From Catenulispora sp. EB89 (GTDB taxonomy: Bacteria; Actinomycetota; Actinomycetes; Streptomycetales; Catenulisporaceae), in assembly GCF_041261445.1 (NCBI RefSeq), contig NZ_JBGCCU010000017.1:124001-188000 (forward strand): a stretch of DNA of 64,000 nt, written 5' to 3'. Of the stretch, positions 1-64,000 are shown one piece after another. How positions within the stretch are numbered: the stretch's first letter is position 1; every line of letters starts with the position of its first letter. Position numbers and translations under genes: made by a program. Below the pieces are notes generated by a model, which ran no database searches, was not told the origin of the DNA, and was given only the letters and a program-made list of their open reading frames with translations.

Positions 1-2
1 AG

Positions 3-743
3 CGCGCGGGCCGCTTCCTCGTGCAGGGCGTCCGCCCCCTCACCCTGGCCGCCGAACAGGGCTGGCGCATCGAGGAGCTGCTGGTCGACGACGACCGCCG
101 GCTGTCCCGCTGGGCCGAGGAGTTCATCGCGGCCACCGACGCCACCGCCGACGCCGAGGTGATCGCGCTCCCCGCCGACATGCTCGCCGAACTCGGCGAG
201 AAGGACCAGGAGGCGGCCCCGGAACTGCTGGCCGTGGTGGCCATGCCCCCGGACGACCTGACCCGCGTCCCGATCACCGCCGACTTCCTCGGCGTCGCCT
301 TCGACCGCCCCACCCAGCCCGGCAACCTCGGCACCCTGATCCGCTCCGCGGACGCCTTCGGCGCCGGCGGCGTCATCGTCACCGGCCACGCCGCCGACGT
401 CTACGACCCGCGCACCGTGCGCGCCAGCACCGGCTCCCTGTTCGGCCTGCCGACGGTGCGCGCGGAGTCGCACCGCGACGTGCTGGACTGGCTGCGCGGA
501 ACCGGCGTGACCGTCGTCGGCACCGACGAGGAAGGCGACACCGACATCGAGGACTACGACTTCTGCGCACCGACCCTGATCGTGGTCGGCAACGAGACCG
601 TCGGCATGAGCAGCGGCTGGCGCGAGGCGTGCGACCGCGTGCTGAGCATCCCCATGCGCGGAACGGCGAGTTCACTGAACGCGGCCAACGCCGCCACGGT
701 GGTTCTGTACGAAGCGGCGCGGCAGCGGCGGGCGGCGAAGTAG
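3..743 (+). CDS. TrmH/SpoU-family RNA 2'-O-methyltransferase, 5' end outside window
   Basis: This is a SPOUT-class methyltransferase expected to transfer methyl from SAM to a ribose 2'-OH in rRNA or tRNA. The reading frame is open from base 3 and reads RAGRFLVQGVRPL, which fits the usual family N-terminus (substrate-binding domain), so the true start lies upstream of the window; the GTG at 21 is internal. The C-terminal two thirds carry the three SPOUT motifs: NLGTLIRSADAFG, IVVGNETVGMS and IPMRGTASSLNAANAATVVLYE, the last forming the deep trefoil knot that binds SAM. The protein ends at TAG 741-743. The family is certain; which RNA is modified cannot be told from sequence. Confidence 0.9.
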   Translation, partial: RAGRFLVQGVRPLTLAAEQGWRIEELLVDDDRRLSRWAEEFIAATDATADAEVIALPADMLAELGEKDQEAAPELLAVVAMPPDDLTRVPITADFLGVAFDRPTQPGNLGTLIRSADAFGAGGVIVTGHAADVYDPRTVRASTGSLFGLPTVRAESHRDVLDWLRGTGVTVVGTDEEGDTDIEDYDFCAPTLIVVGNETVGMSSGWREACDRVLSIPMRGTASSLNAANAATVVLYEAARQRRAAK

Positions 744-827
744 TTACGCCGATCGCGTCGTCGAAGGCTTCGAGCTCGGAGGCCGCGACGTTCCCATCGC
801 GCGCGATCGTCGAGGCGGACTACTCGT

Positions 828-1292
828 TCAGGACCGAGTAGAAGATCGGCTGGTGGGGAAGCCGCGGCGGATTTCGGCAAGCAGCGCGGCGACGTACCGG
901 TCCTCAACCTCCTCGACGTGCCCGATGCCCTCGACATCCTCCACGAAGCCCGCCTCGGAAACGTAGGCCACGACCGCATCCCCGCCGCTGAGCAACCGCA
1001 ACACCGCGATGTTCGGGTGCGGGATGTCGGTGCACGCCTCAGCCGGTTCGACCATGGCGATGGCCGCCGCGATCGCCTCGGCCGTCAGCGGATACGACCT
1101 GCTCCCGCTCCGATGCCCGACCACCATCGCCACCGCCACGCCCGGGAGGTAGCCGCCGCGCACGTTCGCGCGCACCACGGCGCCGTCCGGCGTGAGCAGG
1201 CCCCACGCCGCCGGCTGCTCCCAGCCGAGGCGTGCTTCCATCGCGGCACGCGCGGCGTCGACCGCCTCGATCGTCTCCCAGCGTTCGGTCAC
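828..1292 (-). CDS. hypothetical protein, 154 aa
   Basis: I do not recognise the family. The GTG-started frame has actinobacterial composition and no signal peptide or membrane segment. The middle reads like a small alpha/beta fold (GVAVAMVVGHRSGSRSYPLT, then AIAAAIAMVEPAEACTDIPHPN). It lies 36 nt downstream of the amidohydrolase gene on the same strand and is probably the last gene of that operon. A longer frame on the opposite strand covers the region, but it also covers the better supported amidohydrolase and mutarotase genes, so it is taken as a shadow. Real-gene status is likely; function is unknown. Confidence 0.6.
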   Translation of the reverse strand: MTERWETIEAVDAARAAMEARLGWEQPAAWGLLTPDGAVVRANVRGGYLPGVAVAMVVGHRSGSRSYPLTAEAIAAAIAMVEPAEACTDIPHPNIAVLRLLSGGDAVVAYVSEAGFVEDVEGIGHVEEVEDRYVAALLAEIRRGFPTSRSSTRS

Positions 1293-1328
1293 GCGGCCAG
1301 GCTACCGGCGCGGGGCGTCCAGACCGTT

Positions 1329-2168
1329 CTAGCCCAGCCCGTAGACCCTGGTGGCGGTGCCGCCGAACACCGCCTCCCGCTCCGCCTCCGACAGCTCCGA
1401 GGTCAGCTGCATCGTCGTTTCCACAACCTGTGGGTAACCGGCGCCCAGCGTGCTCACCGGCCAGTCGCTGCCGAACATCACGCGGTCCGGCCCGAAGGCC
1501 TCCAGCACCAGGTCCGAGTACGGCCGCAGGTCCGCGATCGTCCAGCGCTCCACGTCGGCCTCGGTGACCATGCCGGACAGCTTGCACGTCACGTTCGGCA
1601 GCTCTGCCAGGGCCCTGATGTCCGAGGCCCACGGCTCCCGCTCGCCGGCGGCGATCCGCGGCTTGCCCAGGTGGTCCAGGACGAACCGCAGGTCCGGCAC
1701 GGCCTGCGCGACCGCGACGCAGTCCGGGAGCTGGTCCGCGCGCACGATGAGGTCGAAGGCCAGCCCGGCCGAGGCCAGCTGTCGCAGACCCCTGAGCGTG
1801 TCGGCCTCGGTCAGCCACCCGCCGTCCGGCAGCTCCTGCACCTGGTGCCGGATGCCGACCAGCCGGCGGCCGCCGGTCCCGGACAGCAGCTCGCTGAGCC
1901 GCTCGCCGAAGTTCGGCACGGTGACGTCGGTCCAGCCCACCACCCCGGCGACGAGATCCGACGTCTCGGCGAGCGCCAGCATCTCCGGCGTCTCGTCGAC
2001 CGCGTGGATGGTCTGCACCAGGACGGTCGCCGAGACCCCGGCGGCCGCGGCCAGCGGCTCCAGGTCGGACAGCAGGAAGCTGCGGCGCAGCGCGGGCAGG
2101 TCCGCGGTCCACGCCTGGTCCCGGACGGTCAGATCCCACAGGTGGTGGTGCGCGTCGACGATCCGCAT
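1329..2168 (-). CDS. amidohydrolase-2 family (COG3618, sugar lactonase-like)
   Basis: This 279-residue TIM-barrel metal hydrolase starts with the family metal motif DAHHHLWDL at residues 5-13 and has the late metal/catalytic motif FGSDWP near residue 233. Internal strands read VLDHLGKP and TCKLSGM. COG3618 includes L-fuconolactonase and related lactone hydrolases that open sugar lactones in the cytosol. It follows the mutarotase-like gene by 6 nt on the same strand, which supports a role in L-fucose or L-rhamnose type sugar breakdown. No dehydrogenase or transporter of the pathway is beside it, so the substrate is inferred only. Confidence 0.85.
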   Translation of the reverse strand: MRIVDAHHHLWDLTVRDQAWTADLPALRRSFLLSDLEPLAAAAGVSATVLVQTIHAVDETPEMLALAETSDLVAGVVGWTDVTVPNFGERLSELLSGTGGRRLVGIRHQVQELPDGGWLTEADTLRGLRQLASAGLAFDLIVRADQLPDCVAVAQAVPDLRFVLDHLGKPRIAAGEREPWASDIRALAELPNVTCKLSGMVTEADVERWTIADLRPYSDLVLEAFGPDRVMFGSDWPVSTLGAGYPQVVETTMQLTSELSEAEREAVFGGTATRVYGLG

Positions 2169-2174
2169 GCTGAG

Positions 2175-2537
2175 TCAGGCCTCCGAGGGTTCGGGCCGGT
2201 CCGGCCGGTCCGCCGGGTCCGGCAGTTCGAAGATCACCGGCAGCGGTTCGTCCCCGCCGGCCAGCGAGAAGTCCCGGAACACCCCGACGCGCGCCTGCCA
2301 CGCGTGATCCTCGGCCTTGTCCGCCATGAAGGCCTGAAGCCCTTCCCAGTCCTCGCATTCGACGAGGTGGAACAGGTCCACGCCGTTGCGCCAGATCGTC
2401 CACGAGCTGCAGCCGCCGGCCCGCAGCAGCTCCGGGATCTCCGGCGGGATGTCGTCGTGGGCTTGTTCGTACCCTGTGACGCCCTCGGGCTTCAGCCGGG
2501 TGTGGATGGCGACCCGCACCTGGACCCCCTCATTCAT
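2175..2537 (-). CDS. L-rhamnose mutarotase-family protein
   Basis: This 120-residue protein matches the RhaM-like fold (ferredoxin-like dimer): RVAIHTRLKPEGVTGYEQAH at the start, CSSWTIWRNGVDLFHLVE in the middle and HAWQARVGVFRDFS near the end. The family interconverts alpha and beta anomers of L-rhamnose or L-fucose. It is first in a three-gene minus-strand operon with the lactonase-like amidohydrolase. The start at 2537 lies within a short direct repeat (ttcatcgagattc at 2533-2545 and 2549-2561), so a slightly different start is possible. Confidence 0.82.
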   Translation of the reverse strand: MNEGVQVRVAIHTRLKPEGVTGYEQAHDDIPPEIPELLRAGGCSSWTIWRNGVDLFHLVECEDWEGLQAFMADKAEDHAWQARVGVFRDFSLAGGDEPLPVIFELPDPADRPDRPEPSEA

Positions 2538-2561
2538 CGAGATTCGTCTTCATCGAGATTC
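2533..2561. repeat. short direct repeat at mutarotase start
   Basis: The 13-mer ttcatcgagattc occurs at 2533-2545 and again at 2549-2561, a 16-bp period. It overlaps the start region of the mutarotase gene and part of the 92-bp gap between this minus-strand operon and the FUSC gene. It could be an operator pair or a replication slip; nothing in the sequence decides. Confidence 0.5.
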
Positions 2562-2629
2562 ATCGGATCTTTCCCGGAACGGCCGCCGAGTCTAGTGCCT
2601 GTTTGCGCCCGGGGAAACGAACACGTCCA

Positions 2630-3709
2630 ATGGCTCAGGTGAAGGACCCGACCGCCGTCAAGGACCACGCCGCGCGCCTCGTCCGCTTCCAGCGCATCGA
2701 GGTGGACGCCACGCGCCTGGCCCTGTCCGGCGTCGCGCTGGCGCTGCCGGTGACTGTCGGCGCGGCCACCGGCCACCTCGCCGACGGCCTGACCGCGGTC
2801 ATGGGCGCGCTGTTGGTCAGCGCCGCCGGACACGAGGGCGGCTGGCGGGCCCGGTGCGTCGACCTCGGCGCCACGGCGGCGGTCGGCGCGCTGGTGGTCT
2901 GGCTCGGCGCACTGGTCGGCCGGCACGGGAGCCTGGCCAGCGTCTGGATCGTGGCGGTGGCCGTCGGCGCGGCGCTGGTCGGCGGCATCGGGACGCTCGA
3001 AGCGCGGATCGCCGCGAACGCGACCGTGTTCACCGTCATCGGCGCGCATCTGGGCACGGGCCCTGAGTCGCCCGGGCACATCCTGCTCTACGTCGCGCTG
3101 GGCATGGCGGCCGCCGCGGCCCTCACCCTCGGCACACACGCCCTCGGCCGTCTGCTCTCACCCCTTTGGCGCAGGGAGTTGGAGGGGCCGCCGGGGCCGG
3201 AGTGGCCGTTCAAACGCAGCGTGGAGAAGTGGCGGACGGGACTGCGGACGTGGCACGGCTGGCAGTACGCGGTCCGCCTGGGCACGGCGATGGCCGTGGC
3301 CGAAGTGGTCTCCCAGTTCCGGCCCGGCGCGCACACCTACTGGATCGCGCTGACCGTCTCGCTGGTCGTCCTGCGCGACGAGGCCGCGGCCCCGATGCGC
3401 GCCCTGGAGCGCGGGCTCGGCACGACGATCGGGGTGCTGGTCGGCGGCGGGCTCATCGGCGTACTGCCGACCTGGGGCATCGTGGCGCTGATCGGCGTCA
3501 TCGGGGCGGTGCGGCCGTATCTGAAGCTGGCCAACTACACCGCCTACGCGGCCGTGATGACCCCGCTGATCACGATGCTGAACGAGCTCGGCCACGACAT
3601 CTCCTGGGCCGTGCTGCGGGAACGCGTGCTGGACACGCTGATCGGCTGCGCGATCGGGCTCTGCGTGGGCTACCTGCCGTGGCGGATGTGGTCAAGCAGA
3701 CAGCGCTGA
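2630..3709 (+). CDS. FUSC-family membrane protein
   Basis: This protein of about 359 residues has two hydrophobic blocks separated by a cytosolic loop (LWRRELEGPPGPEWPFKRS). The first block (residues 25-165) has four or five membrane helices. The second begins at YAVRLGTAMAVAEV and carries the FUSC-type segment MRALERGLGTTIGVLVGG. FUSC proteins relate to the AaeB/YccS-type aromatic acid exporters, so an efflux role is possible, but no partner gene is present. ATG 2630 was preferred to the upstream TTG 2603 because residues before it do not look conserved. The gene is divergent from the mutarotase operon. Confidence 0.8.
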   Translation: MAQVKDPTAVKDHAARLVRFQRIEVDATRLALSGVALALPVTVGAATGHLADGLTAVMGALLVSAAGHEGGWRARCVDLGATAAVGALVVWLGALVGRHGSLASVWIVAVAVGAALVGGIGTLEARIAANATVFTVIGAHLGTGPESPGHILLYVALGMAAAAALTLGTHALGRLLSPLWRRELEGPPGPEWPFKRSVEKWRTGLRTWHGWQYAVRLGTAMAVAEVVSQFRPGAHTYWIALTVSLVVLRDEAAAPMRALERGLGTTIGVLVGGGLIGVLPTWGIVALIGVIGAVRPYLKLANYTAYAAVMTPLITMLNELGHDISWAVLRERVLDTLIGCAIGLCVGYLPWRMWSSRQR

Positions 3710-3795
3710 AGGATAGGGGAACCTAACTCCGGGGAATACGATTTCCGCATATCCGGTTGAAGGGACTGTTGAACCTTCAACTACAGGAGGAACCA

Positions 3796-4956
3796 GTGAG
3801 CCAGATGCAGTTCGGCGTCTTCACCGTCGGAGACGTGACGCCCGACCCCACGACGGGCCGCGCGCCGACCGAGCACGAGCGCATCAAGGCCATGGCCGCC
3901 ATCGCGGAGCACGCCGAGCAGGCCGGCCTGGACGTGTTCGCCACCGGTGAGCACCACAACCCGCCGTTCGTCCCCTCCTCGCCGACCACGCTGCTCGGCT
4001 GGATCGCCGGGCGCACCTCCAAGCTGCTGCTGAGCACCGCGACCACGCTGATCACCACCAACGACCCGGTGAAGATCGCCGAGGACTACGCGATGCTCCA
4101 GCACCTCGCCGAGGGCCGCGTGGACCTGATCCTGGGCCGCGGCAACACCGGCCCGGTCTACCCGTGGTTCGGCAAGGACATCCGCGACGGCATCGACCTG
4201 GCGCTGGAGAACTACGCGCTGCTGCGGCAGCTGTGGAGCCAGGACGTCGTCGACTGGTCCGGCCGCTTCCGCACGCCGCTGCAGGGCTTCACCGCCACGC
4301 CCCGGCCGCTGGACGGCGTCGCGCCCTTCGTCTGGCACGGCTCCATCCGCTCCCCCGAGATCGCCGAGCAGGCCGCGTACTATGGGGACGGTTTCTTCCA
4401 CAACAACATCTTCTGGCCGAAGGAACACACGCAGCGCATGGTCGCGCTGTACCGTCGGCGCTTCGCACACTACGGGCACGGCACAGAGCAGCAGGCGATC
4501 GTCGGTTTGGGCGGCCAGGTGTTCATGCGCGAGAACTCGCAGGACGCGGTGCGCGAGTTCCGTCCGTACTTCGACAACGCCCCGGTGTACGGCCACGGTC
4601 CGTCGCTGGAGGAGTTCATGAGGGAGACCCCGCTCACCGTGGGCACGCCGGAGCAGGTGATCGAGCGCACGCTGTCCTTCCGCGACTACGTCGGCGACTA
4701 CCAGCGCCAGCTGTTCCTGCTGGACCACGCCGGCCTGCCGCTGAAGACGGTGCTGGAGCAGATCGACCTGCTGGGCGAGAAGGTGGTTCCGGTGCTGCGC
4801 AAGGAGTTCGCGATCGGCCGGCCGGCCGAGGTCCCGGACGCCCCGACCCACGCGGGTCTGGTGGCCCGGAGCGCCGGAGGCACCACGGGGACGGCCGAGA
4901 CGCGGGATGATGAGCGGTCGGCTTTGTTCGACACGAAGGAGGCCATCGCACCGTGA
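3796..4956 (+). CDS. luciferase-like FMN-dependent monooxygenase (CE1758-type)
   Basis: This 386-residue LLM-class flavin oxidoreductase is expected to use reduced FMN and O2. It starts with MQFGVFTVGDVTPDPTTGR and has the family stretches TGEHHNPPFVPSSP, LGRGNTGPVYPWFG and WHGSIRSPEIAEQAA of the bacterial-luciferase TIM barrel. The start is GTG 3796 with AGGAGG at 3785-3790 five bases upstream, so the longer frame is not used. It overlaps the next gene (an FMN reductase) by four bases (GTGA), a typical two-component flavin pair: the reductase supplies FMNH2. The organic substrate is unknown. Confidence 0.9.
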   Translation: MSQMQFGVFTVGDVTPDPTTGRAPTEHERIKAMAAIAEHAEQAGLDVFATGEHHNPPFVPSSPTTLLGWIAGRTSKLLLSTATTLITTNDPVKIAEDYAMLQHLAEGRVDLILGRGNTGPVYPWFGKDIRDGIDLALENYALLRQLWSQDVVDWSGRFRTPLQGFTATPRPLDGVAPFVWHGSIRSPEIAEQAAYYGDGFFHNNIFWPKEHTQRMVALYRRRFAHYGHGTEQQAIVGLGGQVFMRENSQDAVREFRPYFDNAPVYGHGPSLEEFMRETPLTVGTPEQVIERTLSFRDYVGDYQRQLFLLDHAGLPLKTVLEQIDLLGEKVVPVLRKEFAIGRPAEVPDAPTHAGLVARSAGGTTGTAETRDDERSALFDTKEAIAP

Positions 4957-6044
4957 GTGCTTACGAGGCGGCGAACAACGGGTTCGGCGACGAGGACTTC
5001 GCGCCCTCGGGCGGCAGCGCCTGGTTCGGCGGGACGCCGGGCGCGCTGCCGGCCGGGCCGCTGAACGGGCACGACTTCGGCGCGGTGCCGGGCAGCTTCG
5101 GGCCGCGGCCGCCGATGGTGCCGGCCTACGGCCCGGCGCACGGCGAGGGCTTCGCGGCTCCGAGCTTCGCAGAACCCGGATACGCCAACGGCAGCGGGTT
5201 CACCGACACCGACGGCACGAACGGCACCAACGGCGTCGCCTACGCCGACCCCGGTTTCGGCGACGCTCAGGCCTTCTCCGACGCCCCCTCCTACGCCCCC
5301 GCCGCCCGCCACAGCTTCTCCGCTCCGCCGGCCACCCGCCCCGCGGACCCCACCAGCAGCAGCGCCCTGCTCCCGGCGCTGGCCCACCCGGGCCCGCCGC
5401 GGCCCGCCCCGGCCGGCGACGTGCTGCGCCTGGTCGCCGTCACCGCCGGCCTGGGCCAGCCCTCGACCGCGCGCATCCTGGCCGACCGGCTCGCCGACGC
5501 GGCCCGCGCGCGGCTCGGCGAGCGCGGGCGCCAGGTGCTCGTCGAGGTCCTGGAGCTGCGCGACCTCGCGCTGGACATCGCCGGCGCGATGGTGGCCGGC
5601 TTCCCGGGCGCGAAGCTGCGCGCCGCGCTGGACGCCGTGGAGGGCGCAGACGGCCTGATCGCCGTCAGCCCGATCTACACCGCCAGCTACAGCGGCCTGT
5701 TCAAGTCGTTCTTCGACGTCCTGGACAAGGACGCGCTCACCGGCAAGCCGACCCTGATAGCCGCGACCGGCGGCACCGCGCGGCACTCGCTGGCGCTGGA
5801 CCACGCGTTGCGCCCGATGTTCGCCTACCTGCGCGCGTTCATCGTCCCGACCGCGGTCTTCGCCGCCTCCGAGGACTGGGCCTCGGCCGGGGAGGGCGCG
5901 CTGTTCGAGCGCATCGAGCGCTCGGGGAGCGAACTGGCCGACCTGATGGCCGGCGCCCCGGCGGCCGCCCGGCGGCGCCGTGACGAGTTCGAGGACGTCG
6001 TGCCCTTCGAGCAGCGGATGGCCGCGCTCAGGTCCGGGCTCTGA
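4953..6044 (+). CDS. NADPH-dependent FMN reductase with long N-terminal extension (CE1759-type)
   Basis: The flavodoxin-like reductase domain occupies about residues 150-340: LRLVAVTAGLGQPSTARILADRL at its start, AVEGADGLIAVSPIYTASYSGLFKSFFDVL for FMN binding, and PTLIAATGGTARHSLALDHALRPMFAYLRA. This part matches CE1759-type reductases that partner CE1758-type monooxygenases. The first ~145 residues are a low-complexity Gly/Pro/Ala/Ser extension (NGFGDEDFAPSGGSAWFGG and similar) absent from the basic family; it looks disordered and its purpose is unknown. Translation is coupled to the upstream gene by a GTGA overlap. The stop codon lies in the first unit of a 12-bp tandem repeat. Confidence 0.87.
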   Translation: MSAYEAANNGFGDEDFAPSGGSAWFGGTPGALPAGPLNGHDFGAVPGSFGPRPPMVPAYGPAHGEGFAAPSFAEPGYANGSGFTDTDGTNGTNGVAYADPGFGDAQAFSDAPSYAPAARHSFSAPPATRPADPTSSSALLPALAHPGPPRPAPAGDVLRLVAVTAGLGQPSTARILADRLADAARARLGERGRQVLVEVLELRDLALDIAGAMVAGFPGAKLRAALDAVEGADGLIAVSPIYTASYSGLFKSFFDVLDKDALTGKPTLIAATGGTARHSLALDHALRPMFAYLRAFIVPTAVFAASEDWASAGEGALFERIERSGSELADLMAGAPAAARRRRDEFEDVVPFEQRMAALRSGL

Positions 6045-6122
6045 GTCGAGCTCTGAGTCGAGCTCTGAGTCGGGCCCTGAGTCGGGCCCTGAGTCGGGCC
6101 CTGAGTCGGGCCCTGAGTCGGT
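6039..6122 (+). repeat. 12-bp tandem repeat, seven units
   Basis: Seven consecutive 12-bp units run from 6039 to 6122. The first two read ctctgagtcgag, then the array shifts to ccctgagtcggg with a hybrid unit between. The stop codon of the FMN reductase (6042-6044) sits inside unit one, so the array fills most of the gap to the convergent FabH-like gene ending at 6154. The pattern suggests slippage expansion after the coding region. Confidence 0.9.
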
Positions 6123-6153
6123 CCGGCGGGATCGGCGAGGTACGGCAGAAAGC

Positions 6154-7182
6154 TCACAGCCGGGCCTTCCCGTGCAGCTCCGGCCAGGTGAGCACCGCCG
6201 ACCCCCAGGCCAGCCCGGCCCCGATCGAGGTCATCAGCACCCGGTCCCCGGCGGCCAGCAGGCCGGTGTCGTGCGCGTCGGCCAGCGCCAGCGGGATCGA
6301 CGCCGCGACCGTGTTCCCCACGTCCTCGATGTTCGCCACCACGCGCTCCGCGTCAATCCCCAGCTTCCCCGCCACGCCGTGGATGATGCGGATGTTCGCC
6401 TGGTGCGGGACGAACCGCCGCACCGACCCCACGTCCCACCCCGCCTTGTCCAGCACCCGCTTCGAGGACGCCGTCATCTCGCGGACCGCGCGCTGGAAGA
6501 CCACCGGCCCGTCCATCACCAGATACGGCCGCTGATTCGCCAGCGGCATCCCCAACCGGTCCCGGGCCCCGCCGCCGGGCACCTCCACCGCGGCCACCGC
6601 CGAACCGTCGCTGCCCAGGTCGAAGGCCCGCACCGCACCCGGCTCGTCCGGCGAGCCGGCCCGCAGCACCAGGGCCCCGGCACCGTCACCGAAGATCGAG
6701 GCGGTGAGCCGGTCCCCGGGATCGACCAGGGTGGTGAACACGTCCGCGCCGATCACCAGCACCCGGTCCGCCATGTGCCCCCGGATCAGCGCGTTCCCCG
6801 TGGCCAGGGCGTGCACGAACCCCGCGCACACCGCGTTGACGTCGAACGCCGCGATCCCCGTGTACCCCAGCCGCGAGGCCACCTCCGGCGCCGACGCCGG
6901 GCATAATCGGTCCGGGGTCGTGGTCGCCAGCAGCACCACGTCCAGCGCCCCGAACCCGCCCCCGGCCATCTCCAGGGCCCGGGCGCCGGCCTCGACGGCC
7001 AGGTCGACCGTGGAGATCCCGTCGGCGACGTGGCGCCGGGCGATGCCCAGCCGCTCCCGGATCCACTCGTCCGTGGTGTCCAGCCGTGAGCTCAGTTCGT
7101 TGTTGTCGACGGAGCGGGGCGGTACGCACCCGCCCACTCCCTGGACGACTGCCGCGCGTGTGTTCACACGCTCGATTGTCAC
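6154..7182 (-). CDS. 3-oxoacyl-ACP synthase III (FabH-like)
   Basis: This 342-residue thiolase-fold enzyme has the complete KASIII catalytic triad: Cys119 in VNAVCAGF, His260 in FVPHQANIRI and Asn290 in EDVGNTVAASIPLAL. The N-terminal DTTDEWIRERLGI motif and the GDGAGALVL strand are also typical. KASIII condenses an acyl-CoA primer with malonyl-ACP to start fatty acid or secondary-metabolite chain synthesis. No fabD, acpP or fabF is beside it, so it may be a stand-alone paralog rather than the housekeeping enzyme. It is divergent from the Rv1355c-type gene. Confidence 0.92.
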   Translation of the reverse strand: MTIERVNTRAAVVQGVGGCVPPRSVDNNELSSRLDTTDEWIRERLGIARRHVADGISTVDLAVEAGARALEMAGGGFGALDVVLLATTTPDRLCPASAPEVASRLGYTGIAAFDVNAVCAGFVHALATGNALIRGHMADRVLVIGADVFTTLVDPGDRLTASIFGDGAGALVLRAGSPDEPGAVRAFDLGSDGSAVAAVEVPGGGARDRLGMPLANQRPYLVMDGPVVFQRAVREMTASSKRVLDKAGWDVGSVRRFVPHQANIRIIHGVAGKLGIDAERVVANIEDVGNTVAASIPLALADAHDTGLLAAGDRVLMTSIGAGLAWGSAVLTWPELHGKARL

Positions 7183-7283
7183 GGGCCCGGACCGGACTCA
7201 CATAGGACTTTCGCGCACAATTCACCCGTAAGGTGCATCTCGGGCTTGTCTCCGCCAGGTTCGCCATCCCATCGTGGGCGATC

Positions 7284-9305
7284 ATGGACTCCCCGTGGAT
7301 CTTCACCGCCTTCCGCGCCCCGGCCGACCCGGACGCGGCCCCCGAAGCACTCCAGGAGATACGGCATCTGCGTGCCCGGATCCTGTTCGACCAGGGCCGC
7401 CGCCCGGCCTTCCGCAGCCACGCCGGCGACGGTTCCGGCGACCGCCCCGGCGACCACCCCGACGCACAGCCCGACGCCCAGCCGCAGGACCACGGCGCCT
7501 GGCACTTCGCGGCCCGGCGCGGCCGCGACGGCGTGCACGGACCGCCGCTGGGGTATGTCCGCCTCCTGACACCCGTGACCGCTTCCCTTTACCAGTCCAG
7601 GGAATTCCTCGGCGCCGCCCGCTACGACGAGCTCCTGCGCACCGAGCGCCTGGCCCCCGAGGCGGTCTTCGAACACAGCCGGCTGGTCGTCGAGCACCGG
7701 GCCCGCAAGCTCGGCCTCGGCCTGCACCTCAACGCCCTGGCCATCGCCGCCGCGCACGAGCTCGGCGCGGCCGCGATGATCGGCACCTCCGGCACCGCCG
7801 ACGGCCAGGACCGCTTCCACGCGCGCTTCGGCTTCCACCCGGTCCCCGGCACCCGGCGCTACGCCGAGCAGTACACCGAGGACGTCGTCATCCTGCTGCA
7901 CCGGTCCGCCGAGGGCGCCGGTGAGCACACCGCGCTGGTCGACGACTACCGCCTGCTGTTCCGCTACGACCTGCTGGAGGACGCGGGCCTGGACGAGCTG
8001 TCCGGTCTGCTCAGCCTCGGCGCGCACACCGAAGCAGAACCCTCATTCACCATCCCGGTCCCGGTGCGCGGCCCGGTCTCCGGCCAGGCCCCGCCCCGCC
8101 GCCTCACCGCGATCGGCCCGTCCGACCCGCACCGCTGGAAGCCGCTGCTGTTCCAGCCCGCCAAGCACGACGACCGGGTCGCGCTGGCCGCGCTCCTGAA
8201 CACCGGCGCCGTCCGCGAAGTCGCCGACACCATCGAAGCCCAGCTGGAAGAACTGATCCGGGCCCGCGACCCCGGCCGCGTCCTGGACGCCGAGGCGCTG
8301 GCCGCGGCCCGCCGGGACCAGCTGGAAGGCGGGCAGCCCTGGGACTACGGCACGTGGGCCTGGTACCCGTGGTCCGGCCGCCTGGTGCACGTCCTGCCGC
8401 GCGAGGAGTTCCGCCTGGTCCGCACCGACCGCAACCGCGGCAAGATCGACCGGCCCGAGCAGCGCCGGCTGCTGGACAAGCGGATCGGCGTCATCGGCCT
8501 GTCGGTCGGCAACAGCGCCGCGCTGACGCTGGCGCAGGAAGGCGTGGCGGGGGCCTTCAAACTCGCCGACTTCGACACCCTGAGCGTGTCGAACCTGAAC
8601 CGGCTGCGCGCCGGCCTGCACCAGATCGGCGTGAACAAGGCCGTGCTGGCCGCCCGGCAGATGTTCGAGATCGACCCGTATCTGGACATTGAGATCTTCC
8701 CCGGCGGGCTGACCGAGGAGACCGTGAAGGAGTTCTTCCTCGGCGGCCACGGCCCGATCGACCTGCTCGTCGAGGAGTGCGACACGCCGTGGGTGAAGCT
8801 CGCGGCCCGCGAGGCCGCCCGGGATCTGGGGGTGCCGGTGGTGATGGACGCCAACGACCGCGGCCTGCTGGACGTCGAGCGCTTCGACCGCGAACCGCAC
8901 CGGCCGCTGCTGCACGGCCTGCTCGGCGCGCTGACCCCCGAGGACTGCCTGGACCTGACCTTCGCCGAGCGCGTGGACCTGATCCTGGCCATGGTGGACG
9001 GCGACCGGATCTCCCCGGCGCTGGCCGCGAGCATCCCGAAGATCGGCCGCACACTGAGCAGCTGGCCGCAGCTCGCCTCCGGGGTGGCGCTCGGAGGCGC
9101 GCTGGTGACCGAGGCCGCCAGACGGATCCTGCTCGGCGGCCCCTGCGCGTCCGGCCGGTTCTACATCGACCTGGAGGAGCTGATCGCGCCGGACCGGAAC
9201 CAGGCGCCGGGTCAGGTACCCGGCCGAGCGCCTGGTCAGGAGTCTCGTGCGGATCAGGCGCCCTGTGCGGATCAGGCGGCGGTCAGCTTGCCCAGCGCCC
9301 CGTAG
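7284..9305 (+). CDS. Rv1355c-type protein: GNAT-like domain fused to ThiF/E1 adenylation domain
   Basis: Two modules are visible. Residues ~20-210 resemble an N-acyltransferase domain (EHRARKLGLGLHLNALAIAAAHELG, then RFHARFGFHPVPGTRRY). From ~400 there is an E1/ThiF Rossmann domain: RIGVIGLSVGNSAALTLAQEG nucleotide-binding loop, DFDTLSVSNLNR, GVNKAVLAARQ and VEECDTPWVKLAARE. This architecture matches mycobacterial Rv1355c (sometimes labelled MoeY). E1 domains adenylate a C-terminal carboxylate; the partner here is unknown. ATG 7284 was chosen, but GTG 7233 is also possible. The C-terminus (QAPGQVPGRAPGQE) is repetitive and overlaps the 3' end of the convergent methyltransferase gene by 34 bp. 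Confidence 0.82.
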   Translation: MDSPWIFTAFRAPADPDAAPEALQEIRHLRARILFDQGRRPAFRSHAGDGSGDRPGDHPDAQPDAQPQDHGAWHFAARRGRDGVHGPPLGYVRLLTPVTASLYQSREFLGAARYDELLRTERLAPEAVFEHSRLVVEHRARKLGLGLHLNALAIAAAHELGAAAMIGTSGTADGQDRFHARFGFHPVPGTRRYAEQYTEDVVILLHRSAEGAGEHTALVDDYRLLFRYDLLEDAGLDELSGLLSLGAHTEAEPSFTIPVPVRGPVSGQAPPRRLTAIGPSDPHRWKPLLFQPAKHDDRVALAALLNTGAVREVADTIEAQLEELIRARDPGRVLDAEALAAARRDQLEGGQPWDYGTWAWYPWSGRLVHVLPREEFRLVRTDRNRGKIDRPEQRRLLDKRIGVIGLSVGNSAALTLAQEGVAGAFKLADFDTLSVSNLNRLRAGLHQIGVNKAVLAARQMFEIDPYLDIEIFPGGLTEETVKEFFLGGHGPIDLLVEECDTPWVKLAAREAARDLGVPVVMDANDRGLLDVERFDREPHRPLLHGLLGALTPEDCLDLTFAERVDLILAMVDGDRISPALAASIPKIGRTLSSWPQLASGVALGGALVTEAARRILLGGPCASGRFYIDLEELIAPDRNQAPGQVPGRAPGQESRADQAPCADQAAVSLPSAP

Positions 9306-10123
9306 AACCAGACGTTCTCCGCGCCGGCGGCGTCCTCGGGCTTGTCCGGACGCCAGGCCGGCAGGTTCACGATCCCGGGGTCCAGGATCCGGAAGCCTTC
9401 GAAGAACCCTGCGATCTCCTCGCGGGTGCGCGGCGACGGGTTCTTCATCACGGCCTGGTACTGGCTCTGGACGTTGCGGACCAGGTCGCCGGTGGCGCCG
9501 TCGATGGTGGCGTGGGTCAGCGCCAGGTAGCTGCCCGGCGCGAGCATCCGGCGATACGCGCCCAGCACGCCGGCCGGGTCGTCGCCGTCGTCCACGAAGT
9601 GCCAGGCGGCCAGTGCCGTGAGCCCCACCGGCTTGTCGAAGTCGATCAGCGACTTGACGGTGGGGTCGCCCAGCACCCGCTCGGCGTCGATCATGTCGGC
9701 CAGCACCGCGCCGGCGTTGTCGTCGCCGCGCAGGATGTAGTTGCTGTGGCTCACGGCCGGCGGGTCGTTGTCGATGTAGACGACCTTCGCGGCCGGGTCC
9801 ACGGCGTGCGCGAGTTCGTGCACGTAGTTCTGCGTCGGGATCCCGCTGCCCAGGTCCAGGAACTGGCGGACGCCGTCGTCCAGCATCACCCGGATCGCCC
9901 GGGCCAGGAAGTAGCGGTTCTGCTGCAGGATCATGCGGCCGTTCGGCTCGATGGCCAGCAGCTGCCGCCCGAAGTCCCGGTCGGGGGCGAAGTTGTGCTT
10001 GCCGCCGAGCAGGAAGTCGTACAGCCGCGCGACGCTGAACACGTCGGTGTCGATGTTCGACGGCAGGTCGTCGAAGATCGCGTCCACGTCGTTCCCGGCG
10101 TGCGCTCCGGTCGGATCGGTCAT
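9272..10123 (-). CDS. S-adenosyl methyltransferase, PF04672 (SAM_MT/DUF574) family
   Basis: This 283-residue protein has the diagnostic family features: VARLYDFLLGGKHNFAPDR near residue 30, QFLDLGSGIPTQNYVHELAH as SAM motif I, VVYIDNDPPAVSHS as motif II and YRRMLAPGSYLALTHAT. This family is very common in Streptomyces and relatives; most members have unknown substrates. AAGGAG lies ten bases upstream of ATG 10123. It is 118 bp downstream of the large HTH regulator on the same strand and may be cotranscribed with it. Confidence 0.9.
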   Translation of the reverse strand: MTDPTGAHAGNDVDAIFDDLPSNIDTDVFSVARLYDFLLGGKHNFAPDRDFGRQLLAIEPNGRMILQQNRYFLARAIRVMLDDGVRQFLDLGSGIPTQNYVHELAHAVDPAAKVVYIDNDPPAVSHSNYILRGDDNAGAVLADMIDAERVLGDPTVKSLIDFDKPVGLTALAAWHFVDDGDDPAGVLGAYRRMLAPGSYLALTHATIDGATGDLVRNVQSQYQAVMKNPSPRTREEIAGFFEGFRILDPGIVNLPAWRPDKPEDAAGAENVWFYGALGKLTAA

Positions 10124-10241
10124 CGTCTTCGTGCTCCTTGGGGAAGTCGGAGGGATGTCTCAGGCGTCCGCGCTCGCAAATCGCCGCAACCCACCCTCTA
10201 GGCTTGCACTTCTCCGCCGCCCGCCGCTGGCGAATGCGGCT

Positions 10242-11927
10242 TTATAAGACCTCTTCCGTCGAATTCGTGGTCTGCACCCCGCTGTCCGCGACGCCGCGCT
10301 GCTTGCGGTACCGGTCCAGCCGGACGTCCAGCGCCTGCACGACCGACTCGTTCTCGTACGGCGCCAGCAGCTGGCGGGCCCTGGCCATCTCGGTACTGAG
10401 CCGCACCGAACCGGCCAGCGTGGCCATCCGCGCCGACTCGGCCAGCGCCCGGCAGGCCGCCGGGACGTCGCCGAACTGCACCTGGGCCTGGGCCCGGCGG
10501 GCCAGCGCCATCGCGTTGTTGTGCAGGTAGGCCGGGTTGAACCGCTGCTGCGCCAGCGCCCCGGCGTCGGCGGCCTCCACCGGGTGCCCGAGCAGCAGGT
10601 GGCACTCGCTCTCCCGGGCCCAGTAGAACGCCGGGCCGTAGAAGCCCCAGCGCTCGGCGGCCGGCTCGGCCCAGTCGATGCGCTGCATCTGCCGGCGCTC
10701 CCGCTCCAGCGCCGCCAGGCTGCGCGCACCCTGCCCCGCCGAGGCGTAGACCCGGGCCGTCATGTCGGCGGCGTAGGCCTTGGCCCGGCGGCTGGGGCTG
10801 CGCTTGGCGGCCTCCTCGGCGGCCTGCGCGTGGTCGATCGCGGTCTGGTGGTCGCCGGCGGACATGCTCAGGTGCGCCTGCGCGGCCAGGATGTTCGCCG
10901 CGAGCTCGTAGTCGTCGGCCTGGTAGGCGGCCTTGCGGGCGTCGTCGTAGTAGAACCGGGCCGCGTCGTCCTGGCCCATGTTGAACATCATCCAGCCGAG
11001 CAGGTGCGACAGGTCGCCGTAGACGACCCAGGCCTGGCCGGTCAGCCCCGCCGGGGCGTCCTTCACCACGGATTCCATCATGGCGCGCATCGCGAGCCCG
11101 GTCTGCACTGTCGCGGACGGGCCCAGGGCGGCGTTCTGCTGGCGAAGCCCGCCGACGATCAGCCCGGTGTTGTCCACCATGGCCGCGTCCACCCGGCCGG
11201 CCGGGGTCGGCAGCGCCTTGTCGCCGGCCAGCGGCGCGGCCGCGGCGACCGCGAACAGGCTGCTGAGATTCAGCAGCGCCGAGCGCCGCGACAGGCTGTT
11301 GCCGCCGTCCGGCGGCTCCATCAGGGAGCTAATCTGGGCCGCCGAGGACATCGCCGCCGCCGACATCGACGACAGCAGCTCGCCGGGGTTCGCACCGAGG
11401 TCGTCCCGGACCGGCGGCGCCGGCGGCGCGCCGAAGTACGGGTCGAACCGGACCTCGGCGCCGGGCCCGGAGGCGGGGGCCGCAGCCGCAAGTGCGTACG
11501 GCTGCGGGGCATGGCGGGGCGGCCCGATCAGGCCGGCCGGGCCGGGCTCGCGCACGTTGCTGAACACCGGCCGCTTCTTGGCGCCGTAGTCGTCCAGGTC
11601 GGACAACAGGTCGGCGACGCTGCACTCGTACAGCTGGGCCATCCGGTCCAGGACCTCCAGCGACGGCGAGTAACCGGTGGAGCTGGGCCAGGCCTCCCAG
11701 TACGAGAAGTTCTTGAAGGTCTTCGGATCCTCCGGCCAGCGCCGGTTCCACCGCTCGGCGGCCTCCGGCTGGGTCCAGCCGCGGGCCTGCCGCAGCGCGA
11801 CCCGCGCGTTGACGTGGAACCGCCGCTGGAACTCCCGGCCGATGTCCGCCCAGGAGTGATCGGTGGCCCGCAGCTGCTCGGACAGTTGGGCCTGGATCTG
11901 CTTCAGGCTCCTGGGTTTCCTGCTCAT
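10242..11927 (-). CDS. HTH regulator with TPR-like C-terminal region
   Basis: The ~561-residue protein begins MSRKPRSLKQIQAQLSEQLR and has an N-terminal helix-turn-helix region (RVALRQARGWTQPEAAERWN, then LEVLDRMAQLYECSVADLLSDLDDY), followed by a Pro/Ala-rich linker. The C-terminal ~350 residues are helical pairs resembling TPR repeats (QADDYELAANILAAQAHLSMSAGDHQTAIDHAQAAEEAAKRS broken here only as evidence of helix pairing). Such proteins are abundant regulators in filamentous actinomycetes and probably sense a ligand or peptide through the TPR part. ATG 11927 was preferred to 12023 because the extra 32 residues are Arg-rich and non-conserved in character. Confidence 0.8.
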   Translation of the reverse strand: MSRKPRSLKQIQAQLSEQLRATDHSWADIGREFQRRFHVNARVALRQARGWTQPEAAERWNRRWPEDPKTFKNFSYWEAWPSSTGYSPSLEVLDRMAQLYECSVADLLSDLDDYGAKKRPVFSNVREPGPAGLIGPPRHAPQPYALAAAAPASGPGAEVRFDPYFGAPPAPPVRDDLGANPGELLSSMSAAAMSSAAQISSLMEPPDGGNSLSRRSALLNLSSLFAVAAAAPLAGDKALPTPAGRVDAAMVDNTGLIVGGLRQQNAALGPSATVQTGLAMRAMMESVVKDAPAGLTGQAWVVYGDLSHLLGWMMFNMGQDDAARFYYDDARKAAYQADDYELAANILAAQAHLSMSAGDHQTAIDHAQAAEEAAKRSPSRRAKAYAADMTARVYASAGQGARSLAALERERRQMQRIDWAEPAAERWGFYGPAFYWARESECHLLLGHPVEAADAGALAQQRFNPAYLHNNAMALARRAQAQVQFGDVPAACRALAESARMATLAGSVRLSTEMARARQLLAPYENESVVQALDVRLDRYRKQRGVADSGVQTTNSTEEVL

Positions 11928-12154
11928 GATTCGGCGATCCCTGCCTCGGCGGGCGGCCCCTGTACCGTCCGGACCCGTCACTCGCTGTGCATCCCGTACG
12001 TCGAATGTGGCGCGCTCCCACACCCGCGGCAGGACCGGGGCCTTTTCCTCCCAGCCGAGCCGGGAGAAAATGTCGGTTGCCGCATTGTCCCATCGGCCGG
12101 CGCGATGATGTGGACCAGTTGGTGTAACCGAGGCGGACTTCAGGAGGACTCGCC

Positions 12155-12388
12155 GTGCGAACGACTCAGGAGTCGGAGAACTGGGCGGTCGAGTTCATCC
12201 GGACCGACGGGGAGGACCAGTCGGTGGAGGACGGCTTCGCCAGCCGCGGTGACGCCGAGTACTACGGGCAGTGCACCTGGTCCTCGCCGGGGGGTAGAGG
12301 CATCGAACAGGTGCGGGTGCGGCAGCTGCCGCGCGGCCCGTGGATGCCGGTGGCGCCGGCGTCGGTGTGCGGGGGGATCCGCCTGTAG
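12155..12388 (+). CDS. small hypothetical protein, 77 aa
   Basis: A GTG start at 12155 is preceded by AGGAGG (12142-12147), which makes this short frame credible. The product (MRTTQESENWAVEFIRTDGED at the start, QVRVRQLPRGPWMP near the end) is acidic and Trp-rich with no membrane segment. I do not recognise it. It is divergent from the HTH regulator, so its promoter shares the 227-bp gap with that gene. Confidence 0.6.
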   Translation: MRTTQESENWAVEFIRTDGEDQSVEDGFASRGDAEYYGQCTWSSPGGRGIEQVRVRQLPRGPWMPVAPASVCGGIRL

Positions 12389-12646
12389 CGCCGGCCTGCC
12401 GGGGGATACCGGGGCGCGTTCGCAGTCCGCGTCGCGGTGTACGGGGATCCCGGGCCCGTTCGGGAACGACTTCTTCGAGTCGGCCCCGGACGGGTCAATT
12501 GTGTGTTCGGCGGGGTCTGCTTCGTCGGTGTCGTGTGCGGGGGCTGCGTGGGCTGCATGAGCTGCGCGGTCGCGACGAAGCCGCCGCGCTCCCCAAGCCC
12601 AGGAAGCGCGACGGCCGTCGAAACCCTATCGGACCAGGCCGGTCAT
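12389..12646. other. intergenic gap without recognised gene
   Basis: The 258 bp between the small protein and the convergent MarR gene hold only composition-driven open frames on both strands. I see no ribosome binding site, strong hairpin or RNA gene. Confidence 0.5.
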
Positions 12647-13096
12647 TCACTCCGTGACCAGGCCTTGGAACACCTTCCGCAGCAACGCGTCCAGCTGCTC
12701 GCGCTCGCCCTCGTCCAGCGGTCCCAGGACCTCGTCCTGAACGCCCGCGGCCTCCGCGTCCAGCTCGGCGAGCAGCGCGCGGCCGGCGTCGGTGAGCGTG
12801 ACGGTGATGCGCCGGCGGTCGGCGGCGTCGCGGGCCCGCTCGACGCTCCCGGCCCCGGCCAGCTCGTCCACGATCTTGGCCATGTCGCTGGGGTCGATCG
12901 CCAGCCGGGCCGCGAGGTCGCGCTGCACGTGCGGCCCGAAGTCGGCGAGCGCCGCCAGCACCGCGTGGTGCCACAGCCGCAGGCCCCGCCCGGCGAACCG
13001 GCCGGCCAGCCGGCCGCGCGCGATCTTGCCGGTCCGCGACAGCAGGTAGGTGGTCAGGCCGGTCAGCGAAGGCGGCGCGGCACGCAGGTCATCCAT
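12647..13096 (-). CDS. MarR-family transcriptional regulator
   Basis: The 149-residue winged-helix protein has the MarR pattern: LRLWHHAVLAALADFGPHVQ, RDLAARLAIDPSDMAKIVDELAGAGSVERARD (recognition helix) and the wing DAADRRRITVTLTDAGRALL. MarR proteins repress divergent genes and release DNA on binding small phenolic or similar ligands. Here the divergent partner is a VOC-family gene starting 57 bp away, and overlapping inverted repeats lie in the gap. Confidence 0.92.
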   Translation of the reverse strand: MDDLRAAPPSLTGLTTYLLSRTGKIARGRLAGRFAGRGLRLWHHAVLAALADFGPHVQRDLAARLAIDPSDMAKIVDELAGAGSVERARDAADRRRITVTLTDAGRALLAELDAEAAGVQDEVLGPLDEGEREQLDALLRKVFQGLVTE

Positions 13097-13116
13097 GGTA
13101 TGACTATAGGCGCCAG

Positions 13117-13136
13117 CCCATCATGGGTGAACACCC
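13117..13136. promoter_or_regulatory. candidate MarR operator in divergent promoter
   Basis: Two overlapping inverted repeats fill the middle of the 57-bp marR/VOC gap: CCCAT-C-ATGGG at 13117-13127 and GGGTG-AA-CACCC at 13125-13136. On the minus strand TATAGT at 13103-13108 could be the -10 of the regulator gene. The position fits autoregulation and joint control of the VOC gene; binding is inferred. Confidence 0.55.
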
Positions 13137-13153
13137 ACTAATTTGGAGGCGCC

Positions 13154-13567
13154 ATGGACGCGCTGCACTCCCGCCTGCTGGTCACCGGTTTCGCGGAGAT
13201 GTTCGACTTCTACCAGGCGGTCCTGCCCGAGCTGATCGGCGCGAAGCTGATGAAGGGCGGCCCGCAGGGCCCGTACGCCAACTGGGACGTCGAGGACCAG
13301 GCCGCGCTGGTGCTGTTCGACCGCGGGGCGATGGCCGTCCTGGCCGGGACCGCGCACCTGTCGGCGACCGCGGCGCCGGCGCAGGACCGCACGATGTTCG
13401 TGTGCCGAGTCGATGACGTGGACACCGGCGCCGAGCTGTGCCTGCGGCACGGGGCGACGCCGGTCGTGGGCCCGACGGACCGCCCGGAGTGGGGCCCGAC
13501 GCTGCGGACCGCGCATCTGCGGGATCCCGAGGGGAACCTGATCGAGCTGCAGTCGTACGAGGGCTGA
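13154..13567 (+). CDS. VOC-family (glyoxalase/dioxygenase-like) protein
   Basis: The 137-residue product has two beta-alpha-beta-beta-beta modules of the vicinal oxygen chelate fold: VTGFAEMFDFYQAVLPELIGAKL at the start and FVCRVDDVDTGAELCLRHGATPV with the terminal HLRDPEGNLIELQ strand. VOC proteins include glyoxalases, dioxygenases and drug-binding resistance proteins. GGAGG sits just upstream of ATG 13154. Divergence from a MarR gene suggests it handles the compound the regulator senses. Confidence 0.88.
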   Translation: MDALHSRLLVTGFAEMFDFYQAVLPELIGAKLMKGGPQGPYANWDVEDQAALVLFDRGAMAVLAGTAHLSATAAPAQDRTMFVCRVDDVDTGAELCLRHGATPVVGPTDRPEWGPTLRTAHLRDPEGNLIELQSYEG

Positions 13568-13580
13568 TCACCCGTCTGGG

Positions 13581-13649
13581 CCAGTCGGGCCAGTCGGGCC
13601 GGTCGGGCCGGTCGCGCCAGTCGCGCCAGTCGCGCCAGTCGCGCCAGTT
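13581..13649 (+). repeat. 9-bp tandem repeat array
   Basis: Seven complete 9-bp units plus a partial one, changing from ccagtcggg to ccggtcggg and then ccagtcgcg, lie between the convergent VOC and PIG-L genes and end at the PIG-L stop codon (13650-13652). It resembles the array at 6039-6122 in being intergenic, GC-rich and next to a stop codon. Confidence 0.85.
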
Positions 13650-15725
13650 CTAGGCCAGCACGGAGGACTCCCACCGCAGCGTCCGCGGCGGGTTCCCGAC
13701 GTCGATCCGCGCCGTGTACAGCGCACCCTCCGGCCCGATCGCCGCGACCACGATCCGGCCGTGCGCGTCCACCGTCAGCGAGGGGTGCAGGATCGGCCCG
13801 GGCCCGCCGCGCCAGCGCCGGACCCCGTCGGGCGCGCCGACCCGCGGCTGCCAGACCACCTCGACCAGCCCGCGCTGTCCGCGCTGGGCCAGGAAGACGC
13901 CCCCGGCGTGCGGCTGGATCGCGACCACGCCGAACCCGCCCTGCCCGCCGAGCGCGACGCCCTTCTCCGGCGGCTGCCAGCCGCCGCCGGACGGCCGCGA
14001 CAGGACCGTCAGGACCCCGCTGTCGGCGGCGCGGGCGGCCAGCAGCGCGCCGCCGCCGCGCACCATGTGGACCGTCGGCGGGTCACCCATCGGAGGGAGG
14101 GCCGCGTGGCTGGGGCGCGGCTCGCCGGAGGCATCGATGCGCCAGGTCCAGAGCACGTGGCCGACGGCGTGCAGCTCGACGTCACCCTCAGGCGTGACCG
14201 CGGCGGTCAGGCCGTCGCGGACCCGGTGCCCGCCTATGTCGCGCCAGCCGCTCCAGCCCGCGCCCGGCTTCGTCAGGTCCCGGTGGCGCCAGGAGACGGA
14301 CATGTCGGCATCGCGGGCGAAGACGTGGAGCACGCCGCGGCCGTCGACCACCGCGGTCGGGCAGCCGACAGCCTGGCAGTCCCTGGTCTTCGCGCCGGTC
14401 GGGGTGCCGAGGCCGGTCCAGGGGGTGAAGCTGCCGTCGGTGCGCTCGCTGCAGACGACCACTTCCTGGGACCAGACGCCCCGGTCGGGGTCGGTGGTGG
14501 CGCGCAGGCCGACGAGATGCGCACGGTGCGAGGGGTCGACTGCGACCACCAGATGAGGGGTCAGCGACGAGGCGGTGTCCGGGTCGGGGTTGGCGGCGGA
14601 GCCGGGCCGGAACCGGCCGCTGCCGCGTGCGGTCTCCGTCCACATCACGGCGCGTCCGCCGACCGCGGCGAACGCCCGCAGCCGTCCGTCCGGCCCGGTG
14701 CCGAGCCAGCCGGTGCTGCCGACGTGCCGCAGGTTCGTGCTCTGCGACCAGCCGGGGCGGGCCGCGTCGCCGCCGACGGTGGTGTCGCCGCAGCCGACAG
14801 GGTCGCCGCACTTGCGCCGGTCGGCCCAGCCGTAGACGCCCAGCAGGCGCAGCTTCTCGCGGCCGCTCAAGCCGCCGAGGTTGTGGCGCCAGCGGGCGTT
14901 TCCGTAGCCGACGTAGGAGTCCAGGGTGACGGCGGAGGGGCCACGCCGGGCCCGGTGGTCGGCGTAGGCCGCATAGGTGAACCAGGCGGTCGCGGTGTGG
15001 TCCTCGTTGTCCGTGTGGACGCCGGAGTCGGTGAGCCAGGCCCGCTCCTTCGGGCCGGCGCCGCGGCGCTCCGGGTCGGGGTCCATGGTGCGCACGACGG
15101 TGGGCTGGTAGCGGTCCATCAGGTCGGTGAGGGTGCCGACCAGCTGGTCGCGGGTGTAGACGCCGCCGGTGATCGCGCTCTCGCTGGGCTGCAGGACCGG
15201 GCGGGTGGTCTCGGTGCCGTGGAAGAGGGCGGCCAGCGGGGTGTGGTTCGTGTCGCCCGGGGCGGACCCGGTGTAGGCGCCCATCGAGATGTCGAGGAAG
15301 ACCAGCCGGACCCGAGCGTCGGCCGCCAGCTCGCACAGCTCCGCCTCACCCCCACGGGTGACGAGCACGCTGCGCCGCCACGGTGCGTCGTCCTCCGCCC
15401 CGGCCATGCGCGCGTAGGCGGAGCGCAGGCCGTGCTGCCGTGCCGCCGCGAAGGACGCCCCGCCGCCGGCCTCGGCCGCGGTCAGCACGACGGTGGTCAC
15501 CTCGCCCCCGGTCCGCACCGAGTCGGCGATGTCCGGGTTCATGAAGTAGAGGTCGTCGTCCGGATGGGCGACGACCTGCAGAAACGCGACCCGGCCGGCA
15601 AGCCGCGCCGGACGCTCGACCATGTCGGACTCGGCGGTGGTGACCCCGGCGTCGGCGCCAAGCGCGCCGACCGCCAGTGCCCCCATCCCAAGCAGCCCGA
15701 GCTCGCGCCGAGACAAGTTAGGCAC
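13650..15725 (-). CDS. exported PIG-L-family deacetylase with beta-propeller-like C-terminal region
   Basis: The ~691-residue protein starts at GTG 15725 (AGGAG five bases upstream) with a Tat-like leader SRRELGLLGMGALAVGALGADAG. The PIG-L domain (residues ~40-310) has the zinc motif VAHPDDDLYFMNPD and later HTDNEDHTATAWFTY. PIG-L enzymes remove N-acetyl groups from sugar conjugates. The last ~350 residues contain repeated blades with Trp and Asp (VLHVFARDADMSVSWRHRDL, HAVGHVLWTWRIDASGEPR), like PLL-type lectin propellers. The likely role is extracellular glycan deacetylation with sugar binding. Upstream in-frame sequence to 15827 is not needed. Confidence 0.85.
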   Translation of the reverse strand: MPNLSRRELGLLGMGALAVGALGADAGVTTAESDMVERPARLAGRVAFLQVVAHPDDDLYFMNPDIADSVRTGGEVTTVVLTAAEAGGGASFAAARQHGLRSAYARMAGAEDDAPWRRSVLVTRGGEAELCELAADARVRLVFLDISMGAYTGSAPGDTNHTPLAALFHGTETTRPVLQPSESAITGGVYTRDQLVGTLTDLMDRYQPTVVRTMDPDPERRGAGPKERAWLTDSGVHTDNEDHTATAWFTYAAYADHRARRGPSAVTLDSYVGYGNARWRHNLGGLSGREKLRLLGVYGWADRRKCGDPVGCGDTTVGGDAARPGWSQSTNLRHVGSTGWLGTGPDGRLRAFAAVGGRAVMWTETARGSGRFRPGSAANPDPDTASSLTPHLVVAVDPSHRAHLVGLRATTDPDRGVWSQEVVVCSERTDGSFTPWTGLGTPTGAKTRDCQAVGCPTAVVDGRGVLHVFARDADMSVSWRHRDLTKPGAGWSGWRDIGGHRVRDGLTAAVTPEGDVELHAVGHVLWTWRIDASGEPRPSHAALPPMGDPPTVHMVRGGGALLAARAADSGVLTVLSRPSGGGWQPPEKGVALGGQGGFGVVAIQPHAGGVFLAQRGQRGLVEVVWQPRVGAPDGVRRWRGGPGPILHPSLTVDAHGRIVVAAIGPEGALYTARIDVGNPPRTLRWESSVLA

Positions 15726-15861
15726 CCTGACTCCTGTGTGGCTGAATTCCCCGCAAACCATAATCGGGACGCGGGGGACAGCCCGGAGGTTGTCTCCGGA
15801 GTCAGACCGGGTTGCCCTGGAAGTCACCCGTCACGGTCAGGATTCGCGCGCACACACGGCG

Positions 15862-15893
15862 GCGCCCCCGATCCGTGGTTGGATCGGGGGCGC
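15862..15893 (-). terminator. strong GC hairpin downstream of glnII
   Basis: A perfect 13-bp stem (15862-15874 with 15881-15893) and a 6-nt loop lies 47 nt beyond the glnII stop on the minus strand. It lacks a U-tract on that strand, so it is a hairpin terminator or 3'-end stabiliser rather than a classic intrinsic terminator. Confidence 0.55.
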
Positions 15894-15939
15894 GTTTGCG
15901 CGTTACGCGTTACGCGTTTTGCGCTTTGCCTCTTCGGCC

Positions 15940-16962
15940 TCAGACCTGCCCGGCCTTCTCCAGCGCGCTGCAGCAGGTGTCGACGATCAGCCGGGTCACG
16001 ACGTACGGATCGACGTTCGCGTTCGGCCGCCGGTCCTCGATGTAGCCCTTCTTGTCCACCTCGACCTGCCACGGGATGCGCACCGAGGCACCGCGGTCCG
16101 AGACGCCGTAGCTGTACTCGTGCCACGGGGCGGTCTCGTGCTGCCCGGTGAGCCGCTCCTCGATGCCGGAGCCATAGGCGCGCACGTGCTCGGCCGGCTT
16201 GTCGCCCTCCCCCAACGCCTCGCACGCGGTGATGATCGGATCGTACGACTCCCGCATCGCCTTGGTGGAGAAGTTGGTATGCGCCCCGGCCCCGTTCCAG
16301 TCCCCCTTGGCAGGCTTGGCATCAAACGAAACCGACACCCCGAACTCCTCAGCGACCCGCAGCAGCAGATAGCGCGCCACCCACATGTGGTCGGCCACCT
16401 CCACCGGCCCCGCCGGCCCCACCTGGAACTCCCACTGCCCCGGCATGACCTCGGCATTGATCCCGGAGATGGTCAGACCGGCAGCCAGGCAGTAATCCAG
16501 ATGCCGCTCCACCAACTCCCGCCCGAACACCGCACCACCCCCGACCCCGCAGTAATACGGACCCTGCGGCGCCGGAAACCCACCACCCTCCGGAAACCCC
16601 AGAGGCCGCGCACCCCGGAAGAGCGTGTACTCCTGCTCAATCCCGAACCACGCCTCCTGCTCAGCGAACCGCTCAGCCACCCCCCGAGCCGCCGCCCGCG
16701 TGTTGGAGGCATGCGCCGTGAAGTCGATGTCCTCCACCTCACACAAAACAAGCACATGAGCCCCACCCCGCACCGGATCCGCGCAGGTGAACACCGGCCG
16801 CAGCACCCGATCCGAAGAACTCCCCTCGGCCTGCCCGGTCGAGGACCCGTCAAAGCCCCACACCCCCGGCTCAGCACCGTCAGCAAGCACCCGCGTCTTC
16901 GACCGCAGCCCCGCCGTGGGCACCGCCCCATCAATCCAGATGTACTCAGCCTTGTAGACCAT
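15940..16962 (-). CDS. glnII: glutamine synthetase type II (eukaryotic type)
   Basis: The ~340-residue length and motifs match GSII: GFDGSSTGQAEGSSSDRVL, FGIEQEYTLF, NAEVMPGQWEFQVGP, GDWNGAGAHTNFSTKAMR and VRIPWQVEVDKKGYIEDRRPNANVDPY. It makes glutamine from glutamate, ammonia and ATP in the cytosol. GSII beside a separate GSI is typical of Streptomyces, Frankia and relatives. ATG 16962 is preceded by a GAGGTG site; the longer frame to 17043 is ignored. A GlnR-like half-site lies about 85 bp upstream, consistent with nitrogen control. Confidence 0.96.
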   Translation of the reverse strand: MVYKAEYIWIDGAVPTAGLRSKTRVLADGAEPGVWGFDGSSTGQAEGSSSDRVLRPVFTCADPVRGGAHVLVLCEVEDIDFTAHASNTRAAARGVAERFAEQEAWFGIEQEYTLFRGARPLGFPEGGGFPAPQGPYYCGVGGGAVFGRELVERHLDYCLAAGLTISGINAEVMPGQWEFQVGPAGPVEVADHMWVARYLLLRVAEEFGVSVSFDAKPAKGDWNGAGAHTNFSTKAMRESYDPIITACEALGEGDKPAEHVRAYGSGIEERLTGQHETAPWHEYSYGVSDRGASVRIPWQVEVDKKGYIEDRRPNANVDPYVVTRLIVDTCCSALEKAGQV

Positions 16963-17044
16963 CCCGCACCTCACCAGAAGACCCGACAAAAAACGGCCCC
17001 GCACCCCGAGCGCCCCCACCATCGCCACACCCCGAGTCCCCACC

Positions 17045-17060
17045 GTTTCAACCGTGTTAA
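17045..17060 (-). promoter_or_regulatory. GlnR-like half-site upstream of glnII
   Basis: On the minus strand the sequence reads TTAAC-n6-GAAAC, close to the GlnR pattern GTnAC-n6-GAAAC known for actinomycete nitrogen genes including glnII. It sits about 85 bp before the glnII start. Only one a/b half-box is clear; the second is not seen. Confidence 0.42.
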
Positions 17061-17199
17061 CGGCACATCAACTGACCCACGATCACCCCCCGACGACCCA
17101 CCGTCACCCCCCACACCCCGCCTGACCTGCACGAAAGCCCCCCAGCGATATCGATTTTCGAGGAAGGGCGTCGGGCGTGTACTATCGACAACGTCGCAA

Positions 17200-17272
17200 G
17201 CGCGCGTAGCTCAACGGATAGAGCATCTGACTACGGATCAGAAGGTTAGGGGTTCGAATCCCTTCGTGCGCA
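17200..17272 (+). tRNA. tRNA-Arg (anticodon ACG)
   Basis: The 73-nt cloverleaf has acceptor arms GCGCGCG/CGTGCGC, D arm GCTC...GAGC, anticodon stem TCTGA/TCAGA with loop CTACGGA (anticodon ACG) and T arm with GGTTCGAATCC. CCA is not encoded. A possible -10 TACTAT lies at 17180-17185. Its 3' half, from the anticodon loop onward, is repeated at 54826-54868, so this gene appears to be the target of an integrated element. Confidence 0.95.
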
Positions 17273-17273
17273 C
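17231..17273 (+). other. putative attL core: 3' half of tRNA-Arg
   Basis: This 43-nt segment, from the anticodon loop to one base past the tRNA end, recurs at 54826-54868 with a single C-to-T change (17239 versus 54834). Flanking bases differ on both sides. tRNA 3' ends are classic attachment sites of tyrosine-recombinase elements; the integration leaves an intact tRNA at one end, as here. Confidence 0.75.
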
Positions 17274-17280
17274 GTTCGAG

Positions 17281-17320
17281 AAACTGCCAGGTCGGCTCGC
17301 TGACCTGGCAGTTTTCGTTT
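17281..17320 (+). terminator. intrinsic terminator after tRNA-Arg
   Basis: A perfect 13-bp stem (17281-17293 with 17302-17314), an 8-nt loop and a short T-run (gttttcgttt) follow the tRNA by eight bases. If the island model is right this terminator belongs to the element, because a different one follows the distal repeat at 54896-54930. Confidence 0.85.
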
Positions 17321-17341
17321 GAGCCGGATTCGTAACGCTCA

Positions 17342-18797
<1,456 letters not shown>

Positions 18798-18912
18798 CTG
18801 GGCTCACCGCTACAACACCCGCCGCCGCCACTCCCACCTCGGCCAACAATCACCGATCAACTACGAGAACAGCTTGATCCCCACATCGGCTACGCTGCCC
18901 AGAGCCGCATAA
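18798..18912 (+). pseudogene. 3' fragment of IS3-type transposase
   Basis: The plus strand reads GWAHRYNTRRRHSHLGQQSP then INYENSLIP, the characteristic C-terminus of IS3-family OrfB transposases. Everything upstream is missing. It lies between two copies of the 47-nt IS-end repeat. Confidence 0.75.
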
Positions 18913-18941
18913 CCCGTGTCCAATCTCCGGGGTCAAGCCCC

Positions 18942-18988
18942 CATCACCCCAGGTCCGGGGCAGTGGCCGAATTACTGACCAGGACAGG
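18942..18988. repeat. IS-end repeat, copy 2
   Basis: Second copy of the 47-nt sequence at 18751-18797. It ends in gaccaggacagg, a 12-mer seen again in the same orientation at 22141-22152 (right end of the second IS) and 22472-22483. Confidence 0.72.
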
Positions 18989-18989
18989 T

Positions 18990-19619
18990 TCAGGACTGAG
19001 CGATGCGCGACCAGAGATGAGACGAGAGGAGATTGGTCGTCTCGATTGGCGGCAAGCCGTCGTCGAGGCCGCGCAGTTGTTTGTATATATCGCGCATCGC
19101 GGCCCTATCCGCGATGAGATGTTTGGTTGCCGCCTTCTCCAGGACGGTGAGCGTGCTGACCAGAATGATCGACCCTACGGCCTGGCCGTCGGATCGTAGC
19201 CGCCTCAGCCGGTCGCACTCTCTGGTGGCCGTCCGCGCTCCTTCTCCGTCGTCGATGAGCACGGTCACGGTCTCGCCGGCCTCGGCTGCAACTACGGCGT
19301 GCGCGATGACCATCGTCTCGCCTAGGTCTTTCGAGCGTGTCAGGCGTACTGCCATCGGTTGCTGGGCGAGCCTGTGGACAACAGCTGCGAGTTCGGGTGT
19401 CTGGTCGTCGGAGAGGATCTGCATCCAGGTGGGTGTCAGCTTGCGCCAGACGGTTGCGGCAGCTTTGAAGCGCTCATCCTGCCGCGCCTTGCGCAGCACC
19501 TCGTTCTCCACGCACTCCGGGGCGCTAAGGGATCCCAAGGCGCCGATGAGGATGCGTTCTTTCCTGATGGACAGGAAATTCAGCCCTGGTCCAGCGTCGA
19601 TAATCGGCCGGTGGCTCAC
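18990..19619 (-). CDS. PIN-like domain protein (predicted RNase)
   Basis: The 209-residue protein fits a PIN-domain pattern of spaced acidic residues: Asp in PIIDAGPGLNFLSI at the N-terminus, Glu in SKDLGETMVIAHAVVAA in the middle and Asp-Asp in VTVLIDDGEGARTA. PIN domains are Mg-dependent RNases often used as toxins. It overlaps the ImmA/IrrE gene by four bases (GTGA), so translation is coupled. It is last in a three-gene operon led by an XRE gene. Family assignment rests on motif spacing, so it is likely rather than sure. Confidence 0.68.
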   Translation of the reverse strand: MSHRPIIDAGPGLNFLSIRKERILIGALGSLSAPECVENEVLRKARQDERFKAAATVWRKLTPTWMQILSDDQTPELAAVVHRLAQQPMAVRLTRSKDLGETMVIAHAVVAAEAGETVTVLIDDGEGARTATRECDRLRRLRSDGQAVGSIILVSTLTVLEKAATKHLIADRAAMRDIYKQLRGLDDGLPPIETTNLLSSHLWSRIAQS

Positions 19620-20479
19620 CCCGCGTCTTCCTTCGCCGCTAGGTCATCACTGCCGTCGTCCGGTGCATCGAGAGCCTCGTCCAGGGCTTGCAGATCCACG
19701 TGCACTTCGGGCAACTCGCCTACGTCGGCCCATGCGACAGGCCGGGCAGCGGGCACGACGCCCGCCGCCCGCAGGTCCGCTTCGGCAGCTTCCGCCGTGA
19801 TGCCGCGCAAGGTGGCGATGGCTTGCGCGGGCAGCACCTTCTCCACGTAACCCCTGATCGCGCGGGCGAGCAGCCGTTGCGGTGCCCGCCGCTGATCGGA
19901 GTCGGCTTGCAACGCACGATACTGATCGCTCCATCCGAACCGGGCGGCCAACTGGGGCGCAGACAGGCCCGTCCATGCCTCTTTGGTGACGGCGTCGATG
20001 TATCCGGCCTGGTGCAACGCGATGGCGGCGATCACCGGTGACACCAGGAAACGCTGCACGACCGCAGACAGGGTAGATTCGGCCGTCGTCTGGGTCCCGA
20101 GGAACTCACGCAAACCCGCAGCGGGCACAAGCAGATGCCGCGCAAACGCATCGGCCCTGATTTCCGCGGGACTGCGTTGGCCCCAGTTGCCCGCGTCGCT
20201 ATCCGTCCAGTCCTCGAATACCACGTGGGCGAGCTCGTGAGCGAGCGTGCTGCGTTGCCGCATCGGGTGGCCGGTGCGTGCGACGCCGATGAACACGGTG
20301 CCGAGCGCCGGGTCGCGCATCGTCAGCCCGTGCTCGTCCGGGCCCGCGTCGAGTACCGCCACATCGATACCGGTGGCCTGCTCGATGACCGCCACGAGGT
20401 CACCGAGGGGCTGCACGCCAAGGTGATGCTCCTGGCGAAAGCGCTCGGCCGCGGCGCGCCCTTCGGCTTCGGTGTTCAC
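19616..20479 (-). CDS. ImmA/IrrE-family metallo-endopeptidase
   Basis: The 287-residue protein has the zinc protease motif HELAH at residues 81-85 inside RSTLAHELAHVVFEDW, the hallmark of ImmA/IrrE (DUF955) proteins, which cleave cognate XRE-type repressors. The N-terminal region before the motif resembles the IrrE substrate-facing part, and ~180 residues follow, including helical segments. GTG 20479 is preceded by GGAGAG. It is the middle gene of the XRE / ImmA / PIN-like operon. Confidence 0.9.
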   Translation of the reverse strand: MNTEAEGRAAAERFRQEHHLGVQPLGDLVAVIEQATGIDVAVLDAGPDEHGLTMRDPALGTVFIGVARTGHPMRQRSTLAHELAHVVFEDWTDSDAGNWGQRSPAEIRADAFARHLLVPAAGLREFLGTQTTAESTLSAVVQRFLVSPVIAAIALHQAGYIDAVTKEAWTGLSAPQLAARFGWSDQYRALQADSDQRRAPQRLLARAIRGYVEKVLPAQAIATLRGITAEAAEADLRAAGVVPAARPVAWADVGELPEVHVDLQALDEALDAPDDGSDDLAAKEDAG

Positions 20480-20494
20480 GCTCTGCTCTCCGGG

Positions 20495-20830
20495 TCAGAC
20501 CGTGGCGGGGATGGCCAGGTCGTTCAGGTAGTCGTCCAGTTCCAGGAAGTTCAGCAGCGCCTCGCGCATGCGGTCCATGCCGGAGTGGTTGGTCGCACGC
20601 GCCGCGCACTGTGCCCGATCGGCCACCGTTCTAAGCCCGGTGAGCTGGGCGACCGTGTGTCCGGTCGCCCACGCGATCGCCACCACCTCCGGCATCTTCA
20701 CCTGCCGATCCCCGGAGATGATGCGCGAGAGGGTGGGCTGAGAAATGCCGGTCGCATCCGCGAGGGCGCGCTGGCTCAGGCCCGCGGTGACACGGGCGCG
20801 ATCGATGAGCGCACCGGCCTTGATCGTCAT
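20495..20830 (-). CDS. XRE-family HTH repressor
   Basis: The ~111-residue protein has a clear XRE helix-turn-helix: LIDRARVTAGLSQRALADATGISQPTLSRIISGDRQ is spread over residues 7-42 with the SQ..LA...GISQ..LSRI pattern. ATG 20830 is placed six bases after GGAGG; the GTG at 20833 is too close. As the first gene, next to a metalloprotease gene, it is the likely cleavage target and autorepressor. An inverted repeat that could be its operator overlaps the presumed -10. Confidence 0.88.
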   Translation of the reverse strand: MTIKAGALIDRARVTAGLSQRALADATGISQPTLSRIISGDRQVKMPEVVAIAWATGHTVAQLTGLRTVADRAQCAARATNHSGMDRMREALLNFLELDDYLNDLAIPATV

Positions 20831-20846
20831 CACAACCCTCCCAAGA

Positions 20847-20880
20847 TTGAATCATGATCGCGAAACTTGATTCAAGTATA
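20847..20880 (-). promoter_or_regulatory. operator/promoter of XRE-ImmA-PIN operon
   Basis: Perfect 8-bp arms TTGAATCA (20847-20854) and TGATTCAA (20868-20875) with a 13-nt spacer lie 17 bp before the XRE start. A -10-like TATACT on the minus strand (20875-20880) touches the distal arm. The region is AT-rich compared with its surroundings. It is the obvious binding site for the encoded XRE protein. Confidence 0.7.
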
Positions 20881-20995
20881 GGGCAAGCGCCACACACTAG
20901 CCAGAGCTGTGGGTGCCTGCCAGTAGTGCGTCCTTATTCGTGTTGCCGGGCTATGACCTGGGACGATGTATGGCTGGGTCAGGCTGCCCGGTGGT

Positions 20996-22150
<1,155 letters not shown>

Positions 22151-22176
22151 GGGATCCGACACGAGCGTCGGTCGGC

Positions 22177-22471
22177 TCAGACGCGGCGTGGACGACGTCC
22201 CGCAACACGATCTGCAGAGTCTCGGTGACCATTTCGTTTGAACGGCCGCAGCTCAGCCTCTTGCGGGTTGCGCCGCACGAAGTCTCGTCGCACAGCAAGC
22301 AACAGATACGAACGGGTATTCGACGTGTCCAACAGCACCACCGCCCGGATCCTGGCCAGCTCCAGACCCCGGCCTTCGGACAGCATCCGCACCAGGCATC
22401 GCCGGATCACGAGACCACCTTGGCTGTGCCCGCTCAAAACCAGGCGCTCAAATCCTGTCGGGTTCCAAATC
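22177..22471 (-). pseudogene. alpha/beta-hydrolase (lipase-like) fragment
   Basis: The minus strand reads GFERLVLSGHSQGGLVIRR, with the GHSQGG nucleophile elbow of serine esterases, then a strand VVLLDTSNT and FVRRNPQEAELRPF. A frameshift near 22230 moves the rest to another frame (VTETLQIVLRDVVHAASEPTD). The N-terminal half is missing: the frame begins right after an IS-end 12-mer at 22472-22483. It is a decayed fragment and may once have been a cargo gene. Confidence 0.68.
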
Positions 22472-22746
22472 GACCAGGACAGGCCCCGCACCCTGAAGCT
22501 GCCGCCGGGCGCTCAGCCCTTGCCAAAGGCACGCCCCGATCGCGACGGCGTGGGCCGGTTCTGCCGACGCCGTCGCGAATCCGAGCACTCCCAGTTGCGC
22601 AACGCCCGCGGCTGCTGCCGCTCAGGGCCGCGACCTGACGGTCTTCAGCGCTCTGAAGGCCGCGCGGCACTCGCGCGAGGCATCCCCGCACGTGCCGATT
22701 GTTCATCCGCTCAGGTCAGGCAGCAGGCTCGTAGCCGTGCAGGACA
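22472..22746. other. gap with large hairpin, possible end of the T7-like operon
   Basis: No gene is seen. A perfect 12-bp inverted repeat, tcgcgacggcgt at 22540-22551 and its complement at 22567-22578, forms a hairpin about 170 nt past the WXG100 stop and could end that transcript. The IS-end 12-mer gaccaggacagg is at 22472-22483. Confidence 0.5.
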
Positions 22747-23016
22747 CTAGTGGTTCGACGCGGTCTCCTGCTGTGTCGCGTTGGCCGTTACGCGACCGCT
22801 GACGTCGCGGAGCATAGCGGCGATGTTGCGGAGCTGGGCCTGGTAGTCGGTGTCCCATTCGTGGCGGAACGAGTCGGCGTCCGGGCCGAGCCACTGGAGA
22901 TTGGTCAGTTCCGTGTGGAGGGCGCTGGTGAGGATGTCGATCTCGTGGGCTCGGTCGCTCAGGTGACCGGCCAGAATGCGGCCCGCTTCGACGTCCATGC
23001 CTTCGACGTTGGACAT
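22747..23016 (-). CDS. WXG100-family small secreted protein (EsxA/B-like)
   Basis: The 89-residue helical-hairpin protein has the central turn WLGPDADSFRHEW, a WXG motif (Trp-Leu-Gly) at about residue 42, with helices either side (ILAGHLSDRAHEIDILTSAL and AQLRNIAAMLRDVSGRV). WXG100 proteins are the small substrates or structural partners of type VII secretion. It ends the 11-gene operon, 79 bp after the FtsK/SpoIIIE motor gene, the usual company for such a protein. Confidence 0.9.
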   Translation of the reverse strand: MSNVEGMDVEAGRILAGHLSDRAHEIDILTSALHTELTNLQWLGPDADSFRHEWDTDYQAQLRNIAAMLRDVSGRVTANATQQETASNH

Positions 23017-23095
23017 GCTTGTGTCGCCTCGTTTCTATCTCTCGGGATCCGCCCTGGAGGTCGGATCCGGGTCTTGTGGAGGTGGAGCGGGCCGC

Positions 23096-26000
23096 TCACC
23101 ACTGCGTTCGACCGACCTGGACCACCGTCGTCTTCCCCGCCGCTACGTACAGGCCTCGTCCCGGCGGGAAGTCCGAGCGGGACAGTCCTCGGGGAAAGGT
23201 GGTGCGGAAGTGGACGTAGTCCGACGCGCTCGCATCCGGGGCCAGGGCCAGGCCGGTCTGCCGGGATTTGGCCGCCGCCGTGAGCGCGGCGGCGGCGCCG
23301 CCGAGCGTGCTGGACTCGCCTTCCATGACGAGGAAGTGCCTTTGGGCCGCGCAGTGCCGAGCCAGCGCTGCCAGCGCCATGTCCGCAGGGCCTCCGGCGA
23401 AGTCCGCGACGTTCTCGACGAACACTCCGACGGGATGCGTGAAGTTCTGCTTCGCCAGCTGCTCCAGCAGGTTCTTGGCGACATCTGCGGCCGACTCGAC
23501 GTCCAACGCCTCGTCCGACCAGATCGGTGCCTGCGCCCACGGCGACCGGATGTCACCAAAATGGTACAGCCGAGCATCGGGTCGCCAGCGGTGAAAAGCG
23601 GCCGCCAGGGTCCCGACCGTGCCGGTGCGTCCGGACTGGGGCGGCCCACAGACCAGCAACGCGCCGGCCGGGTCGAAAGTCAGTGGTTCGAGGGTGTCCG
23701 AGGCCACTCCGAGCACCGGTCGGCCGTGGACTTCGGCCGGTAGGTCCTCCAGCGGCACCATTTCCGGGAGTCTCCGGATGGGTGGAATCCGCGGCACGTC
23801 GAGACTCGTCATCGCCGTGGCGATCTTCCCCACCTCCGCGGCCTGCGCGGCTGGTTCCGGGCCATGTCCGAGAACCGCGACCTGAATCTCCATCCCGTCG
23901 TGGAGTCCTCGGCCGGGCGGCGAAGCCGCGGTCAGTATGTTCATCGGCAATCCGATGTGCCCGTAGGCCTCCTGGTCGGCGAGCCGCAGCACCACCTTGG
24001 CCTGCATCGCGGCCGCCAGGCTCGACGGGATCGTCTGCGGCCGATCGGCGGTCAGCACCAGATGGACGCCGAACGGGCGGCCTTCGGTGGCTATCCGGTT
24101 CAGCGCCTCAACAGCGAAGGCATTGTTCGCATGCTCAGCCTGGAAGCCAGCCATGCCGTCCAGCAGCAGGAGGATCCGGGGCTCCCGAGGTCGGCGCGCC
24201 CGCTCGCGGTAGGCCGTGATGGTGCCGGCGTCGATGGCCGGATACCGCCGCGCGCGATCGGCGATCGTCTCCAGCAGCATCCGCAGCAGGCGGGTGAGCC
24301 GTTCGCGATCGTCGCCGGAGATGATGTCGACATACGGCAGCGGCTCAAGCATGCTCAGTCCGCGCGCTCCGAAGTCCAGCCCGTAGACCTGGCACGGGTG
24401 GTTCTGTCCGGCCAGCCCCGCGACGATTGCCAGGGTGCGCAACAGCGCGCTCTTGCCGGACCCGCCGGTGCCGACGACTGCCAGGTTGCCGTGCCGGTCC
24501 GGCTCGAAGGCGACCGTCACCCGGTCCTGTCGCGACGGCCGGTCGGCGATGCCGAACACCAGCGCCTCGCCCCGCCGCGGATCCGGGTCCGGGTCCGCCA
24601 CCAGGTCCAGCAGGTTGCAAACCGGTTCCAGGGCGGGAAGCCAGGGCTTGCGCGGCGTTGGCAGCGCCGCCTTCGCTCCTGCCGCGGAGATGGCCGCCAC
24701 CAGCCGGTTCAGGTCTGTGGCCTGGTCGTCCCGGTACTGTTCGGGGCGCTCGGCCTCCCATCTGCGGACCGGGCCCACTCGGAGCTCCTCCACGACGATG
24801 TCCGGCGGCTCTGGCTCTTGTGACGTCCAGCCGCCGGCATAGCCGGTCTGGAACCGGACCAGTCGCCCCGGACCGGTCTTGGACACTGCCCGCCCCGGTC
24901 GCGCGGCGTCGAAGAACGCGGCATCCGGGGATCCCAGAACGTTGACGCTGTCCTCGACATCCGCGGTCCGGAGTGCCAGCCGCAGGTTGGTGTTGGCCCG
25001 CAGGTTGTCGTGGATGACGCCGGCCGGCCGCTGGGTGGCCAGAATCAGGTGCACCCCCAGTGAGCGACCGCGCTGCGCGACGTCGATCATGCCGTCGACG
25101 AAGCCCGGCAGCTCCTTGATCAGGGCGGCGAACTCGTCGATCACGATCACCAGGCTCGGCGGCGCGTCGCGTGAGCCGCGCTTCTCCATCTCCACCAGAT
25201 CCTTCGCCCGGTGCCCGGCCAGTACCTGTTCACGCCACCGCAGCTCCGCGCCGAGCGAGGTCAGGGCCCGGCCGGCCTGGTGGTCATCGAGGTCGGTGAC
25301 CAGGCCGACGGTGTGCGGGAGCCGCTCGAAGTGACTCAGCGCCGACCCGCCCTTGTAGTCCATCAGCAGGAACGTCAGCCGCTCCGGGCTGTGCGCGGTG
25401 GCCATCGCCAGGATCCACGACTGCAGCAGCTCGCTCTTGCCGCTGCCGGTCGTGCCGCCGACGAGCGCGTGCGGCCCGTCGGCCCGCAGGTCCAGCGCGT
25501 GCGGACCGGAAGCCGACACGCCGATCACAGCCCGCAGCGAGCCGGCCTTCTTCACCGGTTGCGCCGGCGCGTACGGCCCGGTGACGATCGAGCGGTTCGC
25601 CAGCCAGCTCTCGACGACCCCTTCCGGGGTCACGCTCGTCGGCTGTTCTGGCACCGCCAGCAGCGACAGCGACGGCGGCAAGTCGCTGTCGTCGTCGAGC
25701 CGCGCCCCGATGTCGGTCAGCGATGCGAGGGCCCGGGCAGTCGCCGATGCGCCGCGCTCGTCGAGGAGCTGCACCGCGACCGGGTCGATCTTTTCACCAG
25801 CGGTGATGAACACCGCCGTTCCCCGGCTCGGACCGCCGGATCCCGGCGCCGCCGGGTGCACCCGCACCACGGTGCGGCACGCCGCCGGCAGCCTGAGGGT
25901 GTCCTCGGCGAGCCAGACCACATATACACCCACGTCCCGCCCGCGCTCGGCGATGTCGACGAGCTGGGCGTGCTCGGCCACGGTGTCCGATTCCACCACG

Positions 26001-27502
26001 ATCAGGACCGCCGGCAGCACCGGCTCGTCCTTCTCCGTGCGGCGCCGGATCAGGTCTTCGAGCGCTGACACCAGCGCGGCCGTGTCGACGGTGCCGGAGA
26101 CCAGGTGGCGGCGCGGGAGCGGACTGTGCGGGGATGTGGTGTGCGGCAGCCACTTCAGCCAATCCCACACCCGGCTGCTCTCTCCGGAAACAAAGGCGGC
26201 CACCACGAGCTCGGCCGGGGAGTGCAGCACGACGGCCTGCGCGAGCACCGCGCGGGCGGCCCCGAGCACGGCCTGGCGCTCCCCCGCCAACCCGAGCGCG
26301 CCGTCCTCGCCGAGCCGCACGACCACGGGCAGCCCGTCGACGAACCGGAACGCCGCCACCGCGGCGAACAGCTCGGCCATCAAGTCCGCCGGCAGGCCGC
26401 GGGCGGCGGGCAGGCCGACCGTGCCGCGCGAAGGCAACCGCCCGACGCCCAGCCGGATCTCGCCGAAGCCAGGGCGCCCTGGATGCCGCGACCACAACAG
26501 AGTGCTGCGCCGCTCCGCCGCCGTCAGGCAGTCCTCCAGGGGCGGGTGTTCCCGCCCGCGCACGACGGTCTCAGTCTTGACGGCCGCCGCCATCCGGGCG
26601 ACCAGGTCCGCCGTCTCGGCGCGGAAGGCCCGCAGTCCTCGCTTGTACTCCGACCGCCCGGACCTGATCGACTCAACGGCCTGTCCGATCGCCATCAAAG
26701 GGCTGAGAGCGACGAACGCGACCGATGCCACCGAGCCGGTGACCAGGTACATCATGCCGCCCACGACGGGCGGGGTCACCAGCGGCAGGATCGGGAACCG
26801 CGCCCGGGCCGGCCGCTGCGGCGGCTCCGGTGCGGCGAACTCCTCGCCGTCGAAGTGCGGCGACAGCTGCGGCGAGCGGATGAACCCGACCTCCGTGCCG
26901 CCCGGGACCTCCTGGACGGCCTGGGTGACGGTGACCGTGATCTCGGTGTCGCCGAGCTGCACGATGTCGCCCGGCTGCAGCGTCGCCCGCGCGACCGTGG
27001 CGCCGGCGATCTGGATTCCGTTCGCCGAGCCCAGGTCGGCGATCTCGGCGAAACGGCCGACGGTGACGCGCGCGTGCTGCCGCGAGACCAGCTGATCGCT
27101 GAGCCGCACCGCGCACGCGGCGTCCCGGCCGATCAGACCCTCGCGGCCGCGCAGCTCGATTCGGGTTCCGGCGTCGGGTCCTGACACCACGGTGACCAGG
27201 GCGGTCGTCCGGGCCCGACTTCCCTGACGCAGACCGCCGTGGCCCTCGACCCGGACCGTCGCGCCCGAGCGCAGGCCGCTGTCCCCGACGGTGGTCCGGG
27301 GGTCGAGCCGACCGGGATCCGGCCCGTCGAGGACGTGCAGGGTCGCCGCCGCCGGCACCGGCCGCGCGCCGGCGCCTCGCGGTACCGGCTCGGAGCGGAC
27401 CAGGTACTCGGCCAGGTCGCCGATGGTGGCCTTGACGTCCACCGTGATCTGTAGGTCGACCGGGGTGGTGCCGGGACGGTCCAGCGTCAGCTTGATCCTC
27501 AT
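23096..27502 (-). CDS. eccC: EccC/EssC-like FtsK/SpoIIIE ATPase with N-terminal FHA domain
   Basis: The 1,468-residue protein starts at ATG 27502 (MRIKLTLDRP). Order: ubiquitin-like strand region (1-90), FHA domain (about 105-190, GLIGRDAACAVRLSDQLVSRQHARV), a membrane hairpin (about 237-275), then FtsK/SpoIIIE domains. Walker A1 is GGTTGSGKS near 682 with Walker B VIVIDE near 795; A2 is GTGGSGKS near 1011; the third site GPPQSGRTG is degenerate, losing the usual GKS. FHA before FtsK is the layout of Firmicutes EssC rather than mycobacterial EccC. It powers WXG substrate export. It overlaps the upstream transglutaminase-like gene by four bases. Confidence 0.9.
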   Translation of the reverse strand: MRIKLTLDRPGTTPVDLQITVDVKATIGDLAEYLVRSEPVPRGAGARPVPAAATLHVLDGPDPGRLDPRTTVGDSGLRSGATVRVEGHGGLRQGSRARTTALVTVVSGPDAGTRIELRGREGLIGRDAACAVRLSDQLVSRQHARVTVGRFAEIADLGSANGIQIAGATVARATLQPGDIVQLGDTEITVTVTQAVQEVPGGTEVGFIRSPQLSPHFDGEEFAAPEPPQRPARARFPILPLVTPPVVGGMMYLVTGSVASVAFVALSPLMAIGQAVESIRSGRSEYKRGLRAFRAETADLVARMAAAVKTETVVRGREHPPLEDCLTAAERRSTLLWSRHPGRPGFGEIRLGVGRLPSRGTVGLPAARGLPADLMAELFAAVAAFRFVDGLPVVVRLGEDGALGLAGERQAVLGAARAVLAQAVVLHSPAELVVAAFVSGESSRVWDWLKWLPHTTSPHSPLPRRHLVSGTVDTAALVSALEDLIRRRTEKDEPVLPAVLIVVESDTVAEHAQLVDIAERGRDVGVYVVWLAEDTLRLPAACRTVVRVHPAAPGSGGPSRGTAVFITAGEKIDPVAVQLLDERGASATARALASLTDIGARLDDDSDLPPSLSLLAVPEQPTSVTPEGVVESWLANRSIVTGPYAPAQPVKKAGSLRAVIGVSASGPHALDLRADGPHALVGGTTGSGKSELLQSWILAMATAHSPERLTFLLMDYKGGSALSHFERLPHTVGLVTDLDDHQAGRALTSLGAELRWREQVLAGHRAKDLVEMEKRGSRDAPPSLVIVIDEFAALIKELPGFVDGMIDVAQRGRSLGVHLILATQRPAGVIHDNLRANTNLRLALRTADVEDSVNVLGSPDAAFFDAARPGRAVSKTGPGRLVRFQTGYAGGWTSQEPEPPDIVVEELRVGPVRRWEAERPEQYRDDQATDLNRLVAAISAAGAKAALPTPRKPWLPALEPVCNLLDLVADPDPDPRRGEALVFGIADRPSRQDRVTVAFEPDRHGNLAVVGTGGSGKSALLRTLAIVAGLAGQNHPCQVYGLDFGARGLSMLEPLPYVDIISGDDRERLTRLLRMLLETIADRARRYPAIDAGTITAYRERARRPREPRILLLLDGMAGFQAEHANNAFAVEALNRIATEGRPFGVHLVLTADRPQTIPSSLAAAMQAKVVLRLADQEAYGHIGLPMNILTAASPPGRGLHDGMEIQVAVLGHGPEPAAQAAEVGKIATAMTSLDVPRIPPIRRLPEMVPLEDLPAEVHGRPVLGVASDTLEPLTFDPAGALLVCGPPQSGRTGTVGTLAAAFHRWRPDARLYHFGDIRSPWAQAPIWSDEALDVESAADVAKNLLEQLAKQNFTHPVGVFVENVADFAGGPADMALAALARHCAAQRHFLVMEGESSTLGGAAAALTAAAKSRQTGLALAPDASASDYVHFRTTFPRGLSRSDFPPGRGLYVAAGKTTVVQVGRTQW

Positions 27503-29871
27503 CGGGTGCTGCTCCTCCCGGCGACGCCGAAGGCGTACAGGGTGCTGATGCTCACCGCGGCCAGGAGCCGGCGGCGTCGCGAAGACCGTTTCCGCAGCGC
27601 GTCGCAGAGCTCGGCGACCTGGAGCCAGAACCCGGCGATCTGCTGCTCGGTCGGGTCGCCAGCGCCGTAGACCGCCGTGTCGACCGCTCGGACCAGGGCG
27701 TGGGCACCGTCTCCGTCGACCGCCGCGAGAGTGATGTCCGTCAGCCGCGCCAGGGACGCGGCCTGCTCCCGCCGCGTCGTCCCGATCAGGATCAGGCCCA
27801 GGTCGCGGGCCCGGTCGAGGACTTCCTGCCAGCCCGCCGCCATCCGATTGGCCGGCGCGCCGCGGGTCCGTCGCCGGAATCTGCGGCGTGCTTTGAGCCC
27901 GGTGATCGTCATAACGATGACCAGGACTGCCAGCAAGGGGCTGCCAGCCAGGGCAGCGGTGCTCAGCGAGGGCCACCACGATCCGGCGCGAGCGATCCGG
28001 CAGGCCGGGTCGGCCGCCGCAGCGGCCGCCGATGTGCACGACCGAGGCGTCCCGCCGACCGCGACCGCCCCGGCCCCGGGGTCAGCGGCCACGTCGTGCG
28101 GCTTGACCGTCCGGGGCGGCGGGACGGCGGCCGAGCTGGTGTTCTGGGCGTCCTGCGGCGTCTGCGCGTCGGGCTTCTTCGACGGATCCGGCATGAACGA
28201 GCTGTCGTACAACGGCACCCACAGGCCGCCGGCGATGTGCACCTCGACCCATGCCTGGACGTCGCGGCCGAACACTTTGCCCTGCCCCGGCCCGTCGGCC
28301 TCCGGGACCGCACCGAGGACGACGCGGGCTGGCATCCCGACGCTCTGCGCGATGAGCGCGAACGCCGCCGCGTACTGCTCGCTGTCGCCGACCGGCCGTG
28401 CGCCGTGCAGGAACGCCGAGAGCCGGTTGACGCTGTGCCCGGGCAGGTACTGCGTCTCCCCGGGACCGCCGTCGCTGTAGGCGCCGGTGTCCTTGAGATA
28501 CGTCGCCGCGGCTTGGAGCTGGGACCACGCGTCGGTCCCGGCCTTCGTCCACACCGCCGAGCGGCTGCCGATAACAGATTCTGAAACGCTGTCCACCGGC
28601 GGGCTGTCGAAGGGTTGCGGGGCGCTCGACACCGGCGCGGGGTCCACCGCGGTCCGATACACAACGGTGTCCCCGGCGTGCAGGCGGCCTGGCACGATCG
28701 CCGACGAGGTGGCGAGGTTGTAGCGCACTGACGAAGCCAGCCGGTCGGCGTCGCCTCCGGCGAACCCGATGTCGCTGACCGTCCCCGCGCCCGGCAGCCA
28801 CACATCGGTGTCGGCCGCCGCGGCGTAGGCCGGGCCGACCGTGACGCTGACCGTGGTCAGCGTGCTGCCCGAAGCGGCCGGGGTGACCTGCGATCCGACC
28901 CGCTGGAAGACTCCCCCGCCGGCGCCGCTGGACGCGCCCCAGACTGATCCGTCGTAGCTGTCGAGCGTGGCGATACGCACCGGCACGCCCTGCGGCAGGC
29001 CGCGGACGGTGAACAGCGTCTGGTCCCAGAGCTGGTGGGAGTCCTTGGTGTACTTCCGGAACCCCACGAGCGGGCTCGGGTAGTCGCTGATATCGAACGG
29101 CGGGCTGACGGTGTCGCGCAGCACCGCCCGCGACCGGTCGTCGCCGCCCGGCAGGCTGGGGCCGATCACCACGACCACGGATCCGGACACGGCCAGCAGC
29201 GACGCCCCGGCGACCACCCGAGTGCCGCGCGTCCTGGTGGCCGCCGAGCCGCGGTTCCGGCTCCAGCGCTGGGCTGCCCACCCGAGCGCCACTCCGGCGA
29301 ACACCACGATCACCGCCGTGGCCAGCGCCGTGACGTGCGATCCGAGAGCGATCACGACGCCGAGCTCGCAGACCGGCGCCGCGGCGGGAGCGACGGCCAA
29401 TGCCGTGCGGCGCGCCAGGAACAAGGTGACCGCACCGGTCACCAGTCCGAGGATGAACGGAGGTGCCACCAGGCTGCCGGCGCCGTCGACGGGAGAGACC
29501 GTGGTCAGCAGCTGCTTCCAGCTTTCGACACCGGCCAGCGCTGTGGCCTGCAGCGAGGAGCCAGTCGGGACATAACCGCCCAGCGACTGGCCGGGAGCCA
29601 CGAAGTGGTTGCCGACCAGGAAGTAGACAGCCGTGAGAATGGTGGCCAGAACGAACACCGAGTGCGTGAAACGGGTGACGACGGACACGGCCAGCAGCCC
29701 GAGCACCAAGCCGACCAGGCCCGCGACCAGGAAGGACCAATTGCTGTAGGAGGTGTGGAATCCGACAAGCGCGAGTCCGGCCAGCAGCGCGGAGGAAACC
29801 GCGTCCGTTGCCGAGCCGGTGTCCGGACGGATCCGCGACCAGGACAGGAAATGAGAAGGGGACAGTGTCAC
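27499..29871 (-). CDS. TgpA-type transglutaminase-fold membrane protein, catalytic residues lost
   Basis: The 790-residue protein has five or six N-terminal membrane helices (1-240), a large extracellular part with a transglutaminase-like domain (about 450-560), a Pro-rich linker, a further helix near 640-670 and a cytosolic tail. The fold match is clear (AAAFALIAQSVGMPARVVLG, then AWVEVHIAGGLWVPLYDSSF). However, the catalytic Cys position is Ser497 (GDSEQY) and the His is Gln539 (DVQAWVEV); only Asp556 remains. It is therefore probably a structural or binding domain. In actinomycetes TgpA-like genes accompany MoxR and DUF58, as here, and this one is coupled to both neighbours by four-base overlaps. 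Confidence 0.85.
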   Translation of the reverse strand: MTLSPSHFLSWSRIRPDTGSATDAVSSALLAGLALVGFHTSYSNWSFLVAGLVGLVLGLLAVSVVTRFTHSVFVLATILTAVYFLVGNHFVAPGQSLGGYVPTGSSLQATALAGVESWKQLLTTVSPVDGAGSLVAPPFILGLVTGAVTLFLARRTALAVAPAAAPVCELGVVIALGSHVTALATAVIVVFAGVALGWAAQRWSRNRGSAATRTRGTRVVAGASLLAVSGSVVVVIGPSLPGGDDRSRAVLRDTVSPPFDISDYPSPLVGFRKYTKDSHQLWDQTLFTVRGLPQGVPVRIATLDSYDGSVWGASSGAGGGVFQRVGSQVTPAASGSTLTTVSVTVGPAYAAAADTDVWLPGAGTVSDIGFAGGDADRLASSVRYNLATSSAIVPGRLHAGDTVVYRTAVDPAPVSSAPQPFDSPPVDSVSESVIGSRSAVWTKAGTDAWSQLQAAATYLKDTGAYSDGGPGETQYLPGHSVNRLSAFLHGARPVGDSEQYAAAFALIAQSVGMPARVVLGAVPEADGPGQGKVFGRDVQAWVEVHIAGGLWVPLYDSSFMPDPSKKPDAQTPQDAQNTSSAAVPPPRTVKPHDVAADPGAGAVAVGGTPRSCTSAAAAAADPACRIARAGSWWPSLSTAALAGSPLLAVLVIVMTITGLKARRRFRRRTRGAPANRMAAGWQEVLDRARDLGLILIGTTRREQAASLARLTDITLAAVDGDGAHALVRAVDTAVYGAGDPTEQQIAGFWLQVAELCDALRKRSSRRRRLLAAVSISTLYAFGVAGRSSTR

Positions 29872-31205
29872 CAGAGATCTCCTTCGGAGAACAGCAACGC
29901 CAGGTCGCGCAACGTGTTCATGGTTAAGACCGCCGGCACGCTCCCGGACGCCCCGGTGCGGGCGCCCGGATCGACCCTCAGCAGCGCGGTGCGTGCTGAC
30001 TGCGGAATGCGCGCCGCGGCCCGGAACAGCTCGCCAGAGTCAGGCACCCCGCCGGTCACCACGACCGCCACCGTGGCGTGCGGCGCCTCGTGGACGCCCC
30101 GGTCGACCAGCTCGTCGAGCGTGAGGTCGGTCGGCAGCGCCCGGGCGCAGACGTCCAGGACCGCGCGGTCCGTAGCATCGGGAGCCGTCCGGTCGCAGAC
30201 CACGACGCTGGCCTCCAGCTCGTTGTCCAGCGCGCACAGCGCCAGCGACGCCGCCGCCGAGATCGCGGTCTCCAAATCCTCACCGTCCCGATAAGCCGCG
30301 GTCCGGCCGTCGACCACGACCAGCAGATGGGTACGGCGTGTCTCCTGATACTGCCGCACGACCAGGCCGGTGCCGGTACCCAGGGACCGCGCCCGGGCCG
30401 AACTTCGCCAGTGGATGTGCCGGGGGTCGTCCCCGGGCACGTAGTCGCGCAGCGCATGGAAGGCGAGATCGCTCGGGGACAGCGCATCCGCGGTGCGGCC
30501 CTCCAGGTCGTGCATGCGGCCGACCCCGAACCCCGGCAGCTCGATGTAGTGCGGGTGGACCAGGATCTCGGTGGCACCAGTCCAGGTGACGGTACGCCGC
30601 ACCAGGCCGAGCGGGTCGCCACGCACCGAAGTGGCCGGGCCGACGGTGATGACGGACCGTCTGCGTGCATCGATCTCGAAAGGCTCGAAGCCGTGCGCGG
30701 CGCCCGGCTTGAGCCGCGGCACCTGGAAAGGCGGTCCCGGTCTCCCGGCGACCGGGATCTCCAGGTCCACCGGCAGCAACCGGCGCTTGCCGATGTTGAC
30801 GACGCCGACCGCACATGTGCCGGGCTGTCCGATCCGCAGGCGCCGGGGTTCGGTCCGGACGTCGATGGCGAGCTCGGTACGGCCGACGGCGAACGGCAGA
30901 CTCCCGAGCAGGACCAGCGCGCAGAAGGCCGCCAGCGCCGAGAATTCGACCCAGTGCAAGCCGGCTCCCAGGATCCAGGCCATGGCCGCGCCGACCACGA
31001 CGCTCCAGCCCAGCGGTGTCACCGCCGCGAGCAACGGGGCCCGACCCACGGTTCGGGTGACGGCGCGGGCGACGATGCGAGGGAGGCTTCGAGCCCTCAC
31101 CCAGGTCGGGATCCTCGGTCCGAAGCCGCGCGCGTTCCCCGCCGCGTCATCCGCGGCGGATCCGGTCGGCCGAAGCGCTCGCGCGCCCCGCTGAAGAATC
31201 GTCAT
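29868..31205 (-). CDS. DUF58-domain membrane protein
   Basis: The ~445-residue protein has an N-terminal Arg-rich tail, two helices (about 60-105), then a long extracytosolic/cytosolic beta region with the DUF58 core FHALRDYVPGDDPRHIHWRSSARA near residue 230, followed by a vWA-like part (LLVVVDGRTAAY). DUF58 proteins are standard partners of MoxR ATPases in assembling or folding membrane or surface complexes. GTG 31229 would overlap MoxR by 11 bp; ATG 31205 is preferred. It overlaps the transglutaminase-like gene by four bases. Confidence 0.88.
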   Translation of the reverse strand: MTILQRGARALRPTGSAADDAAGNARGFGPRIPTWVRARSLPRIVARAVTRTVGRAPLLAAVTPLGWSVVVGAAMAWILGAGLHWVEFSALAAFCALVLLGSLPFAVGRTELAIDVRTEPRRLRIGQPGTCAVGVVNIGKRRLLPVDLEIPVAGRPGPPFQVPRLKPGAAHGFEPFEIDARRRSVITVGPATSVRGDPLGLVRRTVTWTGATEILVHPHYIELPGFGVGRMHDLEGRTADALSPSDLAFHALRDYVPGDDPRHIHWRSSARARSLGTGTGLVVRQYQETRRTHLLVVVDGRTAAYRDGEDLETAISAAASLALCALDNELEASVVVCDRTAPDATDRAVLDVCARALPTDLTLDELVDRGVHEAPHATVAVVVTGGVPDSGELFRAAARIPQSARTALLRVDPGARTGASGSVPAVLTMNTLRDLALLFSEGDLW

Positions 31206-31218
31206 CGGCTGCGCCCCG

Positions 31219-32187
31219 TCAGACCGCACGCCGCAGCGGCGCCTTGACGTCGATGAAGATGTCGTCGATCACGGTCTCGACGTCGTCGCCGTTCAGCCGT
31301 GCCTCCTGGCTGAGCCGGATCCGGTGGCCGAGTACCGGGACCGCGAGCCGGCGGATGTCGTCGGGTGTGACGAAGGGCCGGCCGTCCGCGGCTGCCCAGG
31401 TCTTGGCGGCGCGCACATAGGCCAGACAGCCGCGGGTCGACACGCCGAGCTTGACCTTCGGGTGCTCCCGGGACACGTCGGCGATGTCGCTGACGTAGCC
31501 GAGGACTTCGTCACGGACCATCACGTGATCGGCCACCCGCCCGAGCTCCTCGACCATCGGAGCGGTGATCGCTGGCTGGACCAGCTCCGTGCGGTCCCGC
31601 AAGGAGACACCCGACAGAACCTGCATCAGCGAGTCCCGGTCCGGATAGCCCAGCGCCGTGCGCATCAGGAACCTGTCGATCTGCGCCTCCGGAAGAGGGT
31701 AGGTGCCGGCGTTGTCGATCGGGTTCTGCGTCGCGATGACCATGAACGGCCGGCCGACCTCGTGGGTCTGGCCGTCCACGGTCACCCGCCCCTCCTCCAT
31801 GACCTCCAGCAGCGCCGACTGGGTCTTCGGCGAGGCGCGGTTGATCTCGTCGGCGAGCACGATCGAGTGGAAGACCGGGCCGGGGACGAACTCGAACCGC
31901 TGCTGCCGCTGGTCGTAGATCTGCACTCCGGTGATGTCCGAGGGCAGCAGGTCCGGGGTGAACTGGATCCGGGCGCTGGTCCCGGCGACCGAGCGGGCGA
32001 TCGCCCGCGCCAGCGAGGTCTTTCCGGTGCCGGGCAGGTCCTCGAGCAGCAGATGGCCGCCGGACACCATACAGGTCAAGGCCAGCCGGACCACGTCCTG
32101 CTTGCCCAGCAGAGCGACGCTGACAGCGTCCACCATCCGCTCGAAGGCCGCGGCGAAGTGCCGGGCGTCTTCCTCGTTCATGGTCAT
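31219..32187 (-). CDS. MoxR-family AAA+ ATPase
   Basis: The 322-residue protein has Walker A LPGTGKTS (51-58), Walker B IVLADEINRASPKTQSALLEVMEE, sensor 1 ATQNPIDNAGTYPLPEAQIDRF and the lid region STRGCLAYVRAAKTWA. MoxR ATPases act as chaperones that load or mature partner proteins, commonly DUF58/vWA proteins. GAGAGGGG precedes ATG 32187. It lies between the giant Ig-like protein gene (14 bp upstream) and the DUF58 gene. Confidence 0.95.
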   Translation of the reverse strand: MTMNEEDARHFAAAFERMVDAVSVALLGKQDVVRLALTCMVSGGHLLLEDLPGTGKTSLARAIARSVAGTSARIQFTPDLLPSDITGVQIYDQRQQRFEFVPGPVFHSIVLADEINRASPKTQSALLEVMEEGRVTVDGQTHEVGRPFMVIATQNPIDNAGTYPLPEAQIDRFLMRTALGYPDRDSLMQVLSGVSLRDRTELVQPAITAPMVEELGRVADHVMVRDEVLGYVSDIADVSREHPKVKLGVSTRGCLAYVRAAKTWAAADGRPFVTPDDIRRLAVPVLGHRIRLSQEARLNGDDVETVIDDIFIDVKAPLRRAV

Positions 32188-32201
32188 GCTGCGTTCCCCT
32201 C

Positions 32202-35200
32202 TCAGTACCATCGCATCGATCCGACGACGCCGTTGCAGGTCACGGTGACCGTGGTGCCCGGCCAGCCGTACCAGTTGATGGAGTCGTGGCTGTCGTTCGG
32301 GCCGTACGTCTGGAGGAACCAGCCCCCGTTGCCGTGATCGCTGTTGAAGGAGCAGCTCACGGTGCCGCCGAAGTTGGCGGTCTGGACGTGGACGTAGGCG
32401 CAGGACTTGTCGGTGCAACTGCCGCCCTTGCACGCGGTACCGCCGCCCCCGCCGCACGCTGTCCCCTTCGTGACGGTGACGGTCGGCGACGGGGGCGGAG
32501 GCGGCGGTGCCGGGGTGCTCTGCTGGGCGCTCTGATTCAGCGACGCCCGCCCCGAATCGGACACCGTGACGGTGATGGTGTCCGTGGCGCTGTAGCCCAT
32601 CGTGTCCGAGCCGCTCCAACTCCAGCCGCTGGTTCCGGTGTTGAAGGTCTGCGTCTGCTTGCTCGTCCGCACGGTGACCGTCGCGGGCCTGCCGTTCGGG
32701 TCGACCGAGACCGTGAAGTTCACGGTCTGCGCGTTGGCGGACGTCGAGATCGCCAGGTTCTTCAACGGCCCGTACGTCGTGATGTCGGTCCCGACAGTGC
32801 TGTCACAGGGATTGCCCGCGTAGGCACCGCCCGGGCTCCCGTTGCAGTCGCTCACGTTCAGCGTGACGGTCGTGCCGTTCGGCAGCCCGTCCACGGTCTC
32901 GGTCACATGGGACTGCCCGCTCGCGGGCATCGTCCACGTTCCGCAGCTTCCGCCGCTCCACGTGCAGCGCACCGTGGAGGACGCGCCGTGCGAGGCGGGT
33001 GCGTCGAACTGCAACCGCGCCTGGCCGTCGGTGCCGGTGGGCGTGGCCGAGACGCCGGTGATCGGATCCGGCGTAGCGGTCGCCACCATCTGGGCGGCAG
33101 GACCGGGCGGCGAGCTATGTCCGGAACCCGAGCCGGCGTCGGCGTTGGCCGCCGTGACGGTGTACGAATACACGGTCCCGTCGTTGGCCAGGCCGTCGTC
33201 GGTACACGCGGCCGCCGCCACGTTCGTGCAGACCGTCTTCGTGCCGTTGCCCGTCCGGGTCACCGTGTACGTCGTCGGGCTCGGCCCGTTCGGGTCGACC
33301 GGAGTCCAGGACACCGAAACCGCGCGGCTGGCCGCATCCGCGGAATCGACCGAGGTCAGGGTCGGCGCGCCCGGAGTCTTCGGGATCCCGGCCGACTGCC
33401 CGGTGACGTTCACCGACGGGCCGGTGCCCTGGGCGTTCACGGCCACGACGGTGAAGGTGTACTGGGCGTCGTTGGCGAGCCCGGTGGCAGTGACCGACGA
33501 GACCGTGACGCTCTGCCGTCCGCCGCCGGTCCAGGTGACGAGGTACGTCTGCACCGGAGTGCCGTCATCGGGCGGCGGGTTCCAGGTCAAGTGCAGGGTT
33601 CCGTCCTGAGGCAGCGAGGCTGCCAACCCGGTCACCGCGCCCGGCACGGTGTTCGGCACGGCCGGCGCCGAGGGCGTGCTCGGCTGGCCTTGCCCCACCA
33701 GGTTCGTCGCGCGCACCGTGAAGCTGTAGGCCGTCCCGTTCGTCAGGCCCATGATGGTGCACGGCGAGCCGGGGCAGGTCTGACGGTGCCCGGCGGCGTC
33801 TACCTCGTAGGACAGGATCGGCGCGCCGTTGTCGGCCGGGGCCGCCCACGACAGGTCCACGCTGTGGCTCAGGACCGTCCGCCCCACGACCGGGGCGCCC
33901 GGCGCGTCGGGCAGGCCTAGGACATGCAGCGTGATCAGGCCGACCGCGATCCGGTCGGCGCGGGTCCGGTCGGCCACGTCGCTCACGGCGACGCTGAACG
34001 TCATCGTGCCCTTCGACGCAGCGCCCGGGGTGACGCGGACGGTCGCGCCGGCGACGGTCGCCGTGGCGGCCAGACCGGATTCCTGGTGCACGGAGACGAC
34101 CGAGACCGCCGGATCCCGAAGTTCGGAACGGACGTAGGAGTCCAGGTTCACGGTCCTCGTCTCGCCAGCCTTCACCCCGTCGACAGTGATCGGCACGACC
34201 GAGGGCGGCGGCGCCGGCTCGACGGCTATAGCCAGCGTCGACCGCGCCGAGGCGAATCCGGCGACGCCGATGTCGATCGACCCCTGCGCGCCCGGCACGG
34301 CCTTGCCGTCCGCGGCCAGGGTGAGTGTCGAACCCTGCGGCTGCGGCAGGGACATGCCGCCGACCTGCGTATGCCAGGCGGCCGTGTAACGCAACCCGGC
34401 CAGCGTCGCGGGATCGCCGACCCACACATGGCACACCGAGACCAGATCGAGCGTCGCCGCCGGTCCGCCCTCGACGAGCGTCAGCGGATCGCTCGGACAC
34501 CGCAGGACCGGGGTGTCCCTGCCCACCTGCACCGGGATGGTCAAGACCGTGACCTGCGCGGCCGGATCGGTCAGGGAGCTGCCGTCGGTGACCTCGAAGG
34601 TCACCGCGGCCGGCCCCGTGTAGCCGCCGGCCGCCGACAACACCAGCTGCCCCACACCCTGGCTGCGGACGGTCAGGCCCGCGCGGGGGGCCGTCCAGAG
34701 ACGGTCGGTGGTCGTGAGCCGGACCGGTTTGCCCGCCGGGTCTGCCACGCGGCCGGCCAGGTCCACGGTCGTACTGCCGGTCGCCGGGACGGCGATAGGC
34801 GAGGCGTCCCTGACATACGGCGCGCCGGTCCCCGCCGCCGGGACGTGGATCAGGCCCAGCGACAACGCCCCGCCGGCGTCCCGGACCTCGAAGGCGACGA
34901 CATGCGGCCGGTTGTCCAGCGGAACGACGACCTGTCCGGCCGAGACCTGCGCGTGGGCGTCGAAGGCACGGGTCACGACGATCGGGCCGCCGGGGTCGTC
35001 GGGATCAGAGCACTGTTTCGCGATGTCCACGGTCGCACTCGCCGCACCGGCCGGTTTCGGATACGCGTCTGCGCACACCGCCGGGATGTCGTACCCGACG
35101 CGGCCGTGCACGGTCACCACCGCCAGGGACGGCGTGCCGACCCCGTCGCCGACCCCGTAGGAGACCACCAGCGGCCTGCCGTTCGCCGCCGGCGCCGTCA

Positions 35201-38200
35201 GCTGGATCGGGCCCCGGGGCCCCGTCTGCGCGGTTCCGGCCGGGAGGTCCGGGTTGAGCTTGGCCAGCGGCTCGAGGGTGACGGCGTCGTCCGGCGCGAT
35301 GAGGTCGTTCGCCAGGACGTCGACCGCTATCCGGGCTCCGGGGGCCGCGGTCACGTCGTCGTCGACGGCGACCGGCGGCTGCGGCGGACCCGGTGGGACG
35401 ACCGCGATCCGCAGACTCGCCGTGCCCGAGCCGCCGTACGGGTCCACGACCCGGTATTCGAACTCGTCGGTCCCGGACACGGTGGGAAAGGCCTGGTAGG
35501 TCAGCGAGGTCGCGTTCCAGGACAGGACCCGGCCCAGAGCCGGCGCCGAGGCGAGGCCGGTCACGGCGACCGAGTCGCCGTCGGGATCGGCTCCGACCGT
35601 GGCGATCGGGATCGTGATGGTGTCGCCGGCCACGGCGCGCGCCTCTACGTCATAGGGCTCCGGCGAACGGTTCGGGTTCGACGGCGACGGCAGCGGTTCG
35701 ACGGTGATGTGCACGCGGCCGACCGCCGACCCGCCTTCCGGGTTGCGCACGACATAGTCCGCCTCGACGGTGAGCGGCGTGAGGACCGACGCCGGAGCCG
35801 CATAGCGGACGGTCGAGCCGGCGACGTAGGCGGATCCGACACCCGTGGTGCCGCCGTCGGGACCGGTGACGCGAAGCGTGCCGGGAATCGGCACTCCCTG
35901 CACATCGGCGTCCAGGCTCAACGGCGCTCCGCCGGGATCGGTGTCGTCGTCCAGGACCGGCACGGCGACGCTGTCGCCGGCCCGGACCGTGGCTTCGCTG
36001 TCGCCGGCGACCGGGGTGTCCACATCCGGAGGCGGAAGCTGCGTAACGGTGATCTCGCCGGTGACCGGCGCCGTCTGGCCGTCCGTGATCGTATAGCGCA
36101 CGATCCGCGACGCCGGAGCCAGCGTCGGAGTCAGAGCCCTGATGCTGACCCAGCGTCCGTCGACGACCGCCGCGGCCAGCTGGCCGGGGTCTGACGGCGT
36201 CGCGCCCTGGACGGCGAGCAGCGCCCCGGACGGGTCGTAGTCCGCAGCCGGTACGTCGACGCGCGTCGGCTGCTGGCCGTGCAGCACGGCCGTGATGGGT
36301 ACCGTCACCGGCGGCTGGGCCGTGGCCGGAACCGCGACGACGTCGACCCGGATCGTGCCCGGTGCGAACGGCGCGTCCCCGAAGCGGGCGGTGTACGAGA
36401 GCACGAACGTGCCCGGACGGTCCGCAGCGATGGTGACCGTGCCGGTCCGCTGGTCTGTGGCCACCTGGGTACCGGCGGGACTGGCGAGCGTGGAGGCCAG
36501 GGCGAGCTCGGCTGAGGGGTTCAGCGGGTCCGACCCGGGCAGGTCGTTGTCCAGCGGGTGCACCACGATCGGCCGCCCGACTTCGCCGCGCGCCAGGTCC
36601 GGCTCGGTGACCGCGGCCGTCGGCCGGGCCGTCGGGGCCTGTACGGCGATCGTCACGGTACCGGACACCGGGGTGCCGACCCCGTCGGAGACCTGGTAGT
36701 TCACGGTCTGGGTGCCGGGCGTCGCCGGCGCCGTGTAGTCCAGGAACCCGTCCGGGCTCGCGACCGCCGTCCCCGCCTTGGCGGTCGCCGAGGCCAGCGA
36801 GAGGGGATCGCCGTCGGGATCACGCCAGTCGGCGAGGACCGGCAGGTCGAGGCGGGCGCCTTCGGTGACCGGGTACGGCTTCGACTGGTAGCCGGTCCGC
36901 AACTGCGGGACACCGTTCTCGTCGGCCGTCCTCACCGTGACCGTCACCGCTGCGCTCGCGCTCAGGCCCTTCCCGTCGTCGATGGTGTACCGGAATTCGA
37001 CGGTGCCGCGCGCATCCGGTCCGAGGGTCAGAGCGACGGTCTGGCCGTCGGGGGAGATCGCAGTGCCTGCGGACGCCGCTACCGGCTTCGTGACCTGCGA
37101 TACCGCCAGGATGCTTCCGGCCGGATCGGAATCGTTGTCCAGAACGTGCAACAGCGTGGTGCGCCCGGGGCGTGCTCCGAGATGATCGTCGACCGCCTTC
37201 GGCGGCTTTTTGCGCGCCGAGTTGTCGTCGCCGTTGTTCTGCTGGGGATCGCCGGCCTTCGGCGACGGCGGCGGGTGTGTGGCGGACCAGTCGTCTACTC
37301 TGCGCTGGTCGGTCAGGTCCCAGACCGCGCCGTTCGTGAGGTCGTTGAGCACCAGGGAGCCGCGGTTCTGGCGGAACACGGGGCGGATGAGCGCCAAAGC
37401 GTTGTCGACGTCCCCGCGCGCGGCGGGTCGGCCGTCGCACGACTGGACGTAGTTGAACGCCGATCCGGCCCAGGCCGCATTGACACAGCCGTCCAGCAGA
37501 ACCGGTGCCGCGGGAGTCCCCGTGCCGGAGTGGTAAAGCACTGTGACCGAGCCCGAGGACAGGTCGACCGCGTCCAGCGCGGTGGGGGTCGCTACGACGA
37601 CGGCGGGGGCGTCAGGCCCGGGCATCTGGAGCACGGCTGCCGGGTCCGGCTCGGGGATCTGCACCGTCGGTCCGCCGGCCACGGACAGCGTGCCGGAGCC
37701 GGTGTCGAAGGCGATCAGATGCGAGCCGACGGCCGTGGCCTGGAACCCGGACCGGCTCGGGTCCGGGGTGGACGTCCCCGACCGACCCGGGTTCGAGGCC
37801 TGAGTCGTCAGGCCGGCGCCGGCGGCCGTGGTCGAGCCGAGCCGACCGTATACGGGTGCCGCGAACGTGCCGTCGTGGCCGACCGAGATCGTGACGGTCT
37901 TCCCGGCGGCGGACAGCGCGTGGACGGCTCCGTCCACGCCGACCGCCAGGGCGGCGCCCGTCGCGCCGAGCTTGGCCGTCGGCGCAGCCGTGGTCGGATC
38001 GATGGCGGCCAAGGAGGTCAGACCCGCCGCGCTCACCCGCATCGCCCAGACCTGGCCCGCCCTCGGGTCCAGGAGCGCCAGCGTGCCGCCGGCCAGCTCG
38101 ACGCGGTCCACGGCCGGCACCGGGATCGACTGGTCGGACTGAGCGACGGCGCGGTCGACGTCGACCGGGTAGAGCCGGCCCGCCGCGCGGTCCCACGCGG

Positions 38201-38483
38201 CGACGGCCGAGCCGTCCTGGAGCACATCCAACTGGTAGGCCTCCTGCGCCTGCCCCGGCGGGTTGAAGAACCCGTCGAGCTGACCAGCCGGTTTGTTGAC
38301 CCGGCCGAACTCGCCGTCGCGGTCGCTGGTGACCCAGATGCCACCGTCGTTGAGGTCGGCGTGCCGCGCGGTGTACCCGGTCGCGAACACCGCCGAGGCC
38401 ACCAGGGCGGTGACGCTCGCCGCCAGGGCGGTGCCGGACACGGCGCGGCGCCAGCGCGACGGTATCCCGTGGAGGACGATCAT
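32202..38483 (-). CDS. giant membrane-anchored surface protein with cadherin/Ig-like and FN3 repeats
   Basis: The ~2,093-residue product starts MIVLHGIPSRWRRAVSG with a single membrane or signal-anchor helix (about 14-36). Residues ~50-420 have beta-propeller-like repeats (SGGTLALLDPRAGQVWAMRV-type strands). Then follow about eight or nine Big/cadherin-like modules marked by VLDNDSDPAGS, VDVLANDLIAPDD and similar, then four FN3 modules from about 1560 (VDLSWAAPADNGAPILSYEV, LHLTWNPPPDDGTPVQTYLV). The C-terminus is Gly/Cys rich (CGGGGGTACKGGSCTDKSC) and ends in a small Cys-containing beta domain. It is presumably the extracellular scaffold or adhesin of the system. It is 14 bp from MoxR and 25 bp from the kinase gene. 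Confidence 0.85.
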   Translation of the reverse strand: MIVLHGIPSRWRRAVSGTALAASVTALVASAVFATGYTARHADLNDGGIWVTSDRDGEFGRVNKPAGQLDGFFNPPGQAQEAYQLDVLQDGSAVAAWDRAAGRLYPVDVDRAVAQSDQSIPVPAVDRVELAGGTLALLDPRAGQVWAMRVSAAGLTSLAAIDPTTAAPTAKLGATGAALAVGVDGAVHALSAAGKTVTISVGHDGTFAAPVYGRLGSTTAAGAGLTTQASNPGRSGTSTPDPSRSGFQATAVGSHLIAFDTGSGTLSVAGGPTVQIPEPDPAAVLQMPGPDAPAVVVATPTALDAVDLSSGSVTVLYHSGTGTPAAPVLLDGCVNAAWAGSAFNYVQSCDGRPAARGDVDNALALIRPVFRQNRGSLVLNDLTNGAVWDLTDQRRVDDWSATHPPPSPKAGDPQQNNGDDNSARKKPPKAVDDHLGARPGRTTLLHVLDNDSDPAGSILAVSQVTKPVAASAGTAISPDGQTVALTLGPDARGTVEFRYTIDDGKGLSASAAVTVTVRTADENGVPQLRTGYQSKPYPVTEGARLDLPVLADWRDPDGDPLSLASATAKAGTAVASPDGFLDYTAPATPGTQTVNYQVSDGVGTPVSGTVTIAVQAPTARPTAAVTEPDLARGEVGRPIVVHPLDNDLPGSDPLNPSAELALASTLASPAGTQVATDQRTGTVTIAADRPGTFVLSYTARFGDAPFAPGTIRVDVVAVPATAQPPVTVPITAVLHGQQPTRVDVPAADYDPSGALLAVQGATPSDPGQLAAAVVDGRWVSIRALTPTLAPASRIVRYTITDGQTAPVTGEITVTQLPPPDVDTPVAGDSEATVRAGDSVAVPVLDDDTDPGGAPLSLDADVQGVPIPGTLRVTGPDGGTTGVGSAYVAGSTVRYAAPASVLTPLTVEADYVVRNPEGGSAVGRVHITVEPLPSPSNPNRSPEPYDVEARAVAGDTITIPIATVGADPDGDSVAVTGLASAPALGRVLSWNATSLTYQAFPTVSGTDEFEYRVVDPYGGSGTASLRIAVVPPGPPQPPVAVDDDVTAAPGARIAVDVLANDLIAPDDAVTLEPLAKLNPDLPAGTAQTGPRGPIQLTAPAANGRPLVVSYGVGDGVGTPSLAVVTVHGRVGYDIPAVCADAYPKPAGAASATVDIAKQCSDPDDPGGPIVVTRAFDAHAQVSAGQVVVPLDNRPHVVAFEVRDAGGALSLGLIHVPAAGTGAPYVRDASPIAVPATGSTTVDLAGRVADPAGKPVRLTTTDRLWTAPRAGLTVRSQGVGQLVLSAAGGYTGPAAVTFEVTDGSSLTDPAAQVTVLTIPVQVGRDTPVLRCPSDPLTLVEGGPAATLDLVSVCHVWVGDPATLAGLRYTAAWHTQVGGMSLPQPQGSTLTLAADGKAVPGAQGSIDIGVAGFASARSTLAIAVEPAPPPSVVPITVDGVKAGETRTVNLDSYVRSELRDPAVSVVSVHQESGLAATATVAGATVRVTPGAASKGTMTFSVAVSDVADRTRADRIAVGLITLHVLGLPDAPGAPVVGRTVLSHSVDLSWAAPADNGAPILSYEVDAAGHRQTCPGSPCTIMGLTNGTAYSFTVRATNLVGQGQPSTPSAPAVPNTVPGAVTGLAASLPQDGTLHLTWNPPPDDGTPVQTYLVTWTGGGRQSVTVSSVTATGLANDAQYTFTVVAVNAQGTGPSVNVTGQSAGIPKTPGAPTLTSVDSADAASRAVSVSWTPVDPNGPSPTTYTVTRTGNGTKTVCTNVAAAACTDDGLANDGTVYSYTVTAANADAGSGSGHSSPPGPAAQMVATATPDPITGVSATPTGTDGQARLQFDAPASHGASSTVRCTWSGGSCGTWTMPASGQSHVTETVDGLPNGTTVTLNVSDCNGSPGGAYAGNPCDSTVGTDITTYGPLKNLAISTSANAQTVNFTVSVDPNGRPATVTVRTSKQTQTFNTGTSGWSWSGSDTMGYSATDTITVTVSDSGRASLNQSAQQSTPAPPPPPPSPTVTVTKGTACGGGGGTACKGGSCTDKSCAYVHVQTANFGGTVSCSFNSDHGNGGWFLQTYGPNDSHDSINWYGWPGTTVTVTCNGVVGSMRWY

Positions 38484-38508
38484 GGTCGTGTCAACTCCCT
38501 GTGGTGTT

Positions 38509-39987
38509 TCAGCGCCCGCATCCTTCGGGGGACCAGTCGGGCTGGGCGTCGCTCCCGTCGGCGCGCACGACCTTGACCTGCACACACAGCCGGGTCCCGG
38601 CCGGATCGGGGAGGTCCAGGGTCGCGGTTCTGGTCACGCCGTGACGGGATCCGTCAGAGGTCTGCCATTGAAAGGTGTCGCTGGCCTGCGCGGCCGAGTA
38701 GTTCCAGGTGAAGCGCAAGACGGCCGGGCTGGGACGGACGACGGCCACCACCGGGACGCCCGGCGGGAGGTCCTCGCCGACCAGGCCCGCGCCGCCGGGT
38801 GCGGAGTCCCCGGTGCCCGACGCGCGGGGTGCCGGGGTTCCATGTCCGCCGCCGGTCAGGACGGACGCCGCGATGATCGCGGCACAGACGAGGACGGCGG
38901 CGGCGCCTGCGGCGACCCACTTTCCCCGGGCGCCGTCCGGGACGGGGCGTTCGACCGACTCCGGCTCGTTGACCTTGAGTTTTGTGCGCTCAGGGTCTGA
39001 TATGACGTGGGACGGGGGTCCGGGCCGCAGTGATGTCTGGGACGACGGGTCCTCCGGGCGGTAACCAGGCCTGAACTGGCCGGCGCCACCGCGCCGCTGA
39101 GTCGCCTCCGGCCTGGATCCGGGCCCCGGCACCGGTCCGGGCTCGGACCGGTGCCCGCCGAGCCGCTCCCCGATGGCCGTCAGCCGTGCGCACACCGACT
39201 CGGCCGACTCCGGCCGCGACGCGGGCCTCGGAGCCAGCAGGGCGGTCACGAGCTGGTCGAGTTCGTGCGGCCCGCCGGGCAGCGCCAGGGCCGGCGCGGT
39301 CCGGGTCATGATCCGCTGCTCGATCTCGTCGGCGGAGTTCGCGCCCCCGGGGTCGTGGAACGGCGACTGTCCTTTCAGGACATGCCACAGCGTCGCGCCC
39401 AACGAGTACAGGTCGGACTGCACGGTGGCCGCCTCGCCGGCCAGGGTTTCCCGCGGCGACCACGGCACCGAGACGTTGAACTCGGACGAGGTCCGGGTCC
39501 CGGAACGCGTACCCACGATGCCGAAGTCCGACAGGTGGTAGCCGTGTTCGTTGATGAGGATGTTCGCCGGCTTCACGTCGCAGTGCACGAAGCCGGTCTC
39601 GTGCACCTTCGCCAGAGCACTCGCGATCTGGATTCCGACCCGCACCGCCTCGGCGACCGGGAACGGCCCGTCCTGCTTCAGCCGGGTCAGCAGGTCCCCG
39701 CCGGGGTAGTACGGCATGATCAGGATCCGCCGGCCGTCGCCTGTCGGCGGTGCGTCGATGATGCGCACGATGTGCGGATGCCCGTCGAACTGGGCCATGG
39801 CCTCGACCTCGCCGGTCCGGCGCCGGGTGGTCGCCTCCGGGCCGAGGGCGTCCAACACCTTCACCGCAACCTGCCGGCCGGTACCGACCTGCCGGTAGAG
39901 GTGGACGGTCGCGTGGCCGCCCCTCGCCAGGTCCCGGATCGGCACGTAGCCGGAGATCTGCAGCAGCTTGTCGCTCCCCGGTCTCAT
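38509..39987 (-). CDS. membrane Ser/Thr protein kinase (PknB-like, non-RD)
   Basis: The 492-residue protein has a kinase domain (about 12-275): GGHATVHL loop, Lys43 in VAVKVLD, catalytic loop HCDVKPANIL (135-144) with Cys replacing the usual Arg, and DFG at 154-156. A Pro-rich linker, one membrane helix (about 360-385) and a C-terminal extracellular domain of ~100 residues with FN3-like strands (VLRFTWNYSAAQASDTFQWQ) follow. The catalytic Asp is kept, so it is likely active. It shares the operon with a PP2C phosphatase and two FHA proteins, a complete phospho-signalling set, and overlaps the FHA gene by four bases. Confidence 0.92.
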   Translation of the reverse strand: MRPGSDKLLQISGYVPIRDLARGGHATVHLYRQVGTGRQVAVKVLDALGPEATTRRRTGEVEAMAQFDGHPHIVRIIDAPPTGDGRRILIMPYYPGGDLLTRLKQDGPFPVAEAVRVGIQIASALAKVHETGFVHCDVKPANILINEHGYHLSDFGIVGTRSGTRTSSEFNVSVPWSPRETLAGEAATVQSDLYSLGATLWHVLKGQSPFHDPGGANSADEIEQRIMTRTAPALALPGGPHELDQLVTALLAPRPASRPESAESVCARLTAIGERLGGHRSEPGPVPGPGSRPEATQRRGGAGQFRPGYRPEDPSSQTSLRPGPPSHVISDPERTKLKVNEPESVERPVPDGARGKWVAAGAAAVLVCAAIIAASVLTGGGHGTPAPRASGTGDSAPGGAGLVGEDLPPGVPVVAVVRPSPAVLRFTWNYSAAQASDTFQWQTSDGSRHGVTRTATLDLPDPAGTRLCVQVKVVRADGSDAQPDWSPEGCGR

Positions 39988-41072
39988 CGCACGGCCCGGA
40001 GCTCGAAGGAGACGGCTTCGGACAGGTGCACCACGGTGCCGAGGCTGATGGCGATCGGGGTATGCGGCGGCAGAAGTTCGGGCTCTCGCGCCGGCGGGGC
40101 CACGTACGTACCGTTACGCGAGCCGAGATCGACGACGAGGACCTGCCAGCCGTCCAGACGGATCTCGACATGCTCGCGGGACACCTCGGGGTCGCTGACC
40201 CGGACGATGTCCGGACGACGGCCGGCGGGCAGGTCGGTATCGCCGGGACTGCGGCCCAGGACCACGTCTCGCTCCAGGCGCAGAGGCTCCGGATCGGTCG
40301 ACAGCATCAGCTCGCCGAGCGGAGGGCGAGGCACGGTGCTGACCCGCCGGTCCGGAATCGGGGATCCGCAGACGCGGCACGATTCGGCCTCGGGCGGGTT
40401 CGGGTGCTCGCCGGGACAGTGGACTGCCGAAACGGTGACGGAGCCGTTCGCGGAACGGGGAGACCAGGTGCGGCGCCTCGTTGCTTCGGCGTCGACATCT
40501 TCGGGCTCGTAGACCGGGGAGTCCGGAACCGTTACACGGACGGGTTCGTCCTCGACGCTGTGTTCGCCCAGCAGCCGCTTGGTCCAGGGCAGCTCGGCGA
40601 TGATCTGGGTGTAGAACCCGACTGATGTGGTTTCCGGCTTCGGCATCGGCGTACCGAGCGCTGAAGCGGGGACCACGCCGACCGCAAGCGGAACCGAGGC
40701 TTCCGCGGATCCCGTCTGGTCGCGGGCCGACAGGCGGAAACCCTGAAGCGCTCCCGAGACTCGACGGTCGGCGCCGGACGCGATGGTGACGAGGCTGCCG
40801 TCGGTGAGGTGCAGCACGGCCTCGGCGGCGCCGCGTACCACGGCGCGCGTGGTGTCGCCGTCCCGGTGGACGAACGCGTACGCGGCCGGCGTCGTGCCCA
40901 GGGTGTTCAGCACCTCGTCGGACGACGCCGCGTCGCGGATCAGGCGCCACCAGCGGGCCACGGCCGGGTCCTCGGGCGAGGCCTCGGCCAGGAGCCAGGA
41001 TCGGGGGCCGGCGACGGCGGTCCAGGTGCCCGGCGCGAAGACGAGGTCGGCGACCGGGTCGTGAGCGGTCAC
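39984..41072 (-). CDS. FHA-domain protein with zinc-ribbon linker
   Basis: The 362-residue protein has an uncharacterised N-terminal ~190 residues (TWTAVAGPRSWLLAEASPED at the start), a four-residue metal knuckle CPGEHPNPPEAESCRVCG at about 218-235, and a C-terminal FHA domain (about 262-350) with VVLGRSPGDTDLP, VSDPEVSREHVEIRL and VDLGSRNGTYV. FHA domains bind phosphothreonine, probably placed by the neighbouring kinase. The N-terminal region may be a partner-binding or RDD-type domain. GTGA overlaps with PP2C and kinase genes couple all three. Confidence 0.88.
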   Translation of the reverse strand: MTAHDPVADLVFAPGTWTAVAGPRSWLLAEASPEDPAVARWWRLIRDAASSDEVLNTLGTTPAAYAFVHRDGDTTRAVVRGAAEAVLHLTDGSLVTIASGADRRVSGALQGFRLSARDQTGSAEASVPLAVGVVPASALGTPMPKPETTSVGFYTQIIAELPWTKRLLGEHSVEDEPVRVTVPDSPVYEPEDVDAEATRRRTWSPRSANGSVTVSAVHCPGEHPNPPEAESCRVCGSPIPDRRVSTVPRPPLGELMLSTDPEPLRLERDVVLGRSPGDTDLPAGRRPDIVRVSDPEVSREHVEIRLDGWQVLVVDLGSRNGTYVAPPAREPELLPPHTPIAISLGTVVHLSEAVSFELRAVR

Positions 41073-41854
41073 CGGAGGGCCTCCGTCCCTATGTGCCGAG
41101 GCTGGGTGTCCTCACCCGTGGTTCCGGCCGCGACGATCCGGTGGTCGACGACCACCGCAGAAACGTCGTCCCGGCCGCCGGCTGCGATCGCGGCCCGGAC
41201 CAGGGCCCGGGCCGCGGCTGCCGCGTCAGGTTCGGCGTTCAGCGTCTCGGCGATCACACTGTCGGGGAGTTCCAGGCACAGTCCGTCGGAACAGATCAGA
41301 AAGCGTTCGCCGGGTACCGTCGGCAAGACTCTGATATCGGGTTCGGAGGCGGGCTCCGAGCCCAGCGAGCGGGTGACCAGGCTCCGTCGGCCGACTCCGA
41401 CGGCGGCGTCGCGGAACGTCACAGCGGCTTGCGCGACCTCGGCGGCCTCGTTGTGGTCGAGCGTGAGCTGGGTGAGCCGGCCCTTGGCCCACCGGTACAC
41501 ACGGCAGTCCCCGACGTTGAACACGACCCAGTGCTCCGTGCCCGCGACCCGCGCGATGCCGATGCCGGCGACGGTCGCCCCCATGCCTCGGTGATCCGGT
41601 TCCCGGGATGCGGAGGCGAGGATGTCGGCGTTCGCCTCGGCGAGCTGGGCCCGGAAGCCGTCCGGCGTCAGCACCGGTTCCGCGTCGAGCAGTCCCAGGC
41701 GCGCGACCGCCAGCGCGCTGGCCACCTCGCCGGCGGCGTGGCCGCCCATTCCGTCGGCGACAGCGAAGACGGACCGTCCGGCAAGCACCCGGTCCTCGTT
41801 GGCTCCGTGCCGCCCTCCGGCCTCGCTGGCTGCCCCAGCCGAGATTCCGAGCAT
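41069..41854 (-). CDS. PP2C-family Ser/Thr phosphatase
   Basis: The 261-residue protein has all PP2C metal motifs: GANEDRVLAG, FAVADGMGGHAAGEVAS, FNVGDCRVYRW, RFLICSDGLCLELPD and AGGRDDVSAVVV. It should reverse phosphorylation by the operon's kinase on the FHA partners or the secretion motor. Its start is one base past the stop of the preceding gene, and it overlaps the FHA gene by four bases. Confidence 0.95.
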   Translation of the reverse strand: MLGISAGAASEAGGRHGANEDRVLAGRSVFAVADGMGGHAAGEVASALAVARLGLLDAEPVLTPDGFRAQLAEANADILASASREPDHRGMGATVAGIGIARVAGTEHWVVFNVGDCRVYRWAKGRLTQLTLDHNEAAEVAQAAVTFRDAAVGVGRRSLVTRSLGSEPASEPDIRVLPTVPGERFLICSDGLCLELPDSVIAETLNAEPDAAAAARALVRAAIAAGGRDDVSAVVVDHRIVAAGTTGEDTQPRHIGTEALR

Positions 41855-41855
41855 G

Positions 41856-42536
41856 TCAAGCTCCTGTCTGCGGGCGAGCCGCCGGGACGGGGCCGCCTGT
41901 GCGGCTCGGCAGGTCCGGCGTCCGGTCCAGCAGGTCCGCGAGTCGCCGCCGGATCACCGCCCGCGACGTCGGGGTCCCGTGGTCCGGGCTGTTTGCGTCA
42001 TCGGACAGGTACCAGGCGCCATCCGGCTTCAGCGCGACGGCGAGGCTCACGGTGTGCCCGCCGGCCGTCGACTGCACCACCGTTGCCGCGGGTCCCCCTT
42101 CACGGGCACACCAGTCCACGAAGGTGTTGACGACTTTGGACAGCGGCTCGGCACCGTCGCCGAGATCCACCGCGAAGTGCCCGAACCTCCCGAGGCGAAG
42201 GGCGAGCCGGAGTCGGGGCGTGTCGAAGAAGTGCGTCACGACGGCTTGTTCGCCATGCCATCCTCCGACACTGGTCCGGGTGTGGCTCGAGGCCAGTGTC
42301 GCCGCCACTGCGAGGAGTTCCCGTTGCAGAGTGACACCGTCCGGGTTCTCCGGATCCGCAGAGTCCGCCACGCACAGGCCACGGATCACGAGCGATGCCA
42401 ACCCCGCGGCCACCACGCCCGCGCCGGGGCCGTTCGGCGTCAGTCGCAGGCGCTCACGGATCGGCTCGGCCGGGGCCGGGCACGACACCAGGAGGAATTC
42501 GAGCTCGGCAAAGGTCAGAAGCAGTGGAGCGGACAT
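41856..42536 (-). CDS. unknown protein, possibly EspG-like
   Basis: The ~226-residue product (ATG 42536, MSAPLLLTFAELEFLLVSC) has no membrane segment. The beginning, with LTFAELEFLL and later ASLVIRGLC, and the mixed alpha/beta outline vaguely recall EspG, the cytosolic chaperone of mycobacterial PE/PPE substrates. This is weak. Its place directly after the WXG-fold substrate gene and before the PP2C gene also suits a chaperone role. No conserved catalytic motif is visible. Confidence 0.6.
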   Translation of the reverse strand: MSAPLLLTFAELEFLLVSCPAPAEPIRERLRLTPNGPGAGVVAAGLASLVIRGLCVADSADPENPDGVTLQRELLAVAATLASSHTRTSVGGWHGEQAVVTHFFDTPRLRLALRLGRFGHFAVDLGDGAEPLSKVVNTFVDWCAREGGPAATVVQSTAGGHTVSLAVALKPDGAWYLSDDANSPDHGTPTSRAVIRRRLADLLDRTPDLPSRTGGPVPAARPQTGA

Positions 42537-42582
42537 GGGGCGTGGCCCTTCGAGACGGGGGCGCGAGGCGGGGGTTCCGGGT

Positions 42583-43482
42583 TCACAGATGGATGCTGCC
42601 AAGGACTGAACCGACGCCGCGGCTGATGATCCGGTTTACGGCTTCCGCAGCGTGGACGTGGGATTCGGCGGCGAAGACGGCGGAGTCGACGACGCTGGTG
42701 GCCGCCCAGCGAACGCCGTGCTCGATCTGCAGGCCGACATGCGGGTCGACAAGGCTGACGGCTTCGTAGGCGACGGTGGCCGCGATGAAGACGGGCTGCT
42801 GCGGGCCGGGAACGAGGCTCAGCCCATCGAGAACGGCGTTCACCTGGTGGTCGGCGGCCTCGTCACGCTCGCGTGCGGTGGTCGGGGCTTTGCCCGTCAT
42901 CAGGGAGCCGACGTTGAAGACCAGGTCCACGGCGGCGAATCCGCTGCTGACATGCCATTTGCTGACATGCCATTTGTTGACCTCCTCCAGGTTCTTCTCC
43001 ACGGCCTTGAGCTCGTCTGGCGTAGTCGCACCGGCCAGATACTGCGCCACGCGGAGACTCCCCGCGTAGAGGACCTTGGCCGTCTTAGGCGCGAGTTCCT
43101 CCAACTCCTTGGGAAACGTGAAGGGGAACTGGGAGATGTCGGCGACCTTCAGGAGCTTGTCGATGTCCTGATCCCAGGCCACGCCATCGCCACTGCCACC
43201 GGCCGAGCCCCCGAAGCCCTCACTGGCCTGCCGCTGCTGCGCCGCGTTGATCCGCAGGATGAAGCCGGCCCCGCGGAGCCACTGCTCGACCTGGGCCAGC
43301 CGATCCGCCAGAACGGTGTCCCAGTGGTGTCGAAACTCGTCGGCGTAGCCACCCTCCCAGTACAAGCGCGAGAGCAGCGTCGTGACCTCGTTCCGAATGG
43401 TGTCGAACTGCTCCGCGGCCGTCACCATGCGCTGGGCTTGTATCTCCAGCGCGTCCGGGTCCGCTCCGCTCAGCGAGGACAC
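42583..43482 (-). CDS. WXG100-like N-terminal domain protein, probable T7 substrate
   Basis: Residues 1-100 resemble a WXG100 hairpin: QAQRMVTAAEQFDTIRNEV, the turn YWEGGYADEFRHHWDT (Trp-Glu-Gly) and VEQWLRGAGFILRINAAQQRQ. The C-terminal ~190 residues are helical (ADHQVNAVLDGLSLVPGPQQ, VIFAA-type segments) with a hydrophobic stretch and no toxin motif I know. A tandem 15-bp duplication (42946-42975) gives KWHVSKWHVS. As first gene of the operon and LXG-like in layout it is probably a substrate. GTG start after a purine-rich site at 43487-43492. Confidence 0.75.
   Translation of the reverse strand: MSSLSGADPDALEIQAQRMVTAAEQFDTIRNEVTTLLSRLYWEGGYADEFRHHWDTVLADRLAQVEQWLRGAGFILRINAAQQRQASEGFGGSAGGSGDGVAWDQDIDKLLKVADISQFPFTFPKELEELAPKTAKVLYAGSLRVAQYLAGATTPDELKAVEKNLEEVNKWHVSKWHVSSGFAAVDLVFNVGSLMTGKAPTTARERDEAADHQVNAVLDGLSLVPGPQQPVFIAATVAYEAVSLVDPHVGLQIEHGVRWAATSVVDSAVFAAESHVHAAEAVNRIISRGVGSVLGSIHL
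42946..42975. repeat. 15-bp tandem duplication inside coding region
   Basis: gctgacatgccattt is present twice in a row (42946-42960 and 42961-42975), in frame, duplicating five residues (KWHVS) in the WXG-like protein. The exactness suggests a recent event. Confidence 0.85.
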
Positions 43483-44028
43483 AGTGCACTTCCCCCTATT
43501 TTCACAGCGCAGATCGAGGAATAAATCCGTGATGATCGGTGGATGCCTCCAAACGGGAAATATGAATCAGGACAGAGAGAGACAATGCCTCGAGTCGCCG
43601 GCGAAGCCGCGCTCGCTCACCGAGCGCATCACTTCCGGAACGCGGACTTAACCCTCAATACCCTGTAAACATGACCGAGATCAACAGATGCCAGCCCGCA
43701 TCAAAGATCTCTCCCCAATAGCGCCCGGCGGACCCGCCGACAACGCATGGGACGCGACTATAGCGCGGCACTGACATACCTGTCGCCAACTGGCGCACGC
43801 CTGGCGTGATCACTTTGCGTAACGCCCTCGGCCGCGGGTTCGCGCCATTTCCGATGCTCTTGCGGCAAGTAGCCACGGCTTCGGCTTATACCCTTAGCTG
43901 GCTATCAATGCTTTGCGATGTTTCACCAGCCGGATATGAATCCTTCAGGGATTACCCGGAATCTCCTCGCCGCCCTGCGGTGGTCGGGTTTTTGAACCAC
44001 GCAGGCTTGAGCAGCGCCGCAAGGAAGG
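43483..44028. other. non-coding gap holding the T7-like operon promoter
   Basis: This 546-bp stretch separates the first gene of the minus-strand operon from the IS at 44029. It is less GC-rich than the genes (for example tattttcac and aataaatccgtgatgatcgg near 43495-43545). Short frames on either strand lack coding character. The operon promoter should lie here; no clear -35/-10 pair stands out. Confidence 0.5.
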
Positions 44029-45236
44029 CCTGTCTTTGCCGAAAACCTCATCCGTGCAGGTCAGGCCGCCGGCCGGTATTCATTGATCACGCCGCCTGCG
44101 CGGCGGGTTCTGCGGGCTCGGAAGGCATCGAGGTCAGTAACGTTCGGCGGTATCGGTTTGAGCGGGACCGCTGCTGACAGGCTCATGTGTGGCCTGTGAG
44201 CGTTGTAGTGGAGCTCGTAGCCGTGCAGGATCCGCCGCAAGTGTGCGTGGTTCCAGATCAAAGTACGGTCCAGCAGTTCACGTCGGACCGAACCGACCCA
44301 GCGTTCCATGGTCGCGTTCATGCGTGGGGTTCGCACGTTGCACAGCACGGTGCGGATGCCGACATCGGCCAGGACAGCGTCGAAGGCGGCAGTGAAGTTG
44401 GAGCCTCGGTCACGAATCAGGAACTTCACAGTAACAGCCGCGTCGTCGAGTTCCATGACCATGTTGCGGGCCATCTGCGTGGTCCACTCACCGGTCGGAT
44501 GAAGCGTGCTGCCAAGGATGCGGATCCGGCGGGTGGCATGCTCAATGACGGCCAGGACGTAGACTTTCGTTCCGTCCAGCAGGTCGGCGGTGAAGAAGTC
44601 GGCGGCGATGATCCCTTCCGCCTGGGACCGGAGAAAACACCCCCAAGTCACCGAGCCACGCCGTGGCGCCGGGTCGACGCCTGCATCCTTGAGGATCTCC
44701 CAGACGGTGGAGGCGGCGACGCGCACGCCAAGTCCGGCCAACTCGCCGTGGATCCGCCGGTAGCCCCATCCCGGGTTCTGGCGTGCCATGCGGAGAACCA
44801 GGGATTTGATGTTCCGGTGCATGGCCGGACGGCCGTTCTTCGGGCGGGACTTCTTCGCCCAACGACGCCGCAGCAGGTCGCGATGCCAACGCAGGATCGT
44901 GTCCGGCGTGACGATCAGACGCAATCCAGCGCGACGCGCCTTGGGCACCAGACTCACCAGCAGAGCGATCACCGCGCGATCCGCCCAGTCAGGTCGTGGA
45001 CGTCTTCCTACCGAGACGAGCTGCCGCTGCAAGGCGGCGAGTTGGTGGCGTAGCAGCAGTATCTCGATGGTCTTGTGATCGTCGCAGCGCCGCCACAGTC
45101 CAAGCGCGGGCACGATACGGACGGCCAGAAGGTAGACGAAGCGCAGACACACAAGAACTCACGATCCCACCGGCAGCCCGCCGCTGTCCGGGCATCCCAC
45201 CTGACCGGCACGGATGAGGTTCTCGGCAAGGACAGG
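44029..45236 (-). mobile_element. IS element with rve transposase (~1.2 kb)
   Basis: 37-bp terminal inverted repeats at 44029-44065 and 45200-45236 (outer ends CCTGTCTTTGCC and CCTGTCCTTGCC, shared core AACCTCATCCGTGC) differ at three or so positions. One intact transposase gene lies inside. It separates the T7-like operon from the defence block. Confidence 0.87.
44061..45152 (-). CDS. integrase-core (rve) transposase
   Basis: The 363-residue protein is a distant relative of the copies at 17-22 kb. It has an HTH part (IVTPDTILRWHRDLLRRRW), HTH_21-like segment (ARQNPGWGYRRIHGELAGLG) and DDE core: Asp in IIAADFFTADLL, Asp in IRDRGSNFTAAFDAVL and Glu in NATMERWVGSVRREL. All three catalytic residues are present, so it may be active. 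It ends NEYRPAA, overlapping the left inverted repeat. Confidence 0.92.
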   Translation of the reverse strand: MCLRFVYLLAVRIVPALGLWRRCDDHKTIEILLLRHQLAALQRQLVSVGRRPRPDWADRAVIALLVSLVPKARRAGLRLIVTPDTILRWHRDLLRRRWAKKSRPKNGRPAMHRNIKSLVLRMARQNPGWGYRRIHGELAGLGVRVAASTVWEILKDAGVDPAPRRGSVTWGCFLRSQAEGIIAADFFTADLLDGTKVYVLAVIEHATRRIRILGSTLHPTGEWTTQMARNMVMELDDAAVTVKFLIRDRGSNFTAAFDAVLADVGIRTVLCNVRTPRMNATMERWVGSVRRELLDRTLIWNHAHLRRILHGYELHYNAHRPHMSLSAAVPLKPIPPNVTDLDAFRARRTRRAGGVINEYRPAA

Positions 45237-45329
45237 GCGATGGCTTCCCAAATGAGGTCGCACCAACCTGAAGCGGCTGCTCAGGGTGCTGGTGTGGCGG
45301 ATTCGTGGGTGCTCGTGCTGGTGGTGAGC

Positions 45330-46216
45330 GGGTGTCCTCGGTGTAGATCATCTGTCAGCGGGCGGTTTCGAGGTTCGTGAGGACGAGCAGGGCTCGGAGC
45401 AGGTTCGTGGCCCGTGTCGGGTTCAGCCGGAGTCGGGTGAGGATGCGCCAGTTCTTGAGCGTGGCGAAGCCGTGCTCGACGGGGGCGCGGGCGGCGGCGA
45501 TGATCTGGTTGGCCTGCTTCTGCCCGGGGGTGAGCTTCTTCTTCCGGATCCGTTTCACCCCGGTGATGATCACCGGGTCGTCGGGGTCGTCGTTCACCCC
45601 GACGAAGCCGAGGTCGGAAAGGGCTCCGAGGCCGGCGGTGCGCAGGTGCTCGCAGAGCTTGTCGTGCCGGGCGGTCTTGATCTCGCTGGCCGCGCCGCGG
45701 CGAGCGGCGGAGATCCAGATCAGGTTCCCGCGTTCGTCGGTGAGGGCCAGGAACAGCAGGCCGTGCGAGCGGTGCTTGCCGCTGCAGTTCTTGCGGTTGG
45801 CCTTCCCGGAGCGGCGGCGGGTGCGGATCAGGGTGCCGTCCAGCAGCACGACCTGCTCACCCTTGCGGGTGATCTTCTTCAGGGCGCGGTCCAGGCGCGG
45901 GGCCTGGGCCGCGAGCAGGGCGACGATCTCGTCGGTCCAACGGCGGATCGTGGTGGCCGAGACCTGATTGCCGCCGGCCAGGTCGGCGGCGCGCTGGTCG
46001 TGGCGCAGCACCGCCAGGACCAGCACGACGATCTGGCCCGGGGTGCGGGACCGCCACCGCGAGCCGATCGCCTTCAAGTGCTCGCGGAGCAGGTCGGCGA
46101 CGTGGTTGACGGTGGTCGTGGACAGCGGCAGCCGGCAGGAGTAGGTAAGGTTGACCGTGTTCCCGGACTGCTCGTTGGTGTTCGTCACACAACGTCGATG
46201 AGCACCGGGGACACCC
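45330..46216 (-). mobile_element. IS5-type insertion sequence (~0.89 kb)
   Basis: 14-bp terminal repeats GGGTGTCCTCGGTG (45330-45343) and its near complement at 46203-46216 (one mismatch) flank a single transposase gene. It sits immediately beside the IS ending at 45236. Confidence 0.82.
45355..46188 (-). CDS. IS5-family transposase (DDE_Tnp_4 type)
   Basis: The 277-residue protein has an N-terminal HTH region (TPGQIVVLVLAVLRHDQRAADLAG, NQVSATTIRRWTDEI) and a DDE core: Asp in VVLLDGTLIRTRRRSGKANR, Asp in LSDLGFVGVNDD and Glu in APVEHGFATLKNWRIL. This is the pattern of Streptomyces IS5-group transposases. The frame is intact. Confidence 0.92.
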   Translation of the reverse strand: MTNTNEQSGNTVNLTYSCRLPLSTTTVNHVADLLREHLKAIGSRWRSRTPGQIVVLVLAVLRHDQRAADLAGGNQVSATTIRRWTDEIVALLAAQAPRLDRALKKITRKGEQVVLLDGTLIRTRRRSGKANRKNCSGKHRSHGLLFLALTDERGNLIWISAARRGAASEIKTARHDKLCEHLRTAGLGALSDLGFVGVNDDPDDPVIITGVKRIRKKKLTPGQKQANQIIAAARAPVEHGFATLKNWRILTRLRLNPTRATNLLRALLVLTNLETAR

Positions 46217-46429
46217 CTTACCCGCGGCCTGGATCACCGCCCCACTTTGGAGTGATATCAGTGTCCGCATAATCGCCAGTATGTGGGACCCCGTCCCGGG
46301 GCCTGAAGCGTCGCCCGGCACCCCGGGACGCCGCCGCCCGCAAGCCGGCAGCCATCGTTCCCACACAGATCAACGACGGTTTCAGGATCGGTGATTGATC
46401 CCGCAGCCGTAAGGGGTGCCCGGCTGCTC

Positions 46430-46894
46430 TCAGAACGCGATAGCGAACCGGCCGTCGCCGAGCTTGCACAGCCAGCCCCGGTCAGCAAGCTTGTACATCT
46501 TCGCGCGCAGCGGCTCTAGCTTGCCCCGCACGTCGACCGGCGGACCCAGCACCGAGCCGACCTCCTTGACCGCGACCGGCCCGGCTGCGTCGCGCATGAT
46601 CGCCATGATGCGTTAGTAGTCATCCGGAAGCGCCTCGGGGCCGATGCCGGCGCCGCGGGTGGGGATCAGCAGTACCGATCGCCCGCCCACCTGCGCCTCC
46701 GGCGCCGGCGCGAGCGACAGGTATTCCCCGAAGCCCTGCTCGCTGATCCGCTGGACGACCCGTTCGGCCACCACCAACTCGTCCCGCTCACCACGCACCT
46801 CGGCCAGCTGCTTGACCAGCTGCTCCTCCAACAGATCCAGCTCGGCACGACGAGCGGCGATCCGCTCCAGCATCACAGCATCCGACATGACCAC
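46430..46894 (-). pseudogene. IS-associated hypothetical protein gene with in-frame TAA
   Basis: Read on the minus strand, MSDAVMLERIAARRAELDLL continues with a coiled-coil-like N-terminus and AQVGGRSVLLIPTRG, then LPDDY followed by TAA (46613-46615), then RIMAIMRDAAGPVAVKEVGS and KLADRGWLCKLGDGRFAIAF to a stop at 46430. The second part is in the same frame and is a winged-helix-like C-terminus. This two-part layout is common as one protein in Streptomyces genomes, with Gln where the stop is. It is therefore a nonsense pseudogene (CAA to TAA) of ~154 codons. Confidence 0.8.
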
Positions 46895-47374
46895 GAGCGT
46901 AGGAAGCGTGGCGAAAGCCGCGCGCCGGAACCGTCAGGAACCACTCTGACGGACGATCTACAGCTGAGACACCCGCCCGCCACCACCGCGATCACCCACG
47001 AACCCTGAAACAACAGACACTTGACCAGCCATTTCAGGATGGTGGATCTTCAATGAGGCAGACGCCCGCAGGCTGTTCAGCGACCGCGTCCGGGAGGCAT
47101 CGGGCGGCGCCATCGCGGTCGATCCCGGCTTCGTTCCGGTGAACATCTGCCTGGCGATCAAGTGGAAAGACGGCCAGCCGGTCACCGCCGCGAGTCTCCC
47201 GACCTTCGCGCAAGTCGCCTTGCTCCAGCTCGACTACGTGCTCGGCGGCTCAAGTATCACTGTGGCTTCCATCAAGGAGATCTGACAGTCGGTGCCTTCG
47301 ATCAACCGGGGCAGGCCCGAACAGGTTTGCCTCGGCTGGTTGGTTCCTGGTACCGAGCCCGATCACGGACCGCG
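46895..47374. other. gap with partial gene remnant
   Basis: The only coding-like stretch is the fragment at 47025-47284 listed separately. The rest holds no gene, hairpin or RNA that I can support. Confidence 0.5.
47025..47284 (+). pseudogene. 3' remnant of an unknown gene
   Basis: After a stop at 47022-47024 the frame reads WWIFNEADARRLFSDRVREA, then VNICLAIKWKDGQPVTAASL and LGGSSITVASIKEI before TGA. Codon use and composition are protein-like, but there is no ATG/GTG with a ribosome site at the beginning. It looks like a C-terminal piece left after a deletion. Family not recognised. Confidence 0.45.
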
Positions 47375-48997
47375 TCAAAGCCGCTCGGGATCCAAGATGG
47401 AGACGAATTCGCGGTACTCCTGAACCACAATGTCGACGTACTCGCTGTTATGTTTCAGGTACTGCATGATCGAAATGATATGCCGGTCCTGAGCCAGTCG
47501 GCGGAACGTCTCCGAGTATTCAGATGGATGAGTCCTGGACGAGTGGACGACAGCGCTGCTGTTCTGGACGGTCCAGATGCGGTGCTCGTTGTCGACGCTG
47601 GCCTCGTGAGGTGTGACGCCTATCTGGTCGAGGAGCACATATTCCAGACCTAGCAAGTCCAGCAGATCAAGGTCATGTTGCCAGGTGATGCCGCCGTAAC
47701 GAGTCGCCGACCAGTACTGGGGGTCCTGATAGACCAGGCGCACGGCGTCCGCAAAGTTCCAGGGGGTCTGGCGGGTCCAGCACAGCGTCCCGCGCGCGAA
47801 AGTACCATCACCAGCCTTGGGATGTGTCCCGGCGGCCAGGTTCGGTAGGTACTTGCCGACTTTGTCAGGCCACGCGAACACGAGAGCCTCCAACAGATCA
47901 CACGGGTTGTAAACGTGAAGCCATACATCGCCGTCGCCAACGCGCGCTGCGGCGTCGTTCAGCCAACCGCGCACGAGAATCTCCCACGTTTCGTTTCCGG
48001 CCAGGCTGTTCTCGGTCTGTCTCAGGAATCCCTTCCAGCGCGTCGCCATCTGCGGGTTCGCCGAGCCCGTGAAGATGATCTGGCTGTCCCCGTGAGCGTC
48101 TCCGCTGAGAGCCAGGAACAGATCGGTGTCGCTGAGATCCTCCATGGCCTGGAATGCCCCGGAGACGCGGTAGCCTTGGATCTTCCACGACGAGTCCGCC
48201 GCGATGTTCCGAAGCAGCCCAGGTACTGCACCCTCCAGATCATGATCCGCGCCCGCAGTGCCATTACAGATCTTGCACAGAAGGAGATACTCGGCGGGGT
48301 ACTCCTCGGCGAACGGCTCCGGCCCGTCATATCCGACCAAGAGATCGTCCGACGCCTGCGCAGGATCAACGACACCGACCGCCAGGTACAGACCGAAAGG
48401 CCTGGGGATGATCTCCTTCCGCGCGACGCGATCGAAGTCAGCCGCTACCAGGTCGGGGGCGTCGAATTGGGACGCCCACCAGACGATGTGATCCCACATC
48501 TGATCGCGCTGGTCAGCACTGTCGAAGAAGAACAGCATGTGGATCGGCGAGACCCAGTGCTCGAAAGAGGCTTCCAAGAACTCTACGCGCTCAGCCCCAA
48601 CGATCGCGCCTTCCTCATCCAGTCGCAGATGATAGCCGCGCAGGTCATAGCTCCAGTCGCGGGCGGCGCTACTCGTCGGGACCAACAACTCCGACCACTC
48701 AGTAGACACGACGATCGTCCTGATGCGATCAGCCGGGAGGTGCTTTTCGCTGCACAGGAGCTCGGCGTACTTCATCACCTCGTGGAGCGCCTGCCGGGAA
48801 GCTGCCTTCGAGCGCTTGAGCTCGATCACGACCCACATCCCGTGTCGGTCACGGGCCAGGATGTCGATGCTCCCACGCGTTCCGTTGCTGTTCGGCAGCG
48901 GATATTCCCCATAGCGGACCGGCTTGAGGCCTGGTTCGATCACATCCAGGTTCCGTACCAGACGATCACGGAGTTCCAGTTCCGATGGCACAGGCAT
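47375..48997 (-). CDS. NucS-like PD-(D/E)XK nuclease fused to a large C-terminal domain
   Basis: Residues 1-120 of the ~540-residue protein look like the nuclease domain of NucS/EndoMS (DUF91): RGSIDILARDRHGMWVVIELKRSK with Asp45, Glu59 and Lys61 as the D...ExK active site and a following helix LHEVMKYAELL. NucS normally is ~220 residues and has an N-terminal domain; here the nuclease comes first and ~400 residues of unknown alpha/beta sequence follow (HMLFFFDSADQRDQMWDHIV, WNFADAVRLVYQDPQYWSATRY). It is divergent from gajA, 168 bp away, in a lower-G+C block. It is probably a defence nuclease rather than the mismatch-repair enzyme. Start ATG 48997 chosen over longer frames. Confidence 0.75.
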   Translation of the reverse strand: MPVPSELELRDRLVRNLDVIEPGLKPVRYGEYPLPNSNGTRGSIDILARDRHGMWVVIELKRSKAASRQALHEVMKYAELLCSEKHLPADRIRTIVVSTEWSELLVPTSSAARDWSYDLRGYHLRLDEEGAIVGAERVEFLEASFEHWVSPIHMLFFFDSADQRDQMWDHIVWWASQFDAPDLVAADFDRVARKEIIPRPFGLYLAVGVVDPAQASDDLLVGYDGPEPFAEEYPAEYLLLCKICNGTAGADHDLEGAVPGLLRNIAADSSWKIQGYRVSGAFQAMEDLSDTDLFLALSGDAHGDSQIIFTGSANPQMATRWKGFLRQTENSLAGNETWEILVRGWLNDAAARVGDGDVWLHVYNPCDLLEALVFAWPDKVGKYLPNLAAGTHPKAGDGTFARGTLCWTRQTPWNFADAVRLVYQDPQYWSATRYGGITWQHDLDLLDLLGLEYVLLDQIGVTPHEASVDNEHRIWTVQNSSAVVHSSRTHPSEYSETFRRLAQDRHIISIMQYLKHNSEYVDIVVQEYREFVSILDPERL

Positions 48998-49164
48998 GTG
49001 CTGAAGACTACGACAGAGCCCTGACGGCTGAGATCGCGTGCCGAAACCGACATAACGGACACACCGAGTGTATGAAATAGGGAATTGCGAACCCTGAGTC
49101 ACTGAGGTTAGCTCACCGATATCCTGCGGCTGGGTCGATGCAGCAATCAAGGGGAGCGGAGCCA

Positions 49165-51108
49165 GTGAAGATCACGACGTTGCGGCTGAGCAACTTCCAG
49201 TCCTTCGGTCCGAAACCGACGGCAATCGACCTCGATGAACTGACATATGTCCTCGGTCCAAACGGCTCAGGCAAGACCGCTGTCCTTCAGGCCCTGTCCC
49301 GGGTGTTCAGCCCGCTAGAGGCCCAGCGCAAGATCCGCCTTGAGGACTTCCATGTGCCCGTCGACCAATCCGCAGGAAATTTGGAGGCCTGGGAGCCGAC
49401 GTTGTGGCTAGAGGTGGATGTCGAGTTCCCGGAAGCAGGAACCGACGGGCAGCATGCGTCGGTCCCACCGAATTTCTCTCATATGGCGATCACCACCGCT
49501 AACGGGGTTCCGCGGACCCGTGTGCGGTTGACAGCGTCGCTGGCGCCAGATGGCGTCATCGACGAGAGGATCGAGTACGTGCTGGAGGAAGACGGAAAGG
49601 GTGAGCCGACTCGCTGCGCCGACATGTCCCGGTATGACCGTGGGCACATCGAGGTGTACTACCTTCCGGCTCGTCGGGATCCTGCCGACCATGTCTCGTA
49701 CACGACGGCATCGCTCATCGGACGCGCTCTGCGAGCCGCTGACTGGACCACGGAACGCGAGACACTGAGCGACCTCACGGCTCAGATCACCGCATCGCTC
49801 GTCGCGAACACCACAGTAGCGAGCATTGGCCTTCGTCTGACCGACGAGTGGCACCGGCTGCACCACGGCACGTACTTCAGGGATCCGTCGATCGCCTTCG
49901 GGCGAGGCGAGCTGGAGGGTGTGTTGCGCCTGCTCACCGTGAGCTTCTCACCCACACACGATGGACCACCGCTGCCGTACGAGCGGCTCAGCGACGGACA
50001 GAAGTCCTTGCTTTACATCTCGCTCGTGCTTGCCTGGCAGTCCCTGGCTCGGCGAGTCCTCAAGGGCGAGGAGACCTCCGTCGACGCCGACCGCCTACGC
50101 CCGCCCGTGCACACCGTTATCGCGCTTGAGGAGCCCGAGAACAGTCTCGCGCCGCAGTACCTCGGCCGAGTCATCCGCCAACTACGTGGTGCGTGCGCAC
50201 ACGGCGACGTGCAATCCCTCATCGCCACGCATGCGCCCACACTCCTCCGGCGCGTCGATCCCCGCTCGATCTGCTTCCTACGGCTAAACACAGACAGGGA
50301 GACGGCCGTCCGCCGGATCGTCCTGCCCGAGGGGGAAGAGCTGGCCGCCAAGTACGTACGGGAAGCTGTACAGGCCTACCCCAAGCTGTACTTTTCTCGG
50401 CTCGTCGTGCTGGGTGAGGGCGACAGTGAGCAGGTGGTCCTGCCACGTATTCTGGCGGCCGTCGGCATCACCGAAGACGACGCATCCGTGTCAGTGGTAC
50501 CCCTGGGTGGTCGGCATGTCAACCATTTCTGGCGCCTCCTAAACGAGCTGCAGATCCCGCACGTGACACTTCTCGACCTCGACGCCGGCCGCTACCAGGG
50601 CGGCTGGGGACGGGTGCGCAACGCCCTGAAGCAGACAAACGCAGTCCGTCCGAACAGCTTCACGGAACAACAAGTCAGTAGAATCCCCAAGTGGAATGAA
50701 GCTCACTACTTCCCAGCTCTGGTGGACCACCGGTACGGCCCTATCGAGGCGCTGGAGCGAGAAGGGGTCTTCTTCTCCCACCCAGTCGACCTCGACCTGA
50801 TGCTGCTGACCGCCTATCCCGAAGCCTACGGTGTCAGTCCTGCTGTGCCGGGCGAGTCAACGGAGCCTGACGAGAGCACCATCGTGGCTGTACTCGGGAA
50901 GAGCCACGCGAACGAAGACCGCCTCCCCGAGGAAATCCGGGCGCTCTTCGATGACTACCACGCCATATTCGATCTCGGAAGCAAGCCTGCTGCGCACCTC
51001 GCTGCCCTCGCTGGCCTGAATGACGAGCAGTTGCTGATGAACCTCCCCGACGTACTCTCGCGACTAGTCAAGCACGTGCGTACGAAGCTAGCGGAGCTTC
51101 CGGAATGA
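49165..51108 (+). CDS. gajA: Gabija protein GajA (OLD-type ATPase-TOPRIM nuclease)
   Basis: The ~647-residue protein has an ABC-type ATPase N-terminus: MKITTLRLSNFQSFGP, Walker A GPNGSGKT (31-38), signature LSDGQKSLLYISLVLA and Walker B TVIALEEPENSLAPQYL. A TOPRIM domain follows (LVVLGEGDSEQVVLPRIL and LLDLDAGRYQGG). This is OLD family; GajA is a DNA-nicking nuclease regulated by nucleotides. GTG 49165 follows GGAGCGGA, while ATG 49138 has no site. The stop overlaps the helicase start by four bases, the classic Gabija pair. Confidence 0.9.
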   Translation: MKITTLRLSNFQSFGPKPTAIDLDELTYVLGPNGSGKTAVLQALSRVFSPLEAQRKIRLEDFHVPVDQSAGNLEAWEPTLWLEVDVEFPEAGTDGQHASVPPNFSHMAITTANGVPRTRVRLTASLAPDGVIDERIEYVLEEDGKGEPTRCADMSRYDRGHIEVYYLPARRDPADHVSYTTASLIGRALRAADWTTERETLSDLTAQITASLVANTTVASIGLRLTDEWHRLHHGTYFRDPSIAFGRGELEGVLRLLTVSFSPTHDGPPLPYERLSDGQKSLLYISLVLAWQSLARRVLKGEETSVDADRLRPPVHTVIALEEPENSLAPQYLGRVIRQLRGACAHGDVQSLIATHAPTLLRRVDPRSICFLRLNTDRETAVRRIVLPEGEELAAKYVREAVQAYPKLYFSRLVVLGEGDSEQVVLPRILAAVGITEDDASVSVVPLGGRHVNHFWRLLNELQIPHVTLLDLDAGRYQGGWGRVRNALKQTNAVRPNSFTEQQVSRIPKWNEAHYFPALVDHRYGPIEALEREGVFFSHPVDLDLMLLTAYPEAYGVSPAVPGESTEPDESTIVAVLGKSHANEDRLPEEIRALFDDYHAIFDLGSKPAAHLAALAGLNDEQLLMNLPDVLSRLVKHVRTKLAELPE

Positions 51109-52763
51109 TCTCCCCCGATCTGTGGCAGCCGGTAGACGGCCTCAGCCTCGAGCCAAACGCGATGTCGGCCGTCACGTTGATGGACAAAAACGTGGTCGTC
51201 TCCGCTGGACCAGGAGCCGGCAAGACTGAGCTTCTCGCCCAACGGGCGGACTTCCTGCTGCGCACCGGACAGTGCCCCTACCCGCGCAGGATCCTGGCTG
51301 TCTCATTCAAGGTCGACGCCGCCCGCAACCTGCGCGAGCGAGTTCGCCGTCGCTCAGGCCCGCGGCTCGCTTCCAGGTTCGATAGCTTCACTTTCCACGC
51401 CTTCGCTAAGCGCGTGATCGACAATTTCCGGCCCGCATTGACCGGATACAACGCCCTTGACCCCGACTACCAGATCGCTCCTGACACGCGAATCCAAGCC
51501 AAGCAGATCACCTTTGCCGACCTCGTGCCGCTGGCGTTGGAGATCGTCGAGGCCAACGCCTACGCTCGAGGAGGGATCCGCCAGACATACAGCCACGTCT
51601 TCCTCGACGAGTTCCAGGACTGCACCAAGCAGCAGTATCAGCTGATCAAGGCGGCATTCGGCCACTCAACGGCCGTCCTGACTGCCGTAGGCGACACCAA
51701 GCAGCGGATCATGGCTTGGGCTGGCGCACTGGACGGAGTCCTACAGACTTTCGCCGGCGACTTCTCAGCCCGACCGCTACCGCTGTATCAGAACTTCCGT
51801 TCGGCGCCACGACTGCGACGGATGCAGAACCGAATGATCGCTCAGATGGACCCAGGGGCGGTCAGTCCCGACGAGGAGCCGGTCGGAGATGACGGCGTCA
51901 TCGAAGTGCTCGCCTTCGATACCGAACACGACGAGGCGCAAGCTGTTGCGGAGCTCATCGGCGGCTGGCTCCGCAAAGGTACGACACCTACCGAGATTGC
52001 CATCCTGGTGCGCCAACAGCCGCACCTGGTCGCGGCAGCCCTCGGCCATGAACTCGCAGGCCGTAGCATTCCCTTTCGCAATGAGCAAGAGAGCCAAGAC
52101 CTCATTGTAGAGCCAATAGTTGCGCTGGTATTCAACTTCATCCGCGTAATCGCCGATGACAGACAACCCGACGCATATACCGAACTCATGAGGATCACTA
52201 AGCGGTCCAGCGCATCCGAGGAAGAAGCATCACGCTTCAACGGCCAGTTGAAGCGGATGCTGGGCCAGGCCCGAGCGACCGTACGTTGCGCCACGTTTAA
52301 GGGCGGAGAGCCTGAGGCATGGAGGTCTCTCGTTAACGAGTTCCTGCAACTGGTGCCACAGCCGGTGCTGACCTCGTTGTCAACCGGGTATCAACAGGGC
52401 ACTCGGCTGGCTGACCTGATCGAGCATACGCTAGTCGTTTTCGAGCGGGAGCTTGCTGTTGATGGGGACGCCATCCAAGCCCTCCGACACCTTTCAGAGA
52501 TGGACGCTATTCGGTTCTTGACCATTCACAAGTGCAAGGGCCTGGAGTTCGAGAAGGTTGTCGTCCTCGGGGTCGAGGAGCAGCTCTTCTGGAGCACGCC
52601 CATCGTGGCGACGTCCGAGTTCTTCGTCGCGATTTCCCGCGCTAAGCAGCATCTCGTATTGACGCACACACAGCGCCGCGCTCGACCAGAGGGATTCGCT
52701 GGGAGATGGGACGAGTGGCGTACGCCGTACCAACCGTTCTTGGATTTCGCCCACGAAACCTAG
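51105..52763 (+). CDS. gajB: Gabija protein GajB (UvrD-like SF1A helicase)
   Basis: The 552-residue helicase has Walker A SAGPGAGKTELLAQ, motif Ia AVSFKVDAARNLRERV, motif II VFLDEFQDCTKQQYQLI, motif III TAVGDTKQRIMAWAGA and motif V/VI-like ITIHKCKGLEFEKVVVLG (here FLTIHKCKGLEF). GajB senses DNA ends or nucleotide loss and partners GajA in abortive or direct phage defence. ATGA overlap with gajA couples translation. It is of usual length (about 500 aa). Confidence 0.9.
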   Translation: MISPDLWQPVDGLSLEPNAMSAVTLMDKNVVVSAGPGAGKTELLAQRADFLLRTGQCPYPRRILAVSFKVDAARNLRERVRRRSGPRLASRFDSFTFHAFAKRVIDNFRPALTGYNALDPDYQIAPDTRIQAKQITFADLVPLALEIVEANAYARGGIRQTYSHVFLDEFQDCTKQQYQLIKAAFGHSTAVLTAVGDTKQRIMAWAGALDGVLQTFAGDFSARPLPLYQNFRSAPRLRRMQNRMIAQMDPGAVSPDEEPVGDDGVIEVLAFDTEHDEAQAVAELIGGWLRKGTTPTEIAILVRQQPHLVAAALGHELAGRSIPFRNEQESQDLIVEPIVALVFNFIRVIADDRQPDAYTELMRITKRSSASEEEASRFNGQLKRMLGQARATVRCATFKGGEPEAWRSLVNEFLQLVPQPVLTSLSTGYQQGTRLADLIEHTLVVFERELAVDGDAIQALRHLSEMDAIRFLTIHKCKGLEFEKVVVLGVEEQLFWSTPIVATSEFFVAISRAKQHLVLTHTQRRARPEGFAGRWDEWRTPYQPFLDFAHET

Positions 52764-52826
52764 AATTGTTTCACCCCTCAACGCTCCGGAGGCCGTCAAC
52801 AGCAGCGCTGTGGCGGCCGATTCTCA

Positions 52827-53085
52827 CCCATGCAGGTCAGGCTGTGTGTTCGTACTCATGCAGGATGCCGCCGAGTCGGTCGCGTCTTTGCACATTCAGT
52901 TCGACGATGTCAGGAGGGCCTGTGTTCTGGAACCTGGAGTGCGCCACCCGGGTGCCGCACACTGCCCCCGAGATACGCATGATCACCTCCGCTCCGTCGG
53001 CAAGCCGTCGACCTGAACGTGCGAAGACGCGACCGACTCGGCGGAATCCTGCACGAGTACGAGCAGGCTGCCTGACCTGCATGGG
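52827..53085. mobile_element. MITE-like element: two inverted copies of a transposase 3' end
   Basis: Long inverted repeats of ~76 bp lie at 52827-52902 and 53010-53085 with roughly ten mismatches. Both arms translate, outward, to the C-terminus of an rve transposase (QRRDRLGGILHEYEHTA on minus; RRRDRLGGILHEYEQAA on plus). The two 3' ends therefore flank ~107 bp of unrelated sequence. It is a miniature derivative or a collapsed pair of IS copies between gajB and the EVE-type nuclease gene. Confidence 0.75.
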
Positions 53086-53201
53086 ATGGATAATCGGCAC
53101 CCGCACAGCTCCGCTGCTGATCAAGCTGGCGATGGCCTCGCGACTTCAGCGCTCGTCACAAAAATCTTGTTAGAGCCACGTGTCCAGCGCAGGCCGGGCG
53201 G

Positions 53202-54611
53202 TTATCGCTGGAACGCATCGTTCTCTGTGCCAGGCCAGCCCAACTGGATGTCGCAGCTACCGCACAGCTGCTGCCAGCGTGCGCAGTCTTCAGGTTCGGA
53301 TGAGAGCCACAGGACACCGTGCACATCGCGCCCGTCTGAGCGGTACCGATCCATGTAGTCGAGCGTCTGGCCTAGGCCGTAGCGCAACTGAGCCAAGTCG
53401 TTGCCGTCCTGGAGGGACTTGACCTCGATGATGGTGATCCGCTCGTCCTCCTCGAGGAGAAGGTCCACCTCGGCCTTCCAACCGAGGGCTCTGTCGAAGG
53501 TCTGGACCGTGTCCTTGCCGAACTGTGAGCGGAGCCAGGTGAGGAGGGCGTTCTGGGTCTCATTGTGGAGATTGGTCGCGGTGACTGTAGCTTCGGGGGC
53601 GCCCAAAGCAAGTCTGCCGCCGTTTGGGAGATAGTCGGCTTTGACAGGTTCGGCGACCCGGCCGAGGGGGCGACGGGCGGCGGTGAACTCGTCGTGTAGT
53701 GCGAAGCGGTCGACGACCGTGGTGTAGAAGCTGACGTTGTCTTCCTGGGCCTTGTCCTTTATGGAGGCCATGGTTCCGCGCAGGAAGGTGGCACGTTCCA
53801 TGTCGCGGTCGTCCTTGTCGCGAACGAGGCGACCAAGCCATTGGACGCGGCGACGATGCCGATGGTCTGTGGTGGCACGGTAGTAGGCACCAACACGACC
53901 GATCCAGATCTCGCCGGGCGAAGTACCGATTGCGGCAGTGCGGAAGACGACAAGATCGCCGGGCGCCATGATGTTGAGAAAGCTGTTGAGGCTGCTGGAC
54001 TCTGAGACACTCCGCCCCCTTTCCAGACCCGCCGCCTTAACGGACTCCCAAGATCTGCCGTATAGATCTTCGGTAACGTCTCCGAAGCCGACGGATACGT
54101 ACTCATCGGCGACCCAAGCAGCGGCTCGCTCGCTGCGCGTCATCTCCCTATAGAAGCGGCTCTGCTCATCGTCGGAGTGGCCAGGGTTGATCTTCCACAT
54201 TGGGCGGCTGCTGCCGATGTCAGTCAAGGAGCTTGAGAGCGACCGGTACGTCTCCCACGCCTCGGAAAGAAGGGACGTGACCGTCTCGAAGTCTTCGTTT
54301 GTGGCGGGGCACCACGCGCTCCGCAGGAAGTTGTTGATCACTAGCACGTGGTCGCCGCGCCTCTGACGCGGTTTGCCGCGCGAGTTAGTTGCGGAGCCCT
54401 GAGACTCATAGAACTCGTCGTAGGCCGGCTGGGGCAGAAGATGTCGGTTCGCGTTGAGAAATCTGGCCCACGGCGTAGACAGCAAGTACGCAGGTTCTGC
54501 GCTAAGCGCCGTTGGGGCCGCTACAGAAGGTAGCGAGTTTCGCCAATCGGCGACGGTTGCAGCGACGGTCTTCACGGATCCGATAGTCGCAGAACTCATA
54601 GTCGCTTGCAT
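53202..54611 (-). CDS. EVE/PUA-like domain fused to PD-(D/E)XK nuclease
   Basis: The ~469-residue protein has an EVE-like domain at about 165-265: AAAWVADEYVSVGFGDV, PGDLVVFRTAAIGTSPGEIWIGRVG and HRRRVQWLGRL match the aromatic-cage fold that reads modified bases. The C-terminus is an Mrr/REase-type nuclease with Asp383 (KAEVDLLL), Glu396 and Lys398 (IIEVKSLQDG) as D...ExK. This pairing is that of modification-dependent restriction enzymes such as McrBC/Mrr relatives, so it may cut DNA with modified cytosine. The N-terminal ~130 residues are unknown. Start is uncertain between 54599 and 54710. Confidence 0.72.
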   Translation of the reverse strand: MQATMSSATIGSVKTVAATVADWRNSLPSVAAPTALSAEPAYLLSTPWARFLNANRHLLPQPAYDEFYESQGSATNSRGKPRQRRGDHVLVINNFLRSAWCPATNEDFETVTSLLSEAWETYRSLSSSLTDIGSSRPMWKINPGHSDDEQSRFYREMTRSERAAAWVADEYVSVGFGDVTEDLYGRSWESVKAAGLERGRSVSESSSLNSFLNIMAPGDLVVFRTAAIGTSPGEIWIGRVGAYYRATTDHRHRRRVQWLGRLVRDKDDRDMERATFLRGTMASIKDKAQEDNVSFYTTVVDRFALHDEFTAARRPLGRVAEPVKADYLPNGGRLALGAPEATVTATNLHNETQNALLTWLRSQFGKDTVQTFDRALGWKAEVDLLLEEDERITIIEVKSLQDGNDLAQLRYGLGQTLDYMDRYRSDGRDVHGVLWLSSEPEDCARWQQLCGSCDIQLGWPGTENDAFQR

Positions 54612-54825
54612 GGCAGTTCGGGCGATGCAGAGAAGGAAACGCTCAGCGCCAGTTATCATCGGGCCTGCCGCACTCGATCCGGTGTGGTGTGGGGGCGGAC
54701 GTCGTGACAACGCATGACATCTCCCGACCCATCTGGCGCCTTCAGGGGTTTACGTTCTGGACAAAGCGGCAATACCCATCACGAAGCAGAGGCGTGAGTG
54801 TTGACAGATGCCTTATATTAATGCC

Positions 54826-54868
54826 CTACGGATTAGAAGGTTAGGGGTTCGAATCCCTTCGTGCGCAC
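54826..54868 (+). other. putative attR: distal copy of tRNA-Arg 3' half
   Basis: The 43-nt segment matches 17231-17273 with one mismatch. No acceptor 5' arm, D arm or complete anticodon arm precedes it, so it is not a tRNA. It marks the probable far end of a 37.6-kb integrated element. The C-to-T change would give a G-T pair in the anticodon stem. Confidence 0.75.
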
Positions 54869-54895
54869 TCATGTTAGGCACATGAACCGCAGGTC

Positions 54896-54930
54896 AAAGC
54901 CCCTCCGCCATCGCAAGTGGAGGGGCTTTT
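54896..54930 (+). terminator. intrinsic terminator beyond the distal tRNA repeat
   Basis: An 11-bp stem (54896-54906 with 54919-54929), 12-nt loop and T-run (ctttt) follow the tRNA remnant by 27 bp. It is a plausible original terminator of the tRNA-Arg gene, displaced when the element inserted. Confidence 0.8.
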
Positions 54931-55081
54931 GCGTGCCCTGTTCCGGGGCCGGTCTCACTTCTTGTCTCAGTCGAGGTCTTCCGCGTCATACTCCGGCGCC
55001 TCTGGAGACTCCTTTTGCGGCCGCCTACAACGCCAGACTCGCCGTCCCCTATTGGAGGGTCGGCGTAGACCGGTTCAGCTA

Positions 55082-56690
55082 CTAGACCCAGCCCGTGCGT
55101 CCGGTCGCGGAGGTCAGTGCCGTGACTGCGCTTTGGGGAACTGCCGCTGTCCCTCCGAACACGATGGCCTTGGTCGGTGACCCGACAGCTGCGAGCTCGC
55201 CGGGCGGCACCGATGCCCCGTCAGCCAGGACCAGACCGCCGCCGTGGGCTCCGGCCACGGCGGCGCCGGCCAGCGCGTCGGCCCAGGAGGGACAACAGTT
55301 TGGCCGCCGTCTGGAATCGGTCCACGCCCGCGACCTGGTTGAAGCGAACCGGGACCCAGCTGCCCTGGGTCCAATCGACCTGGCCGCCGACGCCGGTCAC
55401 GTATGCGGCCGGATTCGCGGGCATCGTGGTGGCGAAGTAGCGGGCTACGGACGGATCGGAGTTGTCGGGACCATCCACATGCGGCGGTGTCAGGATCACG
55501 ACAGAGTCCGTCTGCGTCGCGGCGACGGCTCCGGCGCCCAACGCGTCGGGATAATCGGCACCAGTGACGACGAGGATCTTTCGCGGGCGCGTGGTGATCT
55601 CGTCGACGATCGCGACGCTGGTCACGTAGCGGTGGCGCCCTGAAGCCGCTTCGGCACGAACCCGGCAGCCGTGACCTGGTTCTGGACGTTCGCCGACAAC
55701 GCGTCGGTTCCGCCGAGCAGGTACACCGTCGCCCCGCGCGGCAGCGTGCGGTGCAGCTCGGCAAGATCGCGCGTGTCGCGCGAGTCGCGCGGCGTCAGCA
55801 GGAGCGGACCGCGCTTCTCTCCAGCCAGAGCGCTGCCAGCGAGGGCGTCGACGGCGGTGTCGACGTGGTCCTGCCCGCCAACACGGTCCACCATCGGCTG
55901 TGGCGTCGGTACTGACTGGGCGTTCGTCAGCTGCCAGGAGATGCCGTAGGCGCCGCCGGAGTGTTCAACCGAATCGGCGTCTGCGTCGAACCCGGCGGTC
56001 CGATCTCTATCTGCCCGTTACCCATGGCGGCGGCGATCCGCGCACCATCGGGCGACCACACCGGCTGCATCGTGCCATTGAGCTCGCCGACGAGGGTCCG
56101 CGTGGGCGATGTCGTAGAGGCGACATACATACCAGACAGGTCCTGGAGATCGTTGACGACCAAGTGGTTCCCGTCGGGGGCATTGCTCGCGACGCGCAGG
56201 TAGTTACCGACCAGCCCGGTGGCGATGAACGGCGGACGCTGACCCGCACCGTCGATCTGGGACTCTACGACTGTGGACGCGGACGTCATGGTGTCACCCT
56301 GTGGTGTATCGGCCACGAAGACCACGTGTGCGCTGTCGGCACCCCAGGTCATGAAGTCGACGCGGCTCGGATAGGTCAGGACCCGCCGCGCGTCCGAACC
56401 GTCGGCGTTGACGAGCCAGACGCCGCACTTCCCGACAGCAGGAACTGGTTTCCGTCGGGCGAGTACTGAATCGAGAGCATGCTGTCGTGCATCACCGCCA
56501 CCGCCGCGGGCCGCCAAACCCGGTCGCCGGTACCGTCCGGACGCATCGACTCCAGTTGGTCCTGTCCCTAGCCGTTCGCGGACGCAGCCTGCCCGGCGAT
56601 GGCGATGACGCCACTGTCGTCGCCGAGAGAGGCGGCGAGTGCGGCGGGCGCCGCGAAGACGCCCATCCCGGCGCCGACAAGAGCGGTCCC
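55082..56690 (-). pseudogene. decayed secreted cell-wall protein (TolB/WD-like plus CW_binding_2 repeats)
   Basis: Pieces of one gene lie in at least three frames. From the 5' side: a signal-like ALVGAGMGVFAAPAALAA; a propeller part with RVWRPAAVAVMHDSMLSIQY, WLVNADGSDARRVLTYPSRV and QPVWSPDGARIAAAMGNGQ; then CW_binding_2 (PF04122) repeats, TVYLLGGTDALSANVQNQV, ILVVTGADYPDALGAGAVAA and SWADALAGAAVAGAHGGG, ending AIVFGGTAAVP...GWV at TAG. Breaks are near 56570, 56430, 55925, 55622 and 55290. The 5' end is joined to a transposase remnant. The original was a surface protein binding cell wall. Confidence 0.8.
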
Positions 56691-56830
56691 GAGCGTGCCC
56701 GGCCCGATGATCCGTTGGCCGCGCAGTGCCTTGGGCAGGGTCTTGGACAACGCCGCGCGCACGGCCCCGTCCTACCGGGCGAGCCTCGGGTTCGGGCGCA
56801 CCCGGCGAAGCACCGCAACCTGATCTGCTG
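56690..56830 (-). pseudogene. transposase remnant (rve type)
   Basis: The minus strand reads LPKALRGQRIIGPGTL, matching [16 protein letters not shown] of the IS transposase at 21.4-22.1 kb, preceded by fragments like RLGFGRTRRSTAT-type upstream sequence in another frame. About 140 bp remain. It runs directly into the signal-like part of the neighbouring pseudogene. Confidence 0.7.
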
Positions 56831-56863
56831 GCTTCCACCGGACACCGAGGTCGTCGTGGCGGC

Positions 56864-56874
56864 CGAAAGTTTCG
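56864..56874. promoter_or_regulatory. CGAAA-N-TTTCG operator upstream of xylanase
   Basis: CGAAAGTTTCG at 56864-56874, flanked by one more G/C pair on each side, lies ~245 bp before the xylanase start. CGAAA-N-TTTCG-type palindromes are the known operators of xylanase genes in Streptomyces. A matching palindrome lies at the LacI gene start (59281-59293). The intervening gap 56831-57119 has no gene. Confidence 0.65.
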
Positions 56875-57119
56875 GCGATAAGTGGCGAGCCGAGGCTCGA
56901 TCATCGCAGCGGTTATTCGCCCGTTTCCCCTGTTGGGGCCGCAGTACTACGGCCATAGCGTGGTCTATCGACGGCGACGACGTGCTGTGGTTCTTCGAAA
57001 CATTTCCGAAACTCATTGACGGCGGTTCGCCGAGATTCAACACTGCCGATAGGTCTCAGCGACCTGATCCCGGTCGCCACCGCTCGGCGACTCCATCACA
57101 GCTAGGAGGCGCATTTCGC

Positions 57120-58118
57120 ATGTCCGGCAACCCACGTCTCCCCGGAACCCGCCGGAGCCGCCGGCTCCGGCTCCGGCTGCTCATCGGCGCCGCCGTCGCC
57201 TTGTTCCTGGCCACGGTGATGCCGTCCGGCCCGGCGTCTGCGGCGACGAGTATCTGCTCGAACCAGACTGGCAACAACGGCGGTTACTACTACCAGATGT
57301 GGAGTAGTGGCCAAGGGTCGGCCTGTATCAACATGAGCTCGGGAAACAGCTACAGCTCCAGTTGGAGCGGGATCGGCGACTTCGTCGCCGGCGTGAGCTG
57401 GAACCCCGGCGACACGTCGACGAAGTCGTTCACCGGCAGCCTGAACGCCTCCGGAGGCACCTCGCTCGTGTCGCTGTACGGCTGGTCGACCGGTCCGCTG
57501 GTCGAGTACTACGTCATGGAGAACTACGTCGGTTCGCCGCCCACGGCCGGCACCTACATGGGACAGGTCACCAGTGACGGTGGCACGTTCAACATCTACG
57601 AGCACCAGCAGGTGAACCAGCCCTCCATCCAGGGCACCGCCACCTTCGAGCAGTACCTGGCTATCCGGACGTCGCCGGTGTCCAGCGGCACCATCACCGT
57701 GTCCAACTTCTTCAACGCGTGGGCCAGCCACGGGATGAACCTGGGCACGCTCAACTACCAGATCCTCGCCACGGAGGCCTGGGGCGGTGGCAGCGGTAGC
57801 TCCAACGTCTCGGTGAGCTCCGGTGGCGGAGGCGGCGGAGGCGGTGGCGGTGGCGGCTGCACAGCGACCCTGTCGGCCGGCTCGCAGGGGAGCAACTGGT
57901 ACAACCTCAACGTCGCCGTCACCGGCTCCAGCAACTGGACAGTGACGATGAACCTCGTCTCGCCCGCTGTCGTCTACAGCACGTGGAACGTCAGCGCCAC
58001 ATGGCCCAGCCAGTACGTGATGGTCGCCAAACCGAACGGGAGCGGCAACAACTGGGGCGTCACGATAAGTCCGAACGGCCAATGGACATGGCCATCAGTG
58101 TCCTGTAGTACCTCGTAG
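57120..58118 (+). CDS. secreted GH11 endo-1,4-beta-xylanase with C-terminal binding module
   Basis: The 332-residue protein has an Arg-rich n-region then a hydrophobic signal (LLIGAAVALFLATVMPSGPASA; cleavage near 41). The GH11 domain (about 45-232) has the two catalytic glutamates, Glu129 in GPLVEYYVME and Glu219 in LATEAWGGGSG. A poly-Gly linker (236-250) leads to a short carbohydrate-binding module with Cys at each end and exposed Trp residues (CTATLSAGSQGSNWY, WTWPSVSC), like CBM2 but shorter. AGGAGG at 57104-57109. It is convergent with a LacI gene. Confidence 0.93.
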   Translation: MSGNPRLPGTRRSRRLRLRLLIGAAVALFLATVMPSGPASAATSICSNQTGNNGGYYYQMWSSGQGSACINMSSGNSYSSSWSGIGDFVAGVSWNPGDTSTKSFTGSLNASGGTSLVSLYGWSTGPLVEYYVMENYVGSPPTAGTYMGQVTSDGGTFNIYEHQQVNQPSIQGTATFEQYLAIRTSPVSSGTITVSNFFNAWASHGMNLGTLNYQILATEAWGGGSGSSNVSVSSGGGGGGGGGGGGCTATLSAGSQGSNWYNLNVAVTGSSNWTVTMNLVSPAVVYSTWNVSATWPSQYVMVAKPNGSGNNWGVTISPNGQWTWPSVSCSTS

Positions 58119-58156
58119 CGCATCGAGAAACACAACGAGAAGGACACCGGCCCGGC

Positions 58157-58194
58157 TCCGGCGAGGTCTCGCGAATCGCGGTGACCTCGCCGGA
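58157..58194. terminator. bidirectional hairpin between xylanase and lacI-type gene
   Basis: A perfect 12-bp stem TCCGGCGAGGTC / GACCTCGCCGGA (58157-58168 with 58183-58194) with a 14-nt loop sits midway in the 86-bp gap between convergent genes. T-run is absent, but the location suits transcription end on both strands. Confidence 0.65.
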
Positions 58195-58204
58195 CAGCCC
58201 GCGG

Positions 58205-59260
58205 TCACGGACTGAGCCCAGCCGCCGGCGGCGCTGTGCTCTCCCGCACCACAAGCTCGGTGACCAGGTCGATCCGGCTGGTGCGCAGGACCTGGCCGCG
58301 GGCCAGGTCCAGGACCATGTGCGCGGCCGTCCCGGCCATGTCCCTTATCGGTTGGTCGATGGTGGTCAGCGCCGGATCGGTCCAGGCGGCGACCTCCAGG
58401 TTGTCGTAGCCGATCACCGATAACCCGCGCGGTACGTCGATGCCGAGTTGCCGTGCCGCGCGCAGTACTCCCAGGGCCTGCATGTCGGAGCCGGCGAACA
58501 CGGCGGTCGGCCGGTCGGCGCGGTCGAGCAGCGCCAGACCGTGCTGGTATCCGGCGTCGAGGTGGAAGGTGCCGTAGCGGATCAGGTCCGGGTCGATCTC
58601 CATGCCCGCCTCTTCATGCGCGGCGCGGAACCCGGCCAGGCGGGCACGGCTGCACAGCACGTCTGCGGGCCCTGAGATGATGCCGACCCGGCGGTGGCCG
58701 AGCGCCAGCAGATGGCGGGTCGCGAGCAGGCCGCCGTTCCAGTTGTTGGAGCCGACCGTGGGCACCGAGGCCGTGGTGGCGCTGTCGGTGTCGACCACCA
58801 CGAACGGGATGTCCTGGCGCCGCAGCCGCTCCTGCTGCACCTGGGTCGGGCTGCACAGGACGAACAGCACTCCGAGCGGCCGCCGCGACAGGACCGCGTC
58901 CAGCCAGTGCTGCGGCGGATGGTGCGCGCCGCCCAGTTGCGACAGGACCACATCGACCCCGTCCGGTTCGGTCACCGCCTCCACACCCCGGATGATCTCC
59001 ATCGCCCACGCCGAGTCGAACTCGTGGAAGACCAGGTCGATCTGCCCGGTGCCGACCGGCTTCTTCTTGGCGCGCCGGCGGTAGCGGTGCCGTTCCAGAC
59101 TCTCCTCGACCCTGGCCCGGGTCTGAGCCGCGACGTCGGCACGGCCGTTGAGCACCTTCGAAACGGTCGCCACCGATACGCCGACCTCCTCGGCGATGGC
59201 CGCGATGGTGGCGGTCGGCGAGACCGGGTCCGGACCGTTCCGCAGCTTGTGAGACGCCAT
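58205..59260 (-). CDS. LacI-family repressor, probable xylanase regulator
   Basis: The ~351-residue protein has an N-terminal LacI HTH (IAAIAEEVGVSVATVSKVLNGRADVAAQTR split as IAEEVGVSVATVSKVLNG) and a periplasmic-binding-type ligand domain (IDLVFHEFDSAWAMEIIRGV, GHRRVGIISGPADV, FAGSDMQALGVLRAARQLG, LSVIGYDNLEVAAWTDPALTTI). ATG 59260 is chosen; a GTG at 59281 would fall inside the operator. Its promoter carries the palindrome seen upstream of the xylanase, so it probably controls itself and the xylanase, with xylo-oligosaccharide as inducer. Confidence 0.9.
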   Translation of the reverse strand: MASHKLRNGPDPVSPTATIAAIAEEVGVSVATVSKVLNGRADVAAQTRARVEESLERHRYRRRAKKKPVGTGQIDLVFHEFDSAWAMEIIRGVEAVTEPDGVDVVLSQLGGAHHPPQHWLDAVLSRRPLGVLFVLCSPTQVQQERLRRQDIPFVVVDTDSATTASVPTVGSNNWNGGLLATRHLLALGHRRVGIISGPADVLCSRARLAGFRAAHEEAGMEIDPDLIRYGTFHLDAGYQHGLALLDRADRPTAVFAGSDMQALGVLRAARQLGIDVPRGLSVIGYDNLEVAAWTDPALTTIDQPIRDMAGTAAHMVLDLARGQVLRTSRIDLVTELVVRESTAPPAAGLSP

Positions 59261-59279
59261 CGAAACATCACCCGTCTTC

Positions 59280-59294
59280 ACCGAAAATTTCGGT
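59280..59294. promoter_or_regulatory. CCGAAA-N-TTTCGG palindrome at lacI-type gene start
   Basis: ACCGAAAATTTCGGT (59280-59294) is an odd-centred perfect palindrome ~20 bp before the repressor ATG, suited to autorepression. It shares CGAAA-N-TTTCG with the site at 56864-56874. Confidence 0.7.
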
Positions 59295-59476
59295 CAGAGT
59301 AGCAGCGGATCAGCCCTCGATGTCTTGCTCCCACACCCCGGACTGGTCGTGGTCGCTCCAAGACGTCGTCTCCGGCGAATCCGTTCGGTCCGGCGGCGCG
59401 CAGTCGGACCAGGCCGATACCGTGAGGCTTTCAGCGCCGGCCCCGCAGGGGCGCCGTCTCCGTGGGGGTTGAGAGT

Positions 59477-60013
59477 ATGGCCGTCTTCGCTACGTACTGC
59501 CAGGTGTGCGGTCTACCGGTCCAGCAGGACCACTACGTTCCGGCCGAGGTCGGCGACTACTTCCATATCTGGCGCGGCGACGGCGACGACGCGTGCGACC
59601 CGATCATCGCCTTCGAAGCCGAACACGCCTGGCTGCGCGACGCACTGGGGCTGCGGATCGACGGCGACGCACTCTTTATGCCGACCGTCTCAGGGATCGT
59701 GCACGATGGCGACTTGGAGAGTCCGGCGGGACAACTCTTCAGCGCCGACCTGTTCGACGGGGAAGGCGACGACCGGATGGCGCTGCACGCCGCATGCTGG
59801 CGGCTGGCGGGCGAGCCGTCGTCCTGGGCACCGCTGGCGCATCTGCGCGACCTGCCGGAGGCCGAGGACCGCTATCGGCGGCAGCTATTCGACTTCAAGT
59901 CCTTCGTCGGGGACGGCCACGGCTGGATGCTTGTGGACCCCGAGTCCGACGCACCGGACGGCCTGCGCAACCAGCGACGAATCCTGGCGCTCATCGAGGC
60001 CGCGGCCGAGTAG
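59477..60013 (+). CDS. hypothetical protein with CxxC motif
   Basis: The ~178-residue product begins MAVFATYCQVCGLPVQQDHY, where CQVC could bind zinc with later residues. The rest is acidic with Trp (DYFHIWRGDGDDACDPII, HAACWRLAGEPSSWAPLAH, KSFVGDGHGWMLVDPESD). I do not recognise the family, though such immunity- or metal-related proteins are seen in actinomycetes. ATG 59477 follows GGGGG/GAGAG. It is divergent from the LacI gene. Confidence 0.7.
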   Translation: MAVFATYCQVCGLPVQQDHYVPAEVGDYFHIWRGDGDDACDPIIAFEAEHAWLRDALGLRIDGDALFMPTVSGIVHDGDLESPAGQLFSADLFDGEGDDRMALHAACWRLAGEPSSWAPLAHLRDLPEAEDRYRRQLFDFKSFVGDGHGWMLVDPESDAPDGLRNQRRILALIEAAAE

Positions 60014-60298
60014 TTCCGCGAGCGCCACCAGCCTCTCATCCCACAGACGCAGGCGGGCGTCCTGCGTTTCCGTATCAAGGCGGACACGGCTCGACACGCC
60101 GGCACAGATCCCGATGATGCCACCGGATCATGCGCGGCCAAGCGGATTGGCCAAATTGCCGCCGATGATCCGGACGGCGTATGGGGCGTCGCGACGGCTG
60201 CCACGACATTTGGTGCGTGACGCGAATTCGCCGCGCCCGGAGTGGCTGTGGCCTGGTTTCACCCATTTGGATCAGATGGTCCAGCACGAACTGCCACA
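60014..60298. other. gap upstream of Wadjet operon
   Basis: The 285-bp region before the first Wadjet gene has no gene. The promoter of the operon should be here, but no convincing -10/-35 or operator was found. Confidence 0.45.
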
Positions 60299-61936
60299 AT
60301 GGCATACGTGACCGACGTGCCGCCGCCACAGCCCTTCGCCTACCTCGGCACCCCGAACGCGCCGCTCTACGCCGGCATCCTGGACGTGTTCGCCCTGGCC
60401 AAGCAGCGTTTTACCGTCCACCTCCGGCCCGAGGATGTCCTGTCGGACTGGCCCGGTGCTCCCGGCGCACTGGACGGTGGCCGCGCCGATGCGGTCCGAC
60501 CTACGGTCGAGCAGCTGGTCCAGGCCCTGGACAAGCTGGTCGAGTGGGGCAACCTCCGCTCGGACGCCGACACCGGGCGGGTGACCACGGTCGAGGACTT
60601 CAACCGGGCCCGGAGGATCTACCAGCTCACCCGGCACGGGCAGGCGGCGCTGGCGGCGATCGAGCACTACGAGCAGGCCCTCGGGCAGCGTGGGCGGCTG
60701 CAGACGGTCGCGTTGGCCGACATCGCCGAGCAGTTGTCCGCGCTAGCGCTCCACGCCGAGGCCGCCGACGCGCCGGACCAGGCCACGGTCGGTCTGCTGT
60801 TGTTCGCCCTCACCGAGCGCTTCACCGGTCTGGCCGACAACGCCGAGGCGTTCATGTCCTCGCTTCGGCGCACCGTCGACTTCAGTGACGGTGACGGGGA
60901 TGAGGAAGCGTTCCTGGCCTACAAGGACCGGCTGATCGAGTACATCGACAAGTTCATCGCCGACCTGGCCAACCGCGGAGCCCAGATCGCCGGGCTCATC
61001 GAGCGGATCGAGACGGCCGGCATAGCGCGGATCCTGGAGGCGGCGGCTCGTCGGGACGCCGTCGACGCCATTCCCGACACCGACCGAACTGATGGAGCGG
61101 ACGCCGGGGTCGCCCACGCCCACGCCACGGCTGTACAGGCAGCGACCCGCGACTGGGAGAACCGCTGGCGCGGCCTGCGTGAGTGGTTCGTCAGCTCCGG
61201 AACCCGCCGTCCCTCGCAGGCCCGGCTGCTGCGCAACGCGGCCGTCAGCGGCATCACGAACCTGGTGAACACGGTCGCCGCACTCAACGAGCGGCGCGGA
61301 GGACGGTCAGACCGGTCGGCGGACTTCCGCACGCTGGCCCGCTTCTTCGCCCAGGCCCCGGACGACGCCGCCGCACACCGGCTGTGGCGCGCGGCGTTCG
61401 CCCTGGCTCCGGCCCGGCACCTGACCGTGGACTCCGACACCGAGGACACGTGGGAACAGGCCGAATATCCGCCGGGCACGCCGTGGGCCGCCGCCGCGCC
61501 GCTGCTGATCAGCCCGCGCCTGCGCGAGACCGGATCCTACGAGCGGCGCGGCGCTCCGAACAGGGCCGTCGATCGCGAGCAGGGACGTCGACAGCTCGCC
61601 GAGCGGGCCGAGCGCGAGGCCGCCGAGATCGCCGAGGCGCGGCGGCTGCTGGCGACCGACGGGCCCGTCCTGTTGTCCGAGCTCGCCGGAGACGAAGGTC
61701 TGGACCCGCGTGCCTTCCGCCTGTTTCTGTCCGTGCTCGGCGACGCGCTGGCGGCGCGCCGTCCCGGCATCGCCACCACGACGGCCACCAGCGGCGACGG
61801 CACGATGGAGATCCGGTTGAAGCTGGTGGACGCGGGGACGATCGTCGCGATACCGACCGAGGACGGCGTCCTGTCCGGGCCGGAGCACGTGGTGGAGATC
61901 ATCGACCTGACCGCGCGTCCGGTGGCGGTCCGATGA
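60299..61936 (+). CDS. jetA: Wadjet-type protein JetA (TIGR02677/DUF2397 family)
   Basis: The ~545-residue protein has an N-terminal winged-helix-like part (YAGILDVFALAKQRFTVHLRPEDVL, then RIYQLTRHGQAALAAIEHYE), a long helical middle (LANRGAQIAGLIERIETAGIARIL) and the family C-terminus (DGTMEIRLKLVDAGTIVAIPTEDG). It matches TIGR02677, the kleisin-like subunit of the non-type-I Wadjet systems, which cleave small circular plasmids. ATG 60299 is the best start although no strong ribosome site is seen. Four-base overlap (ATGA) with the next gene. Confidence 0.85.
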   Translation: MAYVTDVPPPQPFAYLGTPNAPLYAGILDVFALAKQRFTVHLRPEDVLSDWPGAPGALDGGRADAVRPTVEQLVQALDKLVEWGNLRSDADTGRVTTVEDFNRARRIYQLTRHGQAALAAIEHYEQALGQRGRLQTVALADIAEQLSALALHAEAADAPDQATVGLLLFALTERFTGLADNAEAFMSSLRRTVDFSDGDGDEEAFLAYKDRLIEYIDKFIADLANRGAQIAGLIERIETAGIARILEAAARRDAVDAIPDTDRTDGADAGVAHAHATAVQAATRDWENRWRGLREWFVSSGTRRPSQARLLRNAAVSGITNLVNTVAALNERRGGRSDRSADFRTLARFFAQAPDDAAAHRLWRAAFALAPARHLTVDSDTEDTWEQAEYPPGTPWAAAAPLLISPRLRETGSYERRGAPNRAVDREQGRRQLAERAEREAAEIAEARRLLATDGPVLLSELAGDEGLDPRAFRLFLSVLGDALAARRPGIATTTATSGDGTMEIRLKLVDAGTIVAIPTEDGVLSGPEHVVEIIDLTARPVAVR

Positions 61937-63210
61937 GCGCCATGGGCGACACGGTGGTCGAAACGGCGGACGAACCGCTGGGCGACCCGGAGCCGGCCGG
62001 GCCCGGTCCGATGGCATTCCACCAGCCGTCCGACCACGACGTCGAGCGTCGCCGGGCGGCACGGGCCCTGCTCGCCTCGCCGCTGCTGACCGCCCGCGAC
62101 GACGACTTCCGCCTGGTCCGCAAGCACGCCGCCGAACTGGCCGGCTGGTTCGCCGACCAGACCGGCTGGCGACTGACCGTGGACGCCGAGACGGCCCGGC
62201 TGTTCAAGAAGCCCGCCGCCCTCGACGACAGCACCCGCCCGGCCCGAGCGCCGAAGACCAAGGTCCCGTTCACGCGCCGCCGATACGTCTTGCTCTGCCT
62301 GGCCCTGGCCGCCCTGGAGCGGTCGGAGTCGCAGACGACCCTGGGCCGCCTGGCCGAAGGCGTCCTCACCGGCGCCGCCGACCCGGCCCTGGCCGAGGCC
62401 GGGATCACGTTCGCCATGGAGCGCCGCGAGGAACGCGCCGATCTGGTCGCCGTCGTCAGGCTCCTGCTGTCCTGGGGAGTACTGGCCCGGGTCCAGGGTG
62501 ATGAGGAGGCGTTCGTCGCCGACGGCGGAAACGACGTGCTCTACGACCTCGACCGGCAGGTCACCGGCGGGCTCCTGGCCACCTCGCGCAGTGCTTCGAC
62601 CGTCACCGAGACGGCGTTCGAACAGCGGCTGACGGCGCTCGCCGCCGAACCGGTCCCGGACACCGACGACCTGCGGCTGCGCGCGCTGCGGCACGCGATG
62701 ACCCGCCGCCTGCTGGACGATCCGGTCGTCTACTACGCCGATCTCACCGAGCCCGAACGCGCCTACCTCGCCAACCAGCGCGTCGCCATCACCCGCCGGA
62801 TCACCGACCTCACCGGGCTGATCCCGGAGATGCGTGCCGAGGGCATCGCCATGGTCGACCCCGATGACGCGCTCACCGACGTCCGCATGCCCGAGCAGGG
62901 CACCGACGGACACGTCACCTTGTTGATCGCCACCAAGCTCGCCACCGACGGCAAGGCCCCGACCGTCCCGGAACTGATCGGCTTCGTTCAGACTCAAGCC
63001 AAGCTCCACGCGTCGTATTGGCGCAAGACGGCAGTCGAACCCGCGGCCGCCGCCGACCTGGCCGAGCAGGCGGTCGCCAAGCTCGAGGCCCTGAACCTGG
63101 TGATCCGCGTCCTCGACGACCGCGGCGAAGTGCGGATCCATCCGCGCTCCGCGTTGATGCGCTACGCCATGACCGACCCGACGATCAAGAAGACCGGAAC
63201 CCGCGCGTGA
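61933..63210 (+). CDS. jetB: Wadjet-type protein JetB (TIGR02678/DUF2398 family)
   Basis: The 425-residue protein fits TIGR02678: ERRRAARALLASPLLTARDDD at the start, FTRRRYVLLCLALAALERSE, TLGRLAEGVLTGAADPALAE and LIPEMRAEGIAMVDPDDALTD. It acts as the KITE-like winged-helix subunit bridging kleisin and SMC-like ATPase. Starts by ATGA overlap with jetA and its stop overlaps jetC by four bases (GTGA). The longer upstream frame from 61183 is a shadow of jetA. Confidence 0.88.
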   Translation: MSAMGDTVVETADEPLGDPEPAGPGPMAFHQPSDHDVERRRAARALLASPLLTARDDDFRLVRKHAAELAGWFADQTGWRLTVDAETARLFKKPAALDDSTRPARAPKTKVPFTRRRYVLLCLALAALERSESQTTLGRLAEGVLTGAADPALAEAGITFAMERREERADLVAVVRLLLSWGVLARVQGDEEAFVADGGNDVLYDLDRQVTGGLLATSRSASTVTETAFEQRLTALAAEPVPDTDDLRLRALRHAMTRRLLDDPVVYYADLTEPERAYLANQRVAITRRITDLTGLIPEMRAEGIAMVDPDDALTDVRMPEQGTDGHVTLLIATKLATDGKAPTVPELIGFVQTQAKLHASYWRKTAVEPAAAADLAEQAVAKLEALNLVIRVLDDRGEVRIHPRSALMRYAMTDPTIKKTGTRA

Positions 63211-64000
63211 GGACCGTGACAGCCGAACCGACCGATCTCCCGTCCCCTTCCCGCGGCCGGTGGCAGCCGCTGCGCGCGGGTCTGGTCGACGTGTTCTACT
63301 ACGACGCCGAGGAATTCCGCTTCCACGACGGACGGCTGTTGCTCCGCGGCAACAACGGCACCGGGAAGTCCAAAGTCCTCGCCCTCACGCTGCCGTTCCT
63401 GCTGGACGGGGAGCTGACCCCGTCCCGCGTCGAACCGGACGGCGACCGCGCCAAGCGCATGGAGTGGAACCTGCTGCTGGGCGGCAAGCACCCCAACGAC
63501 GAGCGGCTGGGCTACACCTGGCTGGAGTTCGGCCGTCTCGACGAGAACGGCGTGCCGCAGTACCGGACCATCGGGTGCGGGCTGAAGGCGGTCAAGGGAC
63601 GCGGCATCGCCGACCACTGGTTCTTCGTCACCGACGAGCGCGTCGGCCCCGATCTCCCGCTGCGCAACGAGCACCGCGTCTCCTATTCCCGCAAGGCCCT
63701 GGAGGAGAGGGTCGGCGCACACGCGGTGTTCACCACTGCCAAGGCCTATCGCCGGGCGGTGGACGAGGCGCTGTTCGGCCTCGGGGCCGAACGCTACGAA
63801 GCACTCGTCAACCTGCTGATCCAGCTGCGCCAGCCGCAGCTGTCGAAGAAGCCCGACGAGAAGCTGCTGTCCAGGGCGCTCACCGAAGCGCTGCCGCCGC
63901 TGGCCGACGGCCTCGTCGGTGAGATCGCCGAGGCGTTCCGCGGCCTGCAGGACGAGCGCGACGCGCTGGCCGCCCTCGTCGAGGCGCACGGCGCGGCAAC
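63207..64000 (+). CDS. jetC: Wadjet-type SMC-like ATPase JetC (TIGR02680), 3' part outside window
   Basis: GTG 63207 begins MRTVTAEPTDLPSPSRGRWQPL and the frame stays open to the window end (264 residues). Walker A is LLRGNNGTGKSKVL (about 47-60), followed by the family segments GKHPNDERLGYTWLEFGRL, VFTTAKAYRRAVDEALFGLG and LIQLRQPQLSKKPDEKLLS. TIGR02680 proteins are ~1,300-residue SMC-like ATPases with long coiled coils; only the N-terminal head portion is present. The fourth gene, nuclease JetD (TIGR02679/DUF2399), should lie downstream. Confidence 0.9.
   Translation, partial: MRTVTAEPTDLPSPSRGRWQPLRAGLVDVFYYDAEEFRFHDGRLLLRGNNGTGKSKVLALTLPFLLDGELTPSRVEPDGDRAKRMEWNLLLGGKHPNDERLGYTWLEFGRLDENGVPQYRTIGCGLKAVKGRGIADHWFFVTDERVGPDLPLRNEHRVSYSRKALEERVGAHAVFTTAKAYRRAVDEALFGLGAERYEALVNLLIQLRQPQLSKKPDEKLLSRALTEALPPLADGLVGEIAEAFRGLQDERDALAALVEAHGAA

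Follow-up and report, generated by a model that had tools for sequence, protein, structure and literature searches.

Described systems and the present locus

Base modification protects phage DNA, and enzymes whose cutting is limited to DNA of this kind form a layer of defence and also serve as tools for the mapping of 5mC and 5hmC. In the family of MspJI and its relatives, which has this role, the reader is SRA-like and not of the EVE/YTH type. EVE/YTH folds, for their part, also read RNA, and the proteins of the XisH family (PF08814), to which the nuclease discussed below is compared, are small stand-alone proteins tied to the excision of the fdxN element.

Fusions of an EVE/YTH-like reader and a PD-(D/E)XK nuclease in a single chain are put forward as a predicted class, with a proposed function in modification-dependent restriction, in the main text of Bell et al. 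2020 (PMC7641849). In VcaM4I, an EVE-HNH enzyme, 5mC or 5hmC is flipped into a hydrophobic pocket of P24, W82 and Y130, according to the pertinent sections of the paper on that enzyme (PMC7897488), and the N-domain of T. gammatolerans McrB is described in passages of two papers as a binder of 6mA DNA (PMC7641849, PMC12707154).

The window, i.e., the whole stretch of 64,000 nucleotides from Catenulispora sp. EB89 that was analysed here, carries on its minus strand an open frame at 53202-54611, whose product is probably a stand-alone, single-chain modification-dependent (Type IV-like) restriction endonuclease. The product resembles the fusions of Bell et al. 2020 in joining an EVE/YTH-like reader and a PD-(D/E)XK nuclease in one chain; however, its nuclease branch is not described in the main-text parts of that paper that were compared (PMC7641849). 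Similarly, it shares with VcaM4I the combination of an EVE reader and a nuclease, whereas the nuclease of VcaM4I is of the HNH type and its reader stands at the very N-terminus, as far as the enzyme is described in the sections cited (PMC7897488). Because EVE/YTH-PD-(D/E)XK fusions have been published as a predicted class (PMC7641849), the kind of protein is already known; what appears to be new is a nuclease branch with several interchangeable natural readers, and a search of the open-access literature, exclusive of supplements, yielded no description of this branch or of an EVE-SRA-nuclease form.

Reader half

The EVE/YTH-type PUA-like reader and the helix following it occupy 53652-54215 on the minus strand (residues ~133-320, the reader itself ~133-310, with a well-modelled core at 161-260). 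The reader and nuclease halves were modelled apart, as a combined full-length alignment misplaced the reader rows. In the AlphaFold2 model of residues 1-320, obtained from 26 sequences with a mean pLDDT of 65.6 and a pTM of 0.51, the block pLDDT amounts to 83-93 at residues 161-260, 70-79 at 131-160 and 42-71 beyond 260. Foldseek alone returned nothing significant for this model, the best match (E 0.12) being 2gbs, which we take to be an EVE-type entry, followed by a Lon N-domain and then a YTH domain. Realignment with VIA-align placed 1wmm at the top (Z 9.6, rmsd 3.0, 120 aligned), followed by 2hd9 (Z 9.5) and 2p5d (Z 9.0), all three of which, like some other matches, are presumably EVE proteins; YTH domains reached Z values of at most 8.5, 2eve 7.4, THYN1 with 5mC DNA (5j3e) 6.7 and the T. 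gammatolerans McrB N-domain (6p0f) 5.9, and these values are subject to the program's own warning that a Z of ~7-8 may reflect a common arrangement. The last of these matches is likewise a YTH-type reader of Type IV restriction, but one that belongs to a GTPase system.

The best 44 VIA-align rows were all EVE, YTH, THYN1, ASCH or McrB-N, several of them presumably so by our own assignment, and the later rows stayed below Z 5. Because these 44 rows are of one kind, and because of the architectures of the relatives, an EVE/YTH-type PUA-like fold is accepted as a prediction for the reader half; as predicted, it is a fold known to read modified bases, as would befit a Type IV enzyme. The sequence-only reading had claimed an EVE-like reader, and the predicted fold agrees with it, the motifs EYVSVGFGDV and VQWLGRL lying at residues 170-179 (54075-54104, minus strand; a strand at 171-175, then F176) and 256-262 (53826-53846, minus strand; containing W258), respectively. 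The span of residues 165-265 that it gave to the reader does hold the EVE/YTH PUA fold in the model, but the limits have to be widened to about 133-310. Judging by conservation, W139, F176 and W258 are candidates for the residues of the pocket: W258 is identical in 25/25 aligned relatives, and the positions of W139 and F176 are aromatic in 24/24 and 19/24, respectively.

By profile, the product is not a member of Pfam EVE (PF01878), which gave no match up to E 1 and thus fell short of the gathering score, so that the likeness to EVE is one of fold only; Pfam SRA, which shares the PUA-like scaffold with EVE, also gave no match to E 1 in the 469-aa protein. Profile searches of the sequences of solved structures with the reader alignments produced nothing meaningful. 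The reader half is related by its alignments to the PADLOC PDC-S02/Mrr-type proteins: in a single-protein scan, the best PDC-S02 profile matched weakly (E=6.6e-5, residues 197-271, profile positions 55-130), another matched residues 160-266 at E=0.0037, and the profiles were confined to residues 160-290 of the 469-aa protein. However, the PDC-S02 members examined end in an Mrr-type nuclease, whereas the present protein has no Mrr_cat match to E 1 and carries another PD-(D/E)XK branch; since its nuclease half differs, it does not qualify as a full member of PDC-S02. Over the host genome (E<=0.001), the PDC-S02 profile gave three matches, the 53202-54611 gene not being among them; in the host, a stretch other than this gene, at 591454-591780 of contig C3 (G000), matches the PDC-S02 reader half and contains one in-frame TGA.

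The reader recurs in other architectures. The best PDC-S02 profile matched 55 of 246 phylum genomes, many of the matches spanning only the nuclease half of the profile; among 12 PDC-S02 loci examined, the same kind of reader stands N-terminal to an Mrr-type nuclease in three (L045, L046, L049), ahead of a NucS-like nuclease in one (L050) and within long proteins in three more (L052, L054, L059), the first two of which also have an AAA+ part, the nucleases and AAA+ parts of these loci being named by eye. With the reader alignment (11 sequences, A4), matches were obtained in at least 48/246 class genomes, the window included, and the window copy is the only one in the host genome among the matches listed. 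A Pfam scan of 38 reader-bearing frames gave AAA_5 in 19, Mrr_cat in 6, Mrr_N in 4, HNH in 2 and NucS_C in 1; the frames came from 23 of the 24 loci of the 246-genome reader search (the window's own being omitted), 6 further loci, L014 and 8 of 16 PDC-S02 loci (omitting one duplicate, one broken frame and those matching the nuclease half); only matches with a locus were covered, and locus ends cut some of the frames. The AAA_5 relatives are taken as McrB-like, which AAA_5 alone does not prove and which agrees with published EVE/YTH-McrB fusions, as presented in the main text of that work (PMC7641849). In such relatives, the reader would most simply confer specificity on Type IV restriction systems.

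Nuclease half and its relatives

The PD-(D/E)XK nuclease domain lies at 53217-53594 on the minus strand (residues ~340-465), and the alignments together with the model place its predicted catalytic stretch, D383...E396-V-K398, at 53418-53465. A loose pattern (D, 11-15 residues, E-[VI]-K-[ST]) occurs in 24/24 members of the nuclease family. MAFFT alignments disagree on the column of the aspartate, some giving D373 and others D383; D383 is preferred as the putative catalytic residue because its 13-residue spacing to E396 is that of the relatives and because it starts a strand in the model, which was itself built on the D383 alignment and is biased that way. The nuclease model has a mean pLDDT of 85.6 and a pTM of 0.79. 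Its Foldseek matches are led by the small subunit of R.BspD6I (E=8.9e-4) and an R2 retrotransposon protein (9.5e-4), followed more weakly by BstEII (1.6e-3), Cdn1 (1.8e-3), MspJI (4.9e-3), which likewise has reader and PD-(D/E)XK nuclease in one chain, EndoMS (7.7e-3) and McrC (1.5e-2). VIA-align ranked McrC (Z 10.5, rmsd 8.6), Can2/Cdn1 (10.3), EndoMS/NucS (9.6) and an XisH-type entry (2okf, 9.3). The sequence profile of the nuclease also points weakly to XisH (E=0.014), and XisH (PF08814) matches weakly, at E<=0.05, in 13/24 nuclease relatives, whereas the 469-aa protein itself has no XisH match to E 1.

A further trait of a Type IV enzyme, a nuclease domain with conserved active-site residues, is thus present in the predicted structure. 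The D...ExK nuclease that had been read from the letters is borne out as D383-E396-K398 by a PD-(D/E)XK core in the model and by fold matches to restriction enzymes; moreover, the two features on which that reading had been staked beforehand, an EVE/PUA fold and a nuclease core, are both found in the predicted structures.

Nuclease relatives were found in 6/60 genomes of relatives (the closest at E=7.8e-23) and in at least 9/396 phylum genomes, where L014 matches the reader only; an alignment search gave at least 5/394 class genomes, with L027-L029 as weak matches (E 8e-6 to 5e-4), and the window is included in each of these counts. Two short peptide patterns led to 13 nuclease loci in genome contigs (60 stretches matched a pattern), and a search of viral contigs with the nuclease alignment gave 2 loci, i.e., nuclease modules on two IMG/VR contigs (L043 and L044), in the latter of which a ResIII-type helicase gene lies just upstream of the module. 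Two places are duplicates (L003 = L033; L004 = L039), and the counting set of n=24 (A13) omits these, the truncated L002, the 56-residue fragment L006, L027-L029 and the second frame of L042. Chance is excluded as the origin of the frame because both halves are conserved, the reader profile in the class genomes counted above and the nuclease in a relative as close as that just mentioned.

The nuclease stands behind different N-termini, which are putative readers of modified DNA. At E<=0.05, Pfam gave SAD_SRA in 11 of the 24 nuclease relatives (best 2.2e-5), EVE in 7 (best 1.3e-4), MTaX1 in 2 and BRCT in 1, and no N-terminal domain in the members of the present kind; among the matches shown singly, both MTaX1 matches are above the Pfam cut-off, while those to SRA, EVE and BRCT are below it. 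The SRA-like segment of the relatives matched ScoMcrA (5zmn E=8.6e-5; 5zmm 1.7e-4) and SUVH5 (0.012). From letters and profiles, the Streptomyces/Actinacidiphila relatives (L030-L036, L038, L040, L041) combine EVE-like, SRA-like and nuclease parts in one chain, L037 consists of EVE-like and nuclease parts, and L039 (Actinocrinis) of SRA-like and nuclease parts. Since hhalign gave the reader profile a probability of only 17% (E 0.0014) against the EVE-like segment of these cousins and 1% against their SRA-like segment, a reader shared with the Streptomyces cousins is not claimed; the EVE-like segment had no meaningful match among solved structures. The present pairing of reader and nuclease was found only in the window and, as a copy that lacks the greater part of the reader, in G007, a genome of the same genus, where by eye it adjoins an IS630-transposase-like gene.

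Several further loci are worth recording. The same nuclease follows BRCT-like N-termini in L005 (in L018, ~6472-7311), L010 and L013, with one weak Pfam BRCT match, in L010; a Chloroflexi contig (L042) has two SRA-like/nuclease copies (1120-1785 and 5014-6240), the first apparently without a start; and the weak relative in L029 (1390-2820, minus strand) has, by its letters, an SRA-like start and a nuclease-like end (EVKS...ALGQILDY). A GmrSD gene lies two genes upstream of the nuclease in L018, and a UvrD-type helicase gene beside it in L024. In a gene comparison of 24 nuclease loci, the nuclease cluster was found in 23 and no other gene cluster in more than 2, the comparison being a rough one with a simple ORF caller that missed the L020 nuclease.

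The modification-dependent restriction design proposed from the sequence is supported by the predicted reader and nuclease folds, by reader relatives of McrB-like and Mrr type and by SRA-like and EVE-like nuclease relatives.

DNA or RNA as substrate

In a different reading, the protein would be a nuclease with modified RNA, such as m6A transcripts or tRNA, as its substrate, and would shut down the infected cell. The reader's best structural matches include YTH domains, whose ligand in eukaryotes is m6A RNA; RNA is also the predicted target of CoCoNuTs, some of which have YTH-like domains, in the parts of their description consulted (PMC11090510); and the nuclease has fold matches to CRISPR ancillary nucleases and to viral cap-snatching endonucleases. 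However, DNA enzymes account for both nuclease matches at E<=0.001 and for the majority of the leading ones, and the nuclease relatives carry SRA-like and MTaX1 domains, which are tied to DNA, so that an RNA substrate is considered improbable.

Host methylases and the mark

No match to the C5-cytosine methylase family PF00145 was found in the host assembly, 10/14 control genomes being positive for it; PF02384 exceeded its cut-off three times, PF02086 matched a single frame in two pieces (4/14 controls), and PF01555 gave one match over the cut-off (a 215-residue frame) and one below. Because the host has no C5-methylase match and does have adenine-type matches, a modified cytosine (5mC/5hmC type) fits this host better than m6A as the target: given the adenine-type methylases, an m6A cutter of low specificity would risk self-damage and a 5mC/5hmC cutter would not, within an argument that rests on the families searched, since other families could produce marks and recognition by the reader may depend on sequence context. 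The window's contig has no match to the four methylase families searched (PF00145, PF01555, PF02384, PF02086), i.e., no cognate methyltransferase of these families stands alongside the gene, as would suit a Type IV enzyme.

The same survey bears on the idea of a methylase-linked restriction nuclease directed against DNA that is unmodified or carries the wrong modification, its methylase being separated from it or encoded elsewhere in the genome. Association with methylases is possible for the same nuclease, since MTaX1-nuclease genes lie beside two N6_N4 methylase genes in two cases (L008/L020 and L011/L023). This explanation is nevertheless as improbable as action on RNA, as the contig lacks matches to the four families and the domain in the 469-aa protein is EVE/YTH-like, not MTaX1. 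These two arrangements (L020, 7841-11424; L023, 2664-6421), in which the adjoining N6_N4 methylases have ~600 residues each, come from two different families of the phylum.

Integrity of the gene

The frame runs from an ATG at 54611 to a stop at 53202-53204 and encodes 469 aa; on the opposite (plus) strand of the same interval, stops break the register examined. The GC content by codon position is nearly flat for residues 1-67 (0.58/0.57/0.63) and biased for residues 68-137 (0.51/0.56/0.80) as well as in the remainder of the frame. A scan upstream of ATG 54611 found no Shine-Dalgarno-like sequence, a weak one precedes GTG 54347 (residue 89), and the N-terminal ~130 residues have a block pLDDT of 31-65 in the model; the 5' end of the gene is ambiguous on these signals, with GTG 54347 as a possible alternative start. 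The 469-aa protein matched no Pfam family at the gathering score (the sole match to E 1 being PDDEXK_1, 0.012) and had no match in NCBIfam (to E 0.1), in PHROGs (to E 0.01) or among plasmid and phage records; peptide patterns drawn from the protein itself found nothing in viral contigs.

A decayed or unexpressed remnant might likewise show the weak coding signal of residues 1-67 and an ATG without a ribosome-binding site, and the G007 copy, with most of its reader missing and a transposase-like gene beside it, would fit such a fate. Yet the frame is intact, the catalytic residues are conserved, the codon-position bias holds from residue 68 onward and the domains are well modelled, which leaves decay a decidedly improbable account and an active restriction endonuclease the preferred one.

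Island setting and Gabija

A Gabija system adjoins the gene, with full-length GajA at 49138-51108 (plus strand; PADLOC GajA E=6.8e-238) and GajB at 51105-52763 (plus strand; PADLOC GajB E=9.8e-198), as had been noted from the sequence. Divergent from it, a NucS-like gene of 591 aa at 47375-49150 (minus strand; Pfam NucS_C E=4.2e-10) overlaps the gajA start; its NucS C-terminal domain lies at residues 57-150, ~440 residues are of no assigned nature, and it is perhaps a further defence gene. Between GajB and the 53202-54611 gene stands a palindromic MITE-like element (52827-53085) with 80-nt arms that are 89% complementary; one of its ends is 70% like an end of the IS-like element at 44029-45236.

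The third-position GC of GajA, GajB and the NucS-like gene is 0.73-0.75, lower than the 0.88-0.97 of the genes called at 0-15.8 kb, where the gene caller retained only frames above 0.75, and this difference suggests that the region is acquired DNA. To the right of the gene, alignable DNA of the same genus starts at ~56.85 kb (84% in G004 and 94% in G001, among six same-genus genomes besides the host), and to the left there are a DDE transposase gene at 45.4-46.2 kb and, by eye, an IS-like gene with 37-nt inverted repeats at 44.0-45.2 kb. The position at an island edge that had been assigned to the gene is therefore reasonable, given the resumption of the same-genus alignment and the transposase gene. 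A short stretch at ~54826-54980, which recurs with 88-98% identity at several sites of genomes of the genus, is probably an IS or MITE remnant.

At 26 nuclease loci (24 distinct places, 319 kb), neither a GajA-GajB pair nor a NucS-like relative was found, the window, as positive control, giving all three; the sole Gabija traces lay in L024, where GajB had a UvrD-type match of 165 residues (E=1.4e-5), and in L040, where 68 residues matched GajA (E=0.002). As the pair did not recur across these 24 places, linkage to Gabija was rejected and a role in it is unlikely. That the protein is an accessory component of the neighbouring Gabija, despite its place beside full-length GajA and GajB and its similar third-position GC, is very improbable in view of its opposite strand, the intervening MITE-like element and this lack of recurrence.

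Proposed action and significance

As a single-chain modification-dependent restriction endonuclease, the protein would bind incoming DNA by its EVE/YTH-type domain, and a modified base, probably flipped out, would enter an aromatic pocket. The C-terminal PD-(D/E)XK domain, with a putative metal site of D383, E396 and K398, would then cut nearby DNA, perhaps as a dimer. Self DNA would be spared, as the host would not carry the mark, and DNA with modified bases, such as that of some phages, would be destroyed, which would give the protein a role in phage defence.

On a broader and more tentative view, which we regard as possible rather than probable, the nuclease half would be a mobile and so far undescribed cutting module that occurs in actinobacteria and some others, placed on swappable readers (EVE/YTH, SRA-like, EVE plus SRA-like, MTaX1 and BRCT-like) to give one-gene restriction enzymes with swappable chemistry, and the Streptomyces EVE-SRA versions may need two marks or accept either. 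A single nuclease module with several natural readers would allow the specificities of readers to be compared directly on a constant cutter, and the nuclease family provides putative candidates for modified-DNA cutters from high-GC actinobacteria.
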